Assembly: GCF_029338355.1 (NCBI RefSeq)
Contig: NZ_CP119802.1
Coordinates: 806,001 to 870,000, forward strand
From: Halosegnis marinus
Lineage (GTDB): Archaea; Halobacteriota; Halobacteria; Halobacteriales; Haloarculaceae
Reading direction: 5' to 3'
Length of the DNA: 64,000 nt
Of the stretch, positions 1-64,000 are shown one piece after another (position 1 is the first letter of the stretch; each line of letters opens with the position of its first letter). The translations under genes and the position numbers were made by a program. Below the pieces are notes generated by a model that saw only the letters and a program-made list of their open reading frames with translations, did no database searches and was not told the origin of the DNA.

Positions 1-523
1 CGTCGACGACGGCGTCGAAGCGGTCGTCGCGGTAGGCGTACAGCCGGACGGCGAGCAGTTTCACGGCCTCCTCGACGGGGCCGACGACGACGTAGAAGAA
101 GACGACCGTCCCCAGTATCGGGAGTATCTGCACGAACGACAGCAGGGTGTTCACGACGGCGGCGAAGCCCGCGAACAGCACCCCGAGGACGTACGTCCCG
201 ACGAGCATCTCCAGCGGCTCGCCGCTCGTCACGTCCGCGGTGTAGATGTACGCCGCCAGCCCGAGCGCGGGCACCACGGAGAGCGCGACCAGCCCGATGG
301 CGTAGGGGTCGCTCACGAGCGTCGCGCCCAGCCCCCCGAGCACCACCTGCACGAGCAGGACCACGACGGCCAGGAGGACGAGGACGATGCGGCCCGCGGC
401 GATGCCGAACCGGTGGATGCGCGCCGCCAGCCGGTCGAGGGCGGTCCGCGGCTCCCACGTCGAGACGTCGTAGAGGTCGCGCGTCCCGTCGCTCGCCGTC
501 TCGACGGGGTCCGTCTTGCTCAT
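1..523 (-). CDS. PrsW-type intramembrane metalloprotease, partial (C-terminus beyond the window)
   Basis: The gene runs off the left edge, so only about 174 N-terminal residues are visible. A hydrophilic N-terminus of about 45 residues is followed by at least three hydrophobic segments. The last one ends in PVEEAVKL, which matches the EExxK motif expected of the PrsW family, whose members are membrane-embedded proteases that cleave within or next to the membrane. The later His-containing motifs of the family would lie outside the window. The ATG at 521-523 is the only sensible start. Substrates cannot be inferred. The family call rests on one motif plus topology. Confidence 0.72.
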   Translation of the reverse strand, partial: MSKTDPVETASDGTRDLYDVSTWEPRTALDRLAARIHRFGIAAGRIVLVLLAVVVLLVQVVLGGLGATLVSDPYAIGLVALSVVPALGLAAYIYTADVTSGEPLEMLVGTYVLGVLFAGFAAVVNTLLSFVQILPILGTVVFFYVVVGPVEEAVKLLAVRLYAYRDDRFDAVVD

Positions 524-610
524 ACGCGGACGACGGCGGGGCGCGTCGTAAAACCTCGCGCGCTCACGCGACGGCGCGGCGCTTTTGGCCCGCGCCGCCG
601 AACGCGGCGT

Positions 611-982
611 ATGCACTTCGACCAGCGGGAACAGGCCGCGCTCCGCGAGGTCGGTCTCGACACGGACGACCTGCGGCGGGCCTCGGAGGGCGTGACGGCC
701 CGCGTCGCGGACGCCGCGGACGACCTCGAAGCGTTCTTCGACGCCGGGGAGACGTTCTACTCCGACATGGACCTCGCGCACGCCGGGGACGGCCCGGCCG
801 AACACGCGGTGGAACACCTCGACACCTACACGCACGCGGCGGACCTGCGCGGGTGGCTCCGCTTCGAGACGTGGGGCGTCGCGGTGACGGACGGGCGCGT
901 GCTGGACGACGACCTCGTGGAACTCACGCTCGACGGGCGGCACGGACGGGTCCGCTTCGCCGCCGACCCGGAGGCGCTGTGA
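611..982 (+). CDS. Small conserved haloarchaeal protein upstream of FAU-1
   Basis: The protein is 123 residues, acidic, with no signal peptide or membrane segment. The N-terminal half is helical-looking and rich in Asp, Glu and Ala; the C-terminal half looks like a small beta domain (GWLRFETWGVAV, then VELTL and VRFA). The frame stays open upstream, but the ATG at 611 is preceded at 582-589 by a T-rich TATA-like stretch (cttttgg), which fits a leaderless start. Its TGA overlaps the GTG of the FAU-1 gene by four bases (GTGA), so the two are almost certainly co-transcribed and translationally coupled. I do not recognise a function. The coupling suggests a role linked to RNA metabolism, by inference only. 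Confidence 0.75.
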   Translation: MHFDQREQAALREVGLDTDDLRRASEGVTARVADAADDLEAFFDAGETFYSDMDLAHAGDGPAEHAVEHLDTYTHAADLRGWLRFETWGVAVTDGRVLDDDLVELTLDGRHGRVRFAADPEAL

Positions 983-2358
983 ACGTCCGCGTGCGCGGTA
1001 TCTACACCACCGCGCTCACCGAACTGTTCCGGGCGGAGGCGACCGTCGTGCAGGCCTCGCCGCCCATCCGCGAGCGGTTCGACGCCGAGTTCCCGGTCGC
1101 GCACGCCGACCTCGCCGCCGACACCACCGACGACCGGCAGGGCGTCACGCTCTCGGGGCGGCGCTCGGCCGTCGAGCGGGCGCGCGAGCGCCTGGCCGGC
1201 CTCTCGCGCGACACCCTCGCGTGGGGCGACGCCGCGCCGCTGGACGCGCTGTTCGACGGCGCCGTGACGGACACGCTCGGCTCCGGCGCGGTCGTGGACC
1301 TCGGGGACGCGGAGGGCTTTCTCCCGTACGACGCCGTCGAGGGGCGCGTCGAGGACGGCGACCGCGTTCGGGTGCAGGTGCGCCGCCCGGAGCCGCCGTG
1401 GTCCGACCGGCGGCCGCGCCTCGACACCGACCTGCGGGCCTCCGGCGACCTGCTCGAACTCCGGCGCGGCGGCCGACCGAGCGACGCCGGCGGCGCGGCC
1501 AGCCTCGCGGACCTGCTCTCGGCCGACGTTCCGGAGGAGTGGGCCGCGCGCTGGGGCCGCGACGAGGACGAGGCCTCGATGGACGCGCTCTCCGACGCGC
1601 TCGCGGCGCGGGCGGGGGAGGCCGACCTGCTCGACGCGGGGGCCGAGGCCGACGCCGAGGAGCCGCGGCGACTGGCCGCGCCGCGCGCGACGGCCCACGT
1701 CTGGTTCGGCCGCGAGGGGCGGTTCGCGCTCGACGGGAAGCGACGGGCGGTCGAGTCGACGATGCCCGGCCACCACCGGACGAAGGCCGCGACGAACGCG
1801 GCCAGCGCCGCCGTCGACTTCGCCGAAGCGCTGACGCCGTTCGAGGAGGCCGACGACGACGACTTCCCGTTCGCCGTCGCGGCCCGGCAGTTCGGGCCGC
1901 GCGAGGGCGACCGGGTCGCCATCGGCCACGGGAAGCCGGACGGCCGGCTGGTGACGCTGGGACGCGGCGAGGTGACGAGCGTCGAGGCCGACGGCTCCGT
2001 GCGCGTGGAGCGGGAGATGAGCCCCGGCGGGCGCTACGACGCCCTGGACGTGGAGCGGCGCGCCGGCGACGTGGCCGTCACGAAGTTCGTCGAGGGGCGG
2101 TGGTGGTACCCGACGGTGTACCGCGGCGACGACGGGTCGCGCCGGGGGACGTACGTCAACGTCTGCACCCCCGTGGAGGTGTTCCCCGAGACGGTGCGCT
2201 ACGTCGACCTCCACGTGGACGTGGTGAAGGGGCCCGAGGGCGAGGTGCGGCGGGTGGACGACGACGAGCTCGACGCCGCGGTCGCCGCGGGGCGGGTGTC
2301 CGAGGCGCTCGCGGAGAGGGCGCGGACTGTCGCGTCGAAGCTCGAACGCGCGCTCTAG
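979..2358 (+). CDS. FAU-1-type RNA-binding protein / probable RNase E/G-like ribonuclease
   Basis: The protein is 459 residues. It begins MNVRVRGIYTTALT, a characteristic FAU-1 start. An S1-like beta-barrel segment lies around residues 92-137 (VVDLGDAEGFLPYD), and a DUF402-type C-terminal domain lies around 350-459 (VEGRWWYPTVYRGDDGS through TVRYVDLHVDVV). FAU-1 of Pyrococcus binds AU-rich RNA, and the family has been linked to RNase E/G-type rRNA processing. The start is the GTG that overlaps the upstream stop codon. The 3' end overlaps the convergent LVIVD gene by four bases through the palindromic CTAG, in which both genes use TAG. Domain assignment is by pattern recognition, not search. 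Confidence 0.85.
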   Translation: MNVRVRGIYTTALTELFRAEATVVQASPPIRERFDAEFPVAHADLAADTTDDRQGVTLSGRRSAVERARERLAGLSRDTLAWGDAAPLDALFDGAVTDTLGSGAVVDLGDAEGFLPYDAVEGRVEDGDRVRVQVRRPEPPWSDRRPRLDTDLRASGDLLELRRGGRPSDAGGAASLADLLSADVPEEWAARWGRDEDEASMDALSDALAARAGEADLLDAGAEADAEEPRRLAAPRATAHVWFGREGRFALDGKRRAVESTMPGHHRTKAATNAASAAVDFAEALTPFEEADDDDFPFAVAARQFGPREGDRVAIGHGKPDGRLVTLGRGEVTSVEADGSVRVEREMSPGGRYDALDVERRAGDVAVTKFVEGRWWYPTVYRGDDGSRRGTYVNVCTPVEVFPETVRYVDLHVDVVKGPEGEVRRVDDDELDAAVAAGRVSEALAERARTVASKLERAL

Positions 2359-3896
2359 TCCCGCTCGCGGGTCAGGAGCCGCCACGCCCCGAGCCCGAGG
2401 CCGGCGAGCGCCGCGACCGGGCCGAACCCGGGCTGGCCGGGCGTGGCGGTCGGGGTCGTCGGGTCCGGGGTCGGGTCGCCGTCCGCGGCCGTCGGGGTGG
2501 CCGCGTCGGGCGTCGGCGTCGCGGTGGCGGTGTCGGTGGCGTTCGGTTCGGGGGCCGGGGTCGGCGTCGCGGTGACGGTGTCGGTGGCGTTCGGTTCGGG
2601 GGCGGGCGTCGGTGTCGCGGTGACGTTCGACGCGGGGTCGGGCGTCGGCGAGCCCGTCGTGTCCGCGTCCGGGAGCGGGAAGGTGTATATCGCGGCGCTC
2701 GCGGCGTCGGTGTCGGGACCGCCCCGGGGCTCGCCGCGGCTCGCGGCGACGAAGAACTCCTCGGTGGCGTACTGGGCCGTCCAGAAGCTCGCGTCGTCGG
2801 TGGCGCGGTACGCGCCCGTGAGCCGCGGCGCGCTCGGGTCGGAGATGTCGTGGACGCGGACGCCGCCGCGGTACCACGAGGAGAGGAGCGTGTCGCCCGC
2901 GATGTCGAAGTTGTGTGCGGTGGTCCAGACGCCGGGGGGATTGTACCCCTCGTCGCTCGTCTCCGGGGCCGGTATCTCCGCGAGTTCCGTCGCGTTCTCG
3001 GGGTCGCTCGTGTCGTAGAGGTACAGCGAGCCCGGGCGCACGTCGGCCTCGTCGTCGCCGGCGTCCCAGCCCTCGGCGCTCACGGCGACGAGCGAGCCGT
3101 CGTCGTTGGGCGCGGCGAAGTGGTCGTTGCCGGGCGGCTGTAACAGCGCCTCCGAGCGCTCGTCGCTCGCCATGTCGACGTACTCCTCGGCCGGGCGGCC
3201 GCGCACCTCGGCGATGGCCGTCGGGTTCGCCGGGTCGGAGACGTCGACGAGCCACGTCCCGGCGTCCCAGTAGGCGACGTAGGCGACCCCGTCCGAGAGC
3301 GAGACGTCGTGGAGCTGCCACGGGCCGAACGGGACGTCGCCCCACGCCGGCTCCTCCTCGACCACGGACCAGCGGCCGAGCTCCTCGCCCGTCTCGGCGT
3401 CGATAGTGACGAGCGGGTTCCGGTCGAAGTCGTTGCCGCACAGCGCCACGACGCCGTCGTCGATGTCGCAGTTGTGGTTGAAGAAGCCCGTCTCGTGGAC
3501 GCTGACGCGCTCGGGCGCGGTCGGGTCGGAGACGTCGAAGACGACCACGGCGCGGAGCCGCGGCCCCGGGTTCGCGGGCCCGGTCACCGCGAGCAGGTCG
3601 CCGTCGACCTTCACGTCGTAGATACCCCGGAGGGGGCCGTTCTCTCGGTCGCCGAGCACGTTCCGGTTCTCGTGGAGGAGGGTCGGCGCGGCGGGGTCGG
3701 ACACGTCCACGGCCGCGAAGCCGTCGGTGACGGCGACGAAGACGGTGCCGTCGGCGCCGACGACGGCCTCCTTCGCGCCGACGAGGGGGAGTCTGCCGAG
3801 CGGGTCGAGGGCGGTCTGCCCCCGCGCGGCGGCCGTCCCGCCCAGGGTCAGCGCCGCCCCCGCGCCGAGCAGGCGGAGGGCCTCGCGTCGTCGCAT
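2355..3896 (-). CDS. LVIVD-repeat surface protein with Tat-like signal and PGF-CTERM-type anchor
   Basis: The protein is 513 residues. The N-terminus MRRREALRLLGAGAALTLGG is a twin-arginine-like signal. The body contains repeated blades of the type VAVTDGFAAVDVSDPAAPT, VVFDVSDPTAPE, WLVDVSDPANPT, YLYDTSDPENAT and RVHDISDPSAPR. These are the LVIVD repeat pattern, which is expected to fold as a beta-propeller. A Thr/Pro-rich stalk with NAT sequons follows, then PGQPGFGPVAAL, a hydrophobic helix and Arg-rich end, which is the layout of an archaeosortase-processed anchor. The ATG at 3896 is preferred over an in-frame GTG at 3902 because a strong TATA-like element (TTTTCTTATCTTT on the minus strand, 3917-3929) sits 26 bases before it. 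Ligand or function is unknown. Confidence 0.85.
   Translation of the reverse strand: MRRREALRLLGAGAALTLGGTAAARGQTALDPLGRLPLVGAKEAVVGADGTVFVAVTDGFAAVDVSDPAAPTLLHENRNVLGDRENGPLRGIYDVKVDGDLLAVTGPANPGPRLRAVVVFDVSDPTAPERVSVHETGFFNHNCDIDDGVVALCGNDFDRNPLVTIDAETGEELGRWSVVEEEPAWGDVPFGPWQLHDVSLSDGVAYVAYWDAGTWLVDVSDPANPTAIAEVRGRPAEEYVDMASDERSEALLQPPGNDHFAAPNDDGSLVAVSAEGWDAGDDEADVRPGSLYLYDTSDPENATELAEIPAPETSDEGYNPPGVWTTAHNFDIAGDTLLSSWYRGGVRVHDISDPSAPRLTGAYRATDDASFWTAQYATEEFFVAASRGEPRGGPDTDAASAAIYTFPLPDADTTGSPTPDPASNVTATPTPAPEPNATDTVTATPTPAPEPNATDTATATPTPDAATPTAADGDPTPDPTTPTATPGQPGFGPVAALAGLGLGAWRLLTRERD
2512..2626 (-). repeat. 48-bp in-frame tandem repeat encoding a Thr/Pro stalk
   Basis: Two near-identical 48-bp units start at 2512 and 2560 and a third, partial unit starts at 2608. 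Each unit encodes 16 residues of the pattern PTPAPEPNATDTVTAT. The copies differ by very few bases, which points to recent duplication in the spacer between the propeller and the C-terminal anchor. Each unit carries an N-A-T sequon that could be N-glycosylated. Confidence 0.85.
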
Positions 3897-3916
3897 ACCC
3901 ACGGCTGGTGGGCAGG

Positions 3917-3929
3917 AAAGATAAGAAAA
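3917..3929 (-). promoter_or_regulatory. TATA-like promoter of the LVIVD-repeat gene
   Basis: On the minus strand the element reads TTTTCTTATCTTT, an AT-rich island in GC-rich sequence, centred 26 bases before the ATG at 3896. That spacing places transcription initiation at or next to the start codon, so a leaderless mRNA is inferred. Confidence 0.6.
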
Positions 3930-3946
3930 GGGGTGGTTCGGCCGGG

Positions 3947-5902
3947 TTACTCCTCGGACTCGTCGTTCGCGGGCGTACTCCCCGAGCGGCCGGGGCTGTC
4001 GCCGGGCGTGAACACCGTCACGTCGCTGGCGAAGACGGAGCCCTCCCAGTAGGAGCGGTAGTCGGAGTAGCGCGAGTCGCTGTAGGTGCCGAGCACGTCG
4101 ACCTGCGCCGCGGAGCCCTCGACGACGCCGTTGAGCGCCGCGCTGTCGAACTGGACGACGAGGGTGTTGCCGCGGGCGAAGGCGTTGCGCGCCTCGACGC
4201 GGTCGCCGTCGGCCGCGAGCGCGTAGAAGCTACTGCCGTTGATACCCGTCGCGTTCTCGGGCAGGTCGTAGCGCAGGGTGACGACGCCGTTGCCGCTCGA
4301 CCACGTCATCCGCGAGTCGCCCTCGGTCGTCACGCGGACCGCGCGTCCCTCGACCCGGGGCGCGACCGTGTCGCGCTCCTGCATGTAGTCGATGACGACC
4401 TGCGCGACGATGGTTCCGGTCTCGTTGAGCCGGGTCGCGTTCTCCAGCGGGTAGCCGGAGCCGCCGTCGGCGATGTAGTTGTTCGTCGCGAGCGTGTACG
4501 TCGCCTCGGGGTCGACCGGCTCGCCGCCGACGTGGAGGTCGGTGACCTCGCCGGTCGCGCCGTTCCACTCGAAGTTCACGCCGGAGACCTGCTGGCTTAT
4601 CTCGGCGTCGTAGCTGTTGTCCGGGCCGACCTCGATGATCTGGGATTCGAGCGTCTCCTCCAGCTCGGCGCCGGTGAGTTCGAGCGTGACGAGCGTGTTG
4701 CCGAACGGCAGCGTGTTGAACACGTCGCCGCCGGTGATGTTACCGGGGCCGTAGACGCCGTTCGAGCGGATGCCGCCGGCGTTCGTGATGGCCACGTCCG
4801 CGCCGGACCGCTCGCGCATCGCGTCCGTGATGAGGTTGCCGTAGTTGGACTCCTCGTGGTAGTTCGTCGAGAACCGCGCGTCCAGCGCCACCTCGGAGTA
4901 GGTGGCCGCCGAGTCGAGCGAGACGTTCGCGCGGTAGCCGTTGATGATGTCGGAGGCCGTCTCGTTCGCCGCGACGCCGCTCGCCGAGACGTTGATGAGC
5001 CGACCGTTCCACGAGGTCACGTCGTTCGCCGCGGTGTCCACGGTGAGGTTCAGCTCGCCGAGGTACATCGCGCGGGCCTGCCCCTCCGAGATGACCGTGC
5101 CGGAGGTCTCCTCGGGCGGGTAGTACTGCTCGTCGTCGCCGACGAGGATGGCGTCGATGTTGCCGTCGTCCGCGCGGGCGATCTCCTGGGCGTCGCCGAT
5201 GCCCGTGTGGGCGAGCGCGACGACCACGTCGACGTTCTCCTCGCTCTTCAGGCGGGCGGCGGCCTCGGGACCGGCCTCGCTGACGTTACGCACGTCGAGT
5301 CCCTGCGCCGCGAAGTCGATGTTCGTCTTGCCGTAGGTGGCCCCCTCGTCGATGAGGCCGATGAAGCCGATGCGGACGCCGTTCCGCTCGACTATCTCGT
5401 AGCTGTTCGTGTTCTGGAACGGGTCGTCCGTGCCGTTCTCCACGACGTTCGTGGCGAGCCACGGGAACTCGGAGTCGTTCTGGATGTCCGAGACCGCGTC
5501 GTAGCCGAAGTCGAACTCGTGGTTCCCGATGACGTCGGCCGCGGGGTCCATCTCGTTGAGGACGGACGTGGCGACCCGCCACTGGCTCACCGGGCCGAGC
5601 GCGTGCGGGCTCACGTCGTCGCCGCCGCCGGCGAGGACGGTGTTGTCACGCCCGAGTGCGGTCCGTCGCTCCTCGACCAGCTGGACGAGCCGCGGGAAGT
5701 TCCCGTCCTGTGCGGCGGCGGTCTGGATGTCGTTGAACGACAGCACCGTCACCGTCGCCGTGTGGTTCGACGTGACGTTCGTCGTGTTCGTCTCGGCGGC
5801 GTCCACGCCGCCGGTCGTTCCGGGGTCCGCCGCGACGGCCGTCGCCGGGATTCCGGCCGTCACGACGCACGCGAGCAGCACCAGAGTCAGGATACGTCGC
5901 AT
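3947..5902 (-). CDS. Secreted bifunctional 5'-nucleotidase / UDP-sugar-hydrolase family metallophosphatase
   Basis: The protein is 651 residues. A Sec-type signal peptide (MRRILTLVLLACVVTAG... to AVAA) precedes a calcineurin-like metallophosphatase domain with the metal-ligand motifs SFNDIQTA, GNHEFDFG and LAHTGIGD. The C-terminal half carries the 5'-nucleotidase substrate-binding domain (NAGGIRSNGVYGPG, LPFGNTLVTLELTG, NNYIADGGSGYP). The expected role is hydrolysis of extracellular nucleotides or sugar nucleotides to recover phosphate and nucleoside. The ATG at 5902 directly begins the signal peptide and has a TATA-like AGAATTAATG (5928-5937, minus strand) about 30 bases upstream. The tail is polar and lacks a PGF-CTERM anchor, so the enzyme may be released. 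Confidence 0.9.
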   Translation of the reverse strand: MRRILTLVLLACVVTAGIPATAVAADPGTTGGVDAAETNTTNVTSNHTATVTVLSFNDIQTAAAQDGNFPRLVQLVEERRTALGRDNTVLAGGGDDVSPHALGPVSQWRVATSVLNEMDPAADVIGNHEFDFGYDAVSDIQNDSEFPWLATNVVENGTDDPFQNTNSYEIVERNGVRIGFIGLIDEGATYGKTNIDFAAQGLDVRNVSEAGPEAAARLKSEENVDVVVALAHTGIGDAQEIARADDGNIDAILVGDDEQYYPPEETSGTVISEGQARAMYLGELNLTVDTAANDVTSWNGRLINVSASGVAANETASDIINGYRANVSLDSAATYSEVALDARFSTNYHEESNYGNLITDAMRERSGADVAITNAGGIRSNGVYGPGNITGGDVFNTLPFGNTLVTLELTGAELEETLESQIIEVGPDNSYDAEISQQVSGVNFEWNGATGEVTDLHVGGEPVDPEATYTLATNNYIADGGSGYPLENATRLNETGTIVAQVVIDYMQERDTVAPRVEGRAVRVTTEGDSRMTWSSGNGVVTLRYDLPENATGINGSSFYALAADGDRVEARNAFARGNTLVVQFDSAALNGVVEGSAAQVDVLGTYSDSRYSDYRSYWEGSVFASDVTVFTPGDSPGRSGSTPANDESEE

Positions 5903-5994
5903 CGGTCGAGTGTCACGACAGGTGTGCATTAATTCTGTCTATTCCGGACGAGAATGAGCACACTCGTGTACTGTGAGAAACAGTGCCGTACGTG

Positions 5995-6723
5995 TCAGAA
6001 CCGAACGCTGAAATCGCTCCCGCCGCGGCTCGTGTCGGCCGACGAGGAGCTCGTTCCGGAGGGGAGCCGCCCCGCGAGCCACGCGACGAACGCGTCGGGC
6101 GAGCGCGTCTGCGTCCAGACGGTGCCGGGGCCGGTGAACGTACACACCAGCCCCTCGCCGGAGAACAGCGTGGACTTCAGCCCGCCGACGCGGCGGGTGT
6201 CCCACTCGGCGTCGCGGAAGGCGACGACGTGGCCCGTGTCCACGACGTAGGTCTCGCCGTCCGCGAGGTCGCGGCGGTCGATGGCCCCGTAGCTGGTGAG
6301 CCACGCCGGGCCGTCGCCCGAGAGCCGCAGGAGAAAGAGGCCCTCCCCGCCGAGGAAGGTGCGCGCGCCGCCGAACTCCGTGTCCACCTCGACGCCGCCG
6401 CTCGCCGCGAGGAACGACCCGGCCGTGGCGAACAGGTCGCCCTCCGTGCCGCCCACGCCGACGTGGACCACGTCCCCCGGAAGCGGCCCGGCGAAGGTGA
6501 CCTCGCCGGTCGAGTCGCCCGCGCTGAACGTGTTGACGAAGAAGGACTCGCCGCCGAGCATCCGCTTGAGCGAGCCGAAGACGCCGCCGCGCGCCCCTGT
6601 CTCGATGTCGATACCGTCGGTGTGGGCCACGAGCGCGCCCGCCTCCGCGACGGCGCGCTCGCCGGGGCCGAGTTCGACGGTGACGGTGGCTTCCGAGGGT
6701 CGGTGGGCGATGTCGTAGTCCAT
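5995..6723 (-). CDS. AIM24 family protein (TIGR00266-like)
   Basis: The protein is 242 residues and is all beta, with no signal peptide. The pattern VTVELGPGERAVAEAGALVAH, GGVFGSLKRMLGGESFFVNTF, GGEGLFLLRLSGDGPAWLTSYG and LKSTLFSGEGLVCTFTGPG is typical of the AIM24/TIGR00266 family, which folds as a repeated beta-prism-like unit. The name comes from a yeast mitochondrial inner-membrane protein; the archaeal and bacterial members have no established biochemical role. The ATG at 6723 is preferred to the GTG two codons upstream. It lies on the same strand as the 5'-nucleotidase, with a gap of about 90 bases, and divergent from the SDR gene. Confidence 0.85.
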   Translation of the reverse strand: MDYDIAHRPSEATVTVELGPGERAVAEAGALVAHTDGIDIETGARGGVFGSLKRMLGGESFFVNTFSAGDSTGEVTFAGPLPGDVVHVGVGGTEGDLFATAGSFLAASGGVEVDTEFGGARTFLGGEGLFLLRLSGDGPAWLTSYGAIDRRDLADGETYVVDTGHVVAFRDAEWDTRRVGGLKSTLFSGEGLVCTFTGPGTVWTQTRSPDAFVAWLAGRLPSGTSSSSADTSRGGSDFSVRF

Positions 6724-6827
6724 ACCCACGGTTCGACACCTCGGAGCAAAAACACCGCCGTGACACGGGGTGGCCGGGGTGTCGCGAACGGCGCCACGTC
6801 TATGCGCGCGCCGCGAGTCGTCGGGGT

Positions 6828-7568
6828 ATGGACCTCACACCGGACCTCTCGGGACGGACGGCGCTCGTCACCGGCTCCGCGTCGGGGCTCGGGCGCGCGT
6901 TCGCGCTGGCGCTCGCGGAGCGCGGCGCGGACGTGGCCGTCCACTACAACACGAGCGAGGCGGAGGCACAAGCCACGGCCGACGAGATACGCGACCGCGG
7001 CGTCGCGGCGACCGCGGTCTCGGCCGACGTGACCGACCCGGACCTCGTGGACGACCTGTTCGACGCCGTCGAGGACGACCTCGGGAGCGTGGACGTGCTC
7101 GTCAACAACGTCGGGAACTTCGCGCCCGACCACTGGGAGGATATCGACTGGGAGCGGTGGCAGGGCGTGACGGCGACGAACTACGACGCGACCGTGCTCT
7201 GTGCGCGGCGCGCGCTCGGCCCGATGCGCGAGCAGGGGTGGGGGCGTATCGTCAACGTCGGCTACGCCTCCGCGGAGAAGGGGCTGGTGTCGCCGAAGAA
7301 CTTCCCGTACTTCGTCGCCAAGACGGGCGTGTTGATGTTCACGCGGATGCTCGCCGCGGACACGAGCGAGGACGGCATCACGGTCAACGCCGTCTCGCCG
7401 TACGTCATCGAGAACTCCGACGAGTTCCCCGACGAGGCACCCCGCGGCCGCTGGGCCTCCTTCGACGACCTCGTCGCCCCGCTCCTGTTCTTCTGTTCGG
7501 ACGCCGCCGACTACGTCTCCGGCGAGAACGTCGAGGTGGACGGCGGCTGGCTCCCCGAGACGGTTTAG
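6828..7568 (+). CDS. SDR-family oxidoreductase (FabG-like)
   Basis: The protein is 246 residues, the usual length for a classical short-chain dehydrogenase. The nucleotide-binding motif TGSASGLGR is near residue 15, NNVGNF matches the NNAG position, and YFVAK gives the catalytic Tyr-x3-Lys. The C-terminal SGENVEVDGGW is the conserved tail near the dimer interface. The region before the Tyr reads NVGYASAEKG, so the catalytic Ser is displaced or replaced compared with the usual S-x12-Y. An NAD(P)H-dependent carbonyl or alcohol substrate is expected but cannot be specified. Its stop overlaps the convergent small membrane gene by four bases. Confidence 0.85.
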   Translation: MDLTPDLSGRTALVTGSASGLGRAFALALAERGADVAVHYNTSEAEAQATADEIRDRGVAATAVSADVTDPDLVDDLFDAVEDDLGSVDVLVNNVGNFAPDHWEDIDWERWQGVTATNYDATVLCARRALGPMREQGWGRIVNVGYASAEKGLVSPKNFPYFVAKTGVLMFTRMLAADTSEDGITVNAVSPYVIENSDEFPDEAPRGRWASFDDLVAPLLFFCSDAADYVSGENVEVDGGWLPETV

Positions 7569-7762
7569 TCGGCGCTCGCGAGCGCGACGCCCATCGCGAC
7601 GCCGAGCGCGATGAAGGTCCCGAGCCACAGCGCCAGGTCGCCCGTGGCCGCGCCGACGCCCGCGCCCAGCGCCACGCCGAACGCGATGCCGATGCCGATG
7701 CGCTCGGGGTGGGGCAGGTCGTCGCTCCCGGCCCCGTCCGTGTCCGTCGTGTCGGTGCTCAT
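7565..7762 (-). CDS. Small glycine-zipper membrane protein
   Basis: The protein is 65 residues. A charged N-terminal stretch of about 20 residues (with PHPERIGIGIAFGVALGAG) precedes two Gly/Ala-rich hydrophobic segments separated by a short turn (GDLALW). The repeated small residues (GIGIAFGVALGAGVGAA) look like a helix-packing glycine zipper. Function is unknown. The upstream gene on the same strand (LURP-one-like) ends close by, so co-transcription is possible. Confidence 0.65.
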   Translation of the reverse strand: MSTDTTDTDGAGSDDLPHPERIGIGIAFGVALGAGVGAATGDLALWLGTFIALGVAMGVALASAD

Positions 7763-7799
7763 GCCTACGGGTCGCCGGAACGGGCGATAAGCGTTCGCC

Positions 7800-8372
7800 T
7801 CAGTTCCCCTGAATCGCGTCGATGACCATCGCGGCCGCGACGACCGGCTCCTTCGGCACGTCGCTCGCGTCGTCGATGTGTATCTCGTAGGTGTCGCGCA
7901 GCGAGAACTTCCCCTCGATGGAGCCGACGTGGTCGCCGTTCGCGTCCGTTATCTCGTACTTGTGCGGGATGAGGTAGCCGAACGGGAGGACGTTGCGCGC
8001 GACGGTGGTGAGCGCGCCCCGCGACTGTATCTTCGCCAGCGCGCGCTCGTCGTCGGCGTCGCGGACGGTCCACGTGTCCTGCAGCAGCGAGTAGTCGTTG
8101 TCGAGTATCACGACCTCCTCGCCCGTCTGCGCGTCGGAGAGGACGTAGTCGCCGGCCACGTCGATGATGCCGCCGGCCTTCACCGTGAACACGTCCTCGC
8201 CGTCCGCGTCCACGAACGGGAACTCCTCCTTCAGTTTGAACATCTTCTGCTTGCCGCGGAGGACGACGTTGCCGGCCGAGTCCTCGGCCCGGTACTTGTT
8301 GCGTATCAGCGACTGGACGACGGTGTAGCGGTCGTCCGTGAGTTCGATACCGCTGATGTCGTAGGAGGACAT
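7800..8372 (-). CDS. LURP-one-related / tubby-C-like family protein
   Basis: The protein is 190 residues with no signal peptide. It is a run of short beta strands: YTVVQSLIRNKYRAEDSAGNVV, MFKLKEEFPFVDADGEDVFTVKA, DYSLLQDTWTVRDADDERALAKIQS, YEITDANGDHVGSIEGKF. This strand pattern, with repeated D-x-x-G turns, is that of LURP-one-related proteins, which share the tubby C-terminal barrel and have been proposed as membrane-lipid-associated proteins. No catalytic motif is visible. The ATG at 8372 is the first Met in frame near the start of the fold. Neighbours give no firm functional hint. Confidence 0.75.
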   Translation of the reverse strand: MSSYDISGIELTDDRYTVVQSLIRNKYRAEDSAGNVVLRGKQKMFKLKEEFPFVDADGEDVFTVKAGGIIDVAGDYVLSDAQTGEEVVILDNDYSLLQDTWTVRDADDERALAKIQSRGALTTVARNVLPFGYLIPHKYEITDANGDHVGSIEGKFSLRDTYEIHIDDASDVPKEPVVAAAMVIDAIQGN

Positions 8373-8417
8373 ACCCCCGACTGCTCCCCGATGCGGGATA
8401 CGTCTTCGGGCCGGGCG

Positions 8418-8852
8418 TCAGTGCCCCGCGTAATCGCGCTGTTCCACGGCGACGGTCTCGCGGCCGTCGGCCTTCCACGCGGTGAATCCTCCTTCGAGGT
8501 GGGCCACGTCGGGATACCCCATCTCGCGGAGGCGCTTCGCCACGAGCGCCGACCGGCCGCCCTCGTTGCAGTAGCAGACGTACCGCTTCTCGGGGTGGAA
8601 GAAGTCGTGGTAGTACTCGGTCTCGGGGTCGGCCCAGAACTCCACCATCCCGCGGGGGGCGTGTTCGTCGCCCGGCACCGCGCCCTCGATCCACCGCTCG
8701 CGGACGTCGCGCACGTCGAGGACGACCGTGTCGGGGTCCTCGACGGCCGCGGCGAACGCGTCGAGGTCGAGGGTCTCCACCGCGGCGTCGGCCGCCTCGG
8801 CCATGTCCCACGCGCGCTCGTCGAGGCGGAAGTCGGGTGCGTCGTCGGTCAC
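8418..8852 (-). CDS. Rhodanese-like sulfurtransferase
   Basis: The protein is 144 residues, a single rhodanese domain. VVLDVRDVRERWIEGAVPG is the usual N-terminal half. The active-site loop CYCNEGGRS puts the catalytic cysteine at residue 95, and DVAHLEGGFTAWKADG is the conserved C-terminal motif. It is expected to transfer sulfane sulfur in the cytoplasm, possibly for tRNA thiolation or cofactor sulfur supply. The frame is open far upstream, antisense to uvrA, but homology stops near the GTG at 8850-8852, which I take as the start. It is divergent from uvrA across a 159-bp spacer. Confidence 0.85.
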   Translation of the reverse strand: MTDDAPDFRLDERAWDMAEAADAAVETLDLDAFAAAVEDPDTVVLDVRDVRERWIEGAVPGDEHAPRGMVEFWADPETEYYHDFFHPEKRYVCYCNEGGRSALVAKRLREMGYPDVAHLEGGFTAWKADGRETVAVEQRDYAGH

Positions 8853-9011
8853 GGGTGTGTGCTTCGGTGCCACGGAGTTAGGCGTATCGCCCCGGGCCGA
8901 CGGGCGGCCGGCGCGACGGGCGCGAACGGCGGCCGAACCGCCCGCGGAGTCGCCCGGCGTCCGACGCCTGACCGACAGGGTTTCCCTCGGCGCGCCCGTG
9001 GCTCGAACCAG

Positions 9012-11978
9012 ATGAGCAAGGACTACATCGAGGTCCGCGGGGCCGAGGAACACAACCTCAAGGACATCGACGTCCGCATCCCCCGCGAGGAGTTCACCGT
9101 CGTCACCGGCCTGTCGGGGTCGGGCAAATCCTCGCTCGCGTTCGAGACGGTTTACGCCGAGGGCCAGCGCCGGTACATCGAGTCGCTGTCGGCGTACGCC
9201 CGGAACTTCCTCGGGCAGATGGACAAGCCGCAGGTGGAGAACGTCGAGGGGCTGTCGCCGGCCATCTCCATCGACCAGAAGAACGCCGCGAACAACCCCC
9301 GCTCGACGGTCGGGACGGTCACGGAACTCCACGACTACCTGCGCCTGCTGTACGCCCGCGTCGGGACGCCCCACTGTCCCGAGTGCGGCCGCGAGGTGGG
9401 CGAGCAGTCGGCCCAGAACATGGTGTCGCGCATCCTCGACCTGCCGGAGGGAACGCGCGCGAAGCTCGCCGCGCCGGTCGTGCGCGACCAGAAGGGCGCG
9501 TTCGAGGACCTGTTCGACGAACTCGTTTCGGAGGGGTACGCCCGCGTCGAGGTGGACGGCGAGGCGTACGACCTGACGACGGAGCGGCCCGACCTCGACG
9601 AGAACTACAACCACACCGTCGACGTGGTGGTCGACCGCGTGAAGACGAGCGAGGAGGCGCGCTCGCGCATCACCGACTCGGTGGAGACGGCCCTCGACGA
9701 GGCCGACGGCGCGCTGAAGGTGATTCTGCCGAACCCCCCCGAGGGCATCGACCTCGGGAGCGAGACGCGCTCGACGGGCGACCTCGCCGGCGACGACGAC
9801 GACCGGCTCGTCGTCACCTTCTCCGAGGACCTCGCGTGTACCCACTGCGGCATCGACCTCCCCGAAATCGAGACGCGGTCGTTCTCGTTCAACAGCCCGC
9901 ACGGCGCGTGTCCCGCCTGCGAGGGCATCGGCGAGACGAAGGAGGTGGACCCGGACCTCGTGGTCACGGACCCAGACCAGCCCATCAAGGACGTGTTCGA
10001 GCCGTGGTCGTACTCGCGGTCGTACTACCGCACGCGGCTGGACTCGGTCGCCGAGCACTTCGGCGTGAGCGTGAACGCGACGTTCTCGGACCTCGACGAC
10101 GAGGTGCAGGACGCCTTCCTCTACGGGACGGACGAGGAGGTCGTGTTCAAGCGCCGGACGAAGAACGGCACCCGGCGCAAGCAGAAGCGGTTCGAGGGCG
10201 TGATTCCGAACCTCGACCGCCGCTACATCGAGACGGACTCGGAGTCCACGCGCGACCACATCGAGAAGTACATGGCGACGACGACGTGCCCGGAGTGCGA
10301 CGGCACGCGCCTGAAGCCCGAGTCCCGGGCCGTCCTCGTCACGGACACCGCCATCACGGAGATAAACCGGATGAGCATCGGCGACGCCCGCGAGCACTTC
10401 GAGGGGCTCGAATCCGAGCTCTCCGACCGCGACCGCACCATCGCCGAGGAGATATTCAAGGAGATACGCGCGCGCCTCGGCTTCATGGAGGAGGTCGGAC
10501 TGGAGTACCTCACCCTCGACCGCGAGGCCTCCACGCTGTCGGGCGGCGAGAGCCAGCGCATCCGGCTGGCGACGCAGGTCGGCTCGGGCCTCGTCGGGGT
10601 GCTGTACGTGCTGGACGAGCCGTCCATCGGCCTCCACCAGCGCGACAACGACAAGCTCCTGGACACGCTGGAGGGACTCCGCGACCTCGGCAACACGCTC
10701 GTCGTCGTCGAACACGACGAGGAGACGATGTGGCGCGCGGACAACGTCATCGACATGGGGCCCGGCCCCGGCAAGCGCGGCGGCGAGGTCGTCGCGCAGG
10801 GCACCGTCGAGGACATCACGGCCACGGAGGGCTCCGTCACCGGCGACTACCTCGCCGGCCGGGAGGCGATTCCCGTGCCCGAGGAGCGCCGCGAGCCGCA
10901 GGGGTATCTGACCGTCAAGGGCGCGCGTCAGCACAACCTCGCCGACCTCGACGTGGCCTTCCCGCTGGGCTGTTTCACCGCCATCACCGGCGTCTCCGGC
11001 TCGGGGAAGTCCACACTCCTCCACGAGATACTGTACAAGGGGCTCCGCAAGCGGATGAACGACTCCGACGTGAACCCCGGCGAGCACGACGACATCGAGG
11101 GTATCGAGGGCATCGAGACGGTGCGGCTCATCGACCAGTCGCCAATCGGCCGGACGCCGCGGTCGAACCCCGCGACGTACACCGGGGTCTTCGACCACAT
11201 CCGGGAACTGTTCGCCGAGACGAAGCTCGCCAAACAGCGCGGCTACGAGAAGGGGCGCTTCTCGTTCAACGTGAAGGGCGGGCGGTGTGAGGCCTGCGGC
11301 GGGCAGGGCACCGTCAAGATAGACATGAACTTCCTCTCGGACGTGTACGTCCCCTGCGAGGAGTGCGGCGGGGCGCGCTACAACGACGAGACGCTCCAGG
11401 TCGAGTACAAGGGCGCGACCATCTCCGACGTGCTCGACATGGAGGTGGACGAGGCGTACGACTTCTTCGAGAGCCACTCGGGGCTGCGCCGCCGGCTCCA
11501 ACTGCTGAAGGACGTGGGGCTCGGCTACATGCGGCTCGGCCAGCCATCGACCACGCTCTCGGGCGGGGAGGCCCAGCGCGTGAAGCTCGCGGAGGAACTC
11601 GGCAAGAAGGACTCCGGCGACGCGCTGTACCTGCTGGACGAGCCGACCACGGGGCTCCACTCCGCCGACGAGCGGAAGCTCATCGAGGTGCTCCAGCGCC
11701 TCACCGACGACGGCAACACCGTCGCCGTCGTGGAACACGAACTCGACCTCGTGAAGAACGCCGACCACGTCATCGACCTCGGCCCCGAGGGCGGCGAACA
11801 CGGCGGCACGCTCGTCGCCGAGGGCACCCCCGAGGAGATAGCCGAGGTGGAGGCCTCCCACACGGGCCGGTACCTCCGCGACCTGCTCCCCTCGGTCGAG
11901 TTGGAGGGGCCGCGCTCCGGGAGCCGCCGCCACGAACTGAAGCGGGGCGAGGCCGAGGTTCCCGCCGCGGACGACTAG
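9012..11978 (+). CDS. uvrA: UvrABC excinuclease subunit A
   Basis: The protein is 988 residues, slightly longer than the E. coli enzyme. It has two ABC ATPase modules: Walker A GLSGSGKSS at 33-41 with signature LSGGESQR near 513, and Walker A GVSGSGKST near 659 with LSGGEAQRVKLA near 850. Cys-rich zinc modules are present (CPECGREVG, CTHCG with CPACEG, CPECDGTRLKPES, CEACGGQG with CEECGG). UvrA recognises helix-distorting DNA damage and loads UvrB in nucleotide excision repair; haloarchaea carry this bacterial-type pathway. uvrB and uvrC are not in the window. The ATG at 9012 fits the conserved MSKDYIEVRGAEEHNLK start. Confidence 0.98.
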   Translation: MSKDYIEVRGAEEHNLKDIDVRIPREEFTVVTGLSGSGKSSLAFETVYAEGQRRYIESLSAYARNFLGQMDKPQVENVEGLSPAISIDQKNAANNPRSTVGTVTELHDYLRLLYARVGTPHCPECGREVGEQSAQNMVSRILDLPEGTRAKLAAPVVRDQKGAFEDLFDELVSEGYARVEVDGEAYDLTTERPDLDENYNHTVDVVVDRVKTSEEARSRITDSVETALDEADGALKVILPNPPEGIDLGSETRSTGDLAGDDDDRLVVTFSEDLACTHCGIDLPEIETRSFSFNSPHGACPACEGIGETKEVDPDLVVTDPDQPIKDVFEPWSYSRSYYRTRLDSVAEHFGVSVNATFSDLDDEVQDAFLYGTDEEVVFKRRTKNGTRRKQKRFEGVIPNLDRRYIETDSESTRDHIEKYMATTTCPECDGTRLKPESRAVLVTDTAITEINRMSIGDAREHFEGLESELSDRDRTIAEEIFKEIRARLGFMEEVGLEYLTLDREASTLSGGESQRIRLATQVGSGLVGVLYVLDEPSIGLHQRDNDKLLDTLEGLRDLGNTLVVVEHDEETMWRADNVIDMGPGPGKRGGEVVAQGTVEDITATEGSVTGDYLAGREAIPVPEERREPQGYLTVKGARQHNLADLDVAFPLGCFTAITGVSGSGKSTLLHEILYKGLRKRMNDSDVNPGEHDDIEGIEGIETVRLIDQSPIGRTPRSNPATYTGVFDHIRELFAETKLAKQRGYEKGRFSFNVKGGRCEACGGQGTVKIDMNFLSDVYVPCEECGGARYNDETLQVEYKGATISDVLDMEVDEAYDFFESHSGLRRRLQLLKDVGLGYMRLGQPSTTLSGGEAQRVKLAEELGKKDSGDALYLLDEPTTGLHSADERKLIEVLQRLTDDGNTVAVVEHELDLVKNADHVIDLGPEGGEHGGTLVAEGTPEEIAEVEASHTGRYLRDLLPSVELEGPRSGSRRHELKRGEAEVPAADD

Positions 11979-12158
11979 GGGACGCGAGCGAAGCGAGCGT
12001 CTCCGAACGGGCGAGTAGCGTGGCGACACCGTCGCCACGGGCCGTGCGAACGGCGGAGCCGTGAGCAGACGGGAGTGAGCGCAGCGACCCGTGAGCCGGG
12101 AGACGCGAACGTCCTCGAACGGACGACCGCCGATTCCTCGCCCTCCGACCGTCGGGTG
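11979..12158. repeat. Intergenic spacer with hairpin and dispersed AGCGAGCG-type sequence
   Basis: The spacer after uvrA holds no gene. It contains a perfect 9-bp stem with a 3-base loop at 12019-12039 (cgtggcgac, acc, gtcgccacg) and purine-skewed repetitive text (gcgagcgaagcgagcg; agcgcagcgacccgtgagcc). Similar text recurs at 25110-25200, 28735-28790 and 59401-59470. The hairpin could stop or protect the uvrA transcript; no T-run follows it, so a terminator role is uncertain. Confidence 0.5.
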
Positions 12159-12160
12159 TC

Positions 12161-12166
12161 CTTAAG
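12161..12166 (+). promoter_or_regulatory. TATA-like promoter of the membrane-tethered winged-helix gene
   Basis: CTTAAG sits 25 to 30 bases before the ATG at 12191 in an otherwise GC-rich spacer, the usual spacing for a leaderless haloarchaeal transcript. It is a short match, so confidence is moderate. Confidence 0.5.
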
Positions 12167-12190
12167 TCCGTTCGCGCCGACACATCGGGT

Positions 12191-12898
12191 ATGTCCACGT
12201 CCGTCGACGACGAAACGATACTCGACGTGTTGCGCTCGAACGAGGCCCCGCGGATGACGACCACCGAGGTCACGGGCCACCTGCCGGTGACGCGCGGGAC
12301 GACCCGGACGCGGCTTCAGCGACTCGCGGACGACGGCCTGCTCGAACGGACGACGGCGGGGAACAACGTCGTCTGGTGGCTCCCCGAGCGCGAGGACGAA
12401 CTCGACGAGTGGACGGCCGAACAGGAGGCCGCGGCGGCCGCTGAGGCCGAAGCCGACGAGGAGGACGCGGATGACGACGAAGAAAGCGACGCCGAAGCGG
12501 AGGCCGAAGGGGATGCGGAAGCGGACGACGAGGACGCGGAATCCGATGCTGAAACGGACGACGAGGACGCGGACGCCGACGGCGACGAGGACGCGGACGC
12601 CGACGACGCGGACGCCGACGACGAGGTCGAGGTCGAGGTGACCGAGCAGTCGAAGTCGGAGACCGAGGACGGCCCGACCGAGGTGGAGGTGGAGGCCGTC
12701 GGCGACGACGACCCCGAGGTGGAGACGCCCGAGGAGGGGACGGAGACGCGGACCGCCGCGGACCGCGAGGACGACGGGGACGACCTGCCGGACCTGTCGA
12801 GCGACGAGGAGGGGCTTCGCGCGCTCGTGGCCGTAGTCGTCGCGCTGGTCGTGCTGTTCGCGCTCCGGAAGCTCCTGGGCGGCGGCGACGGGGAGTAG
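12191..12898 (+). CDS. Winged-helix protein with long acidic linker and C-terminal membrane anchor
   Basis: The protein is 235 residues in three parts. Residues 1-75 form a winged helix-turn-helix (ILDVLRSNEAPRMTTTEVTG, TRGTTRTRLQRLADDGLLER), the MarR/TrmB-like layout of haloarchaeal regulators. Residues about 78-205 are a low-complexity tract almost entirely of Asp, Glu and Ala with some Ser and Thr. Residues about 212-229 form one hydrophobic helix (LVAVVVALVVLFAL) followed by a short basic and glycine tail. This predicts a DNA-binding domain held at the cytoplasmic face of the membrane by a tail anchor. The downstream BNR-repeat gene starts four bases after the stop codon, so they form an operon. 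The target is unknown. Confidence 0.8.
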   Translation: MSTSVDDETILDVLRSNEAPRMTTTEVTGHLPVTRGTTRTRLQRLADDGLLERTTAGNNVVWWLPEREDELDEWTAEQEAAAAAEAEADEEDADDDEESDAEAEAEGDAEADDEDAESDAETDDEDADADGDEDADADDADADDEVEVEVTEQSKSETEDGPTEVEVEAVGDDDPEVETPEEGTETRTAADREDDGDDLPDLSSDEEGLRALVAVVVALVVLFALRKLLGGGDGE

Positions 12899-12902
12899 GC
12901 CG

Positions 12903-13793
12903 ATGCTCGCCGCGTTCCCGGACCGCGTGCTCGACGTCGAGAGCGGGAGCGAAACGCGGCTGTCCGACGTGACCTGTCTCGCCGGCGGCGAGCGACCGCT
13001 GGTCGGGACGACCGACGGCCTGTACGAACTCGGGGGCGACCCCGTCCGGCGGTTCGAGGGCCACGTCACGGCCGTCGCGCGCACAGCCGACGGCGACTGG
13101 TGGCTCGGGACCGAACCCAGCGCCGTGTACCGCTCCGATGACGGCCGTTCGTGGGAGGCGCTGCCCGACCTGACGACGCTCCCATCAAGCGACGAGTGGG
13201 CGTTCCCGCCGCGGCCCGACACCCACCACGTCCGGTGGCTCGCGCCTGACCCGACCCGGGCGGGCCGGTGGTACGTCGCCGTCGAGGCGGGCGCGCTCGT
13301 CCGAACGGACGACGGCGGGGCGACGTGGCGCGACCGGGTGTCGGGCGCGCGCCGCGACACGCACGAACTCGCGGTCCACCCGGAGACGGGACGGCTCTAC
13401 TGCGCCGCGGGCGACGGCTACGCCGAATCGACCGACGGCGGCGACTCGTGGCACTACCCGCAGGACGGTCTCGACGAGCGGTACTGCTGGAGCGTCGCCG
13501 TCGGCACGGACCCCGACCTCCGGGTGCTCTCGTCGGCCCGCTCGGCGGGCCACGCCCACCGGCGCGGCAGTTCGTCGGTGTACCGGAACGCGGGCGACGG
13601 CTGGGAGCGCATCGACGCGCTCCCGCACGGCGAGGGCTGTTATCGGGCCGTGGTGCGCGCCGCGGGCGACCGGTTCGTCGTCCTCTCGAACCGCGGGCTC
13701 TACGAGAGCGCGGACGGCGGCGACTCGTGGACGGAGGTCGTCCCGGGCGACGACCTGCCGGACGCCCCGCCGGCCGGGCTCGTACTCGACTGA
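12903..13793 (+). CDS. BNR/Asp-box repeat beta-propeller-like protein
   Basis: The protein is 296 residues with no signal peptide or membrane helix. It has four Asp-box motifs of the S-x-D-x-G-x-x-W type: RSDDGRSWE, RTDDGGATWRD, STDGGDSWHY and SADGGDSWTE. Each follows a blade pattern such as DWWLGTEPSAVY. Asp-boxes are structural turns in sialidase-like and photosynthesis-assembly-type propellers. No sialidase catalytic Arg triad is evident, so a ligand-binding or scaffold role is more likely than catalysis. It is four bases downstream of the tethered winged-helix gene, so the two probably act together. The start ATG follows the upstream stop directly. Confidence 0.8.
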   Translation: MLAAFPDRVLDVESGSETRLSDVTCLAGGERPLVGTTDGLYELGGDPVRRFEGHVTAVARTADGDWWLGTEPSAVYRSDDGRSWEALPDLTTLPSSDEWAFPPRPDTHHVRWLAPDPTRAGRWYVAVEAGALVRTDDGGATWRDRVSGARRDTHELAVHPETGRLYCAAGDGYAESTDGGDSWHYPQDGLDERYCWSVAVGTDPDLRVLSSARSAGHAHRRGSSSVYRNAGDGWERIDALPHGEGCYRAVVRAAGDRFVVLSNRGLYESADGGDSWTEVVPGDDLPDAPPAGLVLD

Positions 13794-13798
13794 AAAGC

Positions 13799-13806
13799 AC
13801 TTATCC
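13799..13806 (+). promoter_or_regulatory. TATA-like promoter of the GGR-type flavoprotein gene
   Basis: ACTTATCC is centred about 25 bases before the ATG at 13827, directly after the stop codon of the BNR gene. It suggests that the flavoprotein gene has its own leaderless promoter even though it is tightly packed behind the upstream operon. Confidence 0.55.
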
Positions 13807-13826
13807 GCGCCGACGAACCCACTGGT

Positions 13827-14912
13827 ATGCGCGATTTCGTCGTCGTGGGCGCGGGACCGTCGGGCGCGCGGTTCGCCCGGTCGGCCGCCGAGCGGGGCCG
13901 CGACGTGCTCGTTCTCGAACAGGGGGAGATAGGGAAGCCGCTCGCCTGTTCGGGCCACGTCTCGCTCGACGTGTGGGACTACGTCCCCGAGTCGGCCCGC
14001 GACGACCTGTTTCAGAACGCGATTCGGGGGGCGCGCTTCCACACCGGCGGGGCCGAGTCGCGGGCCTACCCGTTCCACCGCGACGAGCCCATCTCGAACG
14101 CCGTCGACCGCGTGGGGCTCGACAAGGCGCTCGCGCGGGCGGCCGCCGACGCCGGCGCGGACGTGCGCGACGAACACACCGTCACCGGGGTCGAGGCGGG
14201 CCGCGAGTCGGTGACCGTCACCGCGCGCGGCCCGGACGGAACGGACACCTACGAGGCCCGGATGGTCGTCGGCGCGGACGGGCCGCGCTCGCGCGTCCGT
14301 AGCGAGTGCGGCATCCCCGACCCCGATGAGTTCCTCCACGGCGTGCTCGGCTTCGACACCGAGGCGAGCCACGAGGACTTCGTGGACGTCCACCTCACCG
14401 TGCCGGGGTTCTTCGCGTGGCGCATCCCGCGCGGCGACGCCGGCGTCGAGTACGGGCTGGCGGTCGCGCCCGGCGACGACCCGAACGAGCGGTTCGACGC
14501 GCTCGTCGCCGACTACGGCGCGACAATCGACCGGCGGTGTTCCGGGCTCATCCCGGTCGGCCCGCCGTCGCGCGTCACGGGCAAGCGCTCCCTGCTCGTC
14601 GGCGACGCCGCCGGCCAGACGAAGCCGTTCACCGGCGGCGGCATCCTCTACGGGATGCGCGCGGCCGACCACGCCGCGGCGACGGTGGACCCGGCTCGAC
14701 CCGAAACGCTGCCCGACTACGAGGCGGCGTGGCGCGCGGACCTCCGCACGGAACAGCGCCTCGGCGCGCTCGTCCGCGCGGGCTACGACGCGCCGGAACC
14801 GCTACAGCGGGCCGGGATGCGACTCTTTTCCGGGGAGATCGGCGTCCACATGGACGAGCCGACGAGCCTCCTCTCTCGCGAGCAGCTGCGTGCGATGTTC
14901 TCCCGCGGCTGA
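13827..14912 (+). CDS. Geranylgeranyl-reductase-family FAD-dependent oxidoreductase
   Basis: The protein is 361 residues. An N-terminal Rossmann FAD site reads VVVGAGPSGARFA. LACSGHVS matches the Cys-containing region after the first domain. VVGADGPRSRVR is the DG motif, and LLVGDAAGQTKPFTGGGILYG is the GD FAD-binding motif plus the GGG segment typical of archaeal geranylgeranyl or digeranylgeranylglycerophospholipid reductases. Family members saturate isoprenoid chains of archaeal lipids or menaquinone. Haloarchaea have several paralogues, so the lipid substrate here is not certain. It is about 40 residues shorter than the main lipid reductase. The start is supported by the TATA-like element at 13799. 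Confidence 0.85.
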   Translation: MRDFVVVGAGPSGARFARSAAERGRDVLVLEQGEIGKPLACSGHVSLDVWDYVPESARDDLFQNAIRGARFHTGGAESRAYPFHRDEPISNAVDRVGLDKALARAAADAGADVRDEHTVTGVEAGRESVTVTARGPDGTDTYEARMVVGADGPRSRVRSECGIPDPDEFLHGVLGFDTEASHEDFVDVHLTVPGFFAWRIPRGDAGVEYGLAVAPGDDPNERFDALVADYGATIDRRCSGLIPVGPPSRVTGKRSLLVGDAAGQTKPFTGGGILYGMRAADHAAATVDPARPETLPDYEAAWRADLRTEQRLGALVRAGYDAPEPLQRAGMRLFSGEIGVHMDEPTSLLSREQLRAMFSRG

Positions 14913-14965
14913 ACAAGAGCTATGCCGGGCGGCGCACTCGCCGCAGTCGTGTCCCGGTGGTTCCT

Positions 14966-15775
14966 ATGAGCGACGAGACGCCGTTCGACCCCGAGGGCGG
15001 GCCGACGACGCCCGACCGCATCGCCGGCGACCTGCGCGCCCTCGGCGTCGCGCCCGACGACCTGCTGCTCGTCCACTCCTCGCTGTCCGCGCTCGGCTGG
15101 GTGCCGGGCGGCGCACAGGGGGCGGTCGAGGGGCTGCGCGCGGCCGTCCCGGACGGAACGCTCGTCGTCCCGACCCACTCGACGGGCCTCTCCGACCCGA
15201 GCGGCTGGGAGAACCCCCCGATTCCGGAGTCGTGGCACGACACGGTCCGGGCGGAGACCCCGGCCTACCGGCCCGACGCTACCCCGACCCGCGGGATGGG
15301 GGCGATACCCGACTGTCTGCGCGACTACGACGACGCGGTGCGGAGCGACCACCCCCACTACTCCTTCGCGGCGCTCGGCCCGGCCGCCGAGGCGGTGACC
15401 GCGGGCCACGCCCTCGATTTCGGGCTCGGCGAGGACTCGCCGCTCGCGGCCGTCTACGAGCGCGGCGGCCGCGTCCTCGTCCTCGGCTGTGACCGGGGGC
15501 GCAACACCTCGCTCCACCTCGCTGAACACCGCTCGGAGGTCGCGCTCGACACGGTCGAGAGCGGCGCCCCCGTGGTCCACGACGGGACGCGGGAGTGGGT
15601 CACCTTCGAGGCGCTCGACGTGGACGACGGCGACTTCGCCGACTGCGCGGCCGCCTTCGAGCGCGAACGGCCCGACGCCGTCTCGACCGGAACCGTAGGG
15701 GAGGCCGAGGCCGTGCTCTACGACCAGCCGGTGCTGGTCGATTTCGCGGCGGCGTGGCTGGCCGAGAACCGGTAG
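14966..15775 (+). CDS. AAC(3)/YokD-family N-acetyltransferase-like protein
   Basis: The protein is 269 residues, typical for the aminoglycoside 3-N-acetyltransferase (antibiotic_NAT) fold. Recognisable segments are DDLLLVHSSLSALGWVPGG, GTLVVPTHSTGLSDPSGW, a YRPDATPTRGMGAIPDCLR stretch and the HPHYSFAALGP region. In bacteria the family acetylates aminoglycosides with acetyl-CoA, but haloarchaea are naturally insensitive to most of these drugs, so a different amine substrate is likely. The ATG at 14966 begins the conserved fold; the frame is open upstream but not conserved. The stop codon abuts the convergent cofE gene with no gap. Confidence 0.85.
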   Translation: MSDETPFDPEGGPTTPDRIAGDLRALGVAPDDLLLVHSSLSALGWVPGGAQGAVEGLRAAVPDGTLVVPTHSTGLSDPSGWENPPIPESWHDTVRAETPAYRPDATPTRGMGAIPDCLRDYDDAVRSDHPHYSFAALGPAAEAVTAGHALDFGLGEDSPLAAVYERGGRVLVLGCDRGRNTSLHLAEHRSEVALDTVESGAPVVHDGTREWVTFEALDVDDGDFADCAAAFERERPDAVSTGTVGEAEAVLYDQPVLVDFAAAWLAENR

Positions 15776-16528
15776 CTACCCGTCGAACTCCCACTCGCGC
15801 AGGGCGGCGCGGACGACGTCGTCGGCCTCGTCGCGGAAGAGGTTCTCCGAGCCGCCGTGGTCGCCGAACGCCCAGCCGCGCACGACGACGGCGGGGGTGC
15901 CGCCGTCCCCCTCGCCGGCGACGAGGTTCGCCGCGCCCGCGAGTTCGTCCACGACCGACTGGACCGTGACGCCGAGTTCGCGGCCGTCGCGGTCCGTCTC
16001 GCCGCGCCAGTCGCGCGAGGCCGGCATCCCGGCCCAGCCGACGGCGACGCCCCGCTGGCCGTAGCGGAAGGGCCGCCCCGAGGTGTCCGTGACGACGACG
16101 GGGACGCCCAACCGCTCGGAGAGGCGCGCGGCCGACGCCGAGGGGTCCTCGGGGAGGAGCAGGAGGTCGCCCCCGGGGACGTTCGAGCGGTCGATGCCGG
16201 CGTTGACCGTGATGTGGCCGAACTTCGTGACCGCGAGGACGAACGGCGCCTCCAGGACGAGCTCCTCGCTCTCCTCGATGATGGCCTGCGCGAACCGGGG
16301 GTCCCGCTCCTCGCCGGTCACCTCGGCGCGGTGCGCGGCGAGCCGCTCGGCCCGCTCGCCGGCCTCGAAGTCCGCGAGGTCGAACGTGCGGCCCTCCGCC
16401 TTCGAGACGACGGTGGAGGCGACACACAGCACGTCGCCGTCCTCGAACGCGACCCGCTCGTCGATGAGGGCGGCGAGGTCGTCGCCGGCGCGTATCTCGG
16501 GGAGGTCGGGGACCGCGAACAGCTCCAT
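15776..16528 (-). CDS. cofE: Coenzyme F420-0:L-glutamate ligase
   Basis: The protein is 250 residues, the normal length for archaeal CofE. Conserved segments are EIRAGDDLAALI, VLCVASTVVSKAEGR, FGHITVNAGIDRSNVPGG, VVVTDTSGRPFRYGQRGVAVGWAG and GANLVAGE-like text near the C-terminus (GAANLVAGEGDGGTP). CofE adds gamma-linked glutamates to F420-0 using GTP, giving the deazaflavin coenzyme used in archaeal redox reactions. No other F420 genes are nearby, which is usual in haloarchaea. The ATG at 16528 has a T-rich TATA-like stretch (16551-16557, minus strand) at leaderless spacing. Confidence 0.92.
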   Translation of the reverse strand: MELFAVPDLPEIRAGDDLAALIDERVAFEDGDVLCVASTVVSKAEGRTFDLADFEAGERAERLAAHRAEVTGEERDPRFAQAIIEESEELVLEAPFVLAVTKFGHITVNAGIDRSNVPGGDLLLLPEDPSASAARLSERLGVPVVVTDTSGRPFRYGQRGVAVGWAGMPASRDWRGETDRDGRELGVTVQSVVDELAGAANLVAGEGDGGTPAVVVRGWAFGDHGGSENLFRDEADDVVRAALREWEFDG

Positions 16529-16593
16529 ACCCGTCGGCGACGCCGGGCGAGCAAAAACGGCCCGGTCGTCGAACTCTCCGCCGCGGTGACATG

Positions 16594-16614
16594 ACGAACG
16601 ACACGGACGTTCGT
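16594..16614. repeat. Inverted repeat in the cofE-aconitase divergent spacer
   Basis: acgaacg and cgttcgt form a perfect 7-bp inverted repeat around a 7-base centre. It lies in the 267-bp spacer between divergent cofE and aconitase. It could be a protein-binding site or chance in skewed sequence; the rest of this part of the spacer shows nothing recognisable. Confidence 0.3.
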
Positions 16615-16762
16615 GTGAGACGCCGACACGCTCTGTCGTGAACGTCCATGTACGACCCCGAAACGGCCGTTCTCGGGAGGGGGGTCGTCGGGGCGTTCGT
16701 CACCGGACCGACACGGGCCGCAGGTGCCCGGTATCGGCGCAATATGCGGGGAACACGCCGGA

Positions 16763-16770
16763 TTTATATT
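16763..16770 (+). promoter_or_regulatory. TATA box of the aconitase gene
   Basis: TTTATATT is the best TATA-type match in the window. It lies 26 to 33 bases before the ATG at 16796, which predicts a leaderless aconitase mRNA. Confidence 0.75.
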
Positions 16771-16777
16771 CGAGGCC

Positions 16778-16792
16778 GGCCGACGTTCGGCC
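16778..16792. promoter_or_regulatory. Inverted repeat over the predicted aconitase transcription start
   Basis: ggccga, cgt, tcggcc is a perfect 6-bp inverted repeat between the TATA box and the start codon. A dimeric repressor bound here would block initiation, so it is a candidate operator. No regulator is identified, and GC-rich palindromes also arise by chance. Confidence 0.35.
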
Positions 16793-16795
16793 GTT

Positions 16796-18766
16796 ATGGG
16801 ACAGACGCTCACGGAGCAGATCCTCGAAGACCACCTCGTCGAGGGCGAACTCGAGACGGGGGAGGAGATCGGGATCGACATCGACCAGGTCCTCACGCAG
16901 GACACCACCGGGACGTTCGTCTGGCTGCAGTTCGAGGCGCTGGGGCTGGACGAGGTCCAGACCGAGGTCGCGGCCCAGTACTGTGACCACCAGACCTACC
17001 AGTTCGACTTCAAGAACACGGACGACCACCGCTTCCTCCGCTCGGCGGCCGGCACGTTCGGCGCGCACTTCTCGCGCCCGGGCAACGGTATCTGCCACAA
17101 CGTCCACAAGGAGAACTTCGCCGCGCCCGGCAAGACGATGCTCGGCTCGGACTCCCACACGCCGACGCCCGGCGGCCTCGGCGAACTCGCCATCGGCTCG
17201 GGCGGCCTCGACGTCGCCGTCGCGATGGGGGGCGGCCCGTACTACATCGAGATGCCGGAGGTCGTGAACGTCCGGCTGGAGGGCGAGCTCCCCGAGTGGT
17301 CCTCCGCGAAGGACGTCATCCTGGAGATGCTCCGGCGGCTCTCCGTGAAGGGCGGCGTCGGCAAGATATTCGAGTACACCGGCCCCGGCGTGGAGACGCT
17401 CTCCGTGCCCGAGCGGACCACCATCACGAACATGGGGACGGAGCTCGGCGCGACCACGTCCATCTTCCCGACGGACGAGCGCACGCGCGAGTACCTCGCC
17501 AAGCAGGACCGCGAGGACGAGTACGTCGAGATCGGCCCCGACGAGGACGCCGAGTACGACGACGAGATCGTCGTCGACCTCTCCGACATCGAGCCGCTCG
17601 TCGCGAAGCCGTCGATGCCGGACAACGTCGTCCCGGTCCGCGAGGTCGCGGGCGAGGACGTCGAGCAGGTCATCGTCGGCTCCTGTACGAACGGGGGCTA
17701 CGAGGACATCCTCCCGGCCGCGAAGATGCTGGAGGGCCGCGAGATCGACATGAAGACGGAGATGATCGTCGCGCCCGGCTCCAAGCAGGCCTCCGAGATC
17801 CTCGCCCGCGAGGGCTGGACCGCGGAGATGATGGCGGCCGGCGTGAACTTCTCCGAGGCGACGTGTGGCGCGTGTATCGGTATCGGCCACGTCCCCGCCT
17901 CCGACTCGGTCTCCGTGCGTACCTTCAACCGTAACTTCGAGGGTCGCTCCGGCATCGAGGACGACGCCGTCTTCCTCTCCTCGCCGGAGGTCGCCGCCGC
18001 GGCGGCCATCAAGGGCGAGCTCGTCGACCCCCGCGACCTCGCGGAGGAGCTCGGCGACATGGAGGCGCCCGGCATGGAGCTGCCCGAGAAGTACAACGGC
18101 TCCAAGACCGACCTCATCGCGCCCGACGAGGCCGTCGACGACGACCTCATCAAGGGCCCCAACATCGGCGACGTGCCGCTGAAGGACCCCCTCGACGCGC
18201 ACCTCGCGGGGCCGGCGCTGCTGAAGATGGACGACAACATCACGACCGACCACATCATCCCGGCGACGCAGGACATCCTGATGTACCGGTCGAACATCCC
18301 GAAGCTCTCCGAGTTCACGCTGTCGCGCGTCGACGACACGTTCGCACAGCGCGCGCTGGAGAGCGACGGCGGCTTCCTCGTCGCCGGCGAGAACTACGGT
18401 CAGGGGAGCTCGCGCGAGCACGCGGCCCTGTGTCCGATGTACCTCGGCATCGAGGGCGTCCTCGCACAGAGCTTCGCCCGCATCCACAAGGCGAACCTGT
18501 TCAACTTCGGGCTCATCCCGCTCACCATCGACGCGGACGACTACGCGAAGATCGAGCAGGGCGACGACATCGAGATCGTCGACGACGTCGCCGAGGCCGT
18601 CGAGTCCGGCCAGGAGGAGTTCACGGTCCGCGTGGACGACGGCTGGGAGCTCACGGCCACCCTCGACGCCTCCGAGCGCGAGCGCCGCATCCTCGCGGCC
18701 GGCGGCAAGCTGCCGCTGACGCGCGCGCAGTACGACGAGGGCGGCGCCGCGCCGGCCGACGACTGA
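16796..18766 (+). CDS. acn: Aconitate hydratase
   Basis: The protein is 656 residues. HTPTPGGLGELAIGSGGLDVA near residue 120 and the Fe-S cluster cysteines in GSCTNGGYEDI and SEATCGACIGIGH are diagnostic. A swivel-type C-terminal domain carries ITTDHIIPAT and GENYGQGSSREHAAL. The enzyme interconverts citrate and isocitrate through a [4Fe-4S] cluster in the TCA cycle. It is shorter than the approximately 890-residue bacterial AcnA and belongs to the shorter form used by haloarchaea. ATG at 16796 is set by the TATA box and the conserved MGQTLTEQILEDHLVEGEL start. Codon usage is heavily biased to C-ending codons, in keeping with high expression. Confidence 0.96.
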   Translation: MGQTLTEQILEDHLVEGELETGEEIGIDIDQVLTQDTTGTFVWLQFEALGLDEVQTEVAAQYCDHQTYQFDFKNTDDHRFLRSAAGTFGAHFSRPGNGICHNVHKENFAAPGKTMLGSDSHTPTPGGLGELAIGSGGLDVAVAMGGGPYYIEMPEVVNVRLEGELPEWSSAKDVILEMLRRLSVKGGVGKIFEYTGPGVETLSVPERTTITNMGTELGATTSIFPTDERTREYLAKQDREDEYVEIGPDEDAEYDDEIVVDLSDIEPLVAKPSMPDNVVPVREVAGEDVEQVIVGSCTNGGYEDILPAAKMLEGREIDMKTEMIVAPGSKQASEILAREGWTAEMMAAGVNFSEATCGACIGIGHVPASDSVSVRTFNRNFEGRSGIEDDAVFLSSPEVAAAAAIKGELVDPRDLAEELGDMEAPGMELPEKYNGSKTDLIAPDEAVDDDLIKGPNIGDVPLKDPLDAHLAGPALLKMDDNITTDHIIPATQDILMYRSNIPKLSEFTLSRVDDTFAQRALESDGGFLVAGENYGQGSSREHAALCPMYLGIEGVLAQSFARIHKANLFNFGLIPLTIDADDYAKIEQGDDIEIVDDVAEAVESGQEEFTVRVDDGWELTATLDASERERRILAAGGKLPLTRAQYDEGGAAPADD

Positions 18767-18790
18767 CCGGGAGACGCGAGCGACGACGCG

Positions 18791-18812
18791 ACCGACCCTT
18801 TCTCTTTCTTTC
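18791..18812 (+). terminator. Pyrimidine-tract terminator after aconitase
   Basis: About 25 bases past the stop codon there is a T-rich pyrimidine run (ccctttctctttctttcc). Archaeal RNA polymerase stops on T-rich non-template tracts without needing a hairpin, so this is the likely end of the aconitase transcript. Confidence 0.6.
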
Positions 18813-18902
18813 CGCGCCGGGAGCGGCCGCTGTATGGACGGAGCGGTGAACACGAACCGACGGTGCGGCCGGAGCCGCCGCTACGGGGGTAAAGCAGAGA
18901 GT

Positions 18903-18973
18903 GTCCCGTACACGCCGCGTCGGGGGAAACCCGGCGTGCCGGGACGGGGTGGGGATGCACCCAAACGGGTGCA
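18903..18973. other. Two adjacent hairpins between aconitase and rimI, possible structured RNA
   Basis: Hairpin one spans 18903-18945: gtcccg pairs with cgggac and, after a small bulge, cacgcc pairs with ggcgtg around a 16-base loop. Hairpin two spans 18956-18973: tgcaccc and gggtgca form a perfect 7-bp stem around aaac. They lie in a 288-bp gene-free spacer, downstream of the aconitase terminator tract and upstream of the rimI TATA-like element, so they belong to neither mRNA if those calls are right. A small RNA is possible. No known RNA family is recognised. Confidence 0.35.
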
Positions 18974-19026
18974 CTCCGTGGCTACGACGGTACCGCATAA
19001 GAAACAGGGGGGTGTGGCCGGCATCC

Positions 19027-19033
19027 ATTTACC
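19027..19033 (+). promoter_or_regulatory. TATA-like promoter of rimI
   Basis: ATTTACC is centred about 25 bases before the GTG at 19055, which supports both the GTG start and a leaderless transcript. Confidence 0.5.
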
Positions 19034-19054
19034 GGCGCGCGGCGAACTCCGGGC

Positions 19055-19525
19055 GTGACGACGACCACCCCCGACGGGGACGACGTGGTGACCCGGCGGG
19101 CGACCCGGGCCGACCTGCTCGCCGTCTTCCGCATCGAGAAGCGGTCGTTCCCCCAGCCGTGGCCCTACGCCGCGCTGGAGGGCTTCCTCGGGGAGCCGGG
19201 CTTCCTCGTCGCGGAGACGCCGGAGGGCATCGCGGGCTACGTCGTCGCCGACACCGTCCCGAACGGCGGGCGGGCGCTCGGCCACGTGAAGGACATCGCG
19301 GTCCACCCGGACCGGCGCGGCGAGGGCATCGGCCGGCGGCTGTTGGGCGAGGCGCTCTCGGCGATGCGCGACCGCCGCGCGAGCCGCGTCAAGCTCGAAG
19401 TGCGGGAGTCGAACGAGCCGGCCATCGCGCTGTACCGGGAGTTCGGCTTCGAGGTCCGGCGGACGCTCCCGCGCTACTACGACGACGGCGAGGACGCGTA
19501 CGTGATGACCCGGCGGCTACAGTAG
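19055..19525 (+). CDS. rimI: Ribosomal protein S18-alanine N-acetyltransferase family GNAT
   Basis: The protein is 156 residues. It is a GNAT acetyltransferase: IEKRSFPQPWPYAAL is the RimI-type N-terminal segment, VKDIAVHPDRRGEGIGRRLL is the acetyl-CoA-binding motif A, and VRESNEPAIALYREFGFEVRRTLPRYY is the conserved C-terminal part. Archaeal members acetylate protein N-termini (Ard1/RimI-like). The start is GTG at 19055, set by the upstream TATA-like element. Its 3' end overlaps the convergent Nudix gene by nine bases. Confidence 0.9.
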   Translation: MTTTTPDGDDVVTRRATRADLLAVFRIEKRSFPQPWPYAALEGFLGEPGFLVAETPEGIAGYVVADTVPNGGRALGHVKDIAVHPDRRGEGIGRRLLGEALSAMRDRRASRVKLEVRESNEPAIALYREFGFEVRRTLPRYYDDGEDAYVMTRRLQ

Positions 19526-20059
19526 CCCGTCCGCCTTCGCCAGCAGGATTCCCTCGATAGTGGCGTCGTTCGCGGGGGCGGCGCGGGCGCGTTCGAGCGC
19601 CTCCTCGACGGGGACGCTCGTCACGTCGATGAACTCGTTGCCGTCGAGCTTGCGCTCCGTCGGCTCCAGCCCCTCCGCGAAGACGATGCCGCGCTTGTGG
19701 CGGAGCACGCCCGTCGAACACCAGAACTCCTCTATCAGCGAGACGCCGGCGGGGTCGAGGCCGGCCTCCTCGCGGAGCTCGCGCGCCCCGGCGGTCGTGT
19801 ACGACTCGCCGTCCTCGACGATGCCGGCGACGAGTTCGAGACAGTGCTCGCGGATGGCGGGCCGGTACTGCTCGACCGTCACGAGCTCGTCGCCCGCGAC
19901 GGCGACGACGACGACGGCGGCGGGCAGGTCGGCCCAGTAGTAGTTCTTCTCGGTGCCGTCGGGCTGGCGGACGCGGTCGTAGCCGCCGGTGTACCAGCCG
20001 GTCTCGTACTCGGCGCGCGACTCCACCACGGGCCAGTCGTGGTCGGCGTAGTCGGTCAT
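19517..20059 (-). CDS. Nudix hydrolase, ADP-ribose-pyrophosphatase-like
   Basis: The protein is 180 residues. The Nudix box is complete: GIVEDGE, seven residues, then RELREEAGL. Upstream LAAAVVVVAVAGDELVTVEQYRPAI (core DELVTVEQYRPAI) and downstream STGVLRHKRGIVFAEGLEP follow the ADP-ribose or sugar-nucleotide pyrophosphatase subgroup. It would hydrolyse a nucleoside diphosphate linked to another moiety with Mg2+. It is the last gene of a minus-strand set: the next gene upstream (20056-20460) overlaps it by four bases, so translation is probably coupled. Confidence 0.87.
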   Translation of the reverse strand: MTDYADHDWPVVESRAEYETGWYTGGYDRVRQPDGTEKNYYWADLPAAVVVVAVAGDELVTVEQYRPAIREHCLELVAGIVEDGESYTTAGARELREEAGLDPAGVSLIEEFWCSTGVLRHKRGIVFAEGLEPTERKLDGNEFIDVTSVPVEEALERARAAPANDATIEGILLAKADGLL

Positions 20060-20460
20060 TCCTCGACCTCGACCACGGCCACCCGGTACGTGGTGTTTTC
20101 GAGGCGGACGTACGTCCCGGAGTCGGTCACGGCGTCGGGATACTGCTCGGCGTAGGCGGCCGTCTCGTCGAACGGCGAGTGGGTGAACGCCCCCTTGAAC
20201 CCGAACGGCCCGCGGTAGTACGCGTCCGAGCGGCCGGCCCCGTCGCCGGTCGCGTCCACGGCCCCGAACGTGTACGGGTAGCGCCGCTCGGAGAGTTCGC
20301 TCCCGTTGACCGGCGTGACGCCGTCCGGCGCCTCGGCGACGGTCGCCTCCATGTAGAAGGGGTCGCCCGACTGGAGCAGCGAGGGGACGGCCCCGAGCGC
20401 GAGCAGGAGGCCGAGGACGACGAGCAGGCCGACGACGAGGTTCCGCGTTATCGGGCGCAT
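20056..20460 (-). CDS. Membrane-anchored extracytoplasmic protein of unknown function
   Basis: The protein is 134 residues. An N-terminal hydrophobic segment (LVVGLLVVLGLLLALGAVPSLL, residues about 8-29) is an uncleaved anchor or signal. The rest is a small beta-rich domain with GPFGFKGAFTHSPFDE and a C-terminal strand pair (YVRLENTTYRVAVVEVEE). I do not recognise the family. The start ATG shares one base with the stop of the upstream gene and its own stop overlaps the Nudix start, so three genes are packed without spacers. Confidence 0.7.
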   Translation of the reverse strand: MRPITRNLVVGLLVVLGLLLALGAVPSLLQSGDPFYMEATVAEAPDGVTPVNGSELSERRYPYTFGAVDATGDGAGRSDAYYRGPFGFKGAFTHSPFDETAAYAEQYPDAVTDSGTYVRLENTTYRVAVVEVEE

Positions 20461-20876
20461 CAGAGCAGGTCCATGTAGGCCTTCCCGAACGCCTGCCGGC
20501 GGAGCGTCCCGACCGCCGCCTCCTCCTCCTCGTGGAACGTCGCCGCGACGAGCAGGTCCGCGGCGGGGGCGGCGTGCCACGCCACCCGCTCCACCTCGTC
20601 GCTTCCCTCCACCGCGCGGTCGAGGTCGGGGTGCTCCTCGGCGAACGCCTCGAACTCCGCGCGCGACCCGACGCGCACCTCCAGCAGCGAGGCGAACAGC
20701 GCGTCCAGCGCCGTCTCGACCACGTCGGCCGTGACGCGCTCGCCGTACTCCGCGCGGTCGAACGACATCGCCTTCGCCGTCTCGCGCACGACCGTCCGGG
20801 CCGCGGGCGCGAGGTCGTCGTACGCCGCCCGCGCCTCGTCGGCGGTCGCCGGCGCGAGCAGTCCCTCGGCGTGCAT
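20460..20876 (-). CDS. Conserved haloarchaeal protein, DUF5809-like
   Basis: The protein is 138 residues, soluble, acidic and mostly helical. It begins MHAEGLLAPATADEARAAYD and ends in AVGTLRRQAFGKAYMDLL. From memory the pattern resembles the haloarchaeal family DUF5809; this was not searched. It sits immediately downstream of the zinc-finger gene at 20913-21380, with a 36-base gap, and overlaps the next gene by one base. The set 21380 to 19517 therefore looks like one four-gene operon. Function is unknown. Confidence 0.7.
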   Translation of the reverse strand: MHAEGLLAPATADEARAAYDDLAPAARTVVRETAKAMSFDRAEYGERVTADVVETALDALFASLLEVRVGSRAEFEAFAEEHPDLDRAVEGSDEVERVAWHAAPAADLLVAATFHEEEEAAVGTLRRQAFGKAYMDLL

Positions 20877-20912
20877 ACCTCCCGTAGCGGCGGCCGACAG
20901 GTAGGCGTGTCG

Positions 20913-21380
20913 TTACGCCCCGTCCGTCTCCGCGTCCTCGTCCTCGTCCTCCTCGGCCAGCATCTCGCGGGTCAGTTCGCGCGCCTCCGCGAGCACTTCC
21001 TCCGTCTCGGGGTCGCGCGGTACCTCGGCGCGCTCGTGGGGGACGCCCCCCTCGTGCCCGTGGTCGTGGCCGGATAGGTGGTCGTGGCCCTCGTGGCCCT
21101 CGCCCTCGAACAGTTTCCCCGAGCGCTCGTCGTCGCCCCCGTGTTCGCTGTCCATGCGTCCCGTGGTGTCCTCGAACACCTGCGGGTACTCCCGCTCGTC
21201 GGCGGCGGCGGCGACCCGCTCGGCGAGTTCGCGCTCGCCCTCGTCGGCCCATCCGGGCGCGTGCTCGTCCAGCCACGCCTCGTGGTCGGCGTTCCCGAGG
21301 ATGGCCGTGAAGGCGAGGTGGTTCGCGAGGTGACGGGCGTCGGACTGCGGGTCGTCGCAGACGGGACACGCGTAGCCCAT
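20913..21380 (-). CDS. Zinc-finger protein with His-rich tract, DUF5810-like
   Basis: The protein is 155 residues. The N-terminus has a C2H2-type site: C5, C8, H17 and H21 within CPVCDDPQ and ARHLANHL. A helical segment (HEAWLDEHAPGWADEGERELAERV) follows. Residues about 92-112 are strongly His-rich (EGHEGHDHLSGHDHGHEGG), and the C-terminus is acidic. The finger could bind nucleic acid or protein; the His tract could hold Zn, Ni or Cu. It resembles the haloarchaeal DUF5810 family from memory only. ATG at 21380 is chosen because the Cys motif begins four residues later. It is the first gene of a tight four-gene minus-strand set. Confidence 0.75.
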   Translation of the reverse strand: MGYACPVCDDPQSDARHLANHLAFTAILGNADHEAWLDEHAPGWADEGERELAERVAAAADEREYPQVFEDTTGRMDSEHGGDDERSGKLFEGEGHEGHDHLSGHDHGHEGGVPHERAEVPRDPETEEVLAEARELTREMLAEEDEDEDAETDGA

Positions 21381-21484
21381 GATGTCGGTGCTGGGGCGCC
21401 TGTGGCCTAAAGTGACGCGGGCGAGCGCGGCCGACCGCCGGCGCGGCCGCTCCGGGCTCGAAAACGGGGAAAAGGGCCGCGTGC

Positions 21485-22237
21485 TTACGCCTGGGTGGCG
21501 TTGTACGTCACCTGCACCTGCACCTGCACGGAGACGGGACCGGACTCGACGCTCGTGCGCGCGCCCCCGGCGTCGGCCGTCTCGTAGGCGACCGGGCCGC
21601 CGTAGTAGCCCTGCGAGGTGGCGACGCTGTGGACGCCGCCGAGGGTCAGGTCGCCGGCGTCGGCGAGCGTCTCGGCCTGCGCGCGGGCGTTCGTCATCGC
21701 GTCGTTCAGCGCCTCGTTGCGGAGTTCGCGGGCGCGCTCGTCCGAGAGCGTGAACCGCACGTTCTCGACGCGGGTCGCCCCGCCGTCGACGGCGGCGTCG
21801 ATGACCGTCCCGACGGTGTCGATGTCGTCGAGCGTCACCTGGAAGCCGTGGTACGCGCGGTAGCCCGGCGCGTCGGGGTTCTCGCGCGCCTGGTAGTTCT
21901 CCGAGAGGTCGTAGTTCGTCGTGCGGACCTGCGCGTCCTCGACGCCGGCGTCGCGGAGCGCGTCGCGCATCCCGGAGACGTTCTCGGCCAGCCGCTCGCG
22001 CGCCTCGTCCGCGGTGTCGCCGGTCGCCACCACGGCGATGCGGACGACGGCGCGGTCGGGCGCGGCCTCGGCGCTGCCGCTCGCGCCCACGGAGACGGTG
22101 GAACCGTCGCCCGCCGCCGCGGTCGGAGTCTGTACGGAGTTCGTGCCGCCGAGCGCGGCCGCGGCGCCGACCCCCGCGAGGAGGACGGCGAGCGCGACGG
22201 CGACGACGGCGATGGTTCGTTCTCGCACGGAGGTCAT
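21485..22237 (-). CDS. SIMPL (DUF541) domain protein, exported
   Basis: The protein is 250 residues. An N-terminal hydrophobic signal or anchor (TIAVVAVALAVLLAGVGAAAA) precedes a SIMPL domain: VSVGASGSAEAAPDRAVVRIAV, the long helix DTADEARERLAENVSGMRDAL, TTNYDLSENY, YHGFQVTLDDIDTVGTVID and LRNEALNDAMTNARAQAETLA. The family is found in cell-envelope proteins linked to oxidative-stress defence in some bacteria; the mechanism is unclear. The C-terminus ends VQVQVQVTYNATQA without an anchor. Confidence 0.88.
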   Translation of the reverse strand: MTSVRERTIAVVAVALAVLLAGVGAAAALGGTNSVQTPTAAAGDGSTVSVGASGSAEAAPDRAVVRIAVVATGDTADEARERLAENVSGMRDALRDAGVEDAQVRTTNYDLSENYQARENPDAPGYRAYHGFQVTLDDIDTVGTVIDAAVDGGATRVENVRFTLSDERARELRNEALNDAMTNARAQAETLADAGDLTLGGVHSVATSQGYYGGPVAYETADAGGARTSVESGPVSVQVQVQVTYNATQA

Positions 22238-22288
22238 GACGACGGACGAGGGGATAACCGCGCCGGAGGCTCAAACGCCCCTTTGAGG

Positions 22289-23593
22289 CTATGCCGTCCG
22301 GTAGGGGACGAAGCGAACCTGCACCTCGACATCGGGACCCGCGACGGCCGTGACGCGCTCGCGGATGGCGTCGGTGACGCCCGCGGTGTCGGCGTCGGGC
22401 GGTACCCCGACGGTGACCGTCACCGACGAGGCGTCGTGCAGGAGGAAGACGGGGTCACGCGGCTCGAAGGCGACGGTCGTCTCGAAGGCGGCCATCTCGG
22501 GGTACGCGCCGTCCGCGGCGAACAGCGCCTCCACCTCGCCCTCGACGTTCGACTCCACGTCGGCCGTGGCGAGCGTGTCGTAGGTGACGCCGCCGAGGAA
22601 CGTCGAGAGCAGGGCGACGGCGACGACGAGGACCGCGACCCGGCGGACGGTGGCGGTGCGGGCCTCGTCCTCGCGGAAGAACCGCGCGGGGCGGTAGCCG
22701 TAGTACCACAGCACCGACAGCGCCGCGAGGTTGATGGAGAGCCCGTTCACCACGGCGAGAACGCCCGACGAGACGGCCATCGAGACGCTCCCGTAGGCGA
22801 TGCCGATGCCGACCGTCGCGGCGGGCGGGACGAGCGCGACGGCGATCATCACGCCGACGAGCGCCGAGGAGACGCCCGTCGTGAGCGAGACGGCCCCCGC
22901 CACCCCCGAGCCGAGCGCCACCACGAGCGAGAGGAAGTCGGGGTTGAGCCGCTCGCGCACCTGCCCGAGCGAACCGGGGTCGAGCGACGCGGGCACGAAG
23001 TTGAGCGCGTTCACCGCGAACGCGAAGACGGCCGCCGCGACGACGGCGATGCTCATCCCCAGCACCTGCATCCGCACGCCGCGGACGAACAGTTCGTCCT
23101 CGTCCACGACGCTCCCGACCGCGGCGGTCATCGCCGGGCCGATGAGCGGCGCGATGACCATCGAACCGACGACGGTGGCCGGCGAGTCGAGGAGCAGGCC
23201 CGCGGTGGCGATGACGGCGCTCACGACGGTCATGACGACGTACGTCGGGAGCGACGGGGCGAGGTCCTCCGCGCGGGCCTGTAGCTCCTCGCGGGCGATG
23301 CGGTCGTCGTTCTCGTCGTTCTCCTCGTACTCCTCTTTCAACTGCTCGAACTTCCGGGAGACGACCGTCTCCGCGTCGATGATAACCGTGTACGCCCGGT
23401 CGTCGATACCCGCCTCGCGGAGCCGTTCGAGCACCGGTTCGACGGCCGCGGTCGGGAGCGGGAAGTAGACGACGCCGACGTACTCGCGGCCGCTCGTCTC
23501 GTCGGTGAGGACGTAGTCGATGCCCTCCTCGTCGAGCGTCCCGAGGACGGTGTCGCGCTTCCCGGCGGGGACGGTCACCTGAACGAGTCGCAC
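22289..23593 (-). CDS. TIGR00341/DUF389-family integral membrane protein
   Basis: The protein is 434 residues. The N-terminal cytoplasmic domain of about 85 residues (MRLVQVTVPAGKRDTVLGTL, EGIDYVLTDETSG) resembles ACT or PII-like small-molecule domains. Then come about six to seven membrane helices with the conserved VVGSMVIAPLIGPAMTAAVG and ALVGVMIAVALVPPAATVGIG, which mark DUF389. A C-terminal soluble domain of about 90 residues ends in VEVQVRFVPYRTA. Transport is suspected for the family but not proven. The GTG at 23591-23593 gives the family-typical MRLVQVTVP start; the frame is open a few codons further upstream. Confidence 0.88.
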   Translation of the reverse strand: MRLVQVTVPAGKRDTVLGTLDEEGIDYVLTDETSGREYVGVVYFPLPTAAVEPVLERLREAGIDDRAYTVIIDAETVVSRKFEQLKEEYEENDENDDRIAREELQARAEDLAPSLPTYVVMTVVSAVIATAGLLLDSPATVVGSMVIAPLIGPAMTAAVGSVVDEDELFVRGVRMQVLGMSIAVVAAAVFAFAVNALNFVPASLDPGSLGQVRERLNPDFLSLVVALGSGVAGAVSLTTGVSSALVGVMIAVALVPPAATVGIGIAYGSVSMAVSSGVLAVVNGLSINLAALSVLWYYGYRPARFFREDEARTATVRRVAVLVVAVALLSTFLGGVTYDTLATADVESNVEGEVEALFAADGAYPEMAAFETTVAFEPRDPVFLLHDASSVTVTVGVPPDADTAGVTDAIRERVTAVAGPDVEVQVRFVPYRTA

Positions 23594-23637
23594 GACCCAT
23601 CCACACACCGCGGCCACAAAAGTGGACGCGAAAGCGG

Positions 23638-24366
23638 TCAGTCGCCCGCCCCGGGGTGGAGTCGGTCGAGCACGGGTATCTCGGCCCGTTTCTCGCGCGC
23701 GAGCGCGTCCCAGTCGATGCCCGACGGTTTGCCGGCCGCCCCCGTCTCGACCAGCCGTTCGGGCGTGGCGACGAGGTCAAGCGGCACGTCGTGGGGGTCC
23801 GGCGTCACGCGGTCGTCCGCGACGACCTGCATCGGGTGGATCGTCGTCGCGACGGTCGTGTCGTCGGTCGCGCGGTCGAACTCCCGCAGGAGCGCGAACT
23901 CCAGGTCCGCGTACCCCTCCCCCTTCCCGACCCGCGCGCCCGAGGGCGTGACCGCCACGCTCCCGGAGAGTATCAGGTCGATAGCGGGCATCTCGTCGGG
24001 GTGTATCGGGACGCCGTGTTCCCCGCTCCCGCGGACGGTCGTCGCGTCGTCGATATCGACACCCTCCACCGCGAGGCGGTCGGGGTCGAGTTCGAGGAAC
24101 GGCTGTTCGTCGCGCAGGCGCGGCACGGCCATGTAGAGGGTCTTGCCCGCCCGGAGCGCGCGCCGGCGTGCCGGCAACTGCGGGCCGTCGGGGTTCGCCT
24201 TTATCGACCCGGCGCGCTCCCACTCCGGGCGCGCCGCGAGTCGCTCGGCCGCCTCCCGCGCCCCGGCGAAGTTCGGGATGCGCCCGTGCGGCGGGAACGG
24301 GAACCGCGCCTCCCCGGAGCGTTCGAGCGCGTCCCACACCCGCTCGCGGAGCGCCTGTTTGTCCAT
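23638..24366 (-). CDS. 5-formyltetrahydrofolate cyclo-ligase family protein
   Basis: The protein is 242 residues. It opens [33 protein letters not shown] (family-typical pattern), has [10 protein letters not shown] in the middle, then [29 protein letters not shown], which carries the GxRxGxGxGYxD signature for ATP and folate binding. The enzyme would convert 5-formyl-THF to methenyl-THF; haloarchaea do use folates. The long MTHFSD-like form fits better than the short bacterial one, so the substrate is less certain. The ATG at 24366 begins the conserved region. It is divergent from engB with a 59-bp spacer. Confidence 0.85.
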
Positions 24367-24396
24367 GCGACGCCTGCGAGCGAGCGTCCCAAGAGC

Positions 24397-24403
24397 GTTA
24401 TCC
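24397..24403 (+). promoter_or_regulatory. TATA-like promoter of engB
   Basis: GTTATCC is centred about 26 bases before the ATG at 24426, a good leaderless spacing. Confidence 0.5.
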
Positions 24404-24425
24404 GTCTCGACGGGAAACGAAGGGT

Positions 24426-25046
24426 ATGTTCGACACCCGCCCGGACCGCGACAGCGAGGTCGTCCTGCTCGGGCGCTCAAACGTCGGGAAATCGACGCTG
24501 ATGCGCGAGATAACGGGCCATCGGTTCGACACCGGCGGCAAGCCCGGCGTCACCCGGAAGCCGAACCACTACGACTGGGCGCCGGAGGACTTCGTCATCA
24601 CGGACCTCCCCGGCTTCGGCTTCATGTCGGGCGTCCCCGACGAGGTACAGGAGCGAATCAAGACCGACATCGTCCGCTACCTGGAGGAGCACGCCGACTC
24701 GATTCTCGCCGGCGTCATCGTCCTCGACGGGAAGGCCGCCGTGGATATCATCGACCGCCACTCCGGCCCCGACGAGATACCCCACGCCGTCGAGATGTAC
24801 GGCTTCCTGCGCGAACTCGGGATTCCCGTCGTCCTCGCGGTGAACAAGATGGACAAGGTGGACGACCGCGACGACCGACTGAACGACATCTGCGACCGCT
24901 TCGGCCTGCTCCCGCCGTGGAAACAGTGGGAGGGCGAGTCCGTCGCCCCCATCGTCGCGAAGAAGGGGAACATCGGCGCGCTGAACGAGGCGGTTCGGTT
25001 CCACCTCCACGAGGCGAAGCGCGACGACCTGTTCAAGTTCTTCTGA
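24426..25046 (+). CDS. engB: EngB/YihA-type ribosome-biogenesis GTPase
   Basis: The protein is 206 residues. The G motifs are in order: G1 [10 protein letters not shown]3 [12 protein letters not shown]4 NKMDKVD and G5-like [11 protein letters not shown]. The switch-I region reads [15 protein letters not shown]. EngB GTPases assist large-subunit assembly in bacteria, and archaeal members form a clear subfamily of unproven role. ATG at 24426 is set by the G1 motif and the upstream TATA-like element. The gene ends nine bases before a bidirectional T/A-flanked hairpin. Confidence 0.9.
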
Positions 25047-25052
25047 CGCACC

Positions 25053-25088
25053 TTTTTGCACGACGGGCCTGCGGCCCGTCGGCAAAAA
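25053..25088. terminator. Long bidirectional hairpin terminator after engB
   Basis: A 16-bp stem with one bulged base. tttttgc (25053-25059) pairs with gcaaaaa (25082-25088) and cgacgggcc (25061-25069) pairs with ggcccgtcg (25073-25081) around a tgc loop. Either strand presents a T5 run, so it can end engB on the plus strand and also block read-through from the other side. A second copy of the flank (tgcaccaaaaag, 25091-25102) mirrors cacctttttgca (25050-25061). Confidence 0.65.
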
Positions 25089-25102
25089 TCTGCACCAAAA
25101 AG

Positions 25103-25316
25103 ACGCGTCGCCGCTCCCTCCGGTCGCGGCTCGGTCCCGCGACTCGCTCCGCTCGTCGCGGCGAACCGCTCGCTCACGGCGTTCGCTCGCGGATGCTCGG
25201 GTTCAAATACCGGGACGCGGCCAGCGACCGCGTGACGTAGCAGTCGCGGCGACGGGTCGAAGCGGGTGTGCGGCCCGCCCGTCGCTCGCCGGTCGCGGGC
25301 CGCCTGTTCGCCCCCT
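25103..25316. other. Gene-free spacer with AGCGAGCG-type repeats and a tRNA T-arm-like motif
   Basis: No gene is visible. The left part is skewed repetitive text like the other long spacers (gactcgctccgctcgtcgcgg). At 25196-25216, tgctcgggttcaaataccggg resembles a tRNA T-arm, but the G53-C61 pair is broken by an A and no acceptor or anticodon arm can be found upstream. It is therefore not an intact tRNA. Confidence 0.45.
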
Positions 25317-25658
25317 CTATTCCACGCCCAGGTCGCGCTTCGCGAGGCGGACGTTCCGGTCGTTCGCGCGCCAGACCAGGTCGAAGGCGTCCCCGAGCAG
25401 CGGCACGGTCCCGACGACGGCGTCGAGCGCGACGTTGAACACCATCCGCGCGAGCGTCCGGACGGAGACGCCGAGGCGTGCCGCCTCCACGACGAGGTAC
25501 AGCGAGACGACGGCCGCCGCGAGGTCGCCGCCGCCCGGCACCAGCCCCAGCAGCGGGTCGAGGCCCACCTTCACCCCGACGACGGGGAGCTCGAATCCGC
25601 TGTCCATCAGCGTCGCCACCCGCTCCATCCGGTCGAGGACCCGTTGTGTGTCGGCCAT
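25317..25658 (-). CDS. DUF4112 family membrane protein
   Basis: The protein is 113 residues. MDSGFELPVVGVKVGLDPLLGLVPGGGD is the DUF4112 signature region, followed by two hydrophobic segments (AAAVVSLYLVVEAARLGVS and ARMVFNVALDAVVGTVPLLGD) and the tail FDLVWRANDRNVRL. The family is widespread in bacteria and archaea with no known function. ATG at 25658 begins the conserved helix. It precedes the PHP gene on the same strand but with its own short spacer. Confidence 0.88.
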   Translation of the reverse strand: MADTQRVLDRMERVATLMDSGFELPVVGVKVGLDPLLGLVPGGGDLAAAVVSLYLVVEAARLGVSVRTLARMVFNVALDAVVGTVPLLGDAFDLVWRANDRNVRLAKRDLGVE

Positions 25659-25688
25659 ACGACCCGTGTCGTCGTCCGGACGGAAAAC

Positions 25689-26471
25689 CTAGCCGCCGTT
25701 CTCGCCGAGCGCCGTCGTCTCGACGCCGTGCGAGACGGCGAACTTCTCCAACTCCTCCTTGCGGTCGGCTATCTCGCCGGGGCGGTGCGAGTCCGTGCCG
25801 AAGACGAACTCGACGCCCGCCTCGCGAAGCACCTCCATGAACGCGGGCGTCGGGTGGACCTCGCCGTACTCCGAGAGCGCGCGACCCGCGTTGAGTTCGG
25901 GGACGGTCCGCGAGTCGGCGAACGCCTCGGCGGCGCGCCGGTAGTGGTCCTCCGTGGCGAAGCCGCGGAGGTGGCGGTTCCGCTCCACGAGGTCGACGTG
26001 GGCGGCGATCTCGAACAGCTCCGACTCCGCGAGCGCGACCAGCCGGTCGAAGTAGGTGTCGACGTGGCCGCGCAGGTCGGCCTCCGGCTGGTCCGCGAAG
26101 TGCGGCTCCGTGTGGACGTTCGTCCCGTCGAGCTCGTGGACGCTCCCGAGCGCGTAGTCGAAGCCGGCCCCGTCGAGGAACTCGGCTATCGCGCCCTCGT
26201 CCGCGGGGTGGTAGTCCATCTCCGCGGCGTCGTAGACGGCGATGTCGTGGCGCTCGCGCGCCTCGCGGATGGCGCGGCGGCGGCGCTCGTAGGTGATATC
26301 GAGCGCGAAGCCGAACGCGCGGCGGTGGCGCTTCGGCCCGTCGCGGTCCGTGACGGTGCAGTGGTCCGCGATGCCGACGGCGTCGAGGCCGGCCTCGGCG
26401 GCCGCGGACACCATCCACGGGAGGAAGGTCCCGTCCGAGTAGTTCGAGTGGACGTGGTAGTCGCGGTTCAC
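25689..26471 (-). CDS. PHP-domain phosphoesterase (histidinol-phosphatase-like)
   Basis: The protein is 260 residues. The PHP metal-site motifs are visible: HVHSNYSDGT (H6 and H8), IADHCTVTDRDG, a middle YDAAEMDYHPAD, VHELDGTNVHTEP, EIAAHVDLVERN, and the late FGTDSHRPGEI. This arrangement fits HisK-type histidinol phosphatase or related PHP phosphoesterases; no his genes are adjacent, so the substrate is open. The GTG at 26469-26471 gives MNRDYHVHSNYSDG, directly at the first motif. The frame extends far upstream antisense-style within the RLI gene region but is not coding there. Confidence 0.85.
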   Translation of the reverse strand: MNRDYHVHSNYSDGTFLPWMVSAAAEAGLDAVGIADHCTVTDRDGPKRHRRAFGFALDITYERRRRAIREARERHDIAVYDAAEMDYHPADEGAIAEFLDGAGFDYALGSVHELDGTNVHTEPHFADQPEADLRGHVDTYFDRLVALAESELFEIAAHVDLVERNRHLRGFATEDHYRRAAEAFADSRTVPELNAGRALSEYGEVHPTPAFMEVLREAGVEFVFGTDSHRPGEIADRKEELEKFAVSHGVETTALGENGG

Positions 26472-26515
26472 GCCCGAGGGAGGACCGGCCGCGTGAGGAA
26501 AGTTCCGGCCGTCGG

Positions 26516-28363
26516 CTACTCCGCGTCGTCGCCGGCGGGCGCGTAGTAGTACTCGCCGGCCTTCTTCTGCTCGCGGTCCTTCTGCGACCCCGGCTTGTTG
26601 ATGCGCGGGCGGCCGGTGCGCTGGTCGCGCCGGAACGTCACGTCGAGGTTCGAGAGGAACGCGTTCATGCCGTCGCGCATCCCGACCGGCTCGCCGGCGT
26701 GACCGTACTCGGCGGGCGTGCCGTCGAACACCTGCAGCCGGTCGGCCAGCAGGTCGATCATGTAGATGTCGTGGTCGATGACCATCGCCGTGGCGTCGTG
26801 GTTCTCGGTGTAGCGGCGGATGGCGCGCGTGGCGAGCACGCGCTGTTCGACGTCGAGGTGCGCCGAGGGCTCGTCGAGCAGGTAGAGGTCGGCGTCCTTC
26901 GACAGACAGGCGGCGATGGCGACGCGCTGGCGCTCGCCGCCCGAGAGGTCGGTGAGGTCCTGTTCCATCACGCGCTCCAGCTGGAGCGGTCCCGCGATCT
27001 CGGTGTTCCAGTACGACGAGCCGAAGTCGTCGGTGATGGAGGAGAGGAACGCGTCCACGCGCATCGGCTGGTCGATATCGACGTACTGCGGCTTGTAGGA
27101 GATGTCGAGGTCCACATCGACGCTCCCCTCGTCGGCGTCCAGTCGGCCGGTCAGTAGCTTCGCGAAGGTGGACTTCCCGATGCCGTTCGGGCCGACGATG
27201 CCGAGCACCTCGTTGTTGCGGACCTCGCCCGCGTCGACGTCGAGGGTGAACTCCCCCTCGCCGTACGACTTCGTCATCGCGGGGTACTCCACGAGCGTGT
27301 CGCCCGTGGACGTGGGCCGGGGAGCGTGCTGTTCGAACTCGATCTCCCCCTGCCGGATACGCATGTTCTCGTTGTCGAGATACCCCGTGAGGTACTCGTT
27401 GATGCCGTTCTTCGTGCTCTTCGGGTCGGTGACGACGCCGAACGCGGAGGGGCGGCCGTACGCGACGTGGATGGTGTCGGCGAGCAGGTCGAGCACCGCG
27501 AGGTCGTGTTCGACGACGAGCATCGAACGGTCCTCCTCCTCGGCGAGTTCGCGGATGAGCCGCGCGGCCGTGACGCGCTGGCCGATGTCGAGGTACGGCG
27601 TTATCTCGTCGAGGAAGTAGAAGTCGGCGTCGCGGACGAGCGTGGCCGCGAGCGCGACCCGCTGGAGTTCGCCCCCCGAGAGGGTGTCGATGGGCTGGTC
27701 GATGACCGGCCCGATGTCGAGGCGGTCGACGAGGTCGTCGGCCACGCCGCGCTCGTCGACGCCCTCGATGAGGTCGCGGGTGACGCCGGAGAACGTGTCG
27801 GGTATCTTGTCGACGTACTGCGGCTTGCGGGCGACGGTCACGTCGCCGTCGCGCAGGTCCGCGAGGTAGTCCTGGAGCTCGGTGCCGCGGTACGCGTCCA
27901 TGACCGCCTCGAAGTCCGGCGGGTCGGCGTGCCGGCCGAGGTTCGGCTCGATCTCGCCGGCGAGGATGCGAACCGCGGTCGTCTTCCCGATGCCGTTCGG
28001 CCCGAGGATGCCCGTGACCCGGCCCTCCTGGGGCGCGGGGAGCCCGTACAGCGAGAAGGCGTTGTCGCCGTAGCGGTGGGCCGGTTCCTCGTCGAGTTCC
28101 TGCGGGAGGTTGATTATCTCGATAGCGTCGAACGGGCACTTCTCGACGCAGATGCCGCACGTCTCGCCCAGGCAGATCTCCTCGGAGATGAACACCTGGT
28201 CGGGGCCGCCCTCGTGTGGTTCGCCCTCGTCGTAGTGGTCGCCGCGCTCGACGATGCACTCCTTGCCCGTCCGGTTAGGCGGGCAGTAGTTCATACACTC
28301 GTAGTTACAGCGGTCCGGCTGGCAGCGGTCGAGGTCGACCACCGCGATGGAGTCGTCGGCCAT
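26516..28363 (-). CDS. Ribosome-recycling ATPase RLI / ABCE1
   Basis: The protein is 615 residues. The N-terminal domain has two [4Fe-4S] sites: cysteines 14, 19, 23, 27 and 36 then CLGETCGICVEKCP (64, 69, 72, 76). Two ABC ATPase modules follow, with Walker A GPNGIGKTT at 121-129 and GPNGIGKST near 391, signatures LSGGELQRV and LSGGERQRV, and the ABCE1 hinge regions. ABCE1 splits ribosomal subunits after termination and is essential in archaea and eukaryotes. The C-terminus has an extra charged tail (KPGSQKDREQKKAGEYYY). It starts one base before the end of the EMC6-like gene, so the two probably form an operon. Confidence 0.97.
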   Translation of the reverse strand: MADDSIAVVDLDRCQPDRCNYECMNYCPPNRTGKECIVERGDHYDEGEPHEGGPDQVFISEEICLGETCGICVEKCPFDAIEIINLPQELDEEPAHRYGDNAFSLYGLPAPQEGRVTGILGPNGIGKTTAVRILAGEIEPNLGRHADPPDFEAVMDAYRGTELQDYLADLRDGDVTVARKPQYVDKIPDTFSGVTRDLIEGVDERGVADDLVDRLDIGPVIDQPIDTLSGGELQRVALAATLVRDADFYFLDEITPYLDIGQRVTAARLIRELAEEEDRSMLVVEHDLAVLDLLADTIHVAYGRPSAFGVVTDPKSTKNGINEYLTGYLDNENMRIRQGEIEFEQHAPRPTSTGDTLVEYPAMTKSYGEGEFTLDVDAGEVRNNEVLGIVGPNGIGKSTFAKLLTGRLDADEGSVDVDLDISYKPQYVDIDQPMRVDAFLSSITDDFGSSYWNTEIAGPLQLERVMEQDLTDLSGGERQRVAIAACLSKDADLYLLDEPSAHLDVEQRVLATRAIRRYTENHDATAMVIDHDIYMIDLLADRLQVFDGTPAEYGHAGEPVGMRDGMNAFLSNLDVTFRRDQRTGRPRINKPGSQKDREQKKAGEYYYAPAGDDAE

Positions 28364-28678
28364 CTAGAACGTCGTCCCCGTCGACAGCAGGATTCCCCAG
28401 CAGACGAACCACAGCGAGAAGGTCATGAACGCGACGTAGAGGTAGTCCTTGGTCGAGAACTCGCCCACGTCGATGCCCACGACCTGCAACACCGGGAACT
28501 GGACGAGGATAGCCCCCGCCAGCACGAAGACGCCCATCGGGTCCGTCGCCGGCGTCGCGGCTTCCGCGGTCACCACGGAGGAGCCGACGGCGGCGAGGAT
28601 GCCCATGACGGACGCGAGCGCCGTGACCGTCACGCCCCGCATGTGCGGGGAGAAGCGGCCGGCCGTGTCAGTCGCCAT
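28364..28678 (-). CDS. EMC6-like small membrane protein
   Basis: The protein is 104 residues. After a polar N-terminus (GRFSPHMRG) there are three hydrophobic helices: VTVTALASVMGILAAVGSS, MGVFVLAGAILVQFPVLQVVG and LYVAFMTFSLWFVCWGILL. Length, three-helix layout and the short charged loop between helices two and three (DVGEFSTKDY) match archaeal EMC6-like proteins, relatives of an ER membrane complex subunit. An insertase or biogenesis role is inferred from the eukaryotic family only. The stop directly abuts the RLI start, so coupling to ribosome recycling is plausible. ATG at 28678 is the best start. Confidence 0.7.
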   Translation of the reverse strand: MATDTAGRFSPHMRGVTVTALASVMGILAAVGSSVVTAEAATPATDPMGVFVLAGAILVQFPVLQVVGIDVGEFSTKDYLYVAFMTFSLWFVCWGILLSTGTTF

Positions 28679-28951
28679 ACCCTCCGGTCGTCTCCGTGGC
28701 GGCAAAAGCGATTCGACTGGTCGATGCGAGCGGCGCGAACGCCGCGGAACGGCGAGCGGGAGCGAGGGAACCGAGCGACACGCGAACAGACCGGCGCGAG
28801 CATCGACGCTCGCGCGAACGGCCCCGCCACCGCCGCCGGCCGCACCGTCCCGCGTTCCCGCGTGTGGTCCGGTTCCACGACCTCCCCGAAGCGTTCGATT
28901 TCGGGCGGTATAGCCCGTGAGGGGCGCGGGTGACGTGCGTGCCACCTCCAG
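28679..28951. other. Divergent spacer (about 307 bp) between EMC6-like and winged-helix genes
   Basis: No gene is supported. It contains AGCGAGCG-type purine-skewed repeat text at 28735-28790 and a perfect 8-bp hairpin at 28794-28815 (gcgcgagc, atcgac, gctcgcgc). The right end holds the winged-helix promoter. The hairpin is not followed by a T-run. Confidence 0.5.
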
Positions 28952-28958
28952 ATTTAAG
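28952..28958 (+). promoter_or_regulatory. TATA-like promoter of the winged-helix gene
   Basis: ATTTAAG is centred about 31 bases before the ATG at 28986 and is preceded by a purine/pyrimidine-rich BRE-like acctccag. It implies a leaderless or very short leader. Confidence 0.6.
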
Positions 28959-28985
28959 CATGAGGGGTTCGTGTGTCGGGGTACG

Positions 28986-29267
28986 ATGAGTGATTCTGAC
29001 GGGGAGACCATCGGGGACCTTCCGCCGAGCGCGAAACTGGTGTACAAGGTACTCGAGTACCAGGGGTCGATGACGCAGAAGGGCATCGTCGAGGAGTCGA
29101 TGCTCTCGGCGCGGACGGTGCGATACGCCCTCGAACGCCTGGAGGACATCGACATCGTCGAGGAGGACGTCTACTTCGCCGACGCGCGACAGAACCTCTA
29201 CGAGATCGTGGACGAGTCCCCGACGGCCGACGCGGACGAGGCCGAACCCGCCGCCGCGGACGACTGA
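28986..29267 (+). CDS. Small winged-helix (TrmB/MarR-like) DNA-binding protein
   Basis: The protein is 93 residues. Residues about 12-80 form a winged helix: SAKLVYKVLEYQGSMTQKGIVEE, then SARTVRYALERLEDIDIVEEDVYFADARQN. This is the sequence type of the abundant short haloarchaeal wHTH proteins that contain no sensor domain. The C-terminus is acidic and low complexity (ADADEAEPAAADD). It is divergent from the RLI operon and could regulate it, by position only. ATG at 28986 is supported by a TATA-like element. I would not assign a target. Confidence 0.85.
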   Translation: MSDSDGETIGDLPPSAKLVYKVLEYQGSMTQKGIVEESMLSARTVRYALERLEDIDIVEEDVYFADARQNLYEIVDESPTADADEAEPAAADD

Positions 29268-29316
29268 GACGGCGGCCACGCCGGACGTTTTTGTATTCGG
29301 ACGACGCGTCACCGCT

Positions 29317-31044
29317 GTGAAGCGCAGCGCCCCGCTCGCCGCCCTCCTCGCGCTCCTGCTCGCCGCGGCCGCCGTCGCGCCGGTCGCCGCCGCAACACCG
29401 TCGCCGACCGACGGCGCGACCGCCCCGCCCGCGGACCCGGAGACGGACGTGTTGGGGTGGGAGGACGGCTACTGGTACAACGAGTCCGTGTCCGTGACCC
29501 GCTCCGACGGGCTGAACGACACGGAACTGGACGCGGTGGTGTCGCGGGCGATGGCCCGCGTCGAGGAGGTGCGGCGGCTGGAGTTCGCCGCGCGACCGCC
29601 CGTCGAGGTCATCGGGCGCGAGGCGTACGCCGACCGCATCGCCGGGTCGTTCGAGAACGTCTCGACCGAGGAACGGCTGTTCCACGACACCCTCGCGGAG
29701 GCCCGCTTCTTCGCCGGCGAGGGGGAGAGCTGGACCGCCACGCTCCGCGAACTGAGCGCCGGCGGCGTCGGCGGCTTCTACTCGCCGAGCGAGGAGCGCA
29801 TCGTCGTCGTCTCGGAGAACACGACGACCCCGCGGCTGAACGAGATCGTGCTCGCACAGGAGCTGATGCACGCGCTCCAGTTCGACTTCGCCGAGAACCG
29901 CTCGTTCGGGCTGACCGACGAGTACGAGGCCGCCTTCGGGACGGGGCGGATGACGACCGACCGGCACAACGCCTACGACGCCGTCATCGAGGGGGACGGC
30001 AACTACGTCGATTACATCTACCGACAGCGGTGTGACGGCTCGTGGGACTGTCTCACCGTCGAGCAAGCGGGCGGCGCGGGGGCGGTGTACGACGCCGGCG
30101 AGTGGGGGGCGATACTCACCCAGTACGCCCCGTACAGCGACGGCCCGTCGTTCGTCCGGGAGGTGTACCGCGAGGGCGGCTGGGAGGCCGTGAACGCCCT
30201 CTACCGGAACCCCGTCCAGAGCACCGAACAGCTCGTCCACCCCGAGCGGTACCCCGACGACGCGCCGCGCGCGGTCGCCCTCGACGACCGGAGCGGCGGG
30301 GCGTGGGAGCGGCTCGTCCCGCCGGCGAACGGGAGCCTGGGCGGCTTACCGGGGATGAACGCCAGCCACGACACGTTCGGCGAGGCGGGGATGGTGTCGA
30401 TGTTCGTCGCGCCCGGCTTCCCCGGCGGCACCGAGACCGTGTTCCGGCGGGGCGCCTTCCTCACCGGCGACGACTTCGACCCGTACGACTACCGGTTCGA
30501 GGCGACGACCGGGTGGGACGGCGACCGTATCGAGGTGTACGTCACCGACGACTCCGCCGCGACGAACGAGACGGGCTACGTGTGGCGGTCGGTCTGGGAC
30601 TCGTCGGCCGACGCCGCGGCGTTCGCCGACGCCTACCGGGAACTGCTGTCGGTGCGGAACGCACGGCCGGTAGCGGGTGCCGAGGACGTGTACGTCGTCC
30701 TCGACGCGGGCCGGGAGCCGTCCTTCGCGGACGCGTTCGCGCTCCGCGTCGAGAACGACACCGTGGCCGTCGTCAACGCCCCGACGCTCGACGCGCTGAA
30801 CGGGGTCCGCGCGGGCACGGTCCCCGACGGACTGACGCGACCGACGCCCACCCCGACGCCGACGCCCTACGACTTCTCCACGGCGACGGTCACCCCGACC
30901 GCGACGGGGACGGGGACGGGGACGGAGACGGCCGAGGCGACCGCCACGGCGACCGAGACGCCCGGTCAGCCCGGCTTCGGCGCGCTCGCCGTGGTCACCG
31001 CGCTGGCTGCGCTCGTCGGCCTGTTCGGACGGCGGCGGGCCTGA
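29317..31044 (+). CDS. Hvo_1808-like surface protein with PGF-CTERM-type anchor and degenerate zincin motif
   Basis: The protein is 575 residues with a Sec signal peptide (to about residue 26). The body resembles the Hvo_1808 surface protein family (from memory). A zincin-like motif reads QELMH at 181-185, where a functional metalloprotease would have HExxH; an EGDGNYV segment follows where a third ligand could lie. The C-terminus has a Thr/Pro stalk and [12 protein letters not shown], a hydrophobic helix and GRRRA, the archaeosortase-type sorting tail. It is expected outside the cell, attached to the membrane or S-layer. The start is a GTG. The loss of the first His suggests a non-catalytic fold, unless the family normally has Gln there. 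Confidence 0.8.
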   Translation: MKRSAPLAALLALLLAAAAVAPVAAATPSPTDGATAPPADPETDVLGWEDGYWYNESVSVTRSDGLNDTELDAVVSRAMARVEEVRRLEFAARPPVEVIGREAYADRIAGSFENVSTEERLFHDTLAEARFFAGEGESWTATLRELSAGGVGGFYSPSEERIVVVSENTTTPRLNEIVLAQELMHALQFDFAENRSFGLTDEYEAAFGTGRMTTDRHNAYDAVIEGDGNYVDYIYRQRCDGSWDCLTVEQAGGAGAVYDAGEWGAILTQYAPYSDGPSFVREVYREGGWEAVNALYRNPVQSTEQLVHPERYPDDAPRAVALDDRSGGAWERLVPPANGSLGGLPGMNASHDTFGEAGMVSMFVAPGFPGGTETVFRRGAFLTGDDFDPYDYRFEATTGWDGDRIEVYVTDDSAATNETGYVWRSVWDSSADAAAFADAYRELLSVRNARPVAGAEDVYVVLDAGREPSFADAFALRVENDTVAVVNAPTLDALNGVRAGTVPDGLTRPTPTPTPTPYDFSTATVTPTATGTGTGTETAEATATATETPGQPGFGALAVVTALAALVGLFGRRRA

Positions 31045-32925
31045 CTACTGCGGCGCGACGGTGATGGTCTTGCCGCGGTCGATGGCCGCCTCCAGTTCCT
31101 CGGCGATGGCGCTGCCGCGCGACACCTGGACCTCGCCGCCCCGGGAGACGGTCGCCGTGAACAGGTACTCGCCGTCGGCGCGCACCTCGACCGTCTGGCC
31201 GGCGTGGCCCTCCATCGGGACGATGACGTGTCGGGAGGTGATTTCGGGCGTGACGATCTCGCCCTGCGAGCGGCCCGCGTCGGCGGAGCCGCCCGACCCG
31301 CCCGACCCGCCCGAGGACGACGACCCGCCCGCGTTCCGTCGCGGGTGTTCGTCGAGCGTCCGCACGTCGATGTCGATGCCGAGGCGGTTCTCGATGTCCG
31401 TGATGCGGCCGCCGCCCTTCCCGATGACCGTCGAGATGTCGTTCTCGGAGACGTAGACGACGGCGGTGTTGCCGCTCTTGAGTTCCACCTCGACCTGGCC
31501 GTGGGCGACGGACTTTATCTCGCGCTCTATCTCGTTGCGGGCGATGCGGTCGACGCCCGACTCCTCGCCCTCCTCGCCGGGCGCGCCGTCGAGCGGGACG
31601 GTGACGACCTGCTGATTGAACGTGTATATCTCGTAGGCAGGGTCGCCCGTCTCGTAGTCGGAGACGACGATGACCGGGCGCGTGAGGTCCTCCTCCATCA
31701 GCCCGTGGGGGACCTTCACCTCGGTCGCCACGTCGTAGACGGTGTTCACGTCCCCGGCCTCGATGTAGACGACGGTGTCGGCGACCTGCGGTATCATGCC
31801 GAGCTCGACCCGGCCGACCAGCCGCTGGAGGGCGTCGATGGGGCGGGTGGCGTGGACGACGCCGATCATCCCGACGCCGGCGAGCCGCATGTCCGCGAAG
31901 GTGCGGAAGTCGCTGGTCTTGCGCACCTCGTCGTAGATGGTGTAGTCGGGCCGGACCATGAGCAGCGAGTCGGCCGTCCGCTCCATCGAGCCGCGGAGTT
32001 CGGTGTACTGGGTTATCTCGGGGCCGACCTGGAGGTCGCGCGGCTTCTCCATCGTCTTGACGGCGAAGCCCGAGTCGTTGAGGAACTCCGCGACCGCCTG
32101 CGCGAACGTGGACTTGCCGGCGCCGGGCGCGCCCGACAGCAGGACGCCGCGCTGGCGCTCCGTGAAGCGGTCGCGCATCCCCGCGGGGAGGTCGTAGTCG
32201 TCGAGCGTCGTCTTGGCGATGGGCCGGACGGCGGTCACCTCGATGCCGTCCGAGAACGGCGGCCGCGCGACCGCGATGCGGTAGTCGCGGTACTGCACGA
32301 TGCGCATTCCCGGCTCCTCCAGTTCGACGAACCCCTTCGAGGAGGCGCGGGCCGTCGACTCGACGTCCTGTGCGATGCAGCGCATCGCCGCCTCGGTCAG
32401 CGGCTCCTCGCCGATGGCGCCGTACGTGATGTCGCCGATGTCGCCGCGCTTCGCCATCGGCGCGACCCCCGTCTTCAGGTGGACGGACATGGTCTTCGCG
32501 TCGAAGTAGCGCTCGAGTTCGAGCCCCTCCTCGTCGGCGCCGTCGTCGACCTTCGGCTCGACGTACTCGACGGGGACGCCCGTGGCGCGGGCCACCTCGG
32601 CCTGCACCGTGTCGCTCGTGAGCAGGACGGCGTCGTGCTCGGCGGCGAGGTCGCGGATGAGCGCGTCGATGTCGCCCTCGCCCGCGCCGACCGTCTCCTC
32701 GTTCGTCGGCCGGCGACCGACGTAGTCGAGCGAGAGGTCGCCCGACTCCGCCCGCTCGACGAGCCGCTGGAGCTCCTCCAGCCCCGCCCAGCCGGCGTCG
32801 CGGCCGTCGTTGGCCTGCGACTCCAGTTCCGCGACCACGGCGTTGGGGACGAGGACCGTCTCCACGTCCTCGCGCTCGGACACGCGGCCGTCGACGACCG
32901 CGCTCGTGTCCGGAAGTAGGTTCAT
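31045..32925 (-). CDS. PIN domain - AAA/secretion-type ATPase - KH domain protein
   Basis: The protein is 626 residues. An N-terminal PIN domain carries acidic residues D6, E34, D85 and D105 (PDTSAVVDGR, GDIDALI, LLTSDTV). Walker A GAPGAGKST is at 265-273 in a PilT/VirB11-like ATPase, with YDEVRKTSDF and GMIGVVHATRPIDALQRLVGR downstream. A KH motif (VIGKGGGRITDIENRLG) lies near 500-520, then a Gly/Ser linker (about 545-560) and a C-terminal beta domain. This is the PINc/VapC-family ATPase conserved in archaea, with a probable RNA-related role. A GCTTATCA element on the minus strand (32948-32955) is 26 bases before the ATG. Confidence 0.92.
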   Translation of the reverse strand: MNLLPDTSAVVDGRVSEREDVETVLVPNAVVAELESQANDGRDAGWAGLEELQRLVERAESGDLSLDYVGRRPTNEETVGAGEGDIDALIRDLAAEHDAVLLTSDTVQAEVARATGVPVEYVEPKVDDGADEEGLELERYFDAKTMSVHLKTGVAPMAKRGDIGDITYGAIGEEPLTEAAMRCIAQDVESTARASSKGFVELEEPGMRIVQYRDYRIAVARPPFSDGIEVTAVRPIAKTTLDDYDLPAGMRDRFTERQRGVLLSGAPGAGKSTFAQAVAEFLNDSGFAVKTMEKPRDLQVGPEITQYTELRGSMERTADSLLMVRPDYTIYDEVRKTSDFRTFADMRLAGVGMIGVVHATRPIDALQRLVGRVELGMIPQVADTVVYIEAGDVNTVYDVATEVKVPHGLMEEDLTRPVIVVSDYETGDPAYEIYTFNQQVVTVPLDGAPGEEGEESGVDRIARNEIEREIKSVAHGQVEVELKSGNTAVVYVSENDISTVIGKGGGRITDIENRLGIDIDVRTLDEHPRRNAGGSSSSGGSGGSGGSADAGRSQGEIVTPEITSRHVIVPMEGHAGQTVEVRADGEYLFTATVSRGGEVQVSRGSAIAEELEAAIDRGKTITVAPQ

Positions 32926-32947
32926 GGCACGGGTTCGGCCGGGGTCC

Positions 32948-32955
32948 TGATAAGC
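32948..32955 (-). promoter_or_regulatory. TATA-like promoter of the PIN-ATPase gene
   Basis: On the minus strand GCTTATCA is centred 26 bases before the ATG at 32925, a good leaderless spacing. Confidence 0.6.
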
Positions 32956-32999
32956 CTTGTAACCCCGTCTCGCCGGCTCGCGCGGCCGCCGTCGGCGGC

Positions 33000-33590
33000 T
33001 TACCGGTACCCCTCTGTGAGCGACTCAACGTACTTCGCGACCACGTCCACTTCGAGGTGGACCGGGTCGCCGACCGCCTTGTCCGAGAGCGTCGTGATGT
33101 CGTAGGTGGCGGGGATGACCGCGACGGTGAACTCCCCGTCGCGGAGGTCGGCGACGGTGAGCGAGATACCGTCCACCGTCACCGACCCCTTCTCCACGAC
33201 GTACCGGCCCATCGACTCGGGGAGCGAGAAGGCGAACACCCAGTCGTCGTCGACGCGCTCGATGCCCGTCACCGCGCCGACGCCGTCCACGTGGCCCTGG
33301 ACGAAGTGGCCGTCGAAGCGCCCGTCGGCGGGCAGCGCCCGTTCGAGGTTGACCGCGTCGCCGGGTTCGAGCCCCCCGAGGTAGGTGCGCTCGACCGTCT
33401 CCTCGGAGAGGAACAGCGAGAAGCCGTCGTCGTCGTGCTCCTCGACGGTGAGACACGCGCCCGAGACGGCGACCGACTGGCCGTGTTCCAGTTCCGCGGC
33501 GAAGGGGGCCGCGATTCGCAGTCTGAGCCCGCCGTCGGTCGATTCTCTCGCCCGTACCTCGCCGGTGTCCTCGATGATGCCGGTGAACAC
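33000..33590 (-). CDS. ribE: Riboflavin synthase, bacterial-type alpha subunit
   Basis: The protein is 196 residues with the two lumazine-binding repeats of the trimeric enzyme. Repeat one starts MFTGIIEDTGEVRA and has SVAVSGACLTVEE; repeat two has FDGHFVQGHVDGVG and VTVDGISLTVADL. It dismutates 6,7-dimethyl-8-ribityllumazine to riboflavin. Many archaea use an unrelated synthase; haloarchaea use this one. The GTG at 33588-33590 gives the canonical MFTGIIED start, so I reject the longer in-frame ATG. An inverted repeat at 33612-33623 overlaps the promoter region. Confidence 0.95.
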   Translation of the reverse strand: MFTGIIEDTGEVRARESTDGGLRLRIAAPFAAELEHGQSVAVSGACLTVEEHDDDGFSLFLSEETVERTYLGGLEPGDAVNLERALPADGRFDGHFVQGHVDGVGAVTGIERVDDDWVFAFSLPESMGRYVVEKGSVTVDGISLTVADLRDGEFTVAVIPATYDITTLSDKAVGDPVHLEVDVVAKYVESLTEGYR

Positions 33591-33611
33591 ACCTGCGATA
33601 GGGCCGATTCG

Positions 33612-33623
33612 ACACAAATGTGT
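33612..33623. promoter_or_regulatory. Inverted repeat in the ribE promoter region
   Basis: acacaaatgtgt has acac/gtgt arms around aaat, in AT-rich sequence 22 to 33 bases before the ribE start. It overlaps the place where the TATA box should be (CATTTGTG on the minus strand). It could be a regulator site or simply the TATA element. Archaeal riboflavin genes can be controlled by RbkR, but I cannot confirm its motif here. Confidence 0.35.
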
Positions 33624-33685
33624 TATCGTTCACGGATGTGGAACGCCGACGGAACGGCTAACTCGGCGCCGGTCCTCGTGCGGCT

Positions 33686-35110
33686 GTGTCACGGCTCGCG
33701 CGGCTCGCGGCGCTGGTCGCCGGGCTGCTCGCGGACGCGAACGTCATCGAGGAGCGGCGGCTGCGCGAGACGGTCGACCTCTCGTGGCCCCGCGTCGTCA
33801 CCGGCTTCGCCATCATGTCGAAGCGGACGGTGGACCTCGCGATAGTGGGGGTCGCCGTCGGCGAGACGGCCGTCGCGGGGCTCACGGTCGCCAACGCCTA
33901 CTGGACCGTGGGCAAGCTCCTGTTCATCGGGCTGGCCGGGGGGACGCTCTCGCTCGTCTCGCAGAACGTCGGCGGCGGCGACGACGCCCGCGCGACGGGG
34001 GTCGTCCGGGCGAGCCTGCTCGCCGCGTTCGTCCTGTCGCTCCCGCTCGCGGCGGCGTTCGGGCTGGGCGCGGAGCCGCTCGCTGGCCTCGTCGGCGGCG
34101 GCGAGGCGGCGACGGGCCACGCCGCGGTGTACCTCGCCGTCGTCGCCCCGGGACTGGTCTTCGAGGCGCTGAACCTCGTCGCCTCGCGCACCTACGCCGG
34201 CGTGGGGAACACGACGACGCCGATGGCCGTCCGGGCGCTCGGGGCCGCGCTGAACGTCGCGCTCTCCGCGACGTTCGTGTTCGCCTTCGACCTCGGCGTG
34301 TTCGGCGCGGGGCTGGGGACGACGCTCTCGACGCTGCTCGTCGCCGTCGTCTTCGCGTGGGGGATGACCGGGCGCTCGTACGCGGGTCGGGGGGCCAGCC
34401 CGCTCCCGGTGTTCGGCGCGTCGGTCGTCGACCGCCGGCTCGTCGGGCAGCTCGGGCGCGTCTCCGCGCCGCTCGTCGCGCGCCGCGTCGCGCAGGGCGT
34501 CGTCGTGTTCCCGCTGCTCGCCGTCGCCGCGACGTTCGGCCCCGTCGTCCTCGCGGCCGTCGGCGTCGCGCGGCAGGTCAGGCAGCTGCTCAACAGCTTC
34601 ACGTGGGGCTTCTCCATCGCGGCCTCGACGCTCGTCGGGCAGGCGCTCGGCCGCGGCGACGAGGACGCCGCCCGCGCGTACGGCCGGGAGATAACGACCC
34701 TCTCGGCGGTCGTCTACCTGCTCGCCGCGGCGCTCGTCGTCGCGCTCTCACGGCCCATCGCGTCGGTGTTCGTCGGTCCCGACGCGGTCGGGACGACGGC
34801 GCTGTTCGTCGCCGTCGCCGCGGGCAGCGCCGTCGCGCTCGGCGTCGACGGCTCCGTGACCGGCACGCTCCGCGGTGCCGGCGACACCCGCGTCCCCTTC
34901 GTCGCCACCCTCGCCGGCCTCTACCTCGTCGCGCTCCCGCTCGCGGGGCTCGGCGTCGTCACGTCGCTCGGCGCGACGGCCCTGCTGTTCGCGCTGCTGG
35001 CCGAGACCGGGGTTCCAGTGCTGGTGAACGTGTGGCGCTTCCGGACGGGGGCGTGGGTGGCCGTCAGCCGGGCGTACCGGCCCGATGCCGACTCCGACCC
35101 CGGCGACTAG
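33686..35110 (+). CDS. MATE-family efflux transporter
   Basis: The protein is 474 residues with about 12 hydrophobic helices in two bundles. Family features are WPRVVTGFAIMSKRTVDLAIVG near the N-terminus, GGTLSLVSQNVGGGDDARA, the A-rich helices, GFSIAASTLVGQALGRGDEDAAR in the second bundle and GTLRGAGDTRVPF. MATE carriers export drugs or metabolites against H+ or Na+. The substrate is not predictable. The start is GTG at 33686, about 95 bases from the divergent ribE start; the divergence may be of interest for flavin-related export, but nothing in the sequence shows that. Confidence 0.9.
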   Translation: MSRLARLAALVAGLLADANVIEERRLRETVDLSWPRVVTGFAIMSKRTVDLAIVGVAVGETAVAGLTVANAYWTVGKLLFIGLAGGTLSLVSQNVGGGDDARATGVVRASLLAAFVLSLPLAAAFGLGAEPLAGLVGGGEAATGHAAVYLAVVAPGLVFEALNLVASRTYAGVGNTTTPMAVRALGAALNVALSATFVFAFDLGVFGAGLGTTLSTLLVAVVFAWGMTGRSYAGRGASPLPVFGASVVDRRLVGQLGRVSAPLVARRVAQGVVVFPLLAVAATFGPVVLAAVGVARQVRQLLNSFTWGFSIAASTLVGQALGRGDEDAARAYGREITTLSAVVYLLAAALVVALSRPIASVFVGPDAVGTTALFVAVAAGSAVALGVDGSVTGTLRGAGDTRVPFVATLAGLYLVALPLAGLGVVTSLGATALLFALLAETGVPVLVNVWRFRTGAWVAVSRAYRPDADSDPGD

Positions 35111-35161
35111 CGGGAAACCCGCGACCGGAGGGCTTTCGTCGGCCGGGCGTCCCCTCCCGGT

Positions 35162-35410
35162 ATGGCGCGCTCCATCCTCGGGACGATAGGACTGGCCGCG
35201 ACGGTCGCGCTCGCGGCCCCCATCGCCCTGTTCGGGGTGAACCGACTGCTCGACGGCGAGACGGTCGTCGGCGCGGCGGCCGTCGGCGTCGCGGTCCTCA
35301 TGCTGCTCGTCGAGCGGTACCTCACGACGCCGGGCGACATCCCGGGGAAGGTGCTCGGCGCGACGGTCGGACGGGTCGTGAAGGAGCCGGACGAGGACGA
35401 CGAGGACTAG
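35162..35410 (+). CDS. Small two-helix membrane protein, conserved in haloarchaea
   Basis: The protein is 82 residues. Two hydrophobic helices (ILGTIGLAATVALAAPIALFGV and VVGAAAVGVAVLMLLVERYL) are joined by a short loop with LLDGET. The C-terminal cytoplasmic tail has PGDIPGKVLGATVGRVV and ends acidic (KEPDEDDED). No function is known. It follows the MATE gene by 51 bases and overlaps the convergent 35407-35676 gene by four bases. Confidence 0.72.
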   Translation: MARSILGTIGLAATVALAAPIALFGVNRLLDGETVVGAAAVGVAVLMLLVERYLTTPGDIPGKVLGATVGRVVKEPDEDDED

Positions 35411-35676
35411 ATCGGGTCGTCCGGGTCGTGGACCGAGGCCATCCGCTCGGCCTCCGTGGCGAACCGCTCGCGGTCGTCCTCCCCGGTCTCCCCGAGGTTG
35501 TCCGGGCTCACGTCGAGCGCGGCGGTCGTCTCCCGCTGGTCGGTGAAGGAGGTGAGCGCCCGCTCCTTGCGGAAGTACCGCTCCCCGTCCGGCGTGGCGT
35601 ACGTCAGGATGATGAGGTTCTGTTCGTCGTCGGAGTAGGTGCGCTCGACAAGCCAGACGCGGACCTCGTCGGTCAT
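35407..35676 (-). CDS. Small acidic conserved haloarchaeal protein
   Basis: The protein is 89 residues, soluble and without cysteines. The N-terminal half looks like a three-stranded beta sheet (EVRVWLVERTYSDDEQNLIILTYATP, split here as VRVWLVERTYSDDEQ and LIILTYATPDGERYF). The C-terminal half is helical and acidic (LGETGEDDRERFATEAERMA). The pattern is reminiscent of small haloarchaeal proteins that lie next to membrane-protease genes, but I do not recognise a named family. ATG at 35676 is the only plausible start. It shares the strand with the DUF3267 gene, 38 bases away. Confidence 0.7.
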   Translation of the reverse strand: MTDEVRVWLVERTYSDDEQNLIILTYATPDGERYFRKERALTSFTDQRETTAALDVSPDNLGETGEDDRERFATEAERMASVHDPDDPI

Positions 35677-35714
35677 AGGCGGCGGTACGGCGCCGGCCGC
35701 GAAAAGGTCGGGGG

Positions 35715-36590
35715 CTACGCCCGCGGCCGCCGCAGCGCCGTGCGGAGGAGCGCGAACGCGAGGCCGAGCGCCGCGCCGGTCACGAGGACGCCGGGACCGA
35801 CGCCGACGGATATCTCGTCGGGACGGTTCACGAACGAGAACACGTACGAGAGCGTCCCCGGGCGGCCGAGCGTGAGCGACTCGACGCCGAGCGCGCCGAG
35901 CACGACCGGTCCGCCGATTCCGACGACGACGAGCAGGGCGACGGCGGCGACCGCCGCGCCGGCCAGCGCCTCCCACGCCACCGTCGTCACGGAGAGGTCG
36001 GGCACGCGGTCGCCCGGCCGACCGATGACCCGCACCCCGTCCTCGTGGTCCTCCATGAGGACGTGCGCCGGGAAGGAGACGAGCGACAGCGCCATCCACA
36101 CGTCGGCGACCGCGCCCGCGGCGTTCGCGGCGAGCGGGAGCGCGAGCCACCCCCACCCGGTGGCGAGCATCAGTGGCGTCCCGACGGCCGTGAGGACCAC
36201 GAGCGGCGCGAGGACGATGACGAGCGCCTCGTTGCGCGTGAACCGCCCCTCGCTGGAGGCGTACGCGTACGGGAGCACGAAGTGCGCGACGCCGACGCCG
36301 TAGCGCGGGTCGCCGCCGTACCGGCGGAAGGCGAGGCCGTGAACCCACTCGTGGGGGACGATTATCACCGTGGCGAGGACGGCTACGACGAGGAAGTCGA
36401 GCGCGCTGTTCCACCACGCCACGCCGGGGAAGAAGTCGAACGTCGCCGGGCGGCCGGCGACGGCCGCGAACAGGCCGCCGAACAGGGCCAGCGCGACGAC
36501 GAACCCGAGCAGGCCGACGGCGCTCATCTGGATGACGACGCCCCGCGACAGTTCGAGGTCCGCGAGCACGACCTCCTCGTCAGTTGTCAT
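35715..36590 (-). CDS. DUF3267 / HExxH membrane protein
   Basis: The protein is 291 residues. About six to seven hydrophobic segments surround a conserved HEWVHGLAFRRYGGDPRYG at residues 80 to 98. H80, E81 and H84 form an HExxH zinc site within a membrane helix, as in site-2-type or DUF3267 proteins. The following FVLPYAYASSEGRFTRNEALVIVLAP is the family pattern for the second helix pair. An intramembrane peptidase activity is possible but unproven for DUF3267. It lies near a PrsW-type gene only in the sense of the same window, not adjacent. ATG at 36590. Confidence 0.85.
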   Translation of the reverse strand: MTTDEEVVLADLELSRGVVIQMSAVGLLGFVVALALFGGLFAAVAGRPATFDFFPGVAWWNSALDFLVVAVLATVIIVPHEWVHGLAFRRYGGDPRYGVGVAHFVLPYAYASSEGRFTRNEALVIVLAPLVVLTAVGTPLMLATGWGWLALPLAANAAGAVADVWMALSLVSFPAHVLMEDHEDGVRVIGRPGDRVPDLSVTTVAWEALAGAAVAAVALLVVVGIGGPVVLGALGVESLTLGRPGTLSYVFSFVNRPDEISVGVGPGVLVTGAALGLAFALLRTALRRPRA

Positions 36591-36638
36591 ACCCGCCCGA
36601 CGACGAGAACCCCCTTAACCGTTGTCAGGTACCCGGTG

Positions 36639-38480
36639 TCAGTCCGCCGCGCCCTCGACGGCTTCCTGCGGGCGCTGTGCCTCCTCCATCAGTTCGTCGA
36701 GCGTGGTCTCGGAGGGGGCGTTGTTGATGAGCACGTCTATCGGGAGCGTCGGCGCGCCGTCGATGAGGTTCTCCAGCACGACCAGCCGCTCGCGGGCCCG
36801 CGACATGCCGACGTAGAAGACGCGGCGCTCGTTGTCGGTGAGGACGGGGACGGGGTCGGTGCCCTTCTCGAAGGTGACGCCCTCGGGGAGGTCGCCCTCC
36901 TCGACGCTGGCGGCCATCTGCTCGACCACCTTCTCGGTGAGGTCCGTACAGACGAACACGTGGTCGGCCTCGCGGCCCTTCGCGGAGTGGATGGTGCCGA
37001 CGCGGACGCGGTCGGCGTCCATCCCGGCGTAGGGCCCATCGAAGTACGCCTTCACGGAGCGCTCCTGGAAGTTCGAGGTGCGCGTGAGCATGTCGGCCGC
37101 GCTGGCCGGGCCGGGGGTGAAGGGCGCGTACTCCTGGACGAAGTCGGGCGCGACCTCGAAGTCCTCCAGGCGCGCGTCGTTACGCTCCTTCAGGTCGTCG
37201 AGCGCGTCGAAGAGGTCGTCGCGCTCGCCCGTGCCGAACGCCGAGTCGGCGAGCATCTCCGCGAGCCGCCGGGCTTCGAGGCCGGTCATGTGCTCGTCGG
37301 CCTCCGTCTTCTCGATGGCGCGGACGTACCCCTCCAGCCGGTCGGTCCACATCCGCATGTCCGTGAGCGAGGTGTACGGGATGCCGAGCGACGTGAACTC
37401 CTCCATGAACTGGAACAGCTGGTAGCGCGCGCGGAACAGCACCATCACGGTGTCCTCGTCGGTGGTTTCTATCGTGTCGCGGACGTTCCGCACCAGGTCG
37501 AGCATCGACGGCGAGCGGACGGCCTCGACGCTGCCGCCCTCCTTGCGCGGCTTCAGGTCCTTCTCCTGTCGCTCCGTGATGTGGCGTATCTGCCGGTTCA
37601 CGACGTTGAGGACGTTCGACGGGAGCCGGTAGGAGTTCGGCAGCACCACGTCCTCGTCCGGGTCGGCTTCGAGGAGCAGGGCGGGGTCGGCGCCCTGCCA
37701 CGCGTAGACGACCTGGTCGTCGTCGCCGGCGATGAGCACCGACTCCATGTGCGGCTTCCACTCCTCGTACACCTCGTGCTGGAGCGTCGTGATGTCCTGG
37801 AACTCGTCGATGACGAGGTGGTCGACGTTGGGGACGAGCGAGCGCTGCTTCACGCGTTCGAGCATGTCGGCGAAGCCGACGACGCCCTCCTCGCCCTTGT
37901 GGGCGCGCCACGCGCGGATGGCCTCGGGCACGTCGAGGCGGTCGTCGTCGCTCGACCACGTCGGCGTGTACTTGTTGCCGGTCTGGGCGTTCGGGTCGAT
38001 GTCCGGCGGCAGGCGAACCTCCTCGACGTCCCACTGGAAGGGGACGTCGTACCAGTCGGCCACGTCGCGGCGGGTGCGCTGGAGCCACTGGGAGGTGGCG
38101 ATGACCTTGTTGCCCATCGTCGTCGAGGTGGCGGAGCGCCGCCGGTTCGAGTCGTACTCTCCCTCGAAGTCCAGCCCGTAGCTCTCGCAGAACTCCTTCT
38201 TGTGCTCCTCGCCGACCACGTCGCCCCGCGAGAGGTCGAGCAGTTCGTACGCCTTCGCGTGCATCGTACAGACGTTCCCCTTCAGCGACTTCGGGGAGCG
38301 GTCCAGCCGCTCGGCCAGCCGCTCGCGGATCTCCGCGGCCGCGGCGCGCGTGTAGGAGACGACGAGGATGTCGCGGACGGCGACGCCGTCGTCGAGCATC
38401 TCGTCCACCCGGTCGAGCAGGGCGGTGGTCTTCCCGCTCCCCGGCCCGCCGAACAGCCGGGTGACGTGTGGGTCGCTCAT
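36639..38480 (-). CDS. UvrD/Rep-type superfamily 1 DNA helicase
   Basis: The protein is 613 residues. Walker A GGPGSGKTT is at 11-19, motif Ia is VVSYTRAAAAEIRERL, motif II LVIDEFQDIT, motif III LIAGDDDQVVYAWQGAD, motif IV VMVLFRARYQLFQ, motif V VGTIHSAKGREADHVFV, and motif VI FYVGMSRARERLVV. It is a 3'-to-5' SF1A helicase expected to act in repair or replication restart. It is shorter than bacterial UvrD (about 720). ATG at 38480 is preferred to the one at 38492 because a TATA box sits exactly 26 bases before 38480. Confidence 0.92.
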   Translation of the reverse strand: MSDPHVTRLFGGPGSGKTTALLDRVDEMLDDGVAVRDILVVSYTRAAAAEIRERLAERLDRSPKSLKGNVCTMHAKAYELLDLSRGDVVGEEHKKEFCESYGLDFEGEYDSNRRRSATSTTMGNKVIATSQWLQRTRRDVADWYDVPFQWDVEEVRLPPDIDPNAQTGNKYTPTWSSDDDRLDVPEAIRAWRAHKGEEGVVGFADMLERVKQRSLVPNVDHLVIDEFQDITTLQHEVYEEWKPHMESVLIAGDDDQVVYAWQGADPALLLEADPDEDVVLPNSYRLPSNVLNVVNRQIRHITERQEKDLKPRKEGGSVEAVRSPSMLDLVRNVRDTIETTDEDTVMVLFRARYQLFQFMEEFTSLGIPYTSLTDMRMWTDRLEGYVRAIEKTEADEHMTGLEARRLAEMLADSAFGTGERDDLFDALDDLKERNDARLEDFEVAPDFVQEYAPFTPGPASAADMLTRTSNFQERSVKAYFDGPYAGMDADRVRVGTIHSAKGREADHVFVCTDLTEKVVEQMAASVEEGDLPEGVTFEKGTDPVPVLTDNERRVFYVGMSRARERLVVLENLIDGAPTLPIDVLINNAPSETTLDELMEEAQRPQEAVEGAAD

Positions 38481-38502
38481 GGGGAAATACACAGGAGCGA
38501 CC

Positions 38503-38510
38503 GATATAAG
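38503..38510 (-). promoter_or_regulatory. TATA box of the UvrD/Rep-type helicase
   Basis: On the minus strand CTTATATC is centred 26 bases before the ATG at 38480. It is a strong match in GC-rich sequence and decides between the two in-frame starts. Confidence 0.7.
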
Positions 38511-38617
38511 CGGCGTGGGTCGTTCTCGAGCGCGAACGGGCCGTTCGCGCCCCCGCTCGGGGCGTTCGGGGGACGCCGGGGGGCGGAACCCGGCGACGGG
38601 AGCGGCGGCGCGAACGA

Positions 38618-38625
38618 TTCATAAC
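38618..38625 (+). promoter_or_regulatory. TATA-like promoter of the 38648 winged-helix gene
   Basis: TTCATAAC is centred about 26 bases before the ATG at 38648 and starts the seven-gene plus-strand run. Confidence 0.6.
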
Positions 38626-38647
38626 CGGCGGTCGCCTACTTAGAGGT

Positions 38648-38941
38648 ATGCAGGCCAAGCGGGAGTTCCGCGACCGCGAGGAGTCGGAACTCACGGTGCT
38701 GGACGCCCTCGTCGACCGCCACGAGGAGGGGATGACCGTCTTCGAGCTCCGGTCGAGCGTCGATATGGGTATCGACCGCATCGAGGCCGCGCTCGGCGAA
38801 CTGAAGGACCAAGGCCTCATCCGCGTCGAGGACGAGGACGGCACCACGCGTATCCGGCCGGACGAGCGCGTCGTCCCGGACGGCGACGACCGCCCCGAGC
38901 CGTCGCTCGTGGAGTCCATCCGCGAGAAGCTCCCGTTCTGA
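38648..38941 (+). CDS. Small winged-helix protein, DUF6432-like
   Basis: The protein is 97 residues. The winged-helix core is LTVLDALVDRHEEGMTVFELRSSV, DMGIDRIEAALGELKDQGLI and a wing VEDEDGTTRIRP. It resembles the haloarchaeal DUF6432 family from memory. The tail RPEPSLVESIREKLPF is well conserved in style. It lies 39 bases upstream of the YgfZ/GcvT gene and probably shares its transcript, though a T-rich stretch (gctttttgc) may be a second promoter for ygfZ. DNA binding is inferred from fold only. Confidence 0.85.
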   Translation: MQAKREFRDREESELTVLDALVDRHEEGMTVFELRSSVDMGIDRIEAALGELKDQGLIRVEDEDGTTRIRPDERVVPDGDDRPEPSLVESIREKLPF

Positions 38942-38980
38942 CGCGGTTCGCTTTTTGCCGCGGGGCGTCTCCTCGTAGCA

Positions 38981-40069
38981 ATGACGACCGTTCCGGACGC
39001 CCACGAGGCACACGGCGCGACGTTCCGCGAGTACGACGGCCGCCGGGTCGTCGAGGAGTACGGCCGCCCCGAGCGCACCCACCGGGCCGTGCGCAACGGC
39101 GTGGGGGTCATCGAGGCCCGCTACGGCATCGTCGAGGTGACCGGCGACGACCGCGTGGACTTCGTGGACAACGCCGTCTCGAACGCCGTCCCCGCCGATG
39201 ACGGCCGCGGGGTGTACGCGCTCCTCCTCGACGCCCAGGGCGGCATCGAGACCGACCTCTACGTGTACAACGCCGGCGAGCGCCTGCTGTGTTTCACGCC
39301 GCCGCGGCGCGCGGCGCCGCTCGTCGACGACTGGCGCGAGAAGACGTTCATCCAGGACGTGGAGATACGCGAGGCGACGGACGACCTCGGCGTCTTCGGC
39401 GTCCACGGCCCGACCGCGACCGAGAAGATAGCGAGCGTGCTCCACGGCGGCGCTGGCGCGCCCGACGAGCGCCTCTCGTTCGTCCGCGGGTCGATGGGCG
39501 ACGCCGGCGTCACCGTCATCCGGAACGACGACCTCGCGGGCGAGGAGGGGTACGAGGTCGTCTGCTCGGCCGACGGCGCCGCGGAGGTGTTCGAGACGCT
39601 CGTCGTCCGCGGCAACAACGCCGTCCCGTTCGGCTACCGGACGTGGGAGACGCTCACCCTCGAAGCCGGGACGCCGCTGTTCGAGACGGAACTCGAGGGG
39701 ACGGTCCCGAACGTGCTCGGCCTGCGGAACGCGCTCGACTTCTCGAAGGGGTGTTACGTCGGCCAGGAGGTCGTCTCGAAGATAGAGAACCGCGGCCGTC
39801 CCTCCCGGCGGCTCGTCGGCCTCGCCGCCGACGCGCTCCCCGAGGCGGGCGCGGCGGTGTTCGACGGCGACAGCCACGTCGGGGAGGTGACCCGCGCCGC
39901 CGTCTCCCCCACCCGGGAGGAGCCGCTGGCGCTCGCGCTCGTCCGCTTCGACGCCGACCTCGGGGACGCGACGGTCCGCGTCGGGGGCGAGGACGTGCCC
40001 GCGACCCGCGAGGAACTCCCGTTCGTCGAGGGCTCCGAGCGGTCGGCGCGCCTGCCGACCTACGAGTAG
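38981..40069 (+). CDS. ygfZ: YgfZ/GcvT-domain folate-binding protein
   Basis: The protein is 362 residues. The GcvT-like fold is shown by RTHRAVRNGVGVIEARYGIVEVTGDDRVDFVDN, LLDAQGGIETDLYVYN and GVHGPTATEKIASVL (read in order). The YgfZ signature KGCYVGQEVV puts the conserved Cys at residue 258, and RRLVGLAADALPEAGAAVF begins the C-terminal barrel. YgfZ-type proteins use folate and help repair or assemble some Fe-S clusters; they lack the glycine-cleavage activity of GcvT. No gcvH or gcvP is nearby, which supports YgfZ over aminomethyltransferase. It follows a DUF6432-like winged-helix gene. Confidence 0.88.
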   Translation: MTTVPDAHEAHGATFREYDGRRVVEEYGRPERTHRAVRNGVGVIEARYGIVEVTGDDRVDFVDNAVSNAVPADDGRGVYALLLDAQGGIETDLYVYNAGERLLCFTPPRRAAPLVDDWREKTFIQDVEIREATDDLGVFGVHGPTATEKIASVLHGGAGAPDERLSFVRGSMGDAGVTVIRNDDLAGEEGYEVVCSADGAAEVFETLVVRGNNAVPFGYRTWETLTLEAGTPLFETELEGTVPNVLGLRNALDFSKGCYVGQEVVSKIENRGRPSRRLVGLAADALPEAGAAVFDGDSHVGEVTRAAVSPTREEPLALALVRFDADLGDATVRVGGEDVPATREELPFVEGSERSARLPTYE

Positions 40070-40118
40070 CCGGTCGCTCGCCCGACGGTTTTTGTCCCCC
40101 CGCGTCGGACGCCGCCGT

Positions 40119-40571
40119 ATGGAGGAACACCTGCTGGTCCCGGTAGACGGCTCCGAGGAAGCGGAGGCCGCGCTGGAGTACGCGCTCGAACGGTTCCCGG
40201 GCGAGGAGTTGACCGTCGTCGCCGTCGTGGACCCGGCGGACGCGGCCGTGGCCGACTCGATGGCCGCGCCGTACGAGTCGCCCGTGGACGCGCCCGGCGT
40301 CGGCGCGGAGTGGCTGGCGGACGCCGAGGAGTCCGCCCGCGAGCGCGTCGCGCTGGCCGGCGAGCGCGCCGAGGAGACGGGCTTTACCGCCGAGACGGTG
40401 GTCCGGGTCGGCCGTCCCGGCCACGCCATCGTCGAGTACGCCACGGACAACGACATCGACCACATCGTGATGGGGAGCCACGGGCGCTCGGGGCTCTCGC
40501 GCGTCCTGCTCGGCTCCGTCGCGGAGACGGTGATGCGCCGCGCCGACTGCCCGGTCACCGTCGTCCGGTAG
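40119..40571 (+). CDS. Universal stress protein (UspA family)
   Basis: The protein is 150 residues, a single Usp domain. It starts MEEHLLVPVDGSEEAEAALEYAL and has the ATP-binding motif G-x2-G-x9-G-S in GSHGRSGLSRVLLGSVAE, followed by VMRRADCPVTVVR. ATP-binding Usp proteins sense or buffer stress; haloarchaea encode many. The start ATG has a T-rich TATA-like element (ggtttttg, 40088-40095) at leaderless spacing, so it probably has its own promoter within the plus-strand run. Confidence 0.95.
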   Translation: MEEHLLVPVDGSEEAEAALEYALERFPGEELTVVAVVDPADAAVADSMAAPYESPVDAPGVGAEWLADAEESARERVALAGERAEETGFTAETVVRVGRPGHAIVEYATDNDIDHIVMGSHGRSGLSRVLLGSVAETVMRRADCPVTVVR

Positions 40572-40617
40572 AGGGAGGACGGAAGCCTTTTGTTCAGGAA
40601 CGTGTCAATTCACGCGA

Positions 40618-41382
40618 ATGGTCGAGGCGTTCGCCGTCGCGTCCGGTAAGGGCGGCACGGGTAAGACGACCAGCACGCTCGCGCTCGGGATGGCGCTGGC
40701 CGACGAGCACGACGTGACGGTCGTGGACGCCGACACGGGAATGGCGAACCTCCTCTTTCACGCCGGCCTCGCCGACGCCGAGACGACGCTCCACGACGTG
40801 CTCGTCGGCGAGACGGCCGACGTGCGCGAGGCCGCCTACGACCGGTTCGGGATGCGCGTCGTCCCCTGCGGCACCTCGCTCGCGGCGTTCGAGGCGGCCG
40901 ACCCCGGGCGGCTGCGCGACGCGGTCGCGGAGCTCGCGGCCGACACCGACGTCCTCCTGCTCGACTCGCCCGCGACCCTCGGCTCGAAGGCCGCGGTGCT
41001 CCCGGTCGTGCTCGCCGACCGCGCCGTCGTCGTCCTCCGGCCCACCGTCCCGGCGCTCTCCGACGGGCTGAAAGTCCAGGAGTACGCGCTCTCGTACGGC
41101 ACGGGCATCGCCGGAACGCTGTTCAACAAGGTGCGCGACCCCGCGGACGGAACCATCGAGAAGGCCGAGCGCTACTTCGAGGGGCCGACGCTGGCGACGG
41201 TGCCCGACTCCGACGCCGCCCGGGCGGCCCGCGCCGCCGGCGAACCCCTGCTGGCGTACGCGCCCGACAGCGAGGCCGCGGCCGCCTACCGGCGCGCGGC
41301 CGACCGCATCGACGTGCGCGACGGCGGCGAGGACGCCGTCGCCGACCGCTTCCGCTCGGCGGTGGTGCCGGACCCGCCATGA
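40618..41382 (+). CDS. MinD/ParA-family P-loop ATPase
   Basis: The protein is 254 residues. The deviant Walker A motif SGKGGTGKTT at residues 9-18 has the signature Lys before the GG, the Walker A' VTVVDADTGMANL follows, and LLLDSPATLGSKAAV is the Walker B/switch region. The C-terminal helix typical of membrane-binding MinD is not obvious: the protein ends DRFRSAVVPDPP. It may position a cellular cargo or regulate its partner. The next gene overlaps it by four bases (ATGA), which strongly suggests that the two products work together. Confidence 0.9.
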   Translation: MVEAFAVASGKGGTGKTTSTLALGMALADEHDVTVVDADTGMANLLFHAGLADAETTLHDVLVGETADVREAAYDRFGMRVVPCGTSLAAFEAADPGRLRDAVAELAADTDVLLLDSPATLGSKAAVLPVVLADRAVVVLRPTVPALSDGLKVQEYALSYGTGIAGTLFNKVRDPADGTIEKAERYFEGPTLATVPDSDAARAARAAGEPLLAYAPDSEAAAAYRRAADRIDVRDGGEDAVADRFRSAVVPDPP

Positions 41383-41906
41383 ACGTCCCCGCGGGCGACC
41401 TCGTGCGCTCGCGGGTCGTCGCCGACGCGGCCGTCCCGCTGGAGACGGCCCTCGACCGGCGGCTCACGGGCTATCTCCTCCTGCGCCCGGCGGACCCGCT
41501 CGCGCCCGACGACGACGGCGGCGTGCTCACCCTCCGCGACGGCGTCCCGACCGTCGCCTACCACGAGGACACCGACCGCGGGGGCGCGACCGCGCTCGGG
41601 GCGCTCGCCTCGTCGGGACCGTACCGCGCGGAGCTGTACGCGACGGACGGGGCCGACCTCGACGGGGTCCACGGGGTCGAGGGGCTCCGCGTCGCCCCCG
41701 GCGCCGCCGCCGAACAGGTGGCCGACGACCCGGCGCTGGCCGCCCGGGCCCGCGAGCGCGCGCCCGACGACCGCGACGGGGACCCCGACGACCCCGTCGA
41801 GGCGTTCCTCGCGGACGAGGAGCGAATCGCCGGCATCAGGGAGCGCGCCCGCGAGGAGGCCGAACGGCGCGCCGCCGAGTGGGGCTTCGCGGACGCGACG
41901 GAGTAG
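41379..41906 (+). CDS. Unknown partner of the MinD/ParA ATPase
   Basis: The protein is 175 residues, soluble and acidic, with no cysteine or clear catalytic motif. The N-terminal part (MNVPAGDLVRSRVVADAAVP) and the middle look alpha/beta (GGVLTLRDGVPTVAYHEDTDRGG, ELYATDGADLDGV). The C-terminal third is a long charged helix, likely coiled (EERIAGIRERAREEAERRAAEWGF). Its ATG overlaps the upstream ATPase stop, so translation is coupled. An activator or adaptor for the ATPase is the natural inference. I do not recognise the family. Confidence 0.78.
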   Translation: MNVPAGDLVRSRVVADAAVPLETALDRRLTGYLLLRPADPLAPDDDGGVLTLRDGVPTVAYHEDTDRGGATALGALASSGPYRAELYATDGADLDGVHGVEGLRVAPGAAAEQVADDPALAARARERAPDDRDGDPDDPVEAFLADEERIAGIRERAREEAERRAAEWGFADATE

Positions 41907-41944
41907 GCCCCCTGCTTCTTCCCCGGGCCGGACGAACGACGGCC

Positions 41945-42595
41945 GTGCCACGCGCGAACCTCGCCGTCTCGCTCGGCGACGAGTGGGCCGGCCGCCTCTC
42001 GCGGCGCCACCCGGACGCGGAGTTCGACCTCGTCGCCGCCGACCCGAACGGCACCGACGGCTACCAGCTGGTCCGGGTGCGGGCGACCGACCCCGACCCG
42101 GCCGTCGCGGCGATGCGCGACGCCCGCGGCTTCCGTTCGCTCTCCGTCGTTCGCGAGGGCGACACGGCGGCGCTGGTCCGCTTCCGGGCCGCCTACCCGC
42201 TCGTGCTGTTCGCGCTCTCGCGGGAGGGGATACCCTTCGAGCCGCCGCTGCGGTGTCGCGACGGGACCGGGTCGCTCTCCGTCACCGCGCCCGACCCGGC
42301 GCTGTCGGCACTCTCGGACCGGCTCGGGGAGTACGGCGTGCGCTACCGGCTCGAATCCCTCTCCGCGGAGCCGACCGTGGACGCGCCGCTGACGCAGCGC
42401 CAGCGCGACGTGCTGCTCACGGCCGTCGAGATGGGCTACTACGACACGCCGCGCGACTGTACGCTCACCGCCGTGGCGGACGCCGTCGGGACGGCGAAGT
42501 CGTCGGCCTCGGAGACGCTCCACCGGGCCGAGGGAGCCGTCGTGCGCCGGTTCGCGGCCGCGGCGGAGGCCGAACCGTCGGACAATGGGGGGTGA
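41945..42595 (+). CDS. Bat-type (HTH_10) transcriptional regulator
   Basis: The protein is 216 residues. An N-terminal sensor-like alpha/beta domain (LAVSLGDEWAGRL through FALSREGIPFEPPL) is followed by a C-terminal HTH: LTQRQRDVLLTAVEMGYYDTPRDCTLTAVADAVGTAKSSASETLHRAEGAVVRRF, here read in segments from residue about 145. This is the HTH_10 domain of the bacterio-opsin activator family, which is almost confined to haloarchaea. GTG at 41945 is chosen because the conserved fold begins right after it. It follows the ATPase-partner pair by 38 bases and precedes the malic enzyme. Confidence 0.9.
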   Translation: MPRANLAVSLGDEWAGRLSRRHPDAEFDLVAADPNGTDGYQLVRVRATDPDPAVAAMRDARGFRSLSVVREGDTAALVRFRAAYPLVLFALSREGIPFEPPLRCRDGTGSLSVTAPDPALSALSDRLGEYGVRYRLESLSAEPTVDAPLTQRQRDVLLTAVEMGYYDTPRDCTLTAVADAVGTAKSSASETLHRAEGAVVRRFAAAAEAEPSDNGG

Positions 42596-42710
42596 CCGGT
42601 GGGGGGTGGGGCGCACCCGGTCGGGCCGTTTCCGCGACGACCCGTTCGTCCGTAGGCGCGCGACGCGACCGTAGCTGACGCCGAACGTGTTCGGACCGCG
42701 AGCGGTAGCC

Positions 42711-42718
42711 ACATACCC
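42711..42718 (+). promoter_or_regulatory. TATA-like promoter of the malic enzyme gene
   Basis: ACATACCC is centred about 25 bases before the ATG at 42739, consistent with a separate leaderless promoter. Confidence 0.5.
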
Positions 42719-42738
42719 CTCCCCGTCCACGCCTCGAC

Positions 42739-44985
<2,247 letters not shown>

Positions 44986-45134
44986 AACCGAAATCCGGCG
45001 GCTCGGACGCCGCCGTCTCCCCTGCGGCCGGCGCGCCCCGTCCGTCCCCCGCGAACGTGTCGCCCGCCCGCGGTGTCGTTACGCGTCGGCGGTGATTAGC
45101 TCTCGGCCTGTCCGAGCGGTCACCCCGTGAACGC

Positions 45135-48100
45135 TCACGAGCGCCGGGTCGCCAGCCACGCCGCCCCGAGGAGCGAGGCGAGCGCCGCGAGCGCGCCGAA
45201 CCCGGGCTGGCCGGGGGTGGCGGTCCCCGTCGGCGTCGTGTCCTCCGTGGCCGTGGCCGTCGGGCCGGGCGTCGCTGTCGCCGTGGCGGCCGCGGTGGCC
45301 GTCGCCGTGCCCCCTCCGCCGGCCGTCGCGGTCGCGGTCGCCGTTGGAGTCGGGCTTGCCGTCCGGGTCGGCGTCGCGGTCGCCGCCGGTTCGACGACCA
45401 GCGTGCCGGCCGTCCGCCCGCTCACGCGCACCGTGTACGTGCCCGCGGCGCGCGGCGAGACGGCGAACGTCGCCGTCCGCTCGGTCCCGCCCGGTATCGT
45501 GACGGGCCGGCTGGCGAGTCTCGTCCCGTCGACCTCCAGCGTGAGGACGAGCGTCCCCGTCGAACCGCTGTTGCGCACCGTCGCGGTCACCGTGGCGTTC
45601 TCGCCGACGGCTACCGTGCCGGGCGTCACGTCGAACGCGACGAACCGATAGCTCGGCGACGGCGCGGCGGTCGACGTCGGTGTCGGCGCGGCCGTCGCGG
45701 TCGCGGTGGGGGTCACAGTCGGCGTGGGCGTTGGCGTGGGCGTCGCGGTCGGCGTGGGCGTTGGCGTGGGTGTCGGCGTCGGAGTCGGCGTGGGTGTCGG
45801 CGTCGGAGTCGGCGTGGGTGTCGGCGTCGGAGTCGGCGTCGGCGTCGGAGTCGGCGTTCCCGACCGCTCCACGAGCGGGGCGAACGTGCTGAACGAGGTG
45901 AGCGTCGCCGTCACGGTGTTCGCGCCGGTATCGACGCTTCCGCCCGCGACCTCGCTCCACGACCCGTCGTGGCGCCACAGCGCGAGCGTCCCCTCCTCGG
46001 TCGCAGTGAGGCCCGCGTCGTCGTAGCGGACGGTGAGGTCGAGGCTCGCGGTCGCGTTCGTGGCGACCACCTCGACGGGGGCGTCGACGCCCGCGTAGCC
46101 GCTCGGCGGTGTGGGCGCGGAGGCCGGCCGGCGGAGCGACACCGACTCGCCCGCGAAGTCCACGACGGTGCCGTCGAGGCTGACGTTCGCCGCCGTGGTG
46201 TTCGTCGCGGCCTCGGCGAACTGGGTGCCCGGGCTGTCCGTCCAGAGGTCTATCGCCCACGAGGCGGCCCCGTCGATAGCGAGGTCGGTCAGGCGCACGT
46301 CGCTCGCCACGTTCACCCGGACCCCGGTGTCGCCGCCCGAGACGGCGAGGTTCGACAGCGTCACGTTCGCCGCGTCGCTGTCGATGTAGACCCCGTAACT
46401 GCTGTCGGAGACGGAGCCGTCGCGGACGACCACGTCCGCCACGTTCCGGACGAAGACGCCGGTGTCGCTCGCGGCGTCGTTGAAGCCGACGACGCTGACG
46501 TTGTCGAGCACCGCGCCCTCGGCGTCCACATCGACGCCGAAGCCGCCGCCGGCGCCGTCGTCGCGCACGACGCTGTCCACCAACCGTACGTCGCCGCCGC
46601 CGTACTCGTAGTGGGACATCACGACGCCGTACGCGCCGTTCCGAAGCACCGTCGTGCTCGTCACCACGGCGTCCCCCTCGACGGTCCCGAAGTCGATGCC
46701 GGTCGAGGACGCCCCCTCTACCGTCGAGTTCTCGATGCGGACGTTCGTCGCCGGGCCGAACTCGATACCGTCGCGGCCGCCGACGGCGGTGACGTTCGAG
46801 ACGAGGTTGGTCGTGCCGCCGAGCGAGACGACGGTGCCGTCCGACTCGCCGTCGATTCGGGTGTCACGGAGCGTCTCGTCCGAGCCGTCGAGCCGAACCC
46901 CCGTTATCGGGCCGAACGTCGAGTTCGCGACGACGGTCCCGTCCGTCGCGCCGTCCGTGGTCACCGCGTACGCGTCGAAGGTGGACAGGTCGAGCGCCGT
47001 GGTCGCCGTCGTCCGCTCGACGGTCGTGTTCACGGCGTCCTTGATGCGGACGCCGACCCTGTCGCCGGTCACGTCGGCGTCGCGGAGCGTGACGTTCGTC
47101 GACGAGTACACGTCGATAGCCGTGCCGTCCTGAGCGTCCCACCCGCGGAGAAGGCGCTCGAACGTCCCGTTCGACAGCGTGACGTTCGTCGAGTACGCGA
47201 CGACCGTCCCGTTCGGGTTCGTCACGCCGTCGACGCGCGCGTCCGTGACGTTCGACAGCACGAGCGGGAGCGTGACCGCGCCGTCGAAGGTGTAGCCCGA
47301 CACGTCCACGTCGGTCGCGTCCACGACGTACAGCGCGGCCGTCGGTTCCGTCCCGTCGAGCGTCAGGCCCGTCTCGTTGCGGTAGTAGCGCACGGGGACC
47401 CCCTCGACGGTGTTCGAGGCGTCCACGTCGTGACGGTAGTGCGCGGGGGTGCCGTAGTTCGCCCCGCTCCCCTCGTTCTCGTTTATCTCGAAGCCGGCGT
47501 CGAACCCCGCTATCGTCGTGTCGCGCAGCGTGATGCCCGTCGCGGTGCGGACGACGAGGCCGTTCTCGCCCGGCCCGGTCAGCGTGTTGTTCCTCACGGT
47601 GAGGTTCCGCACGAGGAGGTCGTCCGTCGTGAACGAGCTCTGCCCGACGAGGAGCGCGACGTTGGAGGCGTTCGTCACGACGTTGTCGGCGACGGTGCCG
47701 ACGGTGACGGTGTCGGTTGCGTCGCCTAGCACCTGAATCGACTCGCGCGCCCGCTCGACGGTGTTGTTGCGGATTTGAACGCCGTCCACGCCGTAGACCC
47801 GGATACCGTCGTTCGAGTCGCGCACGGTGTTTCGCGCGATCTCGATGCCGGTCGTCTGGGGACCGAACGAGCGGACGTTCGCGATTATACCGCTCGTCGT
47901 CCCCTCCACGGTGCTGTCGAGGACGCGACCATCGTTCGTCTCGCCGAGGTCCACCCCGTCGTTCGCGCCGGTCACGGTCACGTTGCGGACGGTGACGTTC
48001 GTGTTGCGGCCGTCGCTCTCGGTCCCCTCGTTCGTCTCGACGGCGACGTCCCCGTTCTCGAAGGTGGAATCCCGGACGACGGCGTCCGAGACCGCGCCGA

Positions 48101-48605
48101 GTTCTATCGCTGTCCCGGTGCCGTTCGCGAACGTCGAGTTCGCCACCGAGATATCGGCGCCTCCCCGGAGGCGCAGCGCCCAATCGCCCGTCTCGGTCGC
48201 GGTGAGGTTCTCGACGCGGAGGCCGGACACGGCCGTGAGCGTGAGCGCGTCGTCGAACTGCGCGACCGAGACGTTCACGAGCGTGAGGTTATCCACGCCC
48301 AGCGCGCTCGCCGGTACCTCGATGGCGGTGCTCCCGCTCGACCCGTCGCCGTCGACGACGCTCCCGTCCCCGTGTATCGTCACGTTCGAGGCGTTGACGA
48401 CGAGGTACGTACCCGAGGCGTCCGTCGTCCCGGCGAGGACGTAACAGCCCTCGGCGTCGATGGTGCCGCCCACGACCGTCGTACAGCCGTTGCCCGCCGC
48501 GGCCGCCGGCGCGCCGACCGTCACGCCCGCGAACGCGACGCTCGCGACCAGCAGCGCCGCGACGACGAGCGCCGCGAGGCCGCGATCCCCCTGTTTCGAA
48601 TGCAT
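45135..48605 (-). CDS. Giant right-handed parallel beta-helix surface protein with Thr/Pro stalk and PGF-CTERM anchor
   Basis: The protein is 1156 residues, the largest in the window. A Sec signal peptide (to about residue 38) is followed by many short imperfect repeats of the type [30 protein letters not shown] and [16 protein letters not shown], about 20-25 residues each, which build a right-handed parallel beta-helix (NosD/pectate-lyase-like carbohydrate-binding fold). After it come a beta domain and a long Thr-Pro stalk (about 45700-45860), another beta domain of the CARDB type ([19 protein letters not shown]), then a second Thr-rich stalk and the [12 protein letters not shown] anchor. 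Numerous N-x-T sequons suggest heavy glycosylation. It may bind or hydrolyse polysaccharide; no catalytic residues can be fixed. Confidence 0.88.
45700..45860 (-). repeat. Thr-Pro coding repeat in the beta-helix protein
   Basis: Short units of gtcggcgtcggagtcggcgt-type sequence, in part a 24-bp period, encode about 24 Thr-Pro pairs. Units are near identical, which suggests slippage. It forms an extended, probably O-glycosylated stalk between the beta domains. Confidence 0.85.
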
Positions 48606-48625
48606 GGCCGCGCTACCCGCGGGAG

Positions 48626-48635
48626 TTTCCTTAGT
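48626..48635 (-). promoter_or_regulatory. TATA-like promoter of the beta-helix surface protein
   Basis: On the minus strand ACTAAGGAAA is centred about 26 bases before the ATG at 48605. Confidence 0.5.
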
Positions 48636-48674
48636 GCACCCTGTGGCCGGTTGTTCACGGAGTGAACAGCCCGG

Positions 48675-49451
48675 TCAGAGGTCCTCGGGCGCCACTGGGG
48701 TCGCGTCCCCGCGCAGGGCGTCGTAGCGCTCCCGCGTCCACTCCGTGACGGCGGCGTCGGTGGAGACGACGATACCCTCCGGCACGCCGTCGTCGTCGGC
48801 CGACAGCGCCGCCGTCTCGTCGTAGAGGCCGAACTGGTAGGGGACCGCCGGGCGCACGTGGAGCCGCATCGCGCCCTCCGCGAGCAGCTCCCGGATCTGT
48901 TCGCACACCTCGTCGGTCTCGCGGATGGCGTCGAGGACGTTCGGCGTGACGACGCCGTGTGTGACGTGGTCGCCGGCGGCCGCCGCCTCGTAGCTCGCGG
49001 CGGCGGCGCGGGGAGCCATCGCGTGGACGACCATCCACACCTCCCCGGCGCCGCGGAACAGCTCCGCCAGCCGGTCGACGTGCCGGGCCGGCGCGGTCGG
49101 CGTCGGGACGACCACCTCCGCGTCGCGCAGGCGGGTCACCTCGAAGTCGAACGCGTCGAGCGGCAGGTGTTCGAACAGCGGCGCCAGCCGGCGGGTCGTC
49201 GCCGTCGTGTCGAGCAGCCGCTCGAACGCCGTGACGACGGCGCGACCGGCCGCAGTCGCGCGGTACCGCTGTCCCGTCCGGCGGACCCAGTCGCGGCGTT
49301 CGAGGTCGGTCGTCACCCGGCCGACGGTGACCCGCGACGCCCCCGTCTCCGCCCGGAGCTCCCGGCGCGTCATCGGCTCCTCGGCGAGCGCGCCGAGCAC
49401 GGCGACGCGGTTGGGCGAGCGGGCGAGGAAGGCCGCGTCGTCGTGTGCCAT
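48675..49451 (-). CDS. FilR1-like winged-helix transcriptional regulator
   Basis: The protein is 258 residues. Residues about 10-75 are an ArsR-type winged helix (VAVLGALAEEPMTRRELRAETGASRVTVGRVTTDLERRDWVRRT, read in segments). The larger C-terminal domain (VVVPTPTAPARHVDRLAELF, EVWMVVHAMAPRAA, IREIL-like EQIRELLAEGAMRLHV, and PYQFGLYDETAAL) matches the ligand-binding domain of FilR1, a methanogenesis regulator family that is common in haloarchaea. ATG at 49451 is supported by a TATA-like CCTATAC element on the minus strand at 49474-49480. It may regulate the adjacent surface-protein gene, by position only. Confidence 0.85.
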   Translation of the reverse strand: MAHDDAAFLARSPNRVAVLGALAEEPMTRRELRAETGASRVTVGRVTTDLERRDWVRRTGQRYRATAAGRAVVTAFERLLDTTATTRRLAPLFEHLPLDAFDFEVTRLRDAEVVVPTPTAPARHVDRLAELFRGAGEVWMVVHAMAPRAAAASYEAAAAGDHVTHGVVTPNVLDAIRETDEVCEQIRELLAEGAMRLHVRPAVPYQFGLYDETAALSADDDGVPEGIVVSTDAAVTEWTRERYDALRGDATPVAPEDL

Positions 49452-49473
49452 GGCGACACATGACGAGGGCGCC

Positions 49474-49480
49474 GTATAGG
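49474..49480 (-). promoter_or_regulatory. TATA-like promoter of the FilR1-like regulator
   Basis: CCTATAC on the minus strand is centred 26 bases before the ATG at 49451. Confidence 0.6.
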
Positions 49481-49584
49481 TGGTCCGGTCGCTCGCGACC
49501 GTCTCTATCGCTCTCCGGAGCGGTCGGGTGAGGAACTGTCCGTTTCCCAACAACAGCTAAGGGCGAACCCGAGCGACTCGGGGT

Positions 49585-49740
49585 ATGAGCGCTGAACGCG
49601 TTGACGTGCGGTGTCGGTCGTGCGGACGACGAACCCCGCTCGAGCTGGACGGCGGCGAGCGGTTCACCGTCGCCTGCGAGTCCTGTGGCGCGGAGCGGAA
49701 CGGCCGCTACCGGGACGACGGAACGGTGGTCTGGTCGTAA
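49585..49740 (+). CDS. Small zinc-ribbon protein (51 residues)
   Basis: The protein is 51 residues, too short to be picked up easily. Two CxxC knuckles, C10-C13 (CRSC) and C31-C34 (CESC), separated by a beta hairpin, form a zinc ribbon, and the rest is charged (RRTPLELDGGERFTVA between the knuckles). A TATA-like gctaagg (49556-49562) precedes the ATG at leaderless spacing. Small zinc ribbons in haloarchaea often act in RNA or protein binding. It converges on the vWA gene with a 67-base spacer. Confidence 0.75.
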   Translation: MSAERVDVRCRSCGRRTPLELDGGERFTVACESCGAERNGRYRDDGTVVWS

Positions 49741-49807
49741 GTAAAAGCGAAACGAGCGACGGGCGGCCCGGGGGAAGGGGGAAGGGGCCGACGGGCGTTC
49801 GGTCGTT

Positions 49808-51259
49808 CTACGCGCTGGTCGCGTTGAACGGGTTCTCGTTGTGGCGCGACTGCTCGACCTCGAAGCCGAGGTCGAACATCACGGAGTCGGACTGCACCTC
49901 GTTGCCCGTCTCCAGGGGCAGTTCCCACTCGAAGCCGATACACTGGGTCGTCGCGCCGGGGTACGGCTGGACGCCGTCCTCCTGGCGGTTGCCGTCGAGG
50001 ACCGCGCCGTCGGCGAGGAACGTGTTGAAGAAGTCGAACATCGAGCCGGAGAAGATCTCCTGTTCGCCGCCGAGGACGATCTGGGCGATCGCCGCGTAGA
50101 TGGTGTCGAGGTCCGCGCCGTCGGGAGCGACGAACGCGTCGGCGGGCGTCGTGGCGATGCTCTCGAGGAACGTCTCGTTCGCGCCGGAGCCGAGCGCGAT
50201 GGTGAAGATGCGGATGCCCGCTCCCTTCGCCGAGTTCGCGGCCGAGGTCGCGGCGCTCGTGCTGTCGGGCGACCCGTCGGAGAGCAGGATGATGACCTTC
50301 GACGCGCCGGGGGTGGCGTTCGTGCCGCTGATCAGTTCGGTCTCCGCGGTGGAGATGCCGGCGGACATGTTCGTCGAACCCGAGTCCGTGTAGGTGTCGA
50401 TGGCGTCCTTGACCGCCTGGTAGTTCGTCGTCAGCTCCTGGTCCAGCGACGCGCTCGACGCGAACGATATCGCCGCCGCCTCGTCCGGAACCGAGAGGTT
50501 GTCGACGAAGTCCTTGGCCGCCGTCTTGAGCTGTGCGAGTTCGCTGGTCGTGATGGACCCGGACGTGTCGGAGACGAGCGCGACCTCCAGTTCCTGCTGT
50601 TCGCCCGTGCCGGTGGGCTCGTAGACGTTGTCGCAGTCCTCGTCGTACCACGCGCGCACCTGGATCGCGTCCGCGAGTTCGCCGACGCCGTCGGTGTCCT
50701 CGCCCTCCGCGACGAGCTCGGGCTCCGTCTGGCCGTTCTCGAGGTTCTCGGAGAGTTCCCCGATCATCCGGAGGTAGCCGGGGTTGTCACAGATGTGGAT
50801 GCTGATGGTGACCTCGCCGTAGTCGCCCGGCTTCACGTCGTCCAGTGTGAACACGGGGATGTCGTCGCCGTTGACGAGGAACTGGTCCGCCTCGGGGCTA
50901 CAGAAGTCGAAGGCGCGGCCCTCGCCCTGCACGAGGTCCTCCCACTGTTCTTCCTGCTCGGGCGTCGGTGCCTGTCCGAGCAGGTAGACGCCGTCGCCGA
51001 GGTCCTCCGCGTCCGGGTACGTCTCCTGTATGTCCGCGAGCCGACCCGGGCCGCCGAGGTACGTGGCCTTGTAGTCGAGCTTCAGGTCGAGCGTCCCCGC
51101 CTGCAGGAGGTTGTCGGTGAAGCTCTCCTCGTCGGAGAACAGCGCCGAGGTGCCGATGCCCGCGCCGGCGGAGGCGATACCGACCGCGCCGAGGCCCGCG
51201 AGGACGCGGCGGCGGCTGAGGTTGAGCAGTTCCGGGTTCCGTCCGTTCTGTTGTGTCAT
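49808..51259 (-). CDS. Tat-exported shell protein with an inserted von Willebrand A domain
   Basis: The protein is 483 residues. The N-terminus has RRRVLAGLGAVGIASAG, a twin-arginine/SipW-like signal. Residues about 55-220 and 400-483 belong to a haloarchaeal exported shell family (TLDLKLDYKATYLGGPG, VKPGDYGEVTISIHICDNPG, AWYDEDCDNVYEP and IGFEWELPLETGNEVQSDSV, MFDLGFEVEQSRHN). Between them, residues about 222-398, sits a vWA domain with complete MIDAS residues D231-x-S233-x-S235, T296 and D328. It probably binds metal-dependent ligands outside the cell. A strong Shine-Dalgarno (ggggagggag, minus strand, 51267-51276) precedes the ATG by 7 bases, unlike most genes here. Confidence 0.85.
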   Translation of the reverse strand: MTQQNGRNPELLNLSRRRVLAGLGAVGIASAGAGIGTSALFSDEESFTDNLLQAGTLDLKLDYKATYLGGPGRLADIQETYPDAEDLGDGVYLLGQAPTPEQEEQWEDLVQGEGRAFDFCSPEADQFLVNGDDIPVFTLDDVKPGDYGEVTISIHICDNPGYLRMIGELSENLENGQTEPELVAEGEDTDGVGELADAIQVRAWYDEDCDNVYEPTGTGEQQELEVALVSDTSGSITTSELAQLKTAAKDFVDNLSVPDEAAAISFASSASLDQELTTNYQAVKDAIDTYTDSGSTNMSAGISTAETELISGTNATPGASKVIILLSDGSPDSTSAATSAANSAKGAGIRIFTIALGSGANETFLESIATTPADAFVAPDGADLDTIYAAIAQIVLGGEQEIFSGSMFDFFNTFLADGAVLDGNRQEDGVQPYPGATTQCIGFEWELPLETGNEVQSDSVMFDLGFEVEQSRHNENPFNATSA

Positions 51260-51266
51260 TGTGTTT

Positions 51267-51276
51267 CTCCCTCCCC
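51267..51276 (-). promoter_or_regulatory. Strong Shine-Dalgarno before the vWA-shell gene
   Basis: ggggagggag on the minus strand lies 7 bases before the ATG at 51259. It fixes this start and shows a leadered transcript, in contrast to the leaderless pattern of most neighbours. A TATA element is not clear in the 212-bp upstream spacer (51260-51471), which otherwise shows nothing recognisable. Confidence 0.6.
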
Positions 51277-51471
51277 GTGTTCCACGGAGATATCCTCCCT
51301 CCGTCGTATCGGGCCATAGGTACGACTCGCCTGTCGGTCGGGCCGGTTCCGCGGAACGGGTCGTTCGACGCGACGCCCCGCCGACACGAACGACGGCACG
51401 CCCAGCGTACCGGCGGGTACGGGGACCGGACCGGGCGCGTTCCGCCGCCCGGTTTCCGTCGCAATCGACCG

Positions 51472-51756
51472 TTACCGGTCCTCGCGGCCGACGAGGCCGA
51501 ACCACGCGGCCTCGATGCGCTCCCAGTTGGCGTCCACGACGAACGGGAGCGCGAACAGCACGGCGACGAGGCCGACGGAGAACACGTCGCCGGGCAGGCC
51601 GAACGTCGGGACGGTCGAGCCGATGAACGCCCCCGTGTGGGAGCCGGCGACGACGAAGAGCAGTTGGCGGACGCTGCGCCGGCGGCGGTCGGAGTCGGAG
51701 GGGCCGTACCGCTGCGGGGCGTCCCCGGCGGCGTCGGCGGACGGGTCTCTGGGCAT
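51472..51756 (-). CDS. Small membrane protein of unknown function
   Basis: The protein is 94 residues. A polar, basic N-terminus (DSDRRRRSVRQ) precedes two hydrophobic helices (LLFVVAGSHTGAFIGSTVP and GLVAVLFALPFVVDANW) and a short charged tail. The basic N-terminus predicts it to be cytoplasmic. I do not recognise the family. It lies between the vWA gene and the CBS gene on the same strand, separated by 212 and 39 bases. Confidence 0.6.
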   Translation of the reverse strand: MPRDPSADAAGDAPQRYGPSDSDRRRRSVRQLLFVVAGSHTGAFIGSTVPTFGLPGDVFSVGLVAVLFALPFVVDANWERIEAAWFGLVGREDR

Positions 51757-51795
51757 ACGCCGGCTATCAGCCCCCGCCGTCAGGTAACTGTCGGC

Positions 51796-52641
51796 TCACG
51801 CGCCGGCCGGGCGGTCGGGTTCCGACTGCCACTCGCGGAGCGCGTCGAGCGTCGCCTCCAGTTCGTCGTACGTCTCGGCGAGGTCGTGGATGTTGCGTCC
51901 GGAGTCGAGGTAGGAGGCGTCCATGTTGTGGACGACGTTGCCGTAGTGGGCGACGTGGTTGCGGAGCTCGCGCATCCGGTCGAGCGCCCCGAAGGCGTCG
52001 TCGCCGTCGTCCCACGGGAGGTGGGCGAGCGCGCCGTCGTCCGCGGCGACGGCCTTCTGGAGGTGCCAGAAGGTCGTGTAGTCTATCTCGCGCAGCTGGA
52101 GGTCGGCGTCCCCGAGCTCCTCGTACTCCGCGAGGACGGCGTCGTACTCCGTCTCCGTGCCGTCCCCGGAGGGGATGGTGGCGAGCGTCCCGGCCCAGTC
52201 GCTCTCGGCGTCGAGCAGGTCGCGAAGCCGCATCTCCAGCTCCCCGACCCGGGTGTAGAGGAAGGCGTGGGCCGCGGGGTGGTTCAGGTCCGAGCGGGTG
52301 AGGACGCCGACCACCTCGCCGTGCCAGCCGACGAAGTAGAACGGCTCGGCCTCCAGCCGGCGGACGATTCCGCCGAAGCCGAGGTCGGGCGACAACAGGT
52401 GGCCGAGTTCGATGCGCTCGGCGTGTTTGTAGACGGCCGTGTCGTCCTCGCCCGGGAGGTCGGCGAGCGCCTCCCGCTCAACGAACAGGAACGGCGGCTC
52501 GTCGCGCTCGACGGGGGCCGCGGTGTACCCCCGTTCGTCGAGCCACTCGACCACGTCGGCGACGGGCGCGCCGGCGGGGACGGTCTCGGGCGACTCGGTC
52601 ATCAGTTCGGACACCGTGACCCGCTCCTGCGTACCGAACAT
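51796..52641 (-). CDS. CBS-pair protein with C-terminal RxxxxH (HEPN-like) helical domain
   Basis: The protein is 281 residues. Residues about 8-122 form a CBS pair: VSELMTESPETVPAGAPVADVVEWLDERGYTAAPV and FGGIVRRLEAEPFYFVGWHGEVVGVLTRSDL (read in segments). Residues 123-281 are alpha-helical (HAFLYTRVGELEMRLRDLL, DYTTFWHLQKAV, LDRMRELRNHVAHYGN). R227 to H232 reads RNHVAH, the R-[polar]-x3-H motif of HEPN-type RNases. CBS pairs bind adenosyl ligands, so a nucleotide-gated RNase is an attractive but unproven idea. Start ATG 52639-52641 is preceded by a weak TATA-like GGCTTTGTG. Confidence 0.8.
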   Translation of the reverse strand: MFGTQERVTVSELMTESPETVPAGAPVADVVEWLDERGYTAAPVERDEPPFLFVEREALADLPGEDDTAVYKHAERIELGHLLSPDLGFGGIVRRLEAEPFYFVGWHGEVVGVLTRSDLNHPAAHAFLYTRVGELEMRLRDLLDAESDWAGTLATIPSGDGTETEYDAVLAEYEELGDADLQLREIDYTTFWHLQKAVAADDGALAHLPWDDGDDAFGALDRMRELRNHVAHYGNVVHNMDASYLDSGRNIHDLAETYDELEATLDALREWQSEPDRPAGA

Positions 52642-52692
52642 GGCCGACCGACTCCCGGCCGTCACAAAGCCGTTCGGGCCGCTCCCGAGGAG

Positions 52693-52700
52693 GTAAATAC
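52693..52700 (+). promoter_or_regulatory. TATA-like promoter of the histidine kinase
   Basis: GTAAATAC is centred about 28 bases before the ATG at 52724. Divergent with the CBS-protein promoter in an 82-bp spacer. Confidence 0.6.
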
Positions 52701-52723
52701 CAGCGAACACAAGCGGACGGCAG

Positions 52724-54553
52724 ATGGTACCCGGGGGCACGGAGGCGCTGACGGTCGCCGTCGCGGACGCCGACGCGGAGCGGCGCGACCGAACGGCCCG
52801 GCGGCTCGCGGCGGCCGACGACGGCATCGGGACCGGCGACGACCCGCCCGACTGCGTCGTCGCCGAGCCGGACGCGCTCGACCGCGCGGACGCGCCCGAC
52901 GGCGTCCCCGTTCTGCTCTTCACCGACGCCGACCCCGGCGACTTCGCGGCGCGGGCGTTCCGCGCCGACGTCGCCGACTACGTCCCCCGGACGGACGGCT
53001 ACGACGCGCTCGCCGAGCGGGTCCGGGCGGCCGTCGCGGCGGCCGACGACGACGGCGGCCGCATCCGGGCGCTCGCGGCGTTCACGAGCGACCTCCACGG
53101 CTGCGAGACGGCCGCGGAGGCGCTCGACCTCGCGGCCGACGCGGCCCGGGACGTGCTCGCGTTCGACCGCTGTACGCTCGCCGTCGAGCGCGACGGCTAC
53201 CTCGAAGTCGCGGAGGAACGCGGCGGCGACCACGGCGCACACATGCGGATGCCCGCGGACGAGGGTATCGCCGGCGAGACGTACGGCGCCGGCGAGCCGT
53301 TGCTGTTCGACAGCCTCCGGGAGCACCCCGCCACCGACGCCGACGAACCGGGGGCGATAGTGAGCGTCCCCGTCGGGGACCACGGCGTGTTCCAGGCCGT
53401 CGCCGACGAGCGCGCCGGCTTCGACGAGCGCGACCTCGAGGTCGCGCGCCTGCTCTGTGACCACCTCGCGGAGGCGCTGACGCGCATCGGCCGCGAGCGC
53501 GACCTCGCCGAACAGGAGGCGTTCACCCGGCGGGTCGTCGACGCGCTCCCCGACCCGCTGTACATCCTCGATTCGGAGCTCCGGTTCGAGACGTTCAACG
53601 ACGCGCTCGTGACCGCGACCGGCTACGACCCCGACGAGCTACACGAGCGCTCGGCGCTCGACCTCCTCCCCGAGGACGAGCGCGGGCGGATCCGCGAGGG
53701 GTTGGCCGCCCTGCCCGACGACGGGGAAGGCTTCCGGACCGAAGTGCCCGTGCGCACCGCCGACGGCGACACCGTCCCGTTCCAGCTGAACACCACCCGG
53801 GTGGAGCGCGACGGGGAGCCCCTGCTCGTGGGCGTCGCCCGCGACGTGAGCGAGCGCGAGCGCCGCGAGCGCGAACTCGAACGCCAGAACGAGCGGCTCG
53901 ACGAGTTCGCCGGCGTCGTCTCCCACGACCTGCGGACGCCGTTGAACGTCGCCGCGGGGCGGCTCCGGCTCGCGGCCGAAACGGGCGACCACGAGCACCT
54001 CGACGCCGTCGGGGCGGCGCTCGACCGGATGGAATCGCTCATCGAGGACGCGCTCACGCTGGCGCGGGACGGCCGCGCCGTCGAGACACCCGAGCCGGTC
54101 GAGTTCGGCGAGATAGCCCGCGCCGCGTGGCGCGACGTCGCCGGCGACGACGCCGAGGCCGCCTTCGAGAACGTCGACACCGTCGTCTCCGCCGACGCGC
54201 CGCGGCTCCGCCGGGCGCTGGAGAACGTGATGCGGAACGCTGTCGAGCATGGCTCCGCGGGCACACCGTCGGTCCGCGTCGGCGTGGAGCGCGGCGACGG
54301 GACGGCGACCCTCTTCGTCGCCGACGACGGGCCGGGCGTCCCCGAGCGGGAACGCGAGAAGGCCGTCCGGTCGGGGTACACGACCGCCGAGGACGGCACC
54401 GGGCTCGGGCTGGGCATCGTCCGGCGCATCGCGGACGCCCACGGCTGGGCGCTCGCGCTGGCCGAGAGCGACGCGGGCGGCCTCCGGGTCGAACTCCGGG
54501 ACGTGACCCTCCCCGACGCGGAGCCGGTCGCGGCCGACCCCTTCCGGCGGTGA
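52724..54553 (+). CDS. Hybrid-like sensor histidine kinase with degenerate receiver, GAF and PAS domains
   Basis: The protein is 609 residues. Residues 8-105 resemble a receiver (VAVADADAERRDRTARRL, VLLFTDADPGDFAARAFRADVADYVPRT), but the expected phospho-acceptor Asp position reads VVAEPD, so it is probably not phosphorylated. A GAF domain follows at about 115-255, a PAS domain at 265-380 (DALPDPLYILDSELRFETFNDALVTATGYDPDEL), then HisKA with H401 in SHDLRTPLN and an HATPase_c domain with NVMRNAVEHG, DDGPGVPE and GTGLGLGIVRRI. It is soluble, with no membrane helix, and would sense a cytoplasmic signal. The partner regulator is not adjacent. ATG at 52724 has a TATA-like element. Confidence 0.9.
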   Translation: MVPGGTEALTVAVADADAERRDRTARRLAAADDGIGTGDDPPDCVVAEPDALDRADAPDGVPVLLFTDADPGDFAARAFRADVADYVPRTDGYDALAERVRAAVAAADDDGGRIRALAAFTSDLHGCETAAEALDLAADAARDVLAFDRCTLAVERDGYLEVAEERGGDHGAHMRMPADEGIAGETYGAGEPLLFDSLREHPATDADEPGAIVSVPVGDHGVFQAVADERAGFDERDLEVARLLCDHLAEALTRIGRERDLAEQEAFTRRVVDALPDPLYILDSELRFETFNDALVTATGYDPDELHERSALDLLPEDERGRIREGLAALPDDGEGFRTEVPVRTADGDTVPFQLNTTRVERDGEPLLVGVARDVSERERRERELERQNERLDEFAGVVSHDLRTPLNVAAGRLRLAAETGDHEHLDAVGAALDRMESLIEDALTLARDGRAVETPEPVEFGEIARAAWRDVAGDDAEAAFENVDTVVSADAPRLRRALENVMRNAVEHGSAGTPSVRVGVERGDGTATLFVADDGPGVPEREREKAVRSGYTTAEDGTGLGLGIVRRIADAHGWALALAESDAGGLRVELRDVTLPDAEPVAADPFRR

Positions 54554-54590
54554 GCGAAACGCACACCTACCGGCGGGCCGTCGCGCCGGC

Positions 54591-55001
54591 ATGGAGCGTA
54601 TCACGAGCGCCGACGAGGTCCCCGAGCAGGGGTCGTACCTGTTCACCGTCACGGAGGCGGACGGGAGCGAGGAGGAGGTCATCCTCGTCCGGCTCTCGGA
54701 CGGCATCGGCGCGTGGAAGAACTTCTGCCAGCACGAGATAGACCAGCGGCTCGACCGCGGCGTCGGGAACGGCGCGGCGATACGCGACGGCGAGATACTC
54801 TGCCCGAAACACGGGTCGAGCTTCGACGCCGAGACGGGCTACTGCGACAACGGGAAGGCCGCCGGCTCGACGCTCGCGGCGGTCGATATCGCCGTCAACC
54901 GCGGCGACGTGTTCCTCACCGACGACGACCTGACGTTCGCCCACGAGGGCGGCATCGACGACGGCGACATGCCCGGCTCCACCTCGCACCTCTCCTTCTG
55001 A
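54591..55001 (+). CDS. Rieske [2Fe-2S] protein
   Basis: The protein is 136 residues, a single Rieske domain: C46-x-H48 (KNFCQHEIDQRL) and C71-x2-H74 (CPKHGSSFD), four residues that hold one [2Fe-2S] cluster. No signal or membrane anchor is seen, so it is a soluble, ferredoxin-like electron carrier rather than a bc1 Rieske subunit. The C-terminus is acidic (GGIDDGDMPGSTSHLSF). It sits between the histidine kinase and an alcohol dehydrogenase, possibly in the same redox group. ATG at 54591 follows the kinase by 37 bases. Confidence 0.9.
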   Translation: MERITSADEVPEQGSYLFTVTEADGSEEEVILVRLSDGIGAWKNFCQHEIDQRLDRGVGNGAAIRDGEILCPKHGSSFDAETGYCDNGKAAGSTLAAVDIAVNRGDVFLTDDDLTFAHEGGIDDGDMPGSTSHLSF

Positions 55002-55008
55002 CCGGCCC

Positions 55009-55016
55009 GTTTTTCG
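55009..55016 (+). promoter_or_regulatory. TATA-like promoter of the alcohol dehydrogenase
   Basis: GTTTTTCG is centred about 27 bases before the ATG at 55039, at a leaderless spacing. Confidence 0.45.
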
Positions 55017-55038
55017 TCGTGGCACCCGACCGCCGGGT

Positions 55039-56094
55039 ATGCGCGCCGCCGTCCTCCGCGAGTACGGGGAGCCGCTCGACGTGACCGACCTGCCCGACCC
55101 CGAGCCGGGCGACGCGGGCGCGGTCGTCGCCGTCGAGGCCTGCGGCATCTGTCGCTCCGACTGGCACGCGTGGCAGGGCCACGGCGAGTGGGCCGACGAC
55201 CGGGCGCCGCTGGACCACGTCATCGGCCACGAGCCGGCTGGCCGCGTCGTCGCCGTCGGCCCGGAGGTCGAGCGGTTCGACGAGGGCGACCGCGTCGTCG
55301 TTCCGTTCAACCTCGGCTGTGGCGCGTGTCCGAACTGCCACGACGGGCACGGCAACACCTGCACCGACGGGCTGGCGCTCGGCTTCGAGCGGGCCGCCCC
55401 CGGCGCGTTCGCCGAGCGGGTCGCCGTCCCCGAGGCCGACTACAACCTCCAGCGGCTCCCCGGGGGCGTCTCGTTCCGGGACGTGGCCGCCGTCGGCTGT
55501 CGCTACATGACCGCCTTCCACGCGCTCGCCCACCGCGCCGAGGTCGGCGGCGGCGAGTTCGTCGCGGTCCACGGCTGCGGCGGCGTCGGCCTCTCGACGG
55601 TCCAGATAGCCCGGGCGCTCGGGGCGCGGCCGGTCGCCGTCGACGTGGACGACGGCGCGCTCGCGCGGGCCGCCGACGCCGGGGCCGAGGCGACCGTCGA
55701 CGCCTCGGCGACGGACCCGGTCGGGGAGATAGAGGCGCTCACCGACGGCGGCGCGGCCGTGTCGGTGGACGCGCTCGGCCGCGCCGAAACCGCGCGCAAC
55801 TCCGTGCGGTGTCTCCGCGAGCGCGGCACACACGTACAGGTGGGGCTCACCACCGACGCCGAGAAGGGGGAGGTGTCGCTCCCGACCGACTGGATGACGC
55901 GGTGGGAGGTCGACTGGCTCGGCTCGCGGGGGATGCCGCCGACGCGGTTCCCGGAACTGCTCTCGATGGTGGACTCGGGCACGCTCGACCCCGGCGCGCT
56001 CGTCGGGCGCGAGGTCGGCCTCGACGAGGTCTCGGACCGGCTCGCCGCGATGACGACGTACGACACGGACGGCGTCGAGGTTCTGCGTCCCTGA
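55039..56094 (+). CDS. Zinc-dependent alcohol dehydrogenase (MDR family)
   Basis: The protein is 351 residues. Catalytic zinc ligands are C38 region in EACGICRSDWH and H64-E65 in GHEPAGRV; the structural zinc cysteines are C94, C97, C100 and C108 (GCGACPNCHDGHGNTC). The NAD(P) site is VHGCGGVGLSTVQIARALG. It is a medium-chain alcohol or polyol dehydrogenase; the substrate (ethanol, glycerol or a sugar alcohol) is not shown. It is the third gene of a short plus-strand cluster after the kinase and Rieske genes. Confidence 0.92.
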   Translation: MRAAVLREYGEPLDVTDLPDPEPGDAGAVVAVEACGICRSDWHAWQGHGEWADDRAPLDHVIGHEPAGRVVAVGPEVERFDEGDRVVVPFNLGCGACPNCHDGHGNTCTDGLALGFERAAPGAFAERVAVPEADYNLQRLPGGVSFRDVAAVGCRYMTAFHALAHRAEVGGGEFVAVHGCGGVGLSTVQIARALGARPVAVDVDDGALARAADAGAEATVDASATDPVGEIEALTDGGAAVSVDALGRAETARNSVRCLRERGTHVQVGLTTDAEKGEVSLPTDWMTRWEVDWLGSRGMPPTRFPELLSMVDSGTLDPGALVGREVGLDEVSDRLAAMTTYDTDGVEVLRP

Positions 56095-56136
56095 GCCGCC
56101 CCGCACCTATTTGTCGGGGCGGAACACACCGCCCGC

Positions 56137-57402
56137 ATGGACCGCAGGACGTTCCTCGCCGCGGTTCCGGCGACGGCCGCGCTGGCCGGCTGCACGACCG
56201 GGGGGACCGACACCGCGACGGAGCGGGCGACGCGGACGGCGACGACGACGGCCACGAGCACGGCCACGGCGACCGCGAGCGACACGCCGCGCGACCACCC
56301 GAACACGCTGTTCGTCGACGCCGAGACCGGGAGCCGCGCCAACCCCGGAACGGCCGACGCGCCGCTGGACTCGATACGGCGGGCGACCGTGCGGGCGGAC
56401 CCGGGCGAGACGGTGTACGTCATGCCCGGCGAGTACCACGAGCCGGTGGAGCCGCCGGGCGGCGAGCCGGGCGCGCCCATCACCATCACCGGACCGCCCG
56501 ACGCGGTGTTGAAGAACAGCCCGGACGCGTACTACATGTTCCTCGTCCGGTCGAGCCACGTCCACCTGACGGGGATGACGATAGACGGCCTCGAGAACCC
56601 CGACCGCCCGGACGACGTCGAGTCGTACGCGCGGACCTCCCCCATCGTGACGCGCCCGCCCGAGTCCACCGACGAGTACCTGCGCGACGTCGTCATCGCG
56701 CCCCACGCCGTCGGGAACTCGCAGAAGGCGCTCGTCTCGATAGACCGGACGCGCGACCTCGTCGTCGGGCCGTTCCGGGTGACGGGCCCCGCGGGGACGA
56801 AGTACCTGCTCACCGACGAGCCGGGCCACAACGGCGAGATCGTGTATCTCGGCACCTCCCCGTCGAACCTCGGGACGGACTGGCACCCGTGGACGGAGTA
56901 CGACCGAACCCGGAACGTCCTCGTCCGGGGCATCGACAACAGCGCCGGCCACGGCCACTCGGAGCTTGTGAACACGAAGCTCGGGACCGAGGACGTGGTC
57001 GTGGAGTACTGCACCGACGCCGGGGGCTCGCGGAACACCGAGGACTCGCCCGCCGCGTCGGTGCGGTTCCAGAGCTTCGGCGCGACCGTCCGCTGGTGTG
57101 ACCTCCGGGGCGGCCGGGGCCACGGCGTCGAGATAGCGAGCTTCAAGGCCCGAGACGCGCGCGAGGAGGGCGACCCGACCCGGATAGAACGGCTCGGCGG
57201 CACCGACAACGCCGTCTACGGGAACCGCATCGTCGGGTTCGACGACCTCGCGGTCGCCTACCCCTCGGAGAGCGGCGAGGCGGACCAGCGACACGTCTGC
57301 GGGAACACGTACGACGGGGAGACGGCCGGAACCCCCGACGCCCCCTGTCCCGACGGCGTGCCGACCGGCGACGGGGTCGGCCACACCGCCCTCGGGGAGT
57401 GA
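56137..57402 (+). CDS. Tat lipoprotein with right-handed beta-helix domain
   Basis: The protein is 421 residues. MDRRTFLAAVPATAALAGC is a Tat signal with a lipobox (LAGC), so the mature protein is lipid-anchored outside the membrane. A Thr/Ala linker follows, then a beta-helix: FVDAETGSRANPGTADAPLDSI is the opening strand of a DUF1565-like repeat, and later segments include SHVHLTGMTIDGLEN and VVEYCTDAGGSRNTE. The fold is that of polysaccharide-binding or -degrading proteins; no acid catalyst can be fixed. A T-rich element (56107-56115) is at leaderless spacing before the ATG. Confidence 0.86.
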   Translation: MDRRTFLAAVPATAALAGCTTGGTDTATERATRTATTTATSTATATASDTPRDHPNTLFVDAETGSRANPGTADAPLDSIRRATVRADPGETVYVMPGEYHEPVEPPGGEPGAPITITGPPDAVLKNSPDAYYMFLVRSSHVHLTGMTIDGLENPDRPDDVESYARTSPIVTRPPESTDEYLRDVVIAPHAVGNSQKALVSIDRTRDLVVGPFRVTGPAGTKYLLTDEPGHNGEIVYLGTSPSNLGTDWHPWTEYDRTRNVLVRGIDNSAGHGHSELVNTKLGTEDVVVEYCTDAGGSRNTEDSPAASVRFQSFGATVRWCDLRGGRGHGVEIASFKARDAREEGDPTRIERLGGTDNAVYGNRIVGFDDLAVAYPSESGEADQRHVCGNTYDGETAGTPDAPCPDGVPTGDGVGHTALGE

Positions 57403-57510
57403 GGGGCGAGCGGGCGAGCGACGGGCCGGACGCCCGCCGACCTGTCGAGCCGTTTACCGAAACCGCGTTCTGGGAACATTGAGGGGCGCGTGGGACGACT
57501 ACCCGACGAG

Positions 57511-59400
57511 ATGTCCCTACACGACGTCGACAACGTACTGGAGGAGCTCGCCGGCCTGCCGAGCTTCCACCACCCGACGGTGTCGCCCGACGGCTCCACC
57601 GTCGCCGTCTACTACGACGGCTCCGGCCGCAACGAACTCCACTTCATCGACACGGAGACGGGCGAGTCCGAGCAGGTGACCGACGGCGAGGTCCCCCGCA
57701 ACGCCCGCTGGTACCTCAAGTGGGGCACCGACGAGGAGGTGTTCTTCCACATGGACGAGGGCGGCAACGAGCAGAACGACATCCACGTCGCCGACCGCGA
57801 CGGGAACGTCGAGCCCGTGGTCGAACAGGAGGGGCAGAACTCCCTGCAGGCCGTGAGCGACGACGGCCGCGTCCTCTACTTCGGCTCGTCGCGCGACGGC
57901 CAGATGAACATCTACCGGCACGACCGCGACGCCGGCGAGACGACGAAGCTCACGGAGTACGAGCGCGCCGCCGGCGGCGCGACGCTCTCGCCCGACGGCG
58001 ACCGGGTCGCCTTCTCCACCAACGAGTCGGACGACTACGACAACCAGGACGTGTACGTGATGGACGCCGACGGGTCGAACCCGCGGAACCTCGAGATCGG
58101 GGAGGACGGGGCCGAGGCCTCGCCCTCGGACTTCTCGCCCGACGGCTCGAAGCTCCTCGTCTCGGACAACACCGAGGACCTCGGCCGCCCCGGCGTCTAC
58201 GACTTCGAGACCGGCGAGACGACGTGGTACGGCGCCGACGACGCCGAGGAGTCGCCCGTCTGCTTCCTCGACGACGGCGAGCGCTTCCTCGCCCACCGGA
58301 CCCGCGACGCCGCGGTCGTCCCCGTCGTCTACGACCTCTCGGGCGGGTCGCGCGAACTCGACCTCCCCGAGGGCGTCGCGGCCTTCTCCGGCACGGGGAA
58401 GACGCAGATAGACGACGACCGCCTGCTCGTCACGAACACGACGCCGAGCACGCGCTCCTCGCTGCTCGCGTACGACCTCGCCGACGACTCGACGGAGACC
58501 CTGCTCGCGGCCGACTACGGGCCGTTCTCGCCCGACGACTTCGCCGACGCTGAGTACTTCACCTTCGACTCCGACGGCGTCCCGGAGACGCGACAGGCCG
58601 CCGTCGAGCACGAGCCGTACGAGGAACTCGAAATCGGCGGCCTGCTGTACGACTCCGGCGAGCGTCCGTCGCCGCTCATCGTCAATCCCCACGGGGGGCC
58701 GCGCGCCGCCGACTACCGGAACTTCGACCTCTACACGCAGTTCCTCGTCTCGCGCGGCTTCTCGGTGCTGAAGGTGAACTACCGCGGCTCCACGGGCCGC
58801 GGCCGCGAGTTCGTCGAGACGCTGTACGACGACTGGGGCGGCGCAGAACAGGGCGACGTCGCGACCGGTGCCGAACACGTCCTCGCCGAGCACGACTACC
58901 TCGACGCCGACCGCGTCGTCGTCTTCGGCGGCTCCTACGGCGGCTACTCCGCGTACTGGCAGACGGTGCAGTACCCGGACCTCTACGCCGCCGGCATCGC
59001 GTGGATCGGCCTCACCGACCTGGAGGAGATGTTCGAGACCACGATGCCGCACTTCCGCACGGAGCTGATGGAGAAGAACCTCGGGACGCCCGAGGAGAAC
59101 CCCGACCTCTACCGCGAGCGCTCGCCCATCGAGTACGCGGAGAACCTCGCGTGTCCCCTGCTGATGGTCCACGGCGTCAACGACCGCCGCGTCCCCGTCT
59201 CGCAGGCCCGGATGTACGACGAGAAGCTGCAGGAACTCGGCTACGAGAAGGGCGAGGACGGCGACTACGAGTACGTCGAACTCGGCGAGGAGGGCCACGC
59301 CTCCTCGGACATCGACCAGAAGATACGGCTGTTCCGCGTGCTGGACGACTTCCTCGCCCGGCGCGTCGGGACGACGGTCGGCGCGCCGGCCGACGACTAG
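57511..59400 (+). CDS. S9-family prolyl-oligopeptidase-like peptidase
   Basis: The protein is 629 residues. The N-terminal two thirds form a beta-propeller with repeats such as FHHPTVSPDGSTVAVYYDGSG and GATLSPDGDRVAFSTN. The C-terminal alpha/beta hydrolase domain has the catalytic Ser at 475 in GGSYGGYSAYW, Asp at 558 (VNDRRVP) and His at 596 (EEGHASSD). It is expected to act on peptides in the cytoplasm; no signal peptide is present. I start it at ATG 57511, with an in-frame GTG at 57490 as an alternative. Confidence 0.93.
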   Translation: MSLHDVDNVLEELAGLPSFHHPTVSPDGSTVAVYYDGSGRNELHFIDTETGESEQVTDGEVPRNARWYLKWGTDEEVFFHMDEGGNEQNDIHVADRDGNVEPVVEQEGQNSLQAVSDDGRVLYFGSSRDGQMNIYRHDRDAGETTKLTEYERAAGGATLSPDGDRVAFSTNESDDYDNQDVYVMDADGSNPRNLEIGEDGAEASPSDFSPDGSKLLVSDNTEDLGRPGVYDFETGETTWYGADDAEESPVCFLDDGERFLAHRTRDAAVVPVVYDLSGGSRELDLPEGVAAFSGTGKTQIDDDRLLVTNTTPSTRSSLLAYDLADDSTETLLAADYGPFSPDDFADAEYFTFDSDGVPETRQAAVEHEPYEELEIGGLLYDSGERPSPLIVNPHGGPRAADYRNFDLYTQFLVSRGFSVLKVNYRGSTGRGREFVETLYDDWGGAEQGDVATGAEHVLAEHDYLDADRVVVFGGSYGGYSAYWQTVQYPDLYAAGIAWIGLTDLEEMFETTMPHFRTELMEKNLGTPEENPDLYRERSPIEYAENLACPLLMVHGVNDRRVPVSQARMYDEKLQELGYEKGEDGDYEYVELGEEGHASSDIDQKIRLFRVLDDFLARRVGTTVGAPADD

Positions 59401-59470
59401 GCGACGCGGGCGGACGACCGGAGGGAGTCCGCCGAACGAGCGAGCGGGGAGCGGAGCGACCCGCGAGCCT

Positions 59471-59488
59471 CCGAACGACCTTTTTCGG
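59471..59488. terminator. Hairpin with T5 run between S9 peptidase and SdpI-like gene
   Basis: ccgaa and ttcgg form a 5-bp stem that encloses the T5 run at 59481-59485. It lies between two converging genes and could end the plus-strand S9 transcript. The preceding spacer (59401-59470) is AGCGAGCG-type purine-skewed repeat text with no gene. Confidence 0.5.
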
Positions 59489-60154
59489 CTACCGCGCCGC
59501 GACCTCGCCGCCCGCGTCGGGGAGCCGCGCGTAGAGCACGTACGAGTACGCGACGGTGACGACGGCCGTCCCGAGCGCGGGGACGAGCAGGAAGTATATC
59601 GCGTAGTCGCCGAACGCGAGGCCGACGACCGCGACGAGCGCGCTCAGTTTGAACAGCCGCGCGGCGAGCGCGTGAGTCCGGTCCCAGACGCGCTCGTCCG
59701 ACAGCGTCCACGGCGTGCGGACGCCGACGAACCAGTTCCGCTCGACGTGTTCGAGCAGGAGGCCGACGCAGTAGAACAGCCCCGCGACGGCCGCGAGCAC
59801 GAACAGCGTGAAGTCGAAGACGTAGCCGAGGTTGAACGCGACGATGCCGACGTGCAGCGCGGCGAGGAAGGCCGACAGCGCGACGACGAACCCGTCGTAC
59901 GCGGGCCGGAACGCGGCGACGTTCCCGCCGAGCGGGTCGATGCGGGGCAGGAGCGCGAACAGGCCGAGCAGTCCCGCCGCGATCGCGGGAAGGAAGACGA
60001 GCGCGACCGTCCGCGGCATCGTCCCGTCGGGCACCCCGGCGGCGTTCCAGTGGGTCGCCATCCGCGCCGGCAGGTCGGGCGCGGCGACGAGGCCGACGAC
60101 GGCCGACGCCGCGACGAGCAGCCCCGCCAGTCCGAACCGTCCTCGCGTGTTCAT
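59489..60154 (-). CDS. SdpI / DUF1648-family membrane protein
   Basis: The protein is 221 residues with six hydrophobic helices. The N-terminal DUF1648 segment reads DLPARMATHWNAAGVPDGTMPR. The SdpI motif near the C-terminus, RNWFVGVRTPWTLSDERVWDRTHALAARLF, is read in segments around residues 140-168. In Bacillus, SdpI protects against a toxin; the haloarchaeal homologues have no known toxin partner, so an immunity role should not be assumed. ATG at 60154 has a very close GAGGAGG before it. Confidence 0.87.
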   Translation of the reverse strand: MNTRGRFGLAGLLVAASAVVGLVAAPDLPARMATHWNAAGVPDGTMPRTVALVFLPAIAAGLLGLFALLPRIDPLGGNVAAFRPAYDGFVVALSAFLAALHVGIVAFNLGYVFDFTLFVLAAVAGLFYCVGLLLEHVERNWFVGVRTPWTLSDERVWDRTHALAARLFKLSALVAVVGLAFGDYAIYFLLVPALGTAVVTVAYSYVLYARLPDAGGEVAAR

Positions 60155-60233
60155 CCTCCTCTATAGGTCGCCTTCGGTCTTCAACGCACCGCCGGCACAA
60201 CCCCTTTGTCCGCCCTCCCGCTCTCGACGGTAG

Positions 60234-61634
60234 ATGGCCCGCTCCCTCCCCGACGCCCTCCGCGCCCGCCTCGGGGTCGACCCGCGGGCGCTCGCCGCCC
60301 TCCGGGTCGCGCTCGGCCTACTCGTGCTCGCGGACCTCGCGCTTCGGGCCGGCGACCTGGTCGCCTTCTACACCGACGCGGGCGTGCTGCCGCGCGCGCT
60401 CCTGTTCGAGGCGTACCCGACGGTCGGCCGGCTCTCGCTGTACGCGCTGTTCGGCTCCCCGCTGTGGGCCGCGACGCTGTTCCTCCTCACCGCGGGCGTC
60501 GCCTGCGCGCTCGTCGCCGGCTACCGGAGCCGCCTCGCCGCCCTCGCGCTGTTCGTCCTCCTGCTCTCGCTCCACACGCGGAACCTCCTCGTGCTCAACG
60601 CCGGCGACTCCCTGCTCCGGCGGCTGTTGCTGTGGGGCGCGCTCCTCCCGCTCGGGGCGCGGTGGGGTCTCGACGGGGGGGAGAAACGCGACCGCGTCGT
60701 CTCCGTGGCGACGGCGGGCCTGCTCGTGCAGGTGTTCGTCGTGTACGGCGTCAACGCGGTCATCAAGCTCCGCGGGGAGGCGTGGCGCTCGGGCGAGGCC
60801 GTCCGCTACGTGTTCGGCATCGACGCGCTCACCGTCGGCCTCGGTGACGCGCTCGCGGGGCAGTCGTGGCTTCTCTCGCTCGGCGCGCACGCGTGGCTCG
60901 CCCTGCTCGTCGCCTCGCCACTGCTCCTGCTCGCGACGGGACGGCTCCGCGCCGCGCTCGTCGGCGCGTTCGTCGGCGGCCACCTGTTCATGTTCCTCAC
61001 GCTCCGGCTGGGGGTGTTCCCGCTCGTCTCTGCGGCGGGGCTACTCGTCTTCCTACCGCCCCTCGTCTGGGACCGCGTCGAGGCCGCGACCGCCGACCTC
61101 CGGGCGCGGGCCGCCGGGCGCTGGCTCCCCCGTCCGGGCGGGGCCCTGCTCGGTCGCCTCGACCCGCCCGCGACCCGGACGGTCGCGGCGCTCCTGCTCG
61201 CCTTCGTCCTCGTGTGGAACGCCTCGTCGCTCGGGCTGGTCGCCCTGCCCGCGGCCTCGGGGAGCGTGGACCCCGAGCAGCGCCGCTGGGACATGTTCGC
61301 GCCGGAACCTCCGAAGACCGATAGCTGGCACGTCCCGGTCGGGACGACCGCGGACGGAGAGCGGGTGGACGCGCTCCGCGGCGGCGCGCCCGTCTTCGAC
61401 GTGGCCGACTCGGGGGCGACGTACCCCAGCCACCGCTGGTACGTCTACCTCGGGGACCTGCGGGGCGCGCCCGCGCTCCGGCCCGGCCTCGCCGCCCACC
61501 TCTGTGAGCGATGGGACCGAACACACGCGAGCGACCTCGTCCGGGTCGAACACGTCCTCGTGACCCGGCGGGTCGTCCTCGACGGGAGCGCGCCCGTCGA
61601 ACGGCGGGGGCTCGGGACGTACGACTGTCCGTGA
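60234..61634 (+). CDS. HTTM / vitamin-K-carboxylase-like membrane protein
   Basis: The protein is 466 residues. About eight to nine hydrophobic helices, with the HTTM motifs AALRVALGLLVLADLALR, FYTDAGVLPRALL, LVLNAGDSLLRRLLLWGALLPLG and VNAVIKLRGEAWRSGEAV. A polar C-terminal domain of about 110 residues (QRRWDMFAPEPPKTDSWHVPV, LVRVEHVLVTRRVVLDG) ends in YDCP. HTTM proteins are related to the gamma-glutamyl carboxylase, but an enzymatic role in archaea is not shown. It is divergent from the SdpI-like gene. Confidence 0.88.
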   Translation: MARSLPDALRARLGVDPRALAALRVALGLLVLADLALRAGDLVAFYTDAGVLPRALLFEAYPTVGRLSLYALFGSPLWAATLFLLTAGVACALVAGYRSRLAALALFVLLLSLHTRNLLVLNAGDSLLRRLLLWGALLPLGARWGLDGGEKRDRVVSVATAGLLVQVFVVYGVNAVIKLRGEAWRSGEAVRYVFGIDALTVGLGDALAGQSWLLSLGAHAWLALLVASPLLLLATGRLRAALVGAFVGGHLFMFLTLRLGVFPLVSAAGLLVFLPPLVWDRVEAATADLRARAAGRWLPRPGGALLGRLDPPATRTVAALLLAFVLVWNASSLGLVALPAASGSVDPEQRRWDMFAPEPPKTDSWHVPVGTTADGERVDALRGGAPVFDVADSGATYPSHRWYVYLGDLRGAPALRPGLAAHLCERWDRTHASDLVRVEHVLVTRRVVLDGSAPVERRGLGTYDCP

Positions 61635-61931
61635 CTACGCCTCGGTGACGGGAATCTCGACGCTCCGGGGGGTCGCGTCGGCCGCGTCCGCGGTCGCCGC
61701 CGGGTCCGTATCTCCCTCGCCCGACGTCCGTTCCCGCACCTCCCCGCCGTCGGGGAGCGCCTTCCGCACGGGACAGGGGTCGAGCGCCTTGCCGGCGATG
61801 TAGCCGCCCGCGGCGCCGAAGCCGGCGCCCACGCCCGCGCCGACGGGACCGGCCTTGGAACCGAGCTGTGCGCCGACGCTCGCGCCCGCTGAGGCCGCGT
61901 TCGCGGCCGGGTCGAACAGGTTCGGAATCAC
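61635..61931 (-). CDS. Small glycine-zipper protein
   Basis: The protein is 98 residues. The N-terminal half is Gly/Ala/Ser-rich (SAGASVGAQLGSKAGPVGAGVGAGFGAAGGYIAG, read in segments), a glycine-zipper that can insert into or span membranes; the C-terminal half is polar and Thr/Asp/Glu-rich. A single Cys lies in DPCPVRKAL. It abuts the end of the HTTM gene and precedes the FAD enzyme gene. Function is unknown. Confidence 0.7.
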   Translation of the reverse strand: MIPNLFDPAANAASAGASVGAQLGSKAGPVGAGVGAGFGAAGGYIAGKALDPCPVRKALPDGGEVRERTSGEGDTDPAATADAADATPRSVEIPVTEA

Positions 61932-61968
61932 AGCCGTGCTACGGCCGCCGCCGGGAAGTGTGTGACGC

Positions 61969-63378
61969 CTACACGCGGTCGCGCAGCACCTTCGCCGCGA
62001 CGAGTATCGGGTCCCACACGGGCGAGAACGGCGGCGCGTACGCGAGGTCGAGCCGTTCCATTTCGGCGACGGTCGTGTCGGACCCGAGGGCCGTCGCGAC
62101 GGTGTCGATGCGTTTCGCCGCGCGGTCGCGCCCGACGACGCTCGCGCCCAGCACGCGCCCGGTGCCGCGGTCCGCCGTCAGCGTCACCGTCGTCTCCTCG
62201 GCCCCCGGGTAGTAGCCCGAGCGCGACCCCGCGGTGATGGTCTCGGAGACGGGGTCGAACCCCGCCTCGCGCGCCGCCGACTCGGAGACGAACCCGGTGC
62301 GACCCGCGCCGAGGTCGAACGCCTTCACCACCGCGGTGCCCGCCACGCCGCCGACGGGCGTCGGGTCGCCCCCGAGCGTGGCCCCGATGGCCCGGCCCGC
62401 CCGGTTCGCGGTGAGGCCGAGCGGCACCCACGTCGCCTCGCCGCTCACGACGTGGCGCGACTCGGCGCAGTCGCCCGCGGCGTAGACGCCCTCGACGCTC
62501 GTCCGGCCGTAGCGGTCCACGGCGACGGCCCCCGACGGCCCGAGGTCGGCGCCCGCGTCCTCCGCGAGCGCGGTGTTGGGCGCGATGCCGACGCCGACTA
62601 TCGCCGCGCCCGCGTCGAGAGCGCCGCCCTCGAAGGCGACGCGCTCGACGCGCCCCTCGCCCTCGATTGCCTCGACGGCGGTGTCCGTGTGGACGGTCAC
62701 CCCCTGCGCGGCGAGTTCGTCCGCGACGGCCTCGCCGACCGCCGCCCCGAACCCGCCGAGGAGGTGGCTCCCGCGCTGGAGGACGTGGACGTCGATGCCG
62801 TGGGCCGCGAGGGCTTCGGCCATCTCGACGCCGACGTAGCCGCCCCCGATGACCGCCGCCGTCTCCGGGGGGTCGGCGTCGGCGTGTCGCCGGAACTCGT
62901 CGGGCGACATCGGCCCGAGCGCGGCCGTCTCGGGGTCGAAGCCGTCGTCGACGAACGCGCGGATGGCGGTCGCGTCGGGCAGCCCGTGGAGCGTGAACGC
63001 GCCGAACAGGTCCGCCCCCTCGATCGGGTCCGAGCGGGCGCGCGCCCCGGTCCCGAGCAGGACGTCGCCGTACGGCTGTTCGACCCGGCCCGCGGGCCCC
63101 TCCGCGACGACGACGCGGTCCTCGGGGTCGACCGCGACGACCTCGTGCTCGCGCCGGAGGTCGATGTCCCGTTCCGCGACCTCGTCGGGCGACAGCGAGA
63201 CGAGGTCGGTGAGCGAGTCCACCTCGCCCTTCACGTAGTACGGCGTGCCGCAGTGCGCGTACGACACCCACCGGCCCTTCTCGAAGACGACGACCTCGCG
63301 GTCGGGCGCCTCCCGCTTGAGTTTGCTCGCGGCGCTGAGGCCGGCGGCGTCACCGCCGACGACGACGAACGGGTCCAT
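61969..63378 (-). CDS. CoA-disulfide-reductase-like FAD/NAD(P) oxidoreductase
   Basis: The protein is 469 residues. The FAD site is VVVGGDAAGLSAAS. The redox-active cysteine is C43 in YAHCGTPYYV, the single-Cys arrangement of CoA disulfide reductase, NADH oxidase and related enzymes. A second NAD(P) site reads AAVIGGGYVGVEMAEAL, VEGVYAAGDCAES is the second FAD motif, and the C-terminal dimer domain follows (VTLTADRGTGRVLGASVVG). It may keep low-molecular-weight thiols reduced or use O2. ATG 63376-63378 begins the first motif. Confidence 0.9.
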   Translation of the reverse strand: MDPFVVVGGDAAGLSAASKLKREAPDREVVVFEKGRWVSYAHCGTPYYVKGEVDSLTDLVSLSPDEVAERDIDLRREHEVVAVDPEDRVVVAEGPAGRVEQPYGDVLLGTGARARSDPIEGADLFGAFTLHGLPDATAIRAFVDDGFDPETAALGPMSPDEFRRHADADPPETAAVIGGGYVGVEMAEALAAHGIDVHVLQRGSHLLGGFGAAVGEAVADELAAQGVTVHTDTAVEAIEGEGRVERVAFEGGALDAGAAIVGVGIAPNTALAEDAGADLGPSGAVAVDRYGRTSVEGVYAAGDCAESRHVVSGEATWVPLGLTANRAGRAIGATLGGDPTPVGGVAGTAVVKAFDLGAGRTGFVSESAAREAGFDPVSETITAGSRSGYYPGAEETTVTLTADRGTGRVLGASVVGRDRAAKRIDTVATALGSDTTVAEMERLDLAYAPPFSPVWDPILVAAKVLRDRV

Positions 63379-63463
63379 GTGTCCGGGTCGCGGGCGGGGG
63401 GCAAAAGCGTGGGGCGGCTCGCGGGGCGCAAAGGGTTTCCGTCGCGGGGGAGCGTCGCGTCGT

Positions 63464-64000
63464 ATGGACGTCCTCGTTACACACCGGAACCAGGGGCCGA
63501 CGGTGCGGGACAGTATCCGCGACCTCCTCCGATACAAGGCCCCGGACGACCGTATCATCGTTGTCGATGCGAACTCGTCGGACGGGTCGCTGGACACGCT
63601 CGAACGGTTGTCGGTTAACGAGGGGATCGTCCTCAAACACGTTCCCGGGGCCTCGCGCGGTCGCGGCCGACAGTCGGCGTTCGAAGCGGGCGACAACGAC
63701 ATCGTCGCGGCCCACATCGACATGGACGCGAGCTACTCGGCCGGACTGTTCGAAGCCGCGGAGTACTATCGGGAGCTCCGACGAACGCACGACCCCGGAC
63801 TCGTGCTGTTCCACGGCGGGATGATCGCCGATCGCTCGGTCGTCGCCGATGCCGGTGGATGGCGAGACCTCGACGTCCACGAGGACAAGGACCTCTGGGT
63901 GAGAGCCGACGCCGACGCCCCGGTGTACCGGCTCCCCGTCTCGGTCGTCGACGCGCACCACAACTTCGAGTGGGACTCGTGGCGATACCGACAGCGACGG
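63464..64000 (+). CDS. Family 2 glycosyltransferase, partial (runs off the right edge)
   Basis: About 179 residues are visible with no stop. MDVLVTHRNQGPTVRDSIRDLL is the GT-A opening, DANSSDGS at 35-42 takes the place of the DDGSTDGS loop, HIDMDAS at 85-91 carries the D-x-D-type metal site, and HEDKDLW at 140-146 resembles the ED-x-D-L motif. It would transfer a sugar from a nucleotide donor, probably for surface glycans or lipid-linked sugars. Third codon positions show more A and T than in neighbouring genes, hinting at recent transfer or a different expression class. Confidence 0.8.
   Translation, partial: MDVLVTHRNQGPTVRDSIRDLLRYKAPDDRIIVVDANSSDGSLDTLERLSVNEGIVLKHVPGASRGRGRQSAFEAGDNDIVAAHIDMDASYSAGLFEAAEYYRELRRTHDPGLVLFHGGMIADRSVVADAGGWRDLDVHEDKDLWVRADADAPVYRLPVSVVDAHHNFEWDSWRYRQRR

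Follow-up and report, generated by a model that had tools for sequence, protein, structure and literature searches.

Nucleotide-regulated degradation of RNA by fusions of CBS and HEPN domains was proposed in 2013 by Anantharaman et al. (PMC3710099). More recently, DS-11, a one-protein CBS-HEPN anti-phage system in E. coli, was validated by the DefensePredictor work of 2026 (PMC13092281). Phage defence was abolished both in the CBS mutant Y157A, which affects the ligand contact, and in HEPN catalytic mutants of DS-11, and its authors suggested gating by an adenine derivative; these results showed that a HEPN nuclease of phage defence can be gated by CBS domains (PMC13092281). The features described for HEPN domains are an Rx4-6H motif where helix 3 ends, a polar residue after the arginine and, in many families, an Ex3[KR] motif (PMC3710099).

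We analysed a window of the Halosegnis marinus genome, by which we mean the whole stretch of 64,000 nucleotides, in which an initial annotation had noted a CBS pair joined to a helical domain with a HEPN-type motif. This CBS pair plus HEPN architecture is well supported here by the fold comparison, by the position of the motif and by its near-invariance among relatives.

The CBS-HEPN gene and its neighbours

The features of the locus are collected in Table 1. The gene, for which the initial annotation had named no strand, lies on the minus strand, and the plus-strand frame that overlaps it is unrelated. Its ATG start at 52641 (MFG...) is common to the orthologues, and it is single-copy in the H. 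marinus genome. Comparison with the Halorarius orthologue gave a dN of 0.18, a dS of 0.49 and a dN/dS of about 0.37, which shows that the gene is under purifying selection. The GC content at the gene is host-like, and neither recognised defence genes nor a recognised nucleotidyltransferase were found among the flanking genes. Because of the host-like GC and the lack of recognised defence neighbours, the role of this gene may differ from that of its cousins on mobile DNA described below.

Table 1. Features of the CBS-HEPN locus, in positions of the window
Feature	Position	Strand	Basis or placement
CBS-HEPN protein, 281 aa	51796..52641	(-)	ORF call, orthologue alignment, purifying selection
CBS pair, residues 8-122	52276..52620	(-)	Pfam CBS (CBS1); structure model and PDB matches
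GVLTRSD of CBS2, residues 112-118	52288..52308	(-)	Conservation in 60 relatives
HEPN domain, residues 122-272	51826..52278	(-)	Model pLDDT 90; VIA-align HEPN matches
EMRLR (E136, R140), Ex3[KR] motif described for HEPN	52222..52236	(-)	Conservation; PMC3710099
RNHVAH (R227-H232), Rx4-6H putative catalytic motif, end of helix 213-231	51946..51963	(-)	Model and conservation
GAF-PAS histidine kinase	52724-54553		Divergent to the CBS-HEPN gene, 82 bases upstream
94-aa predicted membrane protein	51472-51756	(-)	Just downstream of the CBS-HEPN gene

The GAF-PAS histidine kinase is indeed placed divergently beside the gene, as the initial annotation had observed, and was considered as a functional partner. 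It was rejected, since it is not the divergent neighbour at any of the orthologue loci examined: another gene stands in its place in Halorarius, and the only kinase-domain match at the Halorubellus locus is about 1.4 kb away. The 94-aa membrane protein was also set aside because it is shared only with Halorarius (65%): neither the rest of the genus nor any other window-branch locus that was searched has it. Its partnership with the CBS-HEPN protein is no more than possible. Two further minus-strand genes lie in this part of the window. One (45135-48605) encodes a large secreted protein, probably of the cell surface, that has a long Thr-Pro repeat and, at its C-terminus, a hydrophobic anchor. 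The product of the other (49808-51259) is probably secreted as well and contains a von Willebrand A domain (Pfam VWA, E 2.6e-24).

Domain architecture and conserved motifs

In the AlphaFold2 model of the whole protein (mean pLDDT 88.5; 19 sequences), residues ~8-131 match solved CBS pairs in the PDB with a Z of 9.9 and an rmsd of 2.7. CBS1 lies narrowly above its Pfam cut-off (24.6 vs 24 bits, residues 10-45); CBS2 received no HMM call, yet it is clear in the structure model. The Pfam match of CBS1 and the PDB match of the pair identify the two repeats as a Bateman module, in the place where a CBS pair had been annotated. The GVLTRSD segment of CBS2 is highly conserved among 60 relatives (G112 and R116 60/60, D118 59/60, T115 58/60), and it resembles the G-h-h-T/S-x-x-D nucleotide-contact motif of CBS pairs. 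CBS2 also has a tyrosine, Y102, which is kept in 53 of the 60 and may or may not be the counterpart of Y157 of DS-11, the tyrosine in contact with adenine.

Because the CBS pair fills the structure search with the whole protein, residues 122-280 were modelled alone (pLDDT 90; 37 sequences). When this isolated domain was compared with VIA-align, HEPN-superfamily structures took ranks 1-14 and 16-17, i.e. 16 of the 17 best. Their Z values include AbiF 8.7 (131 residues), AbiA 8.1, AF_0298 8.0, HepT 7.4 and Csm6 6.7, and several Csm6 structures and MtlR are in the list; for helical bundles, Z values of 6-9 are modest. Foldseek with the same domain returned no significant match, and a PDB sequence search returned nothing meaningful.

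Profile matches to HEPN were weak, though consistent. Scores of the window domain stayed below the gathering score for DUF4145, HEPN_RiboL-PSP, HEPN_Swt1 and Abi_2 (the best was DUF4145, 17.6 vs 23.1 bits), and the protein was therefore filed in none of these families. Among 37 members of the family, weak sub-threshold matches recurred to RiboL-PSP-HEPN (29/37), Swt1-like HEPN (13), Abi_2 (7) and DUF4145 (5/37, best E 1.1e-4). None of these repeated matches to known HEPN families lies above the gathering score. The best named defence profile for the relatives is PADLOC PDC-M34B, which matches 29 of the 37 members (best 9.4e-7); Csx1/Csm6 matches 21. We found no mention of PDC-M34B in the literature searched.

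The RNHVAH motif was confirmed at residues 227-232 of the helical C-terminal region, as annotated. In the model, helix 213-231 is followed by the next helix at 251-272, so that the motif lies at a helix-3/loop boundary, as described for HEPN. About 0.09 motifs of this type would be expected by chance per 281 aa; the motif alone is therefore weak evidence, and its conservation carries the argument. Among the 60 relatives, R227 was found in 60, N228 in 57, H232 in 59, E136 in 60 and R140 in 59. In the sole relative that lacks H232 (L019) the C-terminal end is missing, so that no intact homologue lacks either R227 or H232, a loss that would have told against the annotation. All of the HEPN features examined, namely the fold (as predicted), Rx4-6H with its polar residue, the position of the motif and Ex3[KR], are present.

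Relationship to DS-11

Against the DS-11 profile NF053863, the window protein scored only 11.6 bits (E 0.11) where the curated cut-off is 260 bits, and it was therefore not filed as DS-11. Of the 19 proteins in the family alignment, 17 were matched by the profile (best 5e-8), the best score among the listed relatives being 34 bits. In several relatives the alignment ran from the CBS pair to past the RNxVAH motif, and in window-branch members it ran from CBS2 to just past Rx4-6H (L005, E 3.5e-4; L134, E 2.5e-4). A profile comparison, in which haloarchaeal DS-11-like proteins stood in for DS-11 itself, gave an E of 2.8e-12 over the CBS pair and the first HEPN helix. With the C-terminal domain alone, the similarity to DS-11-like proteins in hhalign was weak (P 0.0015, probability 16.5%; reversed control P 0.22), and the motif was aligned weakly but sensibly.

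When 393 genomes were sampled from the phylum, 7 of them, each belonging to the order of the window, were found to carry much closer relatives of DS-11 (best E 3e-34). These haloarchaeal DS-11-like CBS-HEPN proteins (L094-L101) match NF053863 to E 3e-34 and stay below the family cut-off.

The haloarchaeal family and its three branches

A maximum-likelihood tree of 60 members, which was midpoint-rooted only and has long branches in its outer group, resolved three groups: a window branch of 7, a mobile branch of 46 and an outer branch of 7 rows. The window branch (the window, Halorarius, Halorubellus, G047, G048, G260 and G296; support 100/98) consists of stand-alone proteins encoded in ordinary chromosome, with neighbours recognised by sequence as a malic enzyme, an SMC/ScpA-like region and a surE-like gene. 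Mobile-branch genes lie in varied surroundings, among them plasmids, transposases, an Mrr-type restriction endonuclease and ADP-ribosylglycohydrolase genes. The outer branch carries N-terminal methyltransferase-like domains, which were recognised by an Eco57I match in 2 of the 4 proteins scanned and by alignment and length in the others, and in three of its loci a DrmE-like (DISARM) gene adjoins the fusion. The three methyltransferase-CBS-HEPN fusions beside DrmE-like genes (L089:8930-10381, L135:2472-3908 and L138:2442-3911) are of ~480-490 aa, and that of L089 also lies beside a helicase and cytosine methyltransferases. It is possible that such a fusion is a component of DISARM.

As to viral kinship, a search of viral_contigs with one peptide pattern found no matching contig, and BFVD gave a match to the CBS part only. 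CBS-HEPN as a named system was not found in the literature searched.

In 43 of the 46 mobile-branch loci, a gene of ~118 aa is placed divergently to the CBS-HEPN gene at a distance of 78-132 bp. Its product belongs to no Pfam family and has no recognised antitoxin domain. It occurs in 62 of 391 genomes of the class, with no copy in the window genome, Halorarius or G048. We examined 20 loci in which no family member adjoins this gene: 17 have no nearby CBS-HEPN and one of these 20 has a 21-residue remnant, while a DS-11-like CBS-HEPN adjoins it in G306 and a CBS-HEPN lies about 8 kb off in the last. The partner may be an antitoxin or a regulator; the asymmetry of its occurrence is as expected for such a role, and is not proof of it.

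Several observations concern the surroundings of this partner. The conserved ~118-aa protein (L087:10526-10882 and 12 further loci) is also common without CBS-HEPN, and it is often followed by a conserved 89-aa gene (L087:10934-11203 and others) and an ADP-ribosylglycohydrolase-like gene. Since a DS-11-like CBS-HEPN adjoins a copy of it in G306 (L142:3192-3891), it may serve both the present haloarchaeal family and the DS-11-like one. ATG...CAT dyads were found at a fixed place in the intergenic region between partner and CBS-HEPN gene; in most loci, however, they did not reach significance within the single sequence, and a shared operator was therefore rejected. The partner matches no PDC-M34 model.

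Proposed mechanism and alternative explanations

With fair confidence, we favour the explanation that the window protein is a single-gene, ligand-gated HEPN endoribonuclease of the DS-11 kind. We infer its RNase activity, ligand, gating, dimerisation and biological role as follows. The CBS pair would bind an adenine-type nucleotide, probably through the canonical site on CBS2, and the ligand would change the arrangement of a dimer, so that its two HEPN domains either come together in an active composite site or leave it. This site, made up of R227, N228, H232 and E136, would cleave RNA independently of metal. The mobile branch would probably serve antiviral or toxin-antitoxin defence, and the window branch, which has lost the small partner or never had it and lies in ordinary chromosome, would serve defence or a stress response. 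The nucleotide-gated RNase of the initial annotation, possibly in defence, stands as the best explanation, with an experimental precedent in the related DS-11 and with support for the joined domains; the implied link to the kinase is not supported.

A competing reading, to which we give serious if tentative weight, is that the window-branch protein, a catalytically active HEPN RNase gated by a nucleotide, has become a chromosomal regulator of stress or growth and does not serve virus defence. The ordinary neighbourhoods of these genes, the lack of the mobile-branch partner and the dN/dS ratio against Halorarius speak for it, but the patchy distribution of the window-type gene, which only 1 of the 6 genomes from its genus was found to carry, is that of an accessory gene, and DS-11 is itself a one-protein defence system without a partner (PMC13092281).

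It is also possible, if somewhat doubtful, that the mobile branch is toxin-antitoxin-like, with the ~118-aa protein as antitoxin or regulator of a CBS-HEPN toxin, and that in the window branch the toxin has come to stand alone or is kept inactive by its CBS pair. The divergent layout is fixed amid otherwise varied surroundings, plasmids included, and most loci with a non-adjacent partner show no nearby CBS-HEPN. However, the partner has no recognised antitoxin domain and is missing from the window genome, and the same asymmetry would also fit a partner with a function of its own.

Unlikely, in our judgement, is a non-catalytic HEPN domain that acts as an RNA- or protein-binding regulator under the CBS pair, a role of the kind suggested for MtlR. 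The VIA-align fold matches include MtlR structures, toxicity is described for some HEPN proteins that lack the motif, and in MtlR the motif is often lost (PMC3710099); in the present family, unlike MtlR, the motif is nearly invariant even though identity falls to about 25-30%. That the C-terminal part is a bundle of helices unrelated to HEPN, and its motif a chance match, as the Foldseek result and the sub-threshold Pfam scores might suggest, is highly improbable given that HEPN structures head the VIA list and that three HEPN sequence features are near-invariant.

Comparison with known systems

The idea of a nucleotide-gated RNase is likely to be correct, and ideas of this kind have been published before. 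The new elements are a distinct haloarchaeal family, its three forms and a candidate partner gene. On a further reading, which we judge somewhat less likely than not, this would be an unrecognised haloarchaeal CBS-HEPN defence family, separate from DS-11, in which one nucleotide-gated RNase has three modes of control: in the window branch it would work alone, on mobile DNA it would be restrained by the divergent ~118-aa partner, and in the third form it carries an Eco57I-like methyltransferase domain and has a DISARM-like gene as its neighbour. The family provides an archaeal counterpart of DS-11 with a candidate dedicated partner and a methyltransferase-fused form, so that the question of the ligand and the control of the off state become testable in Haloferax.

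HepT/MntA shares the HEPN toxin fold (Z 7.4), but the window protein has RNHVAHYG instead of the RX4HXY form known for HepT, and neither an adjacent MNT gene nor another nucleotidyltransferase partner was seen. Csm6/Csx1 follow the logic proposed here, with a HEPN RNase under the gate of a nucleotide-sensing domain, and match in their HEPN fold (Z 6.5-6.7), whereas the sensor is a CARF (Rossmann) domain for cyclic oligoadenylates and not CBS. In fold, the HEPN domain comes closest to AbiF (PDB 8vz6; Z 8.7, rmsd 3.4, 131 residues), which has no CBS pair, was solved as an ncRNA-bound dimer and shares 8% identity. The fusions of Anantharaman et al. (alr3009, with CBS and HD, and a Pelobacter protein) likewise join CBS to an active Abi2/Swt1-like HEPN; they differ in being bacterial, some with an HD domain, and are likened here by description and not by sequence (PMC3710099). 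DS-11 shares with the window protein the plan of a single protein with a CBS pair followed by a C-terminal HEPN domain. However, its profile has, ahead of the CBS pair, about 80 N-terminal positions which are missing from the haloarchaeal family, and the closer haloarchaeal relatives of DS-11 form a group separate from the family of the window.
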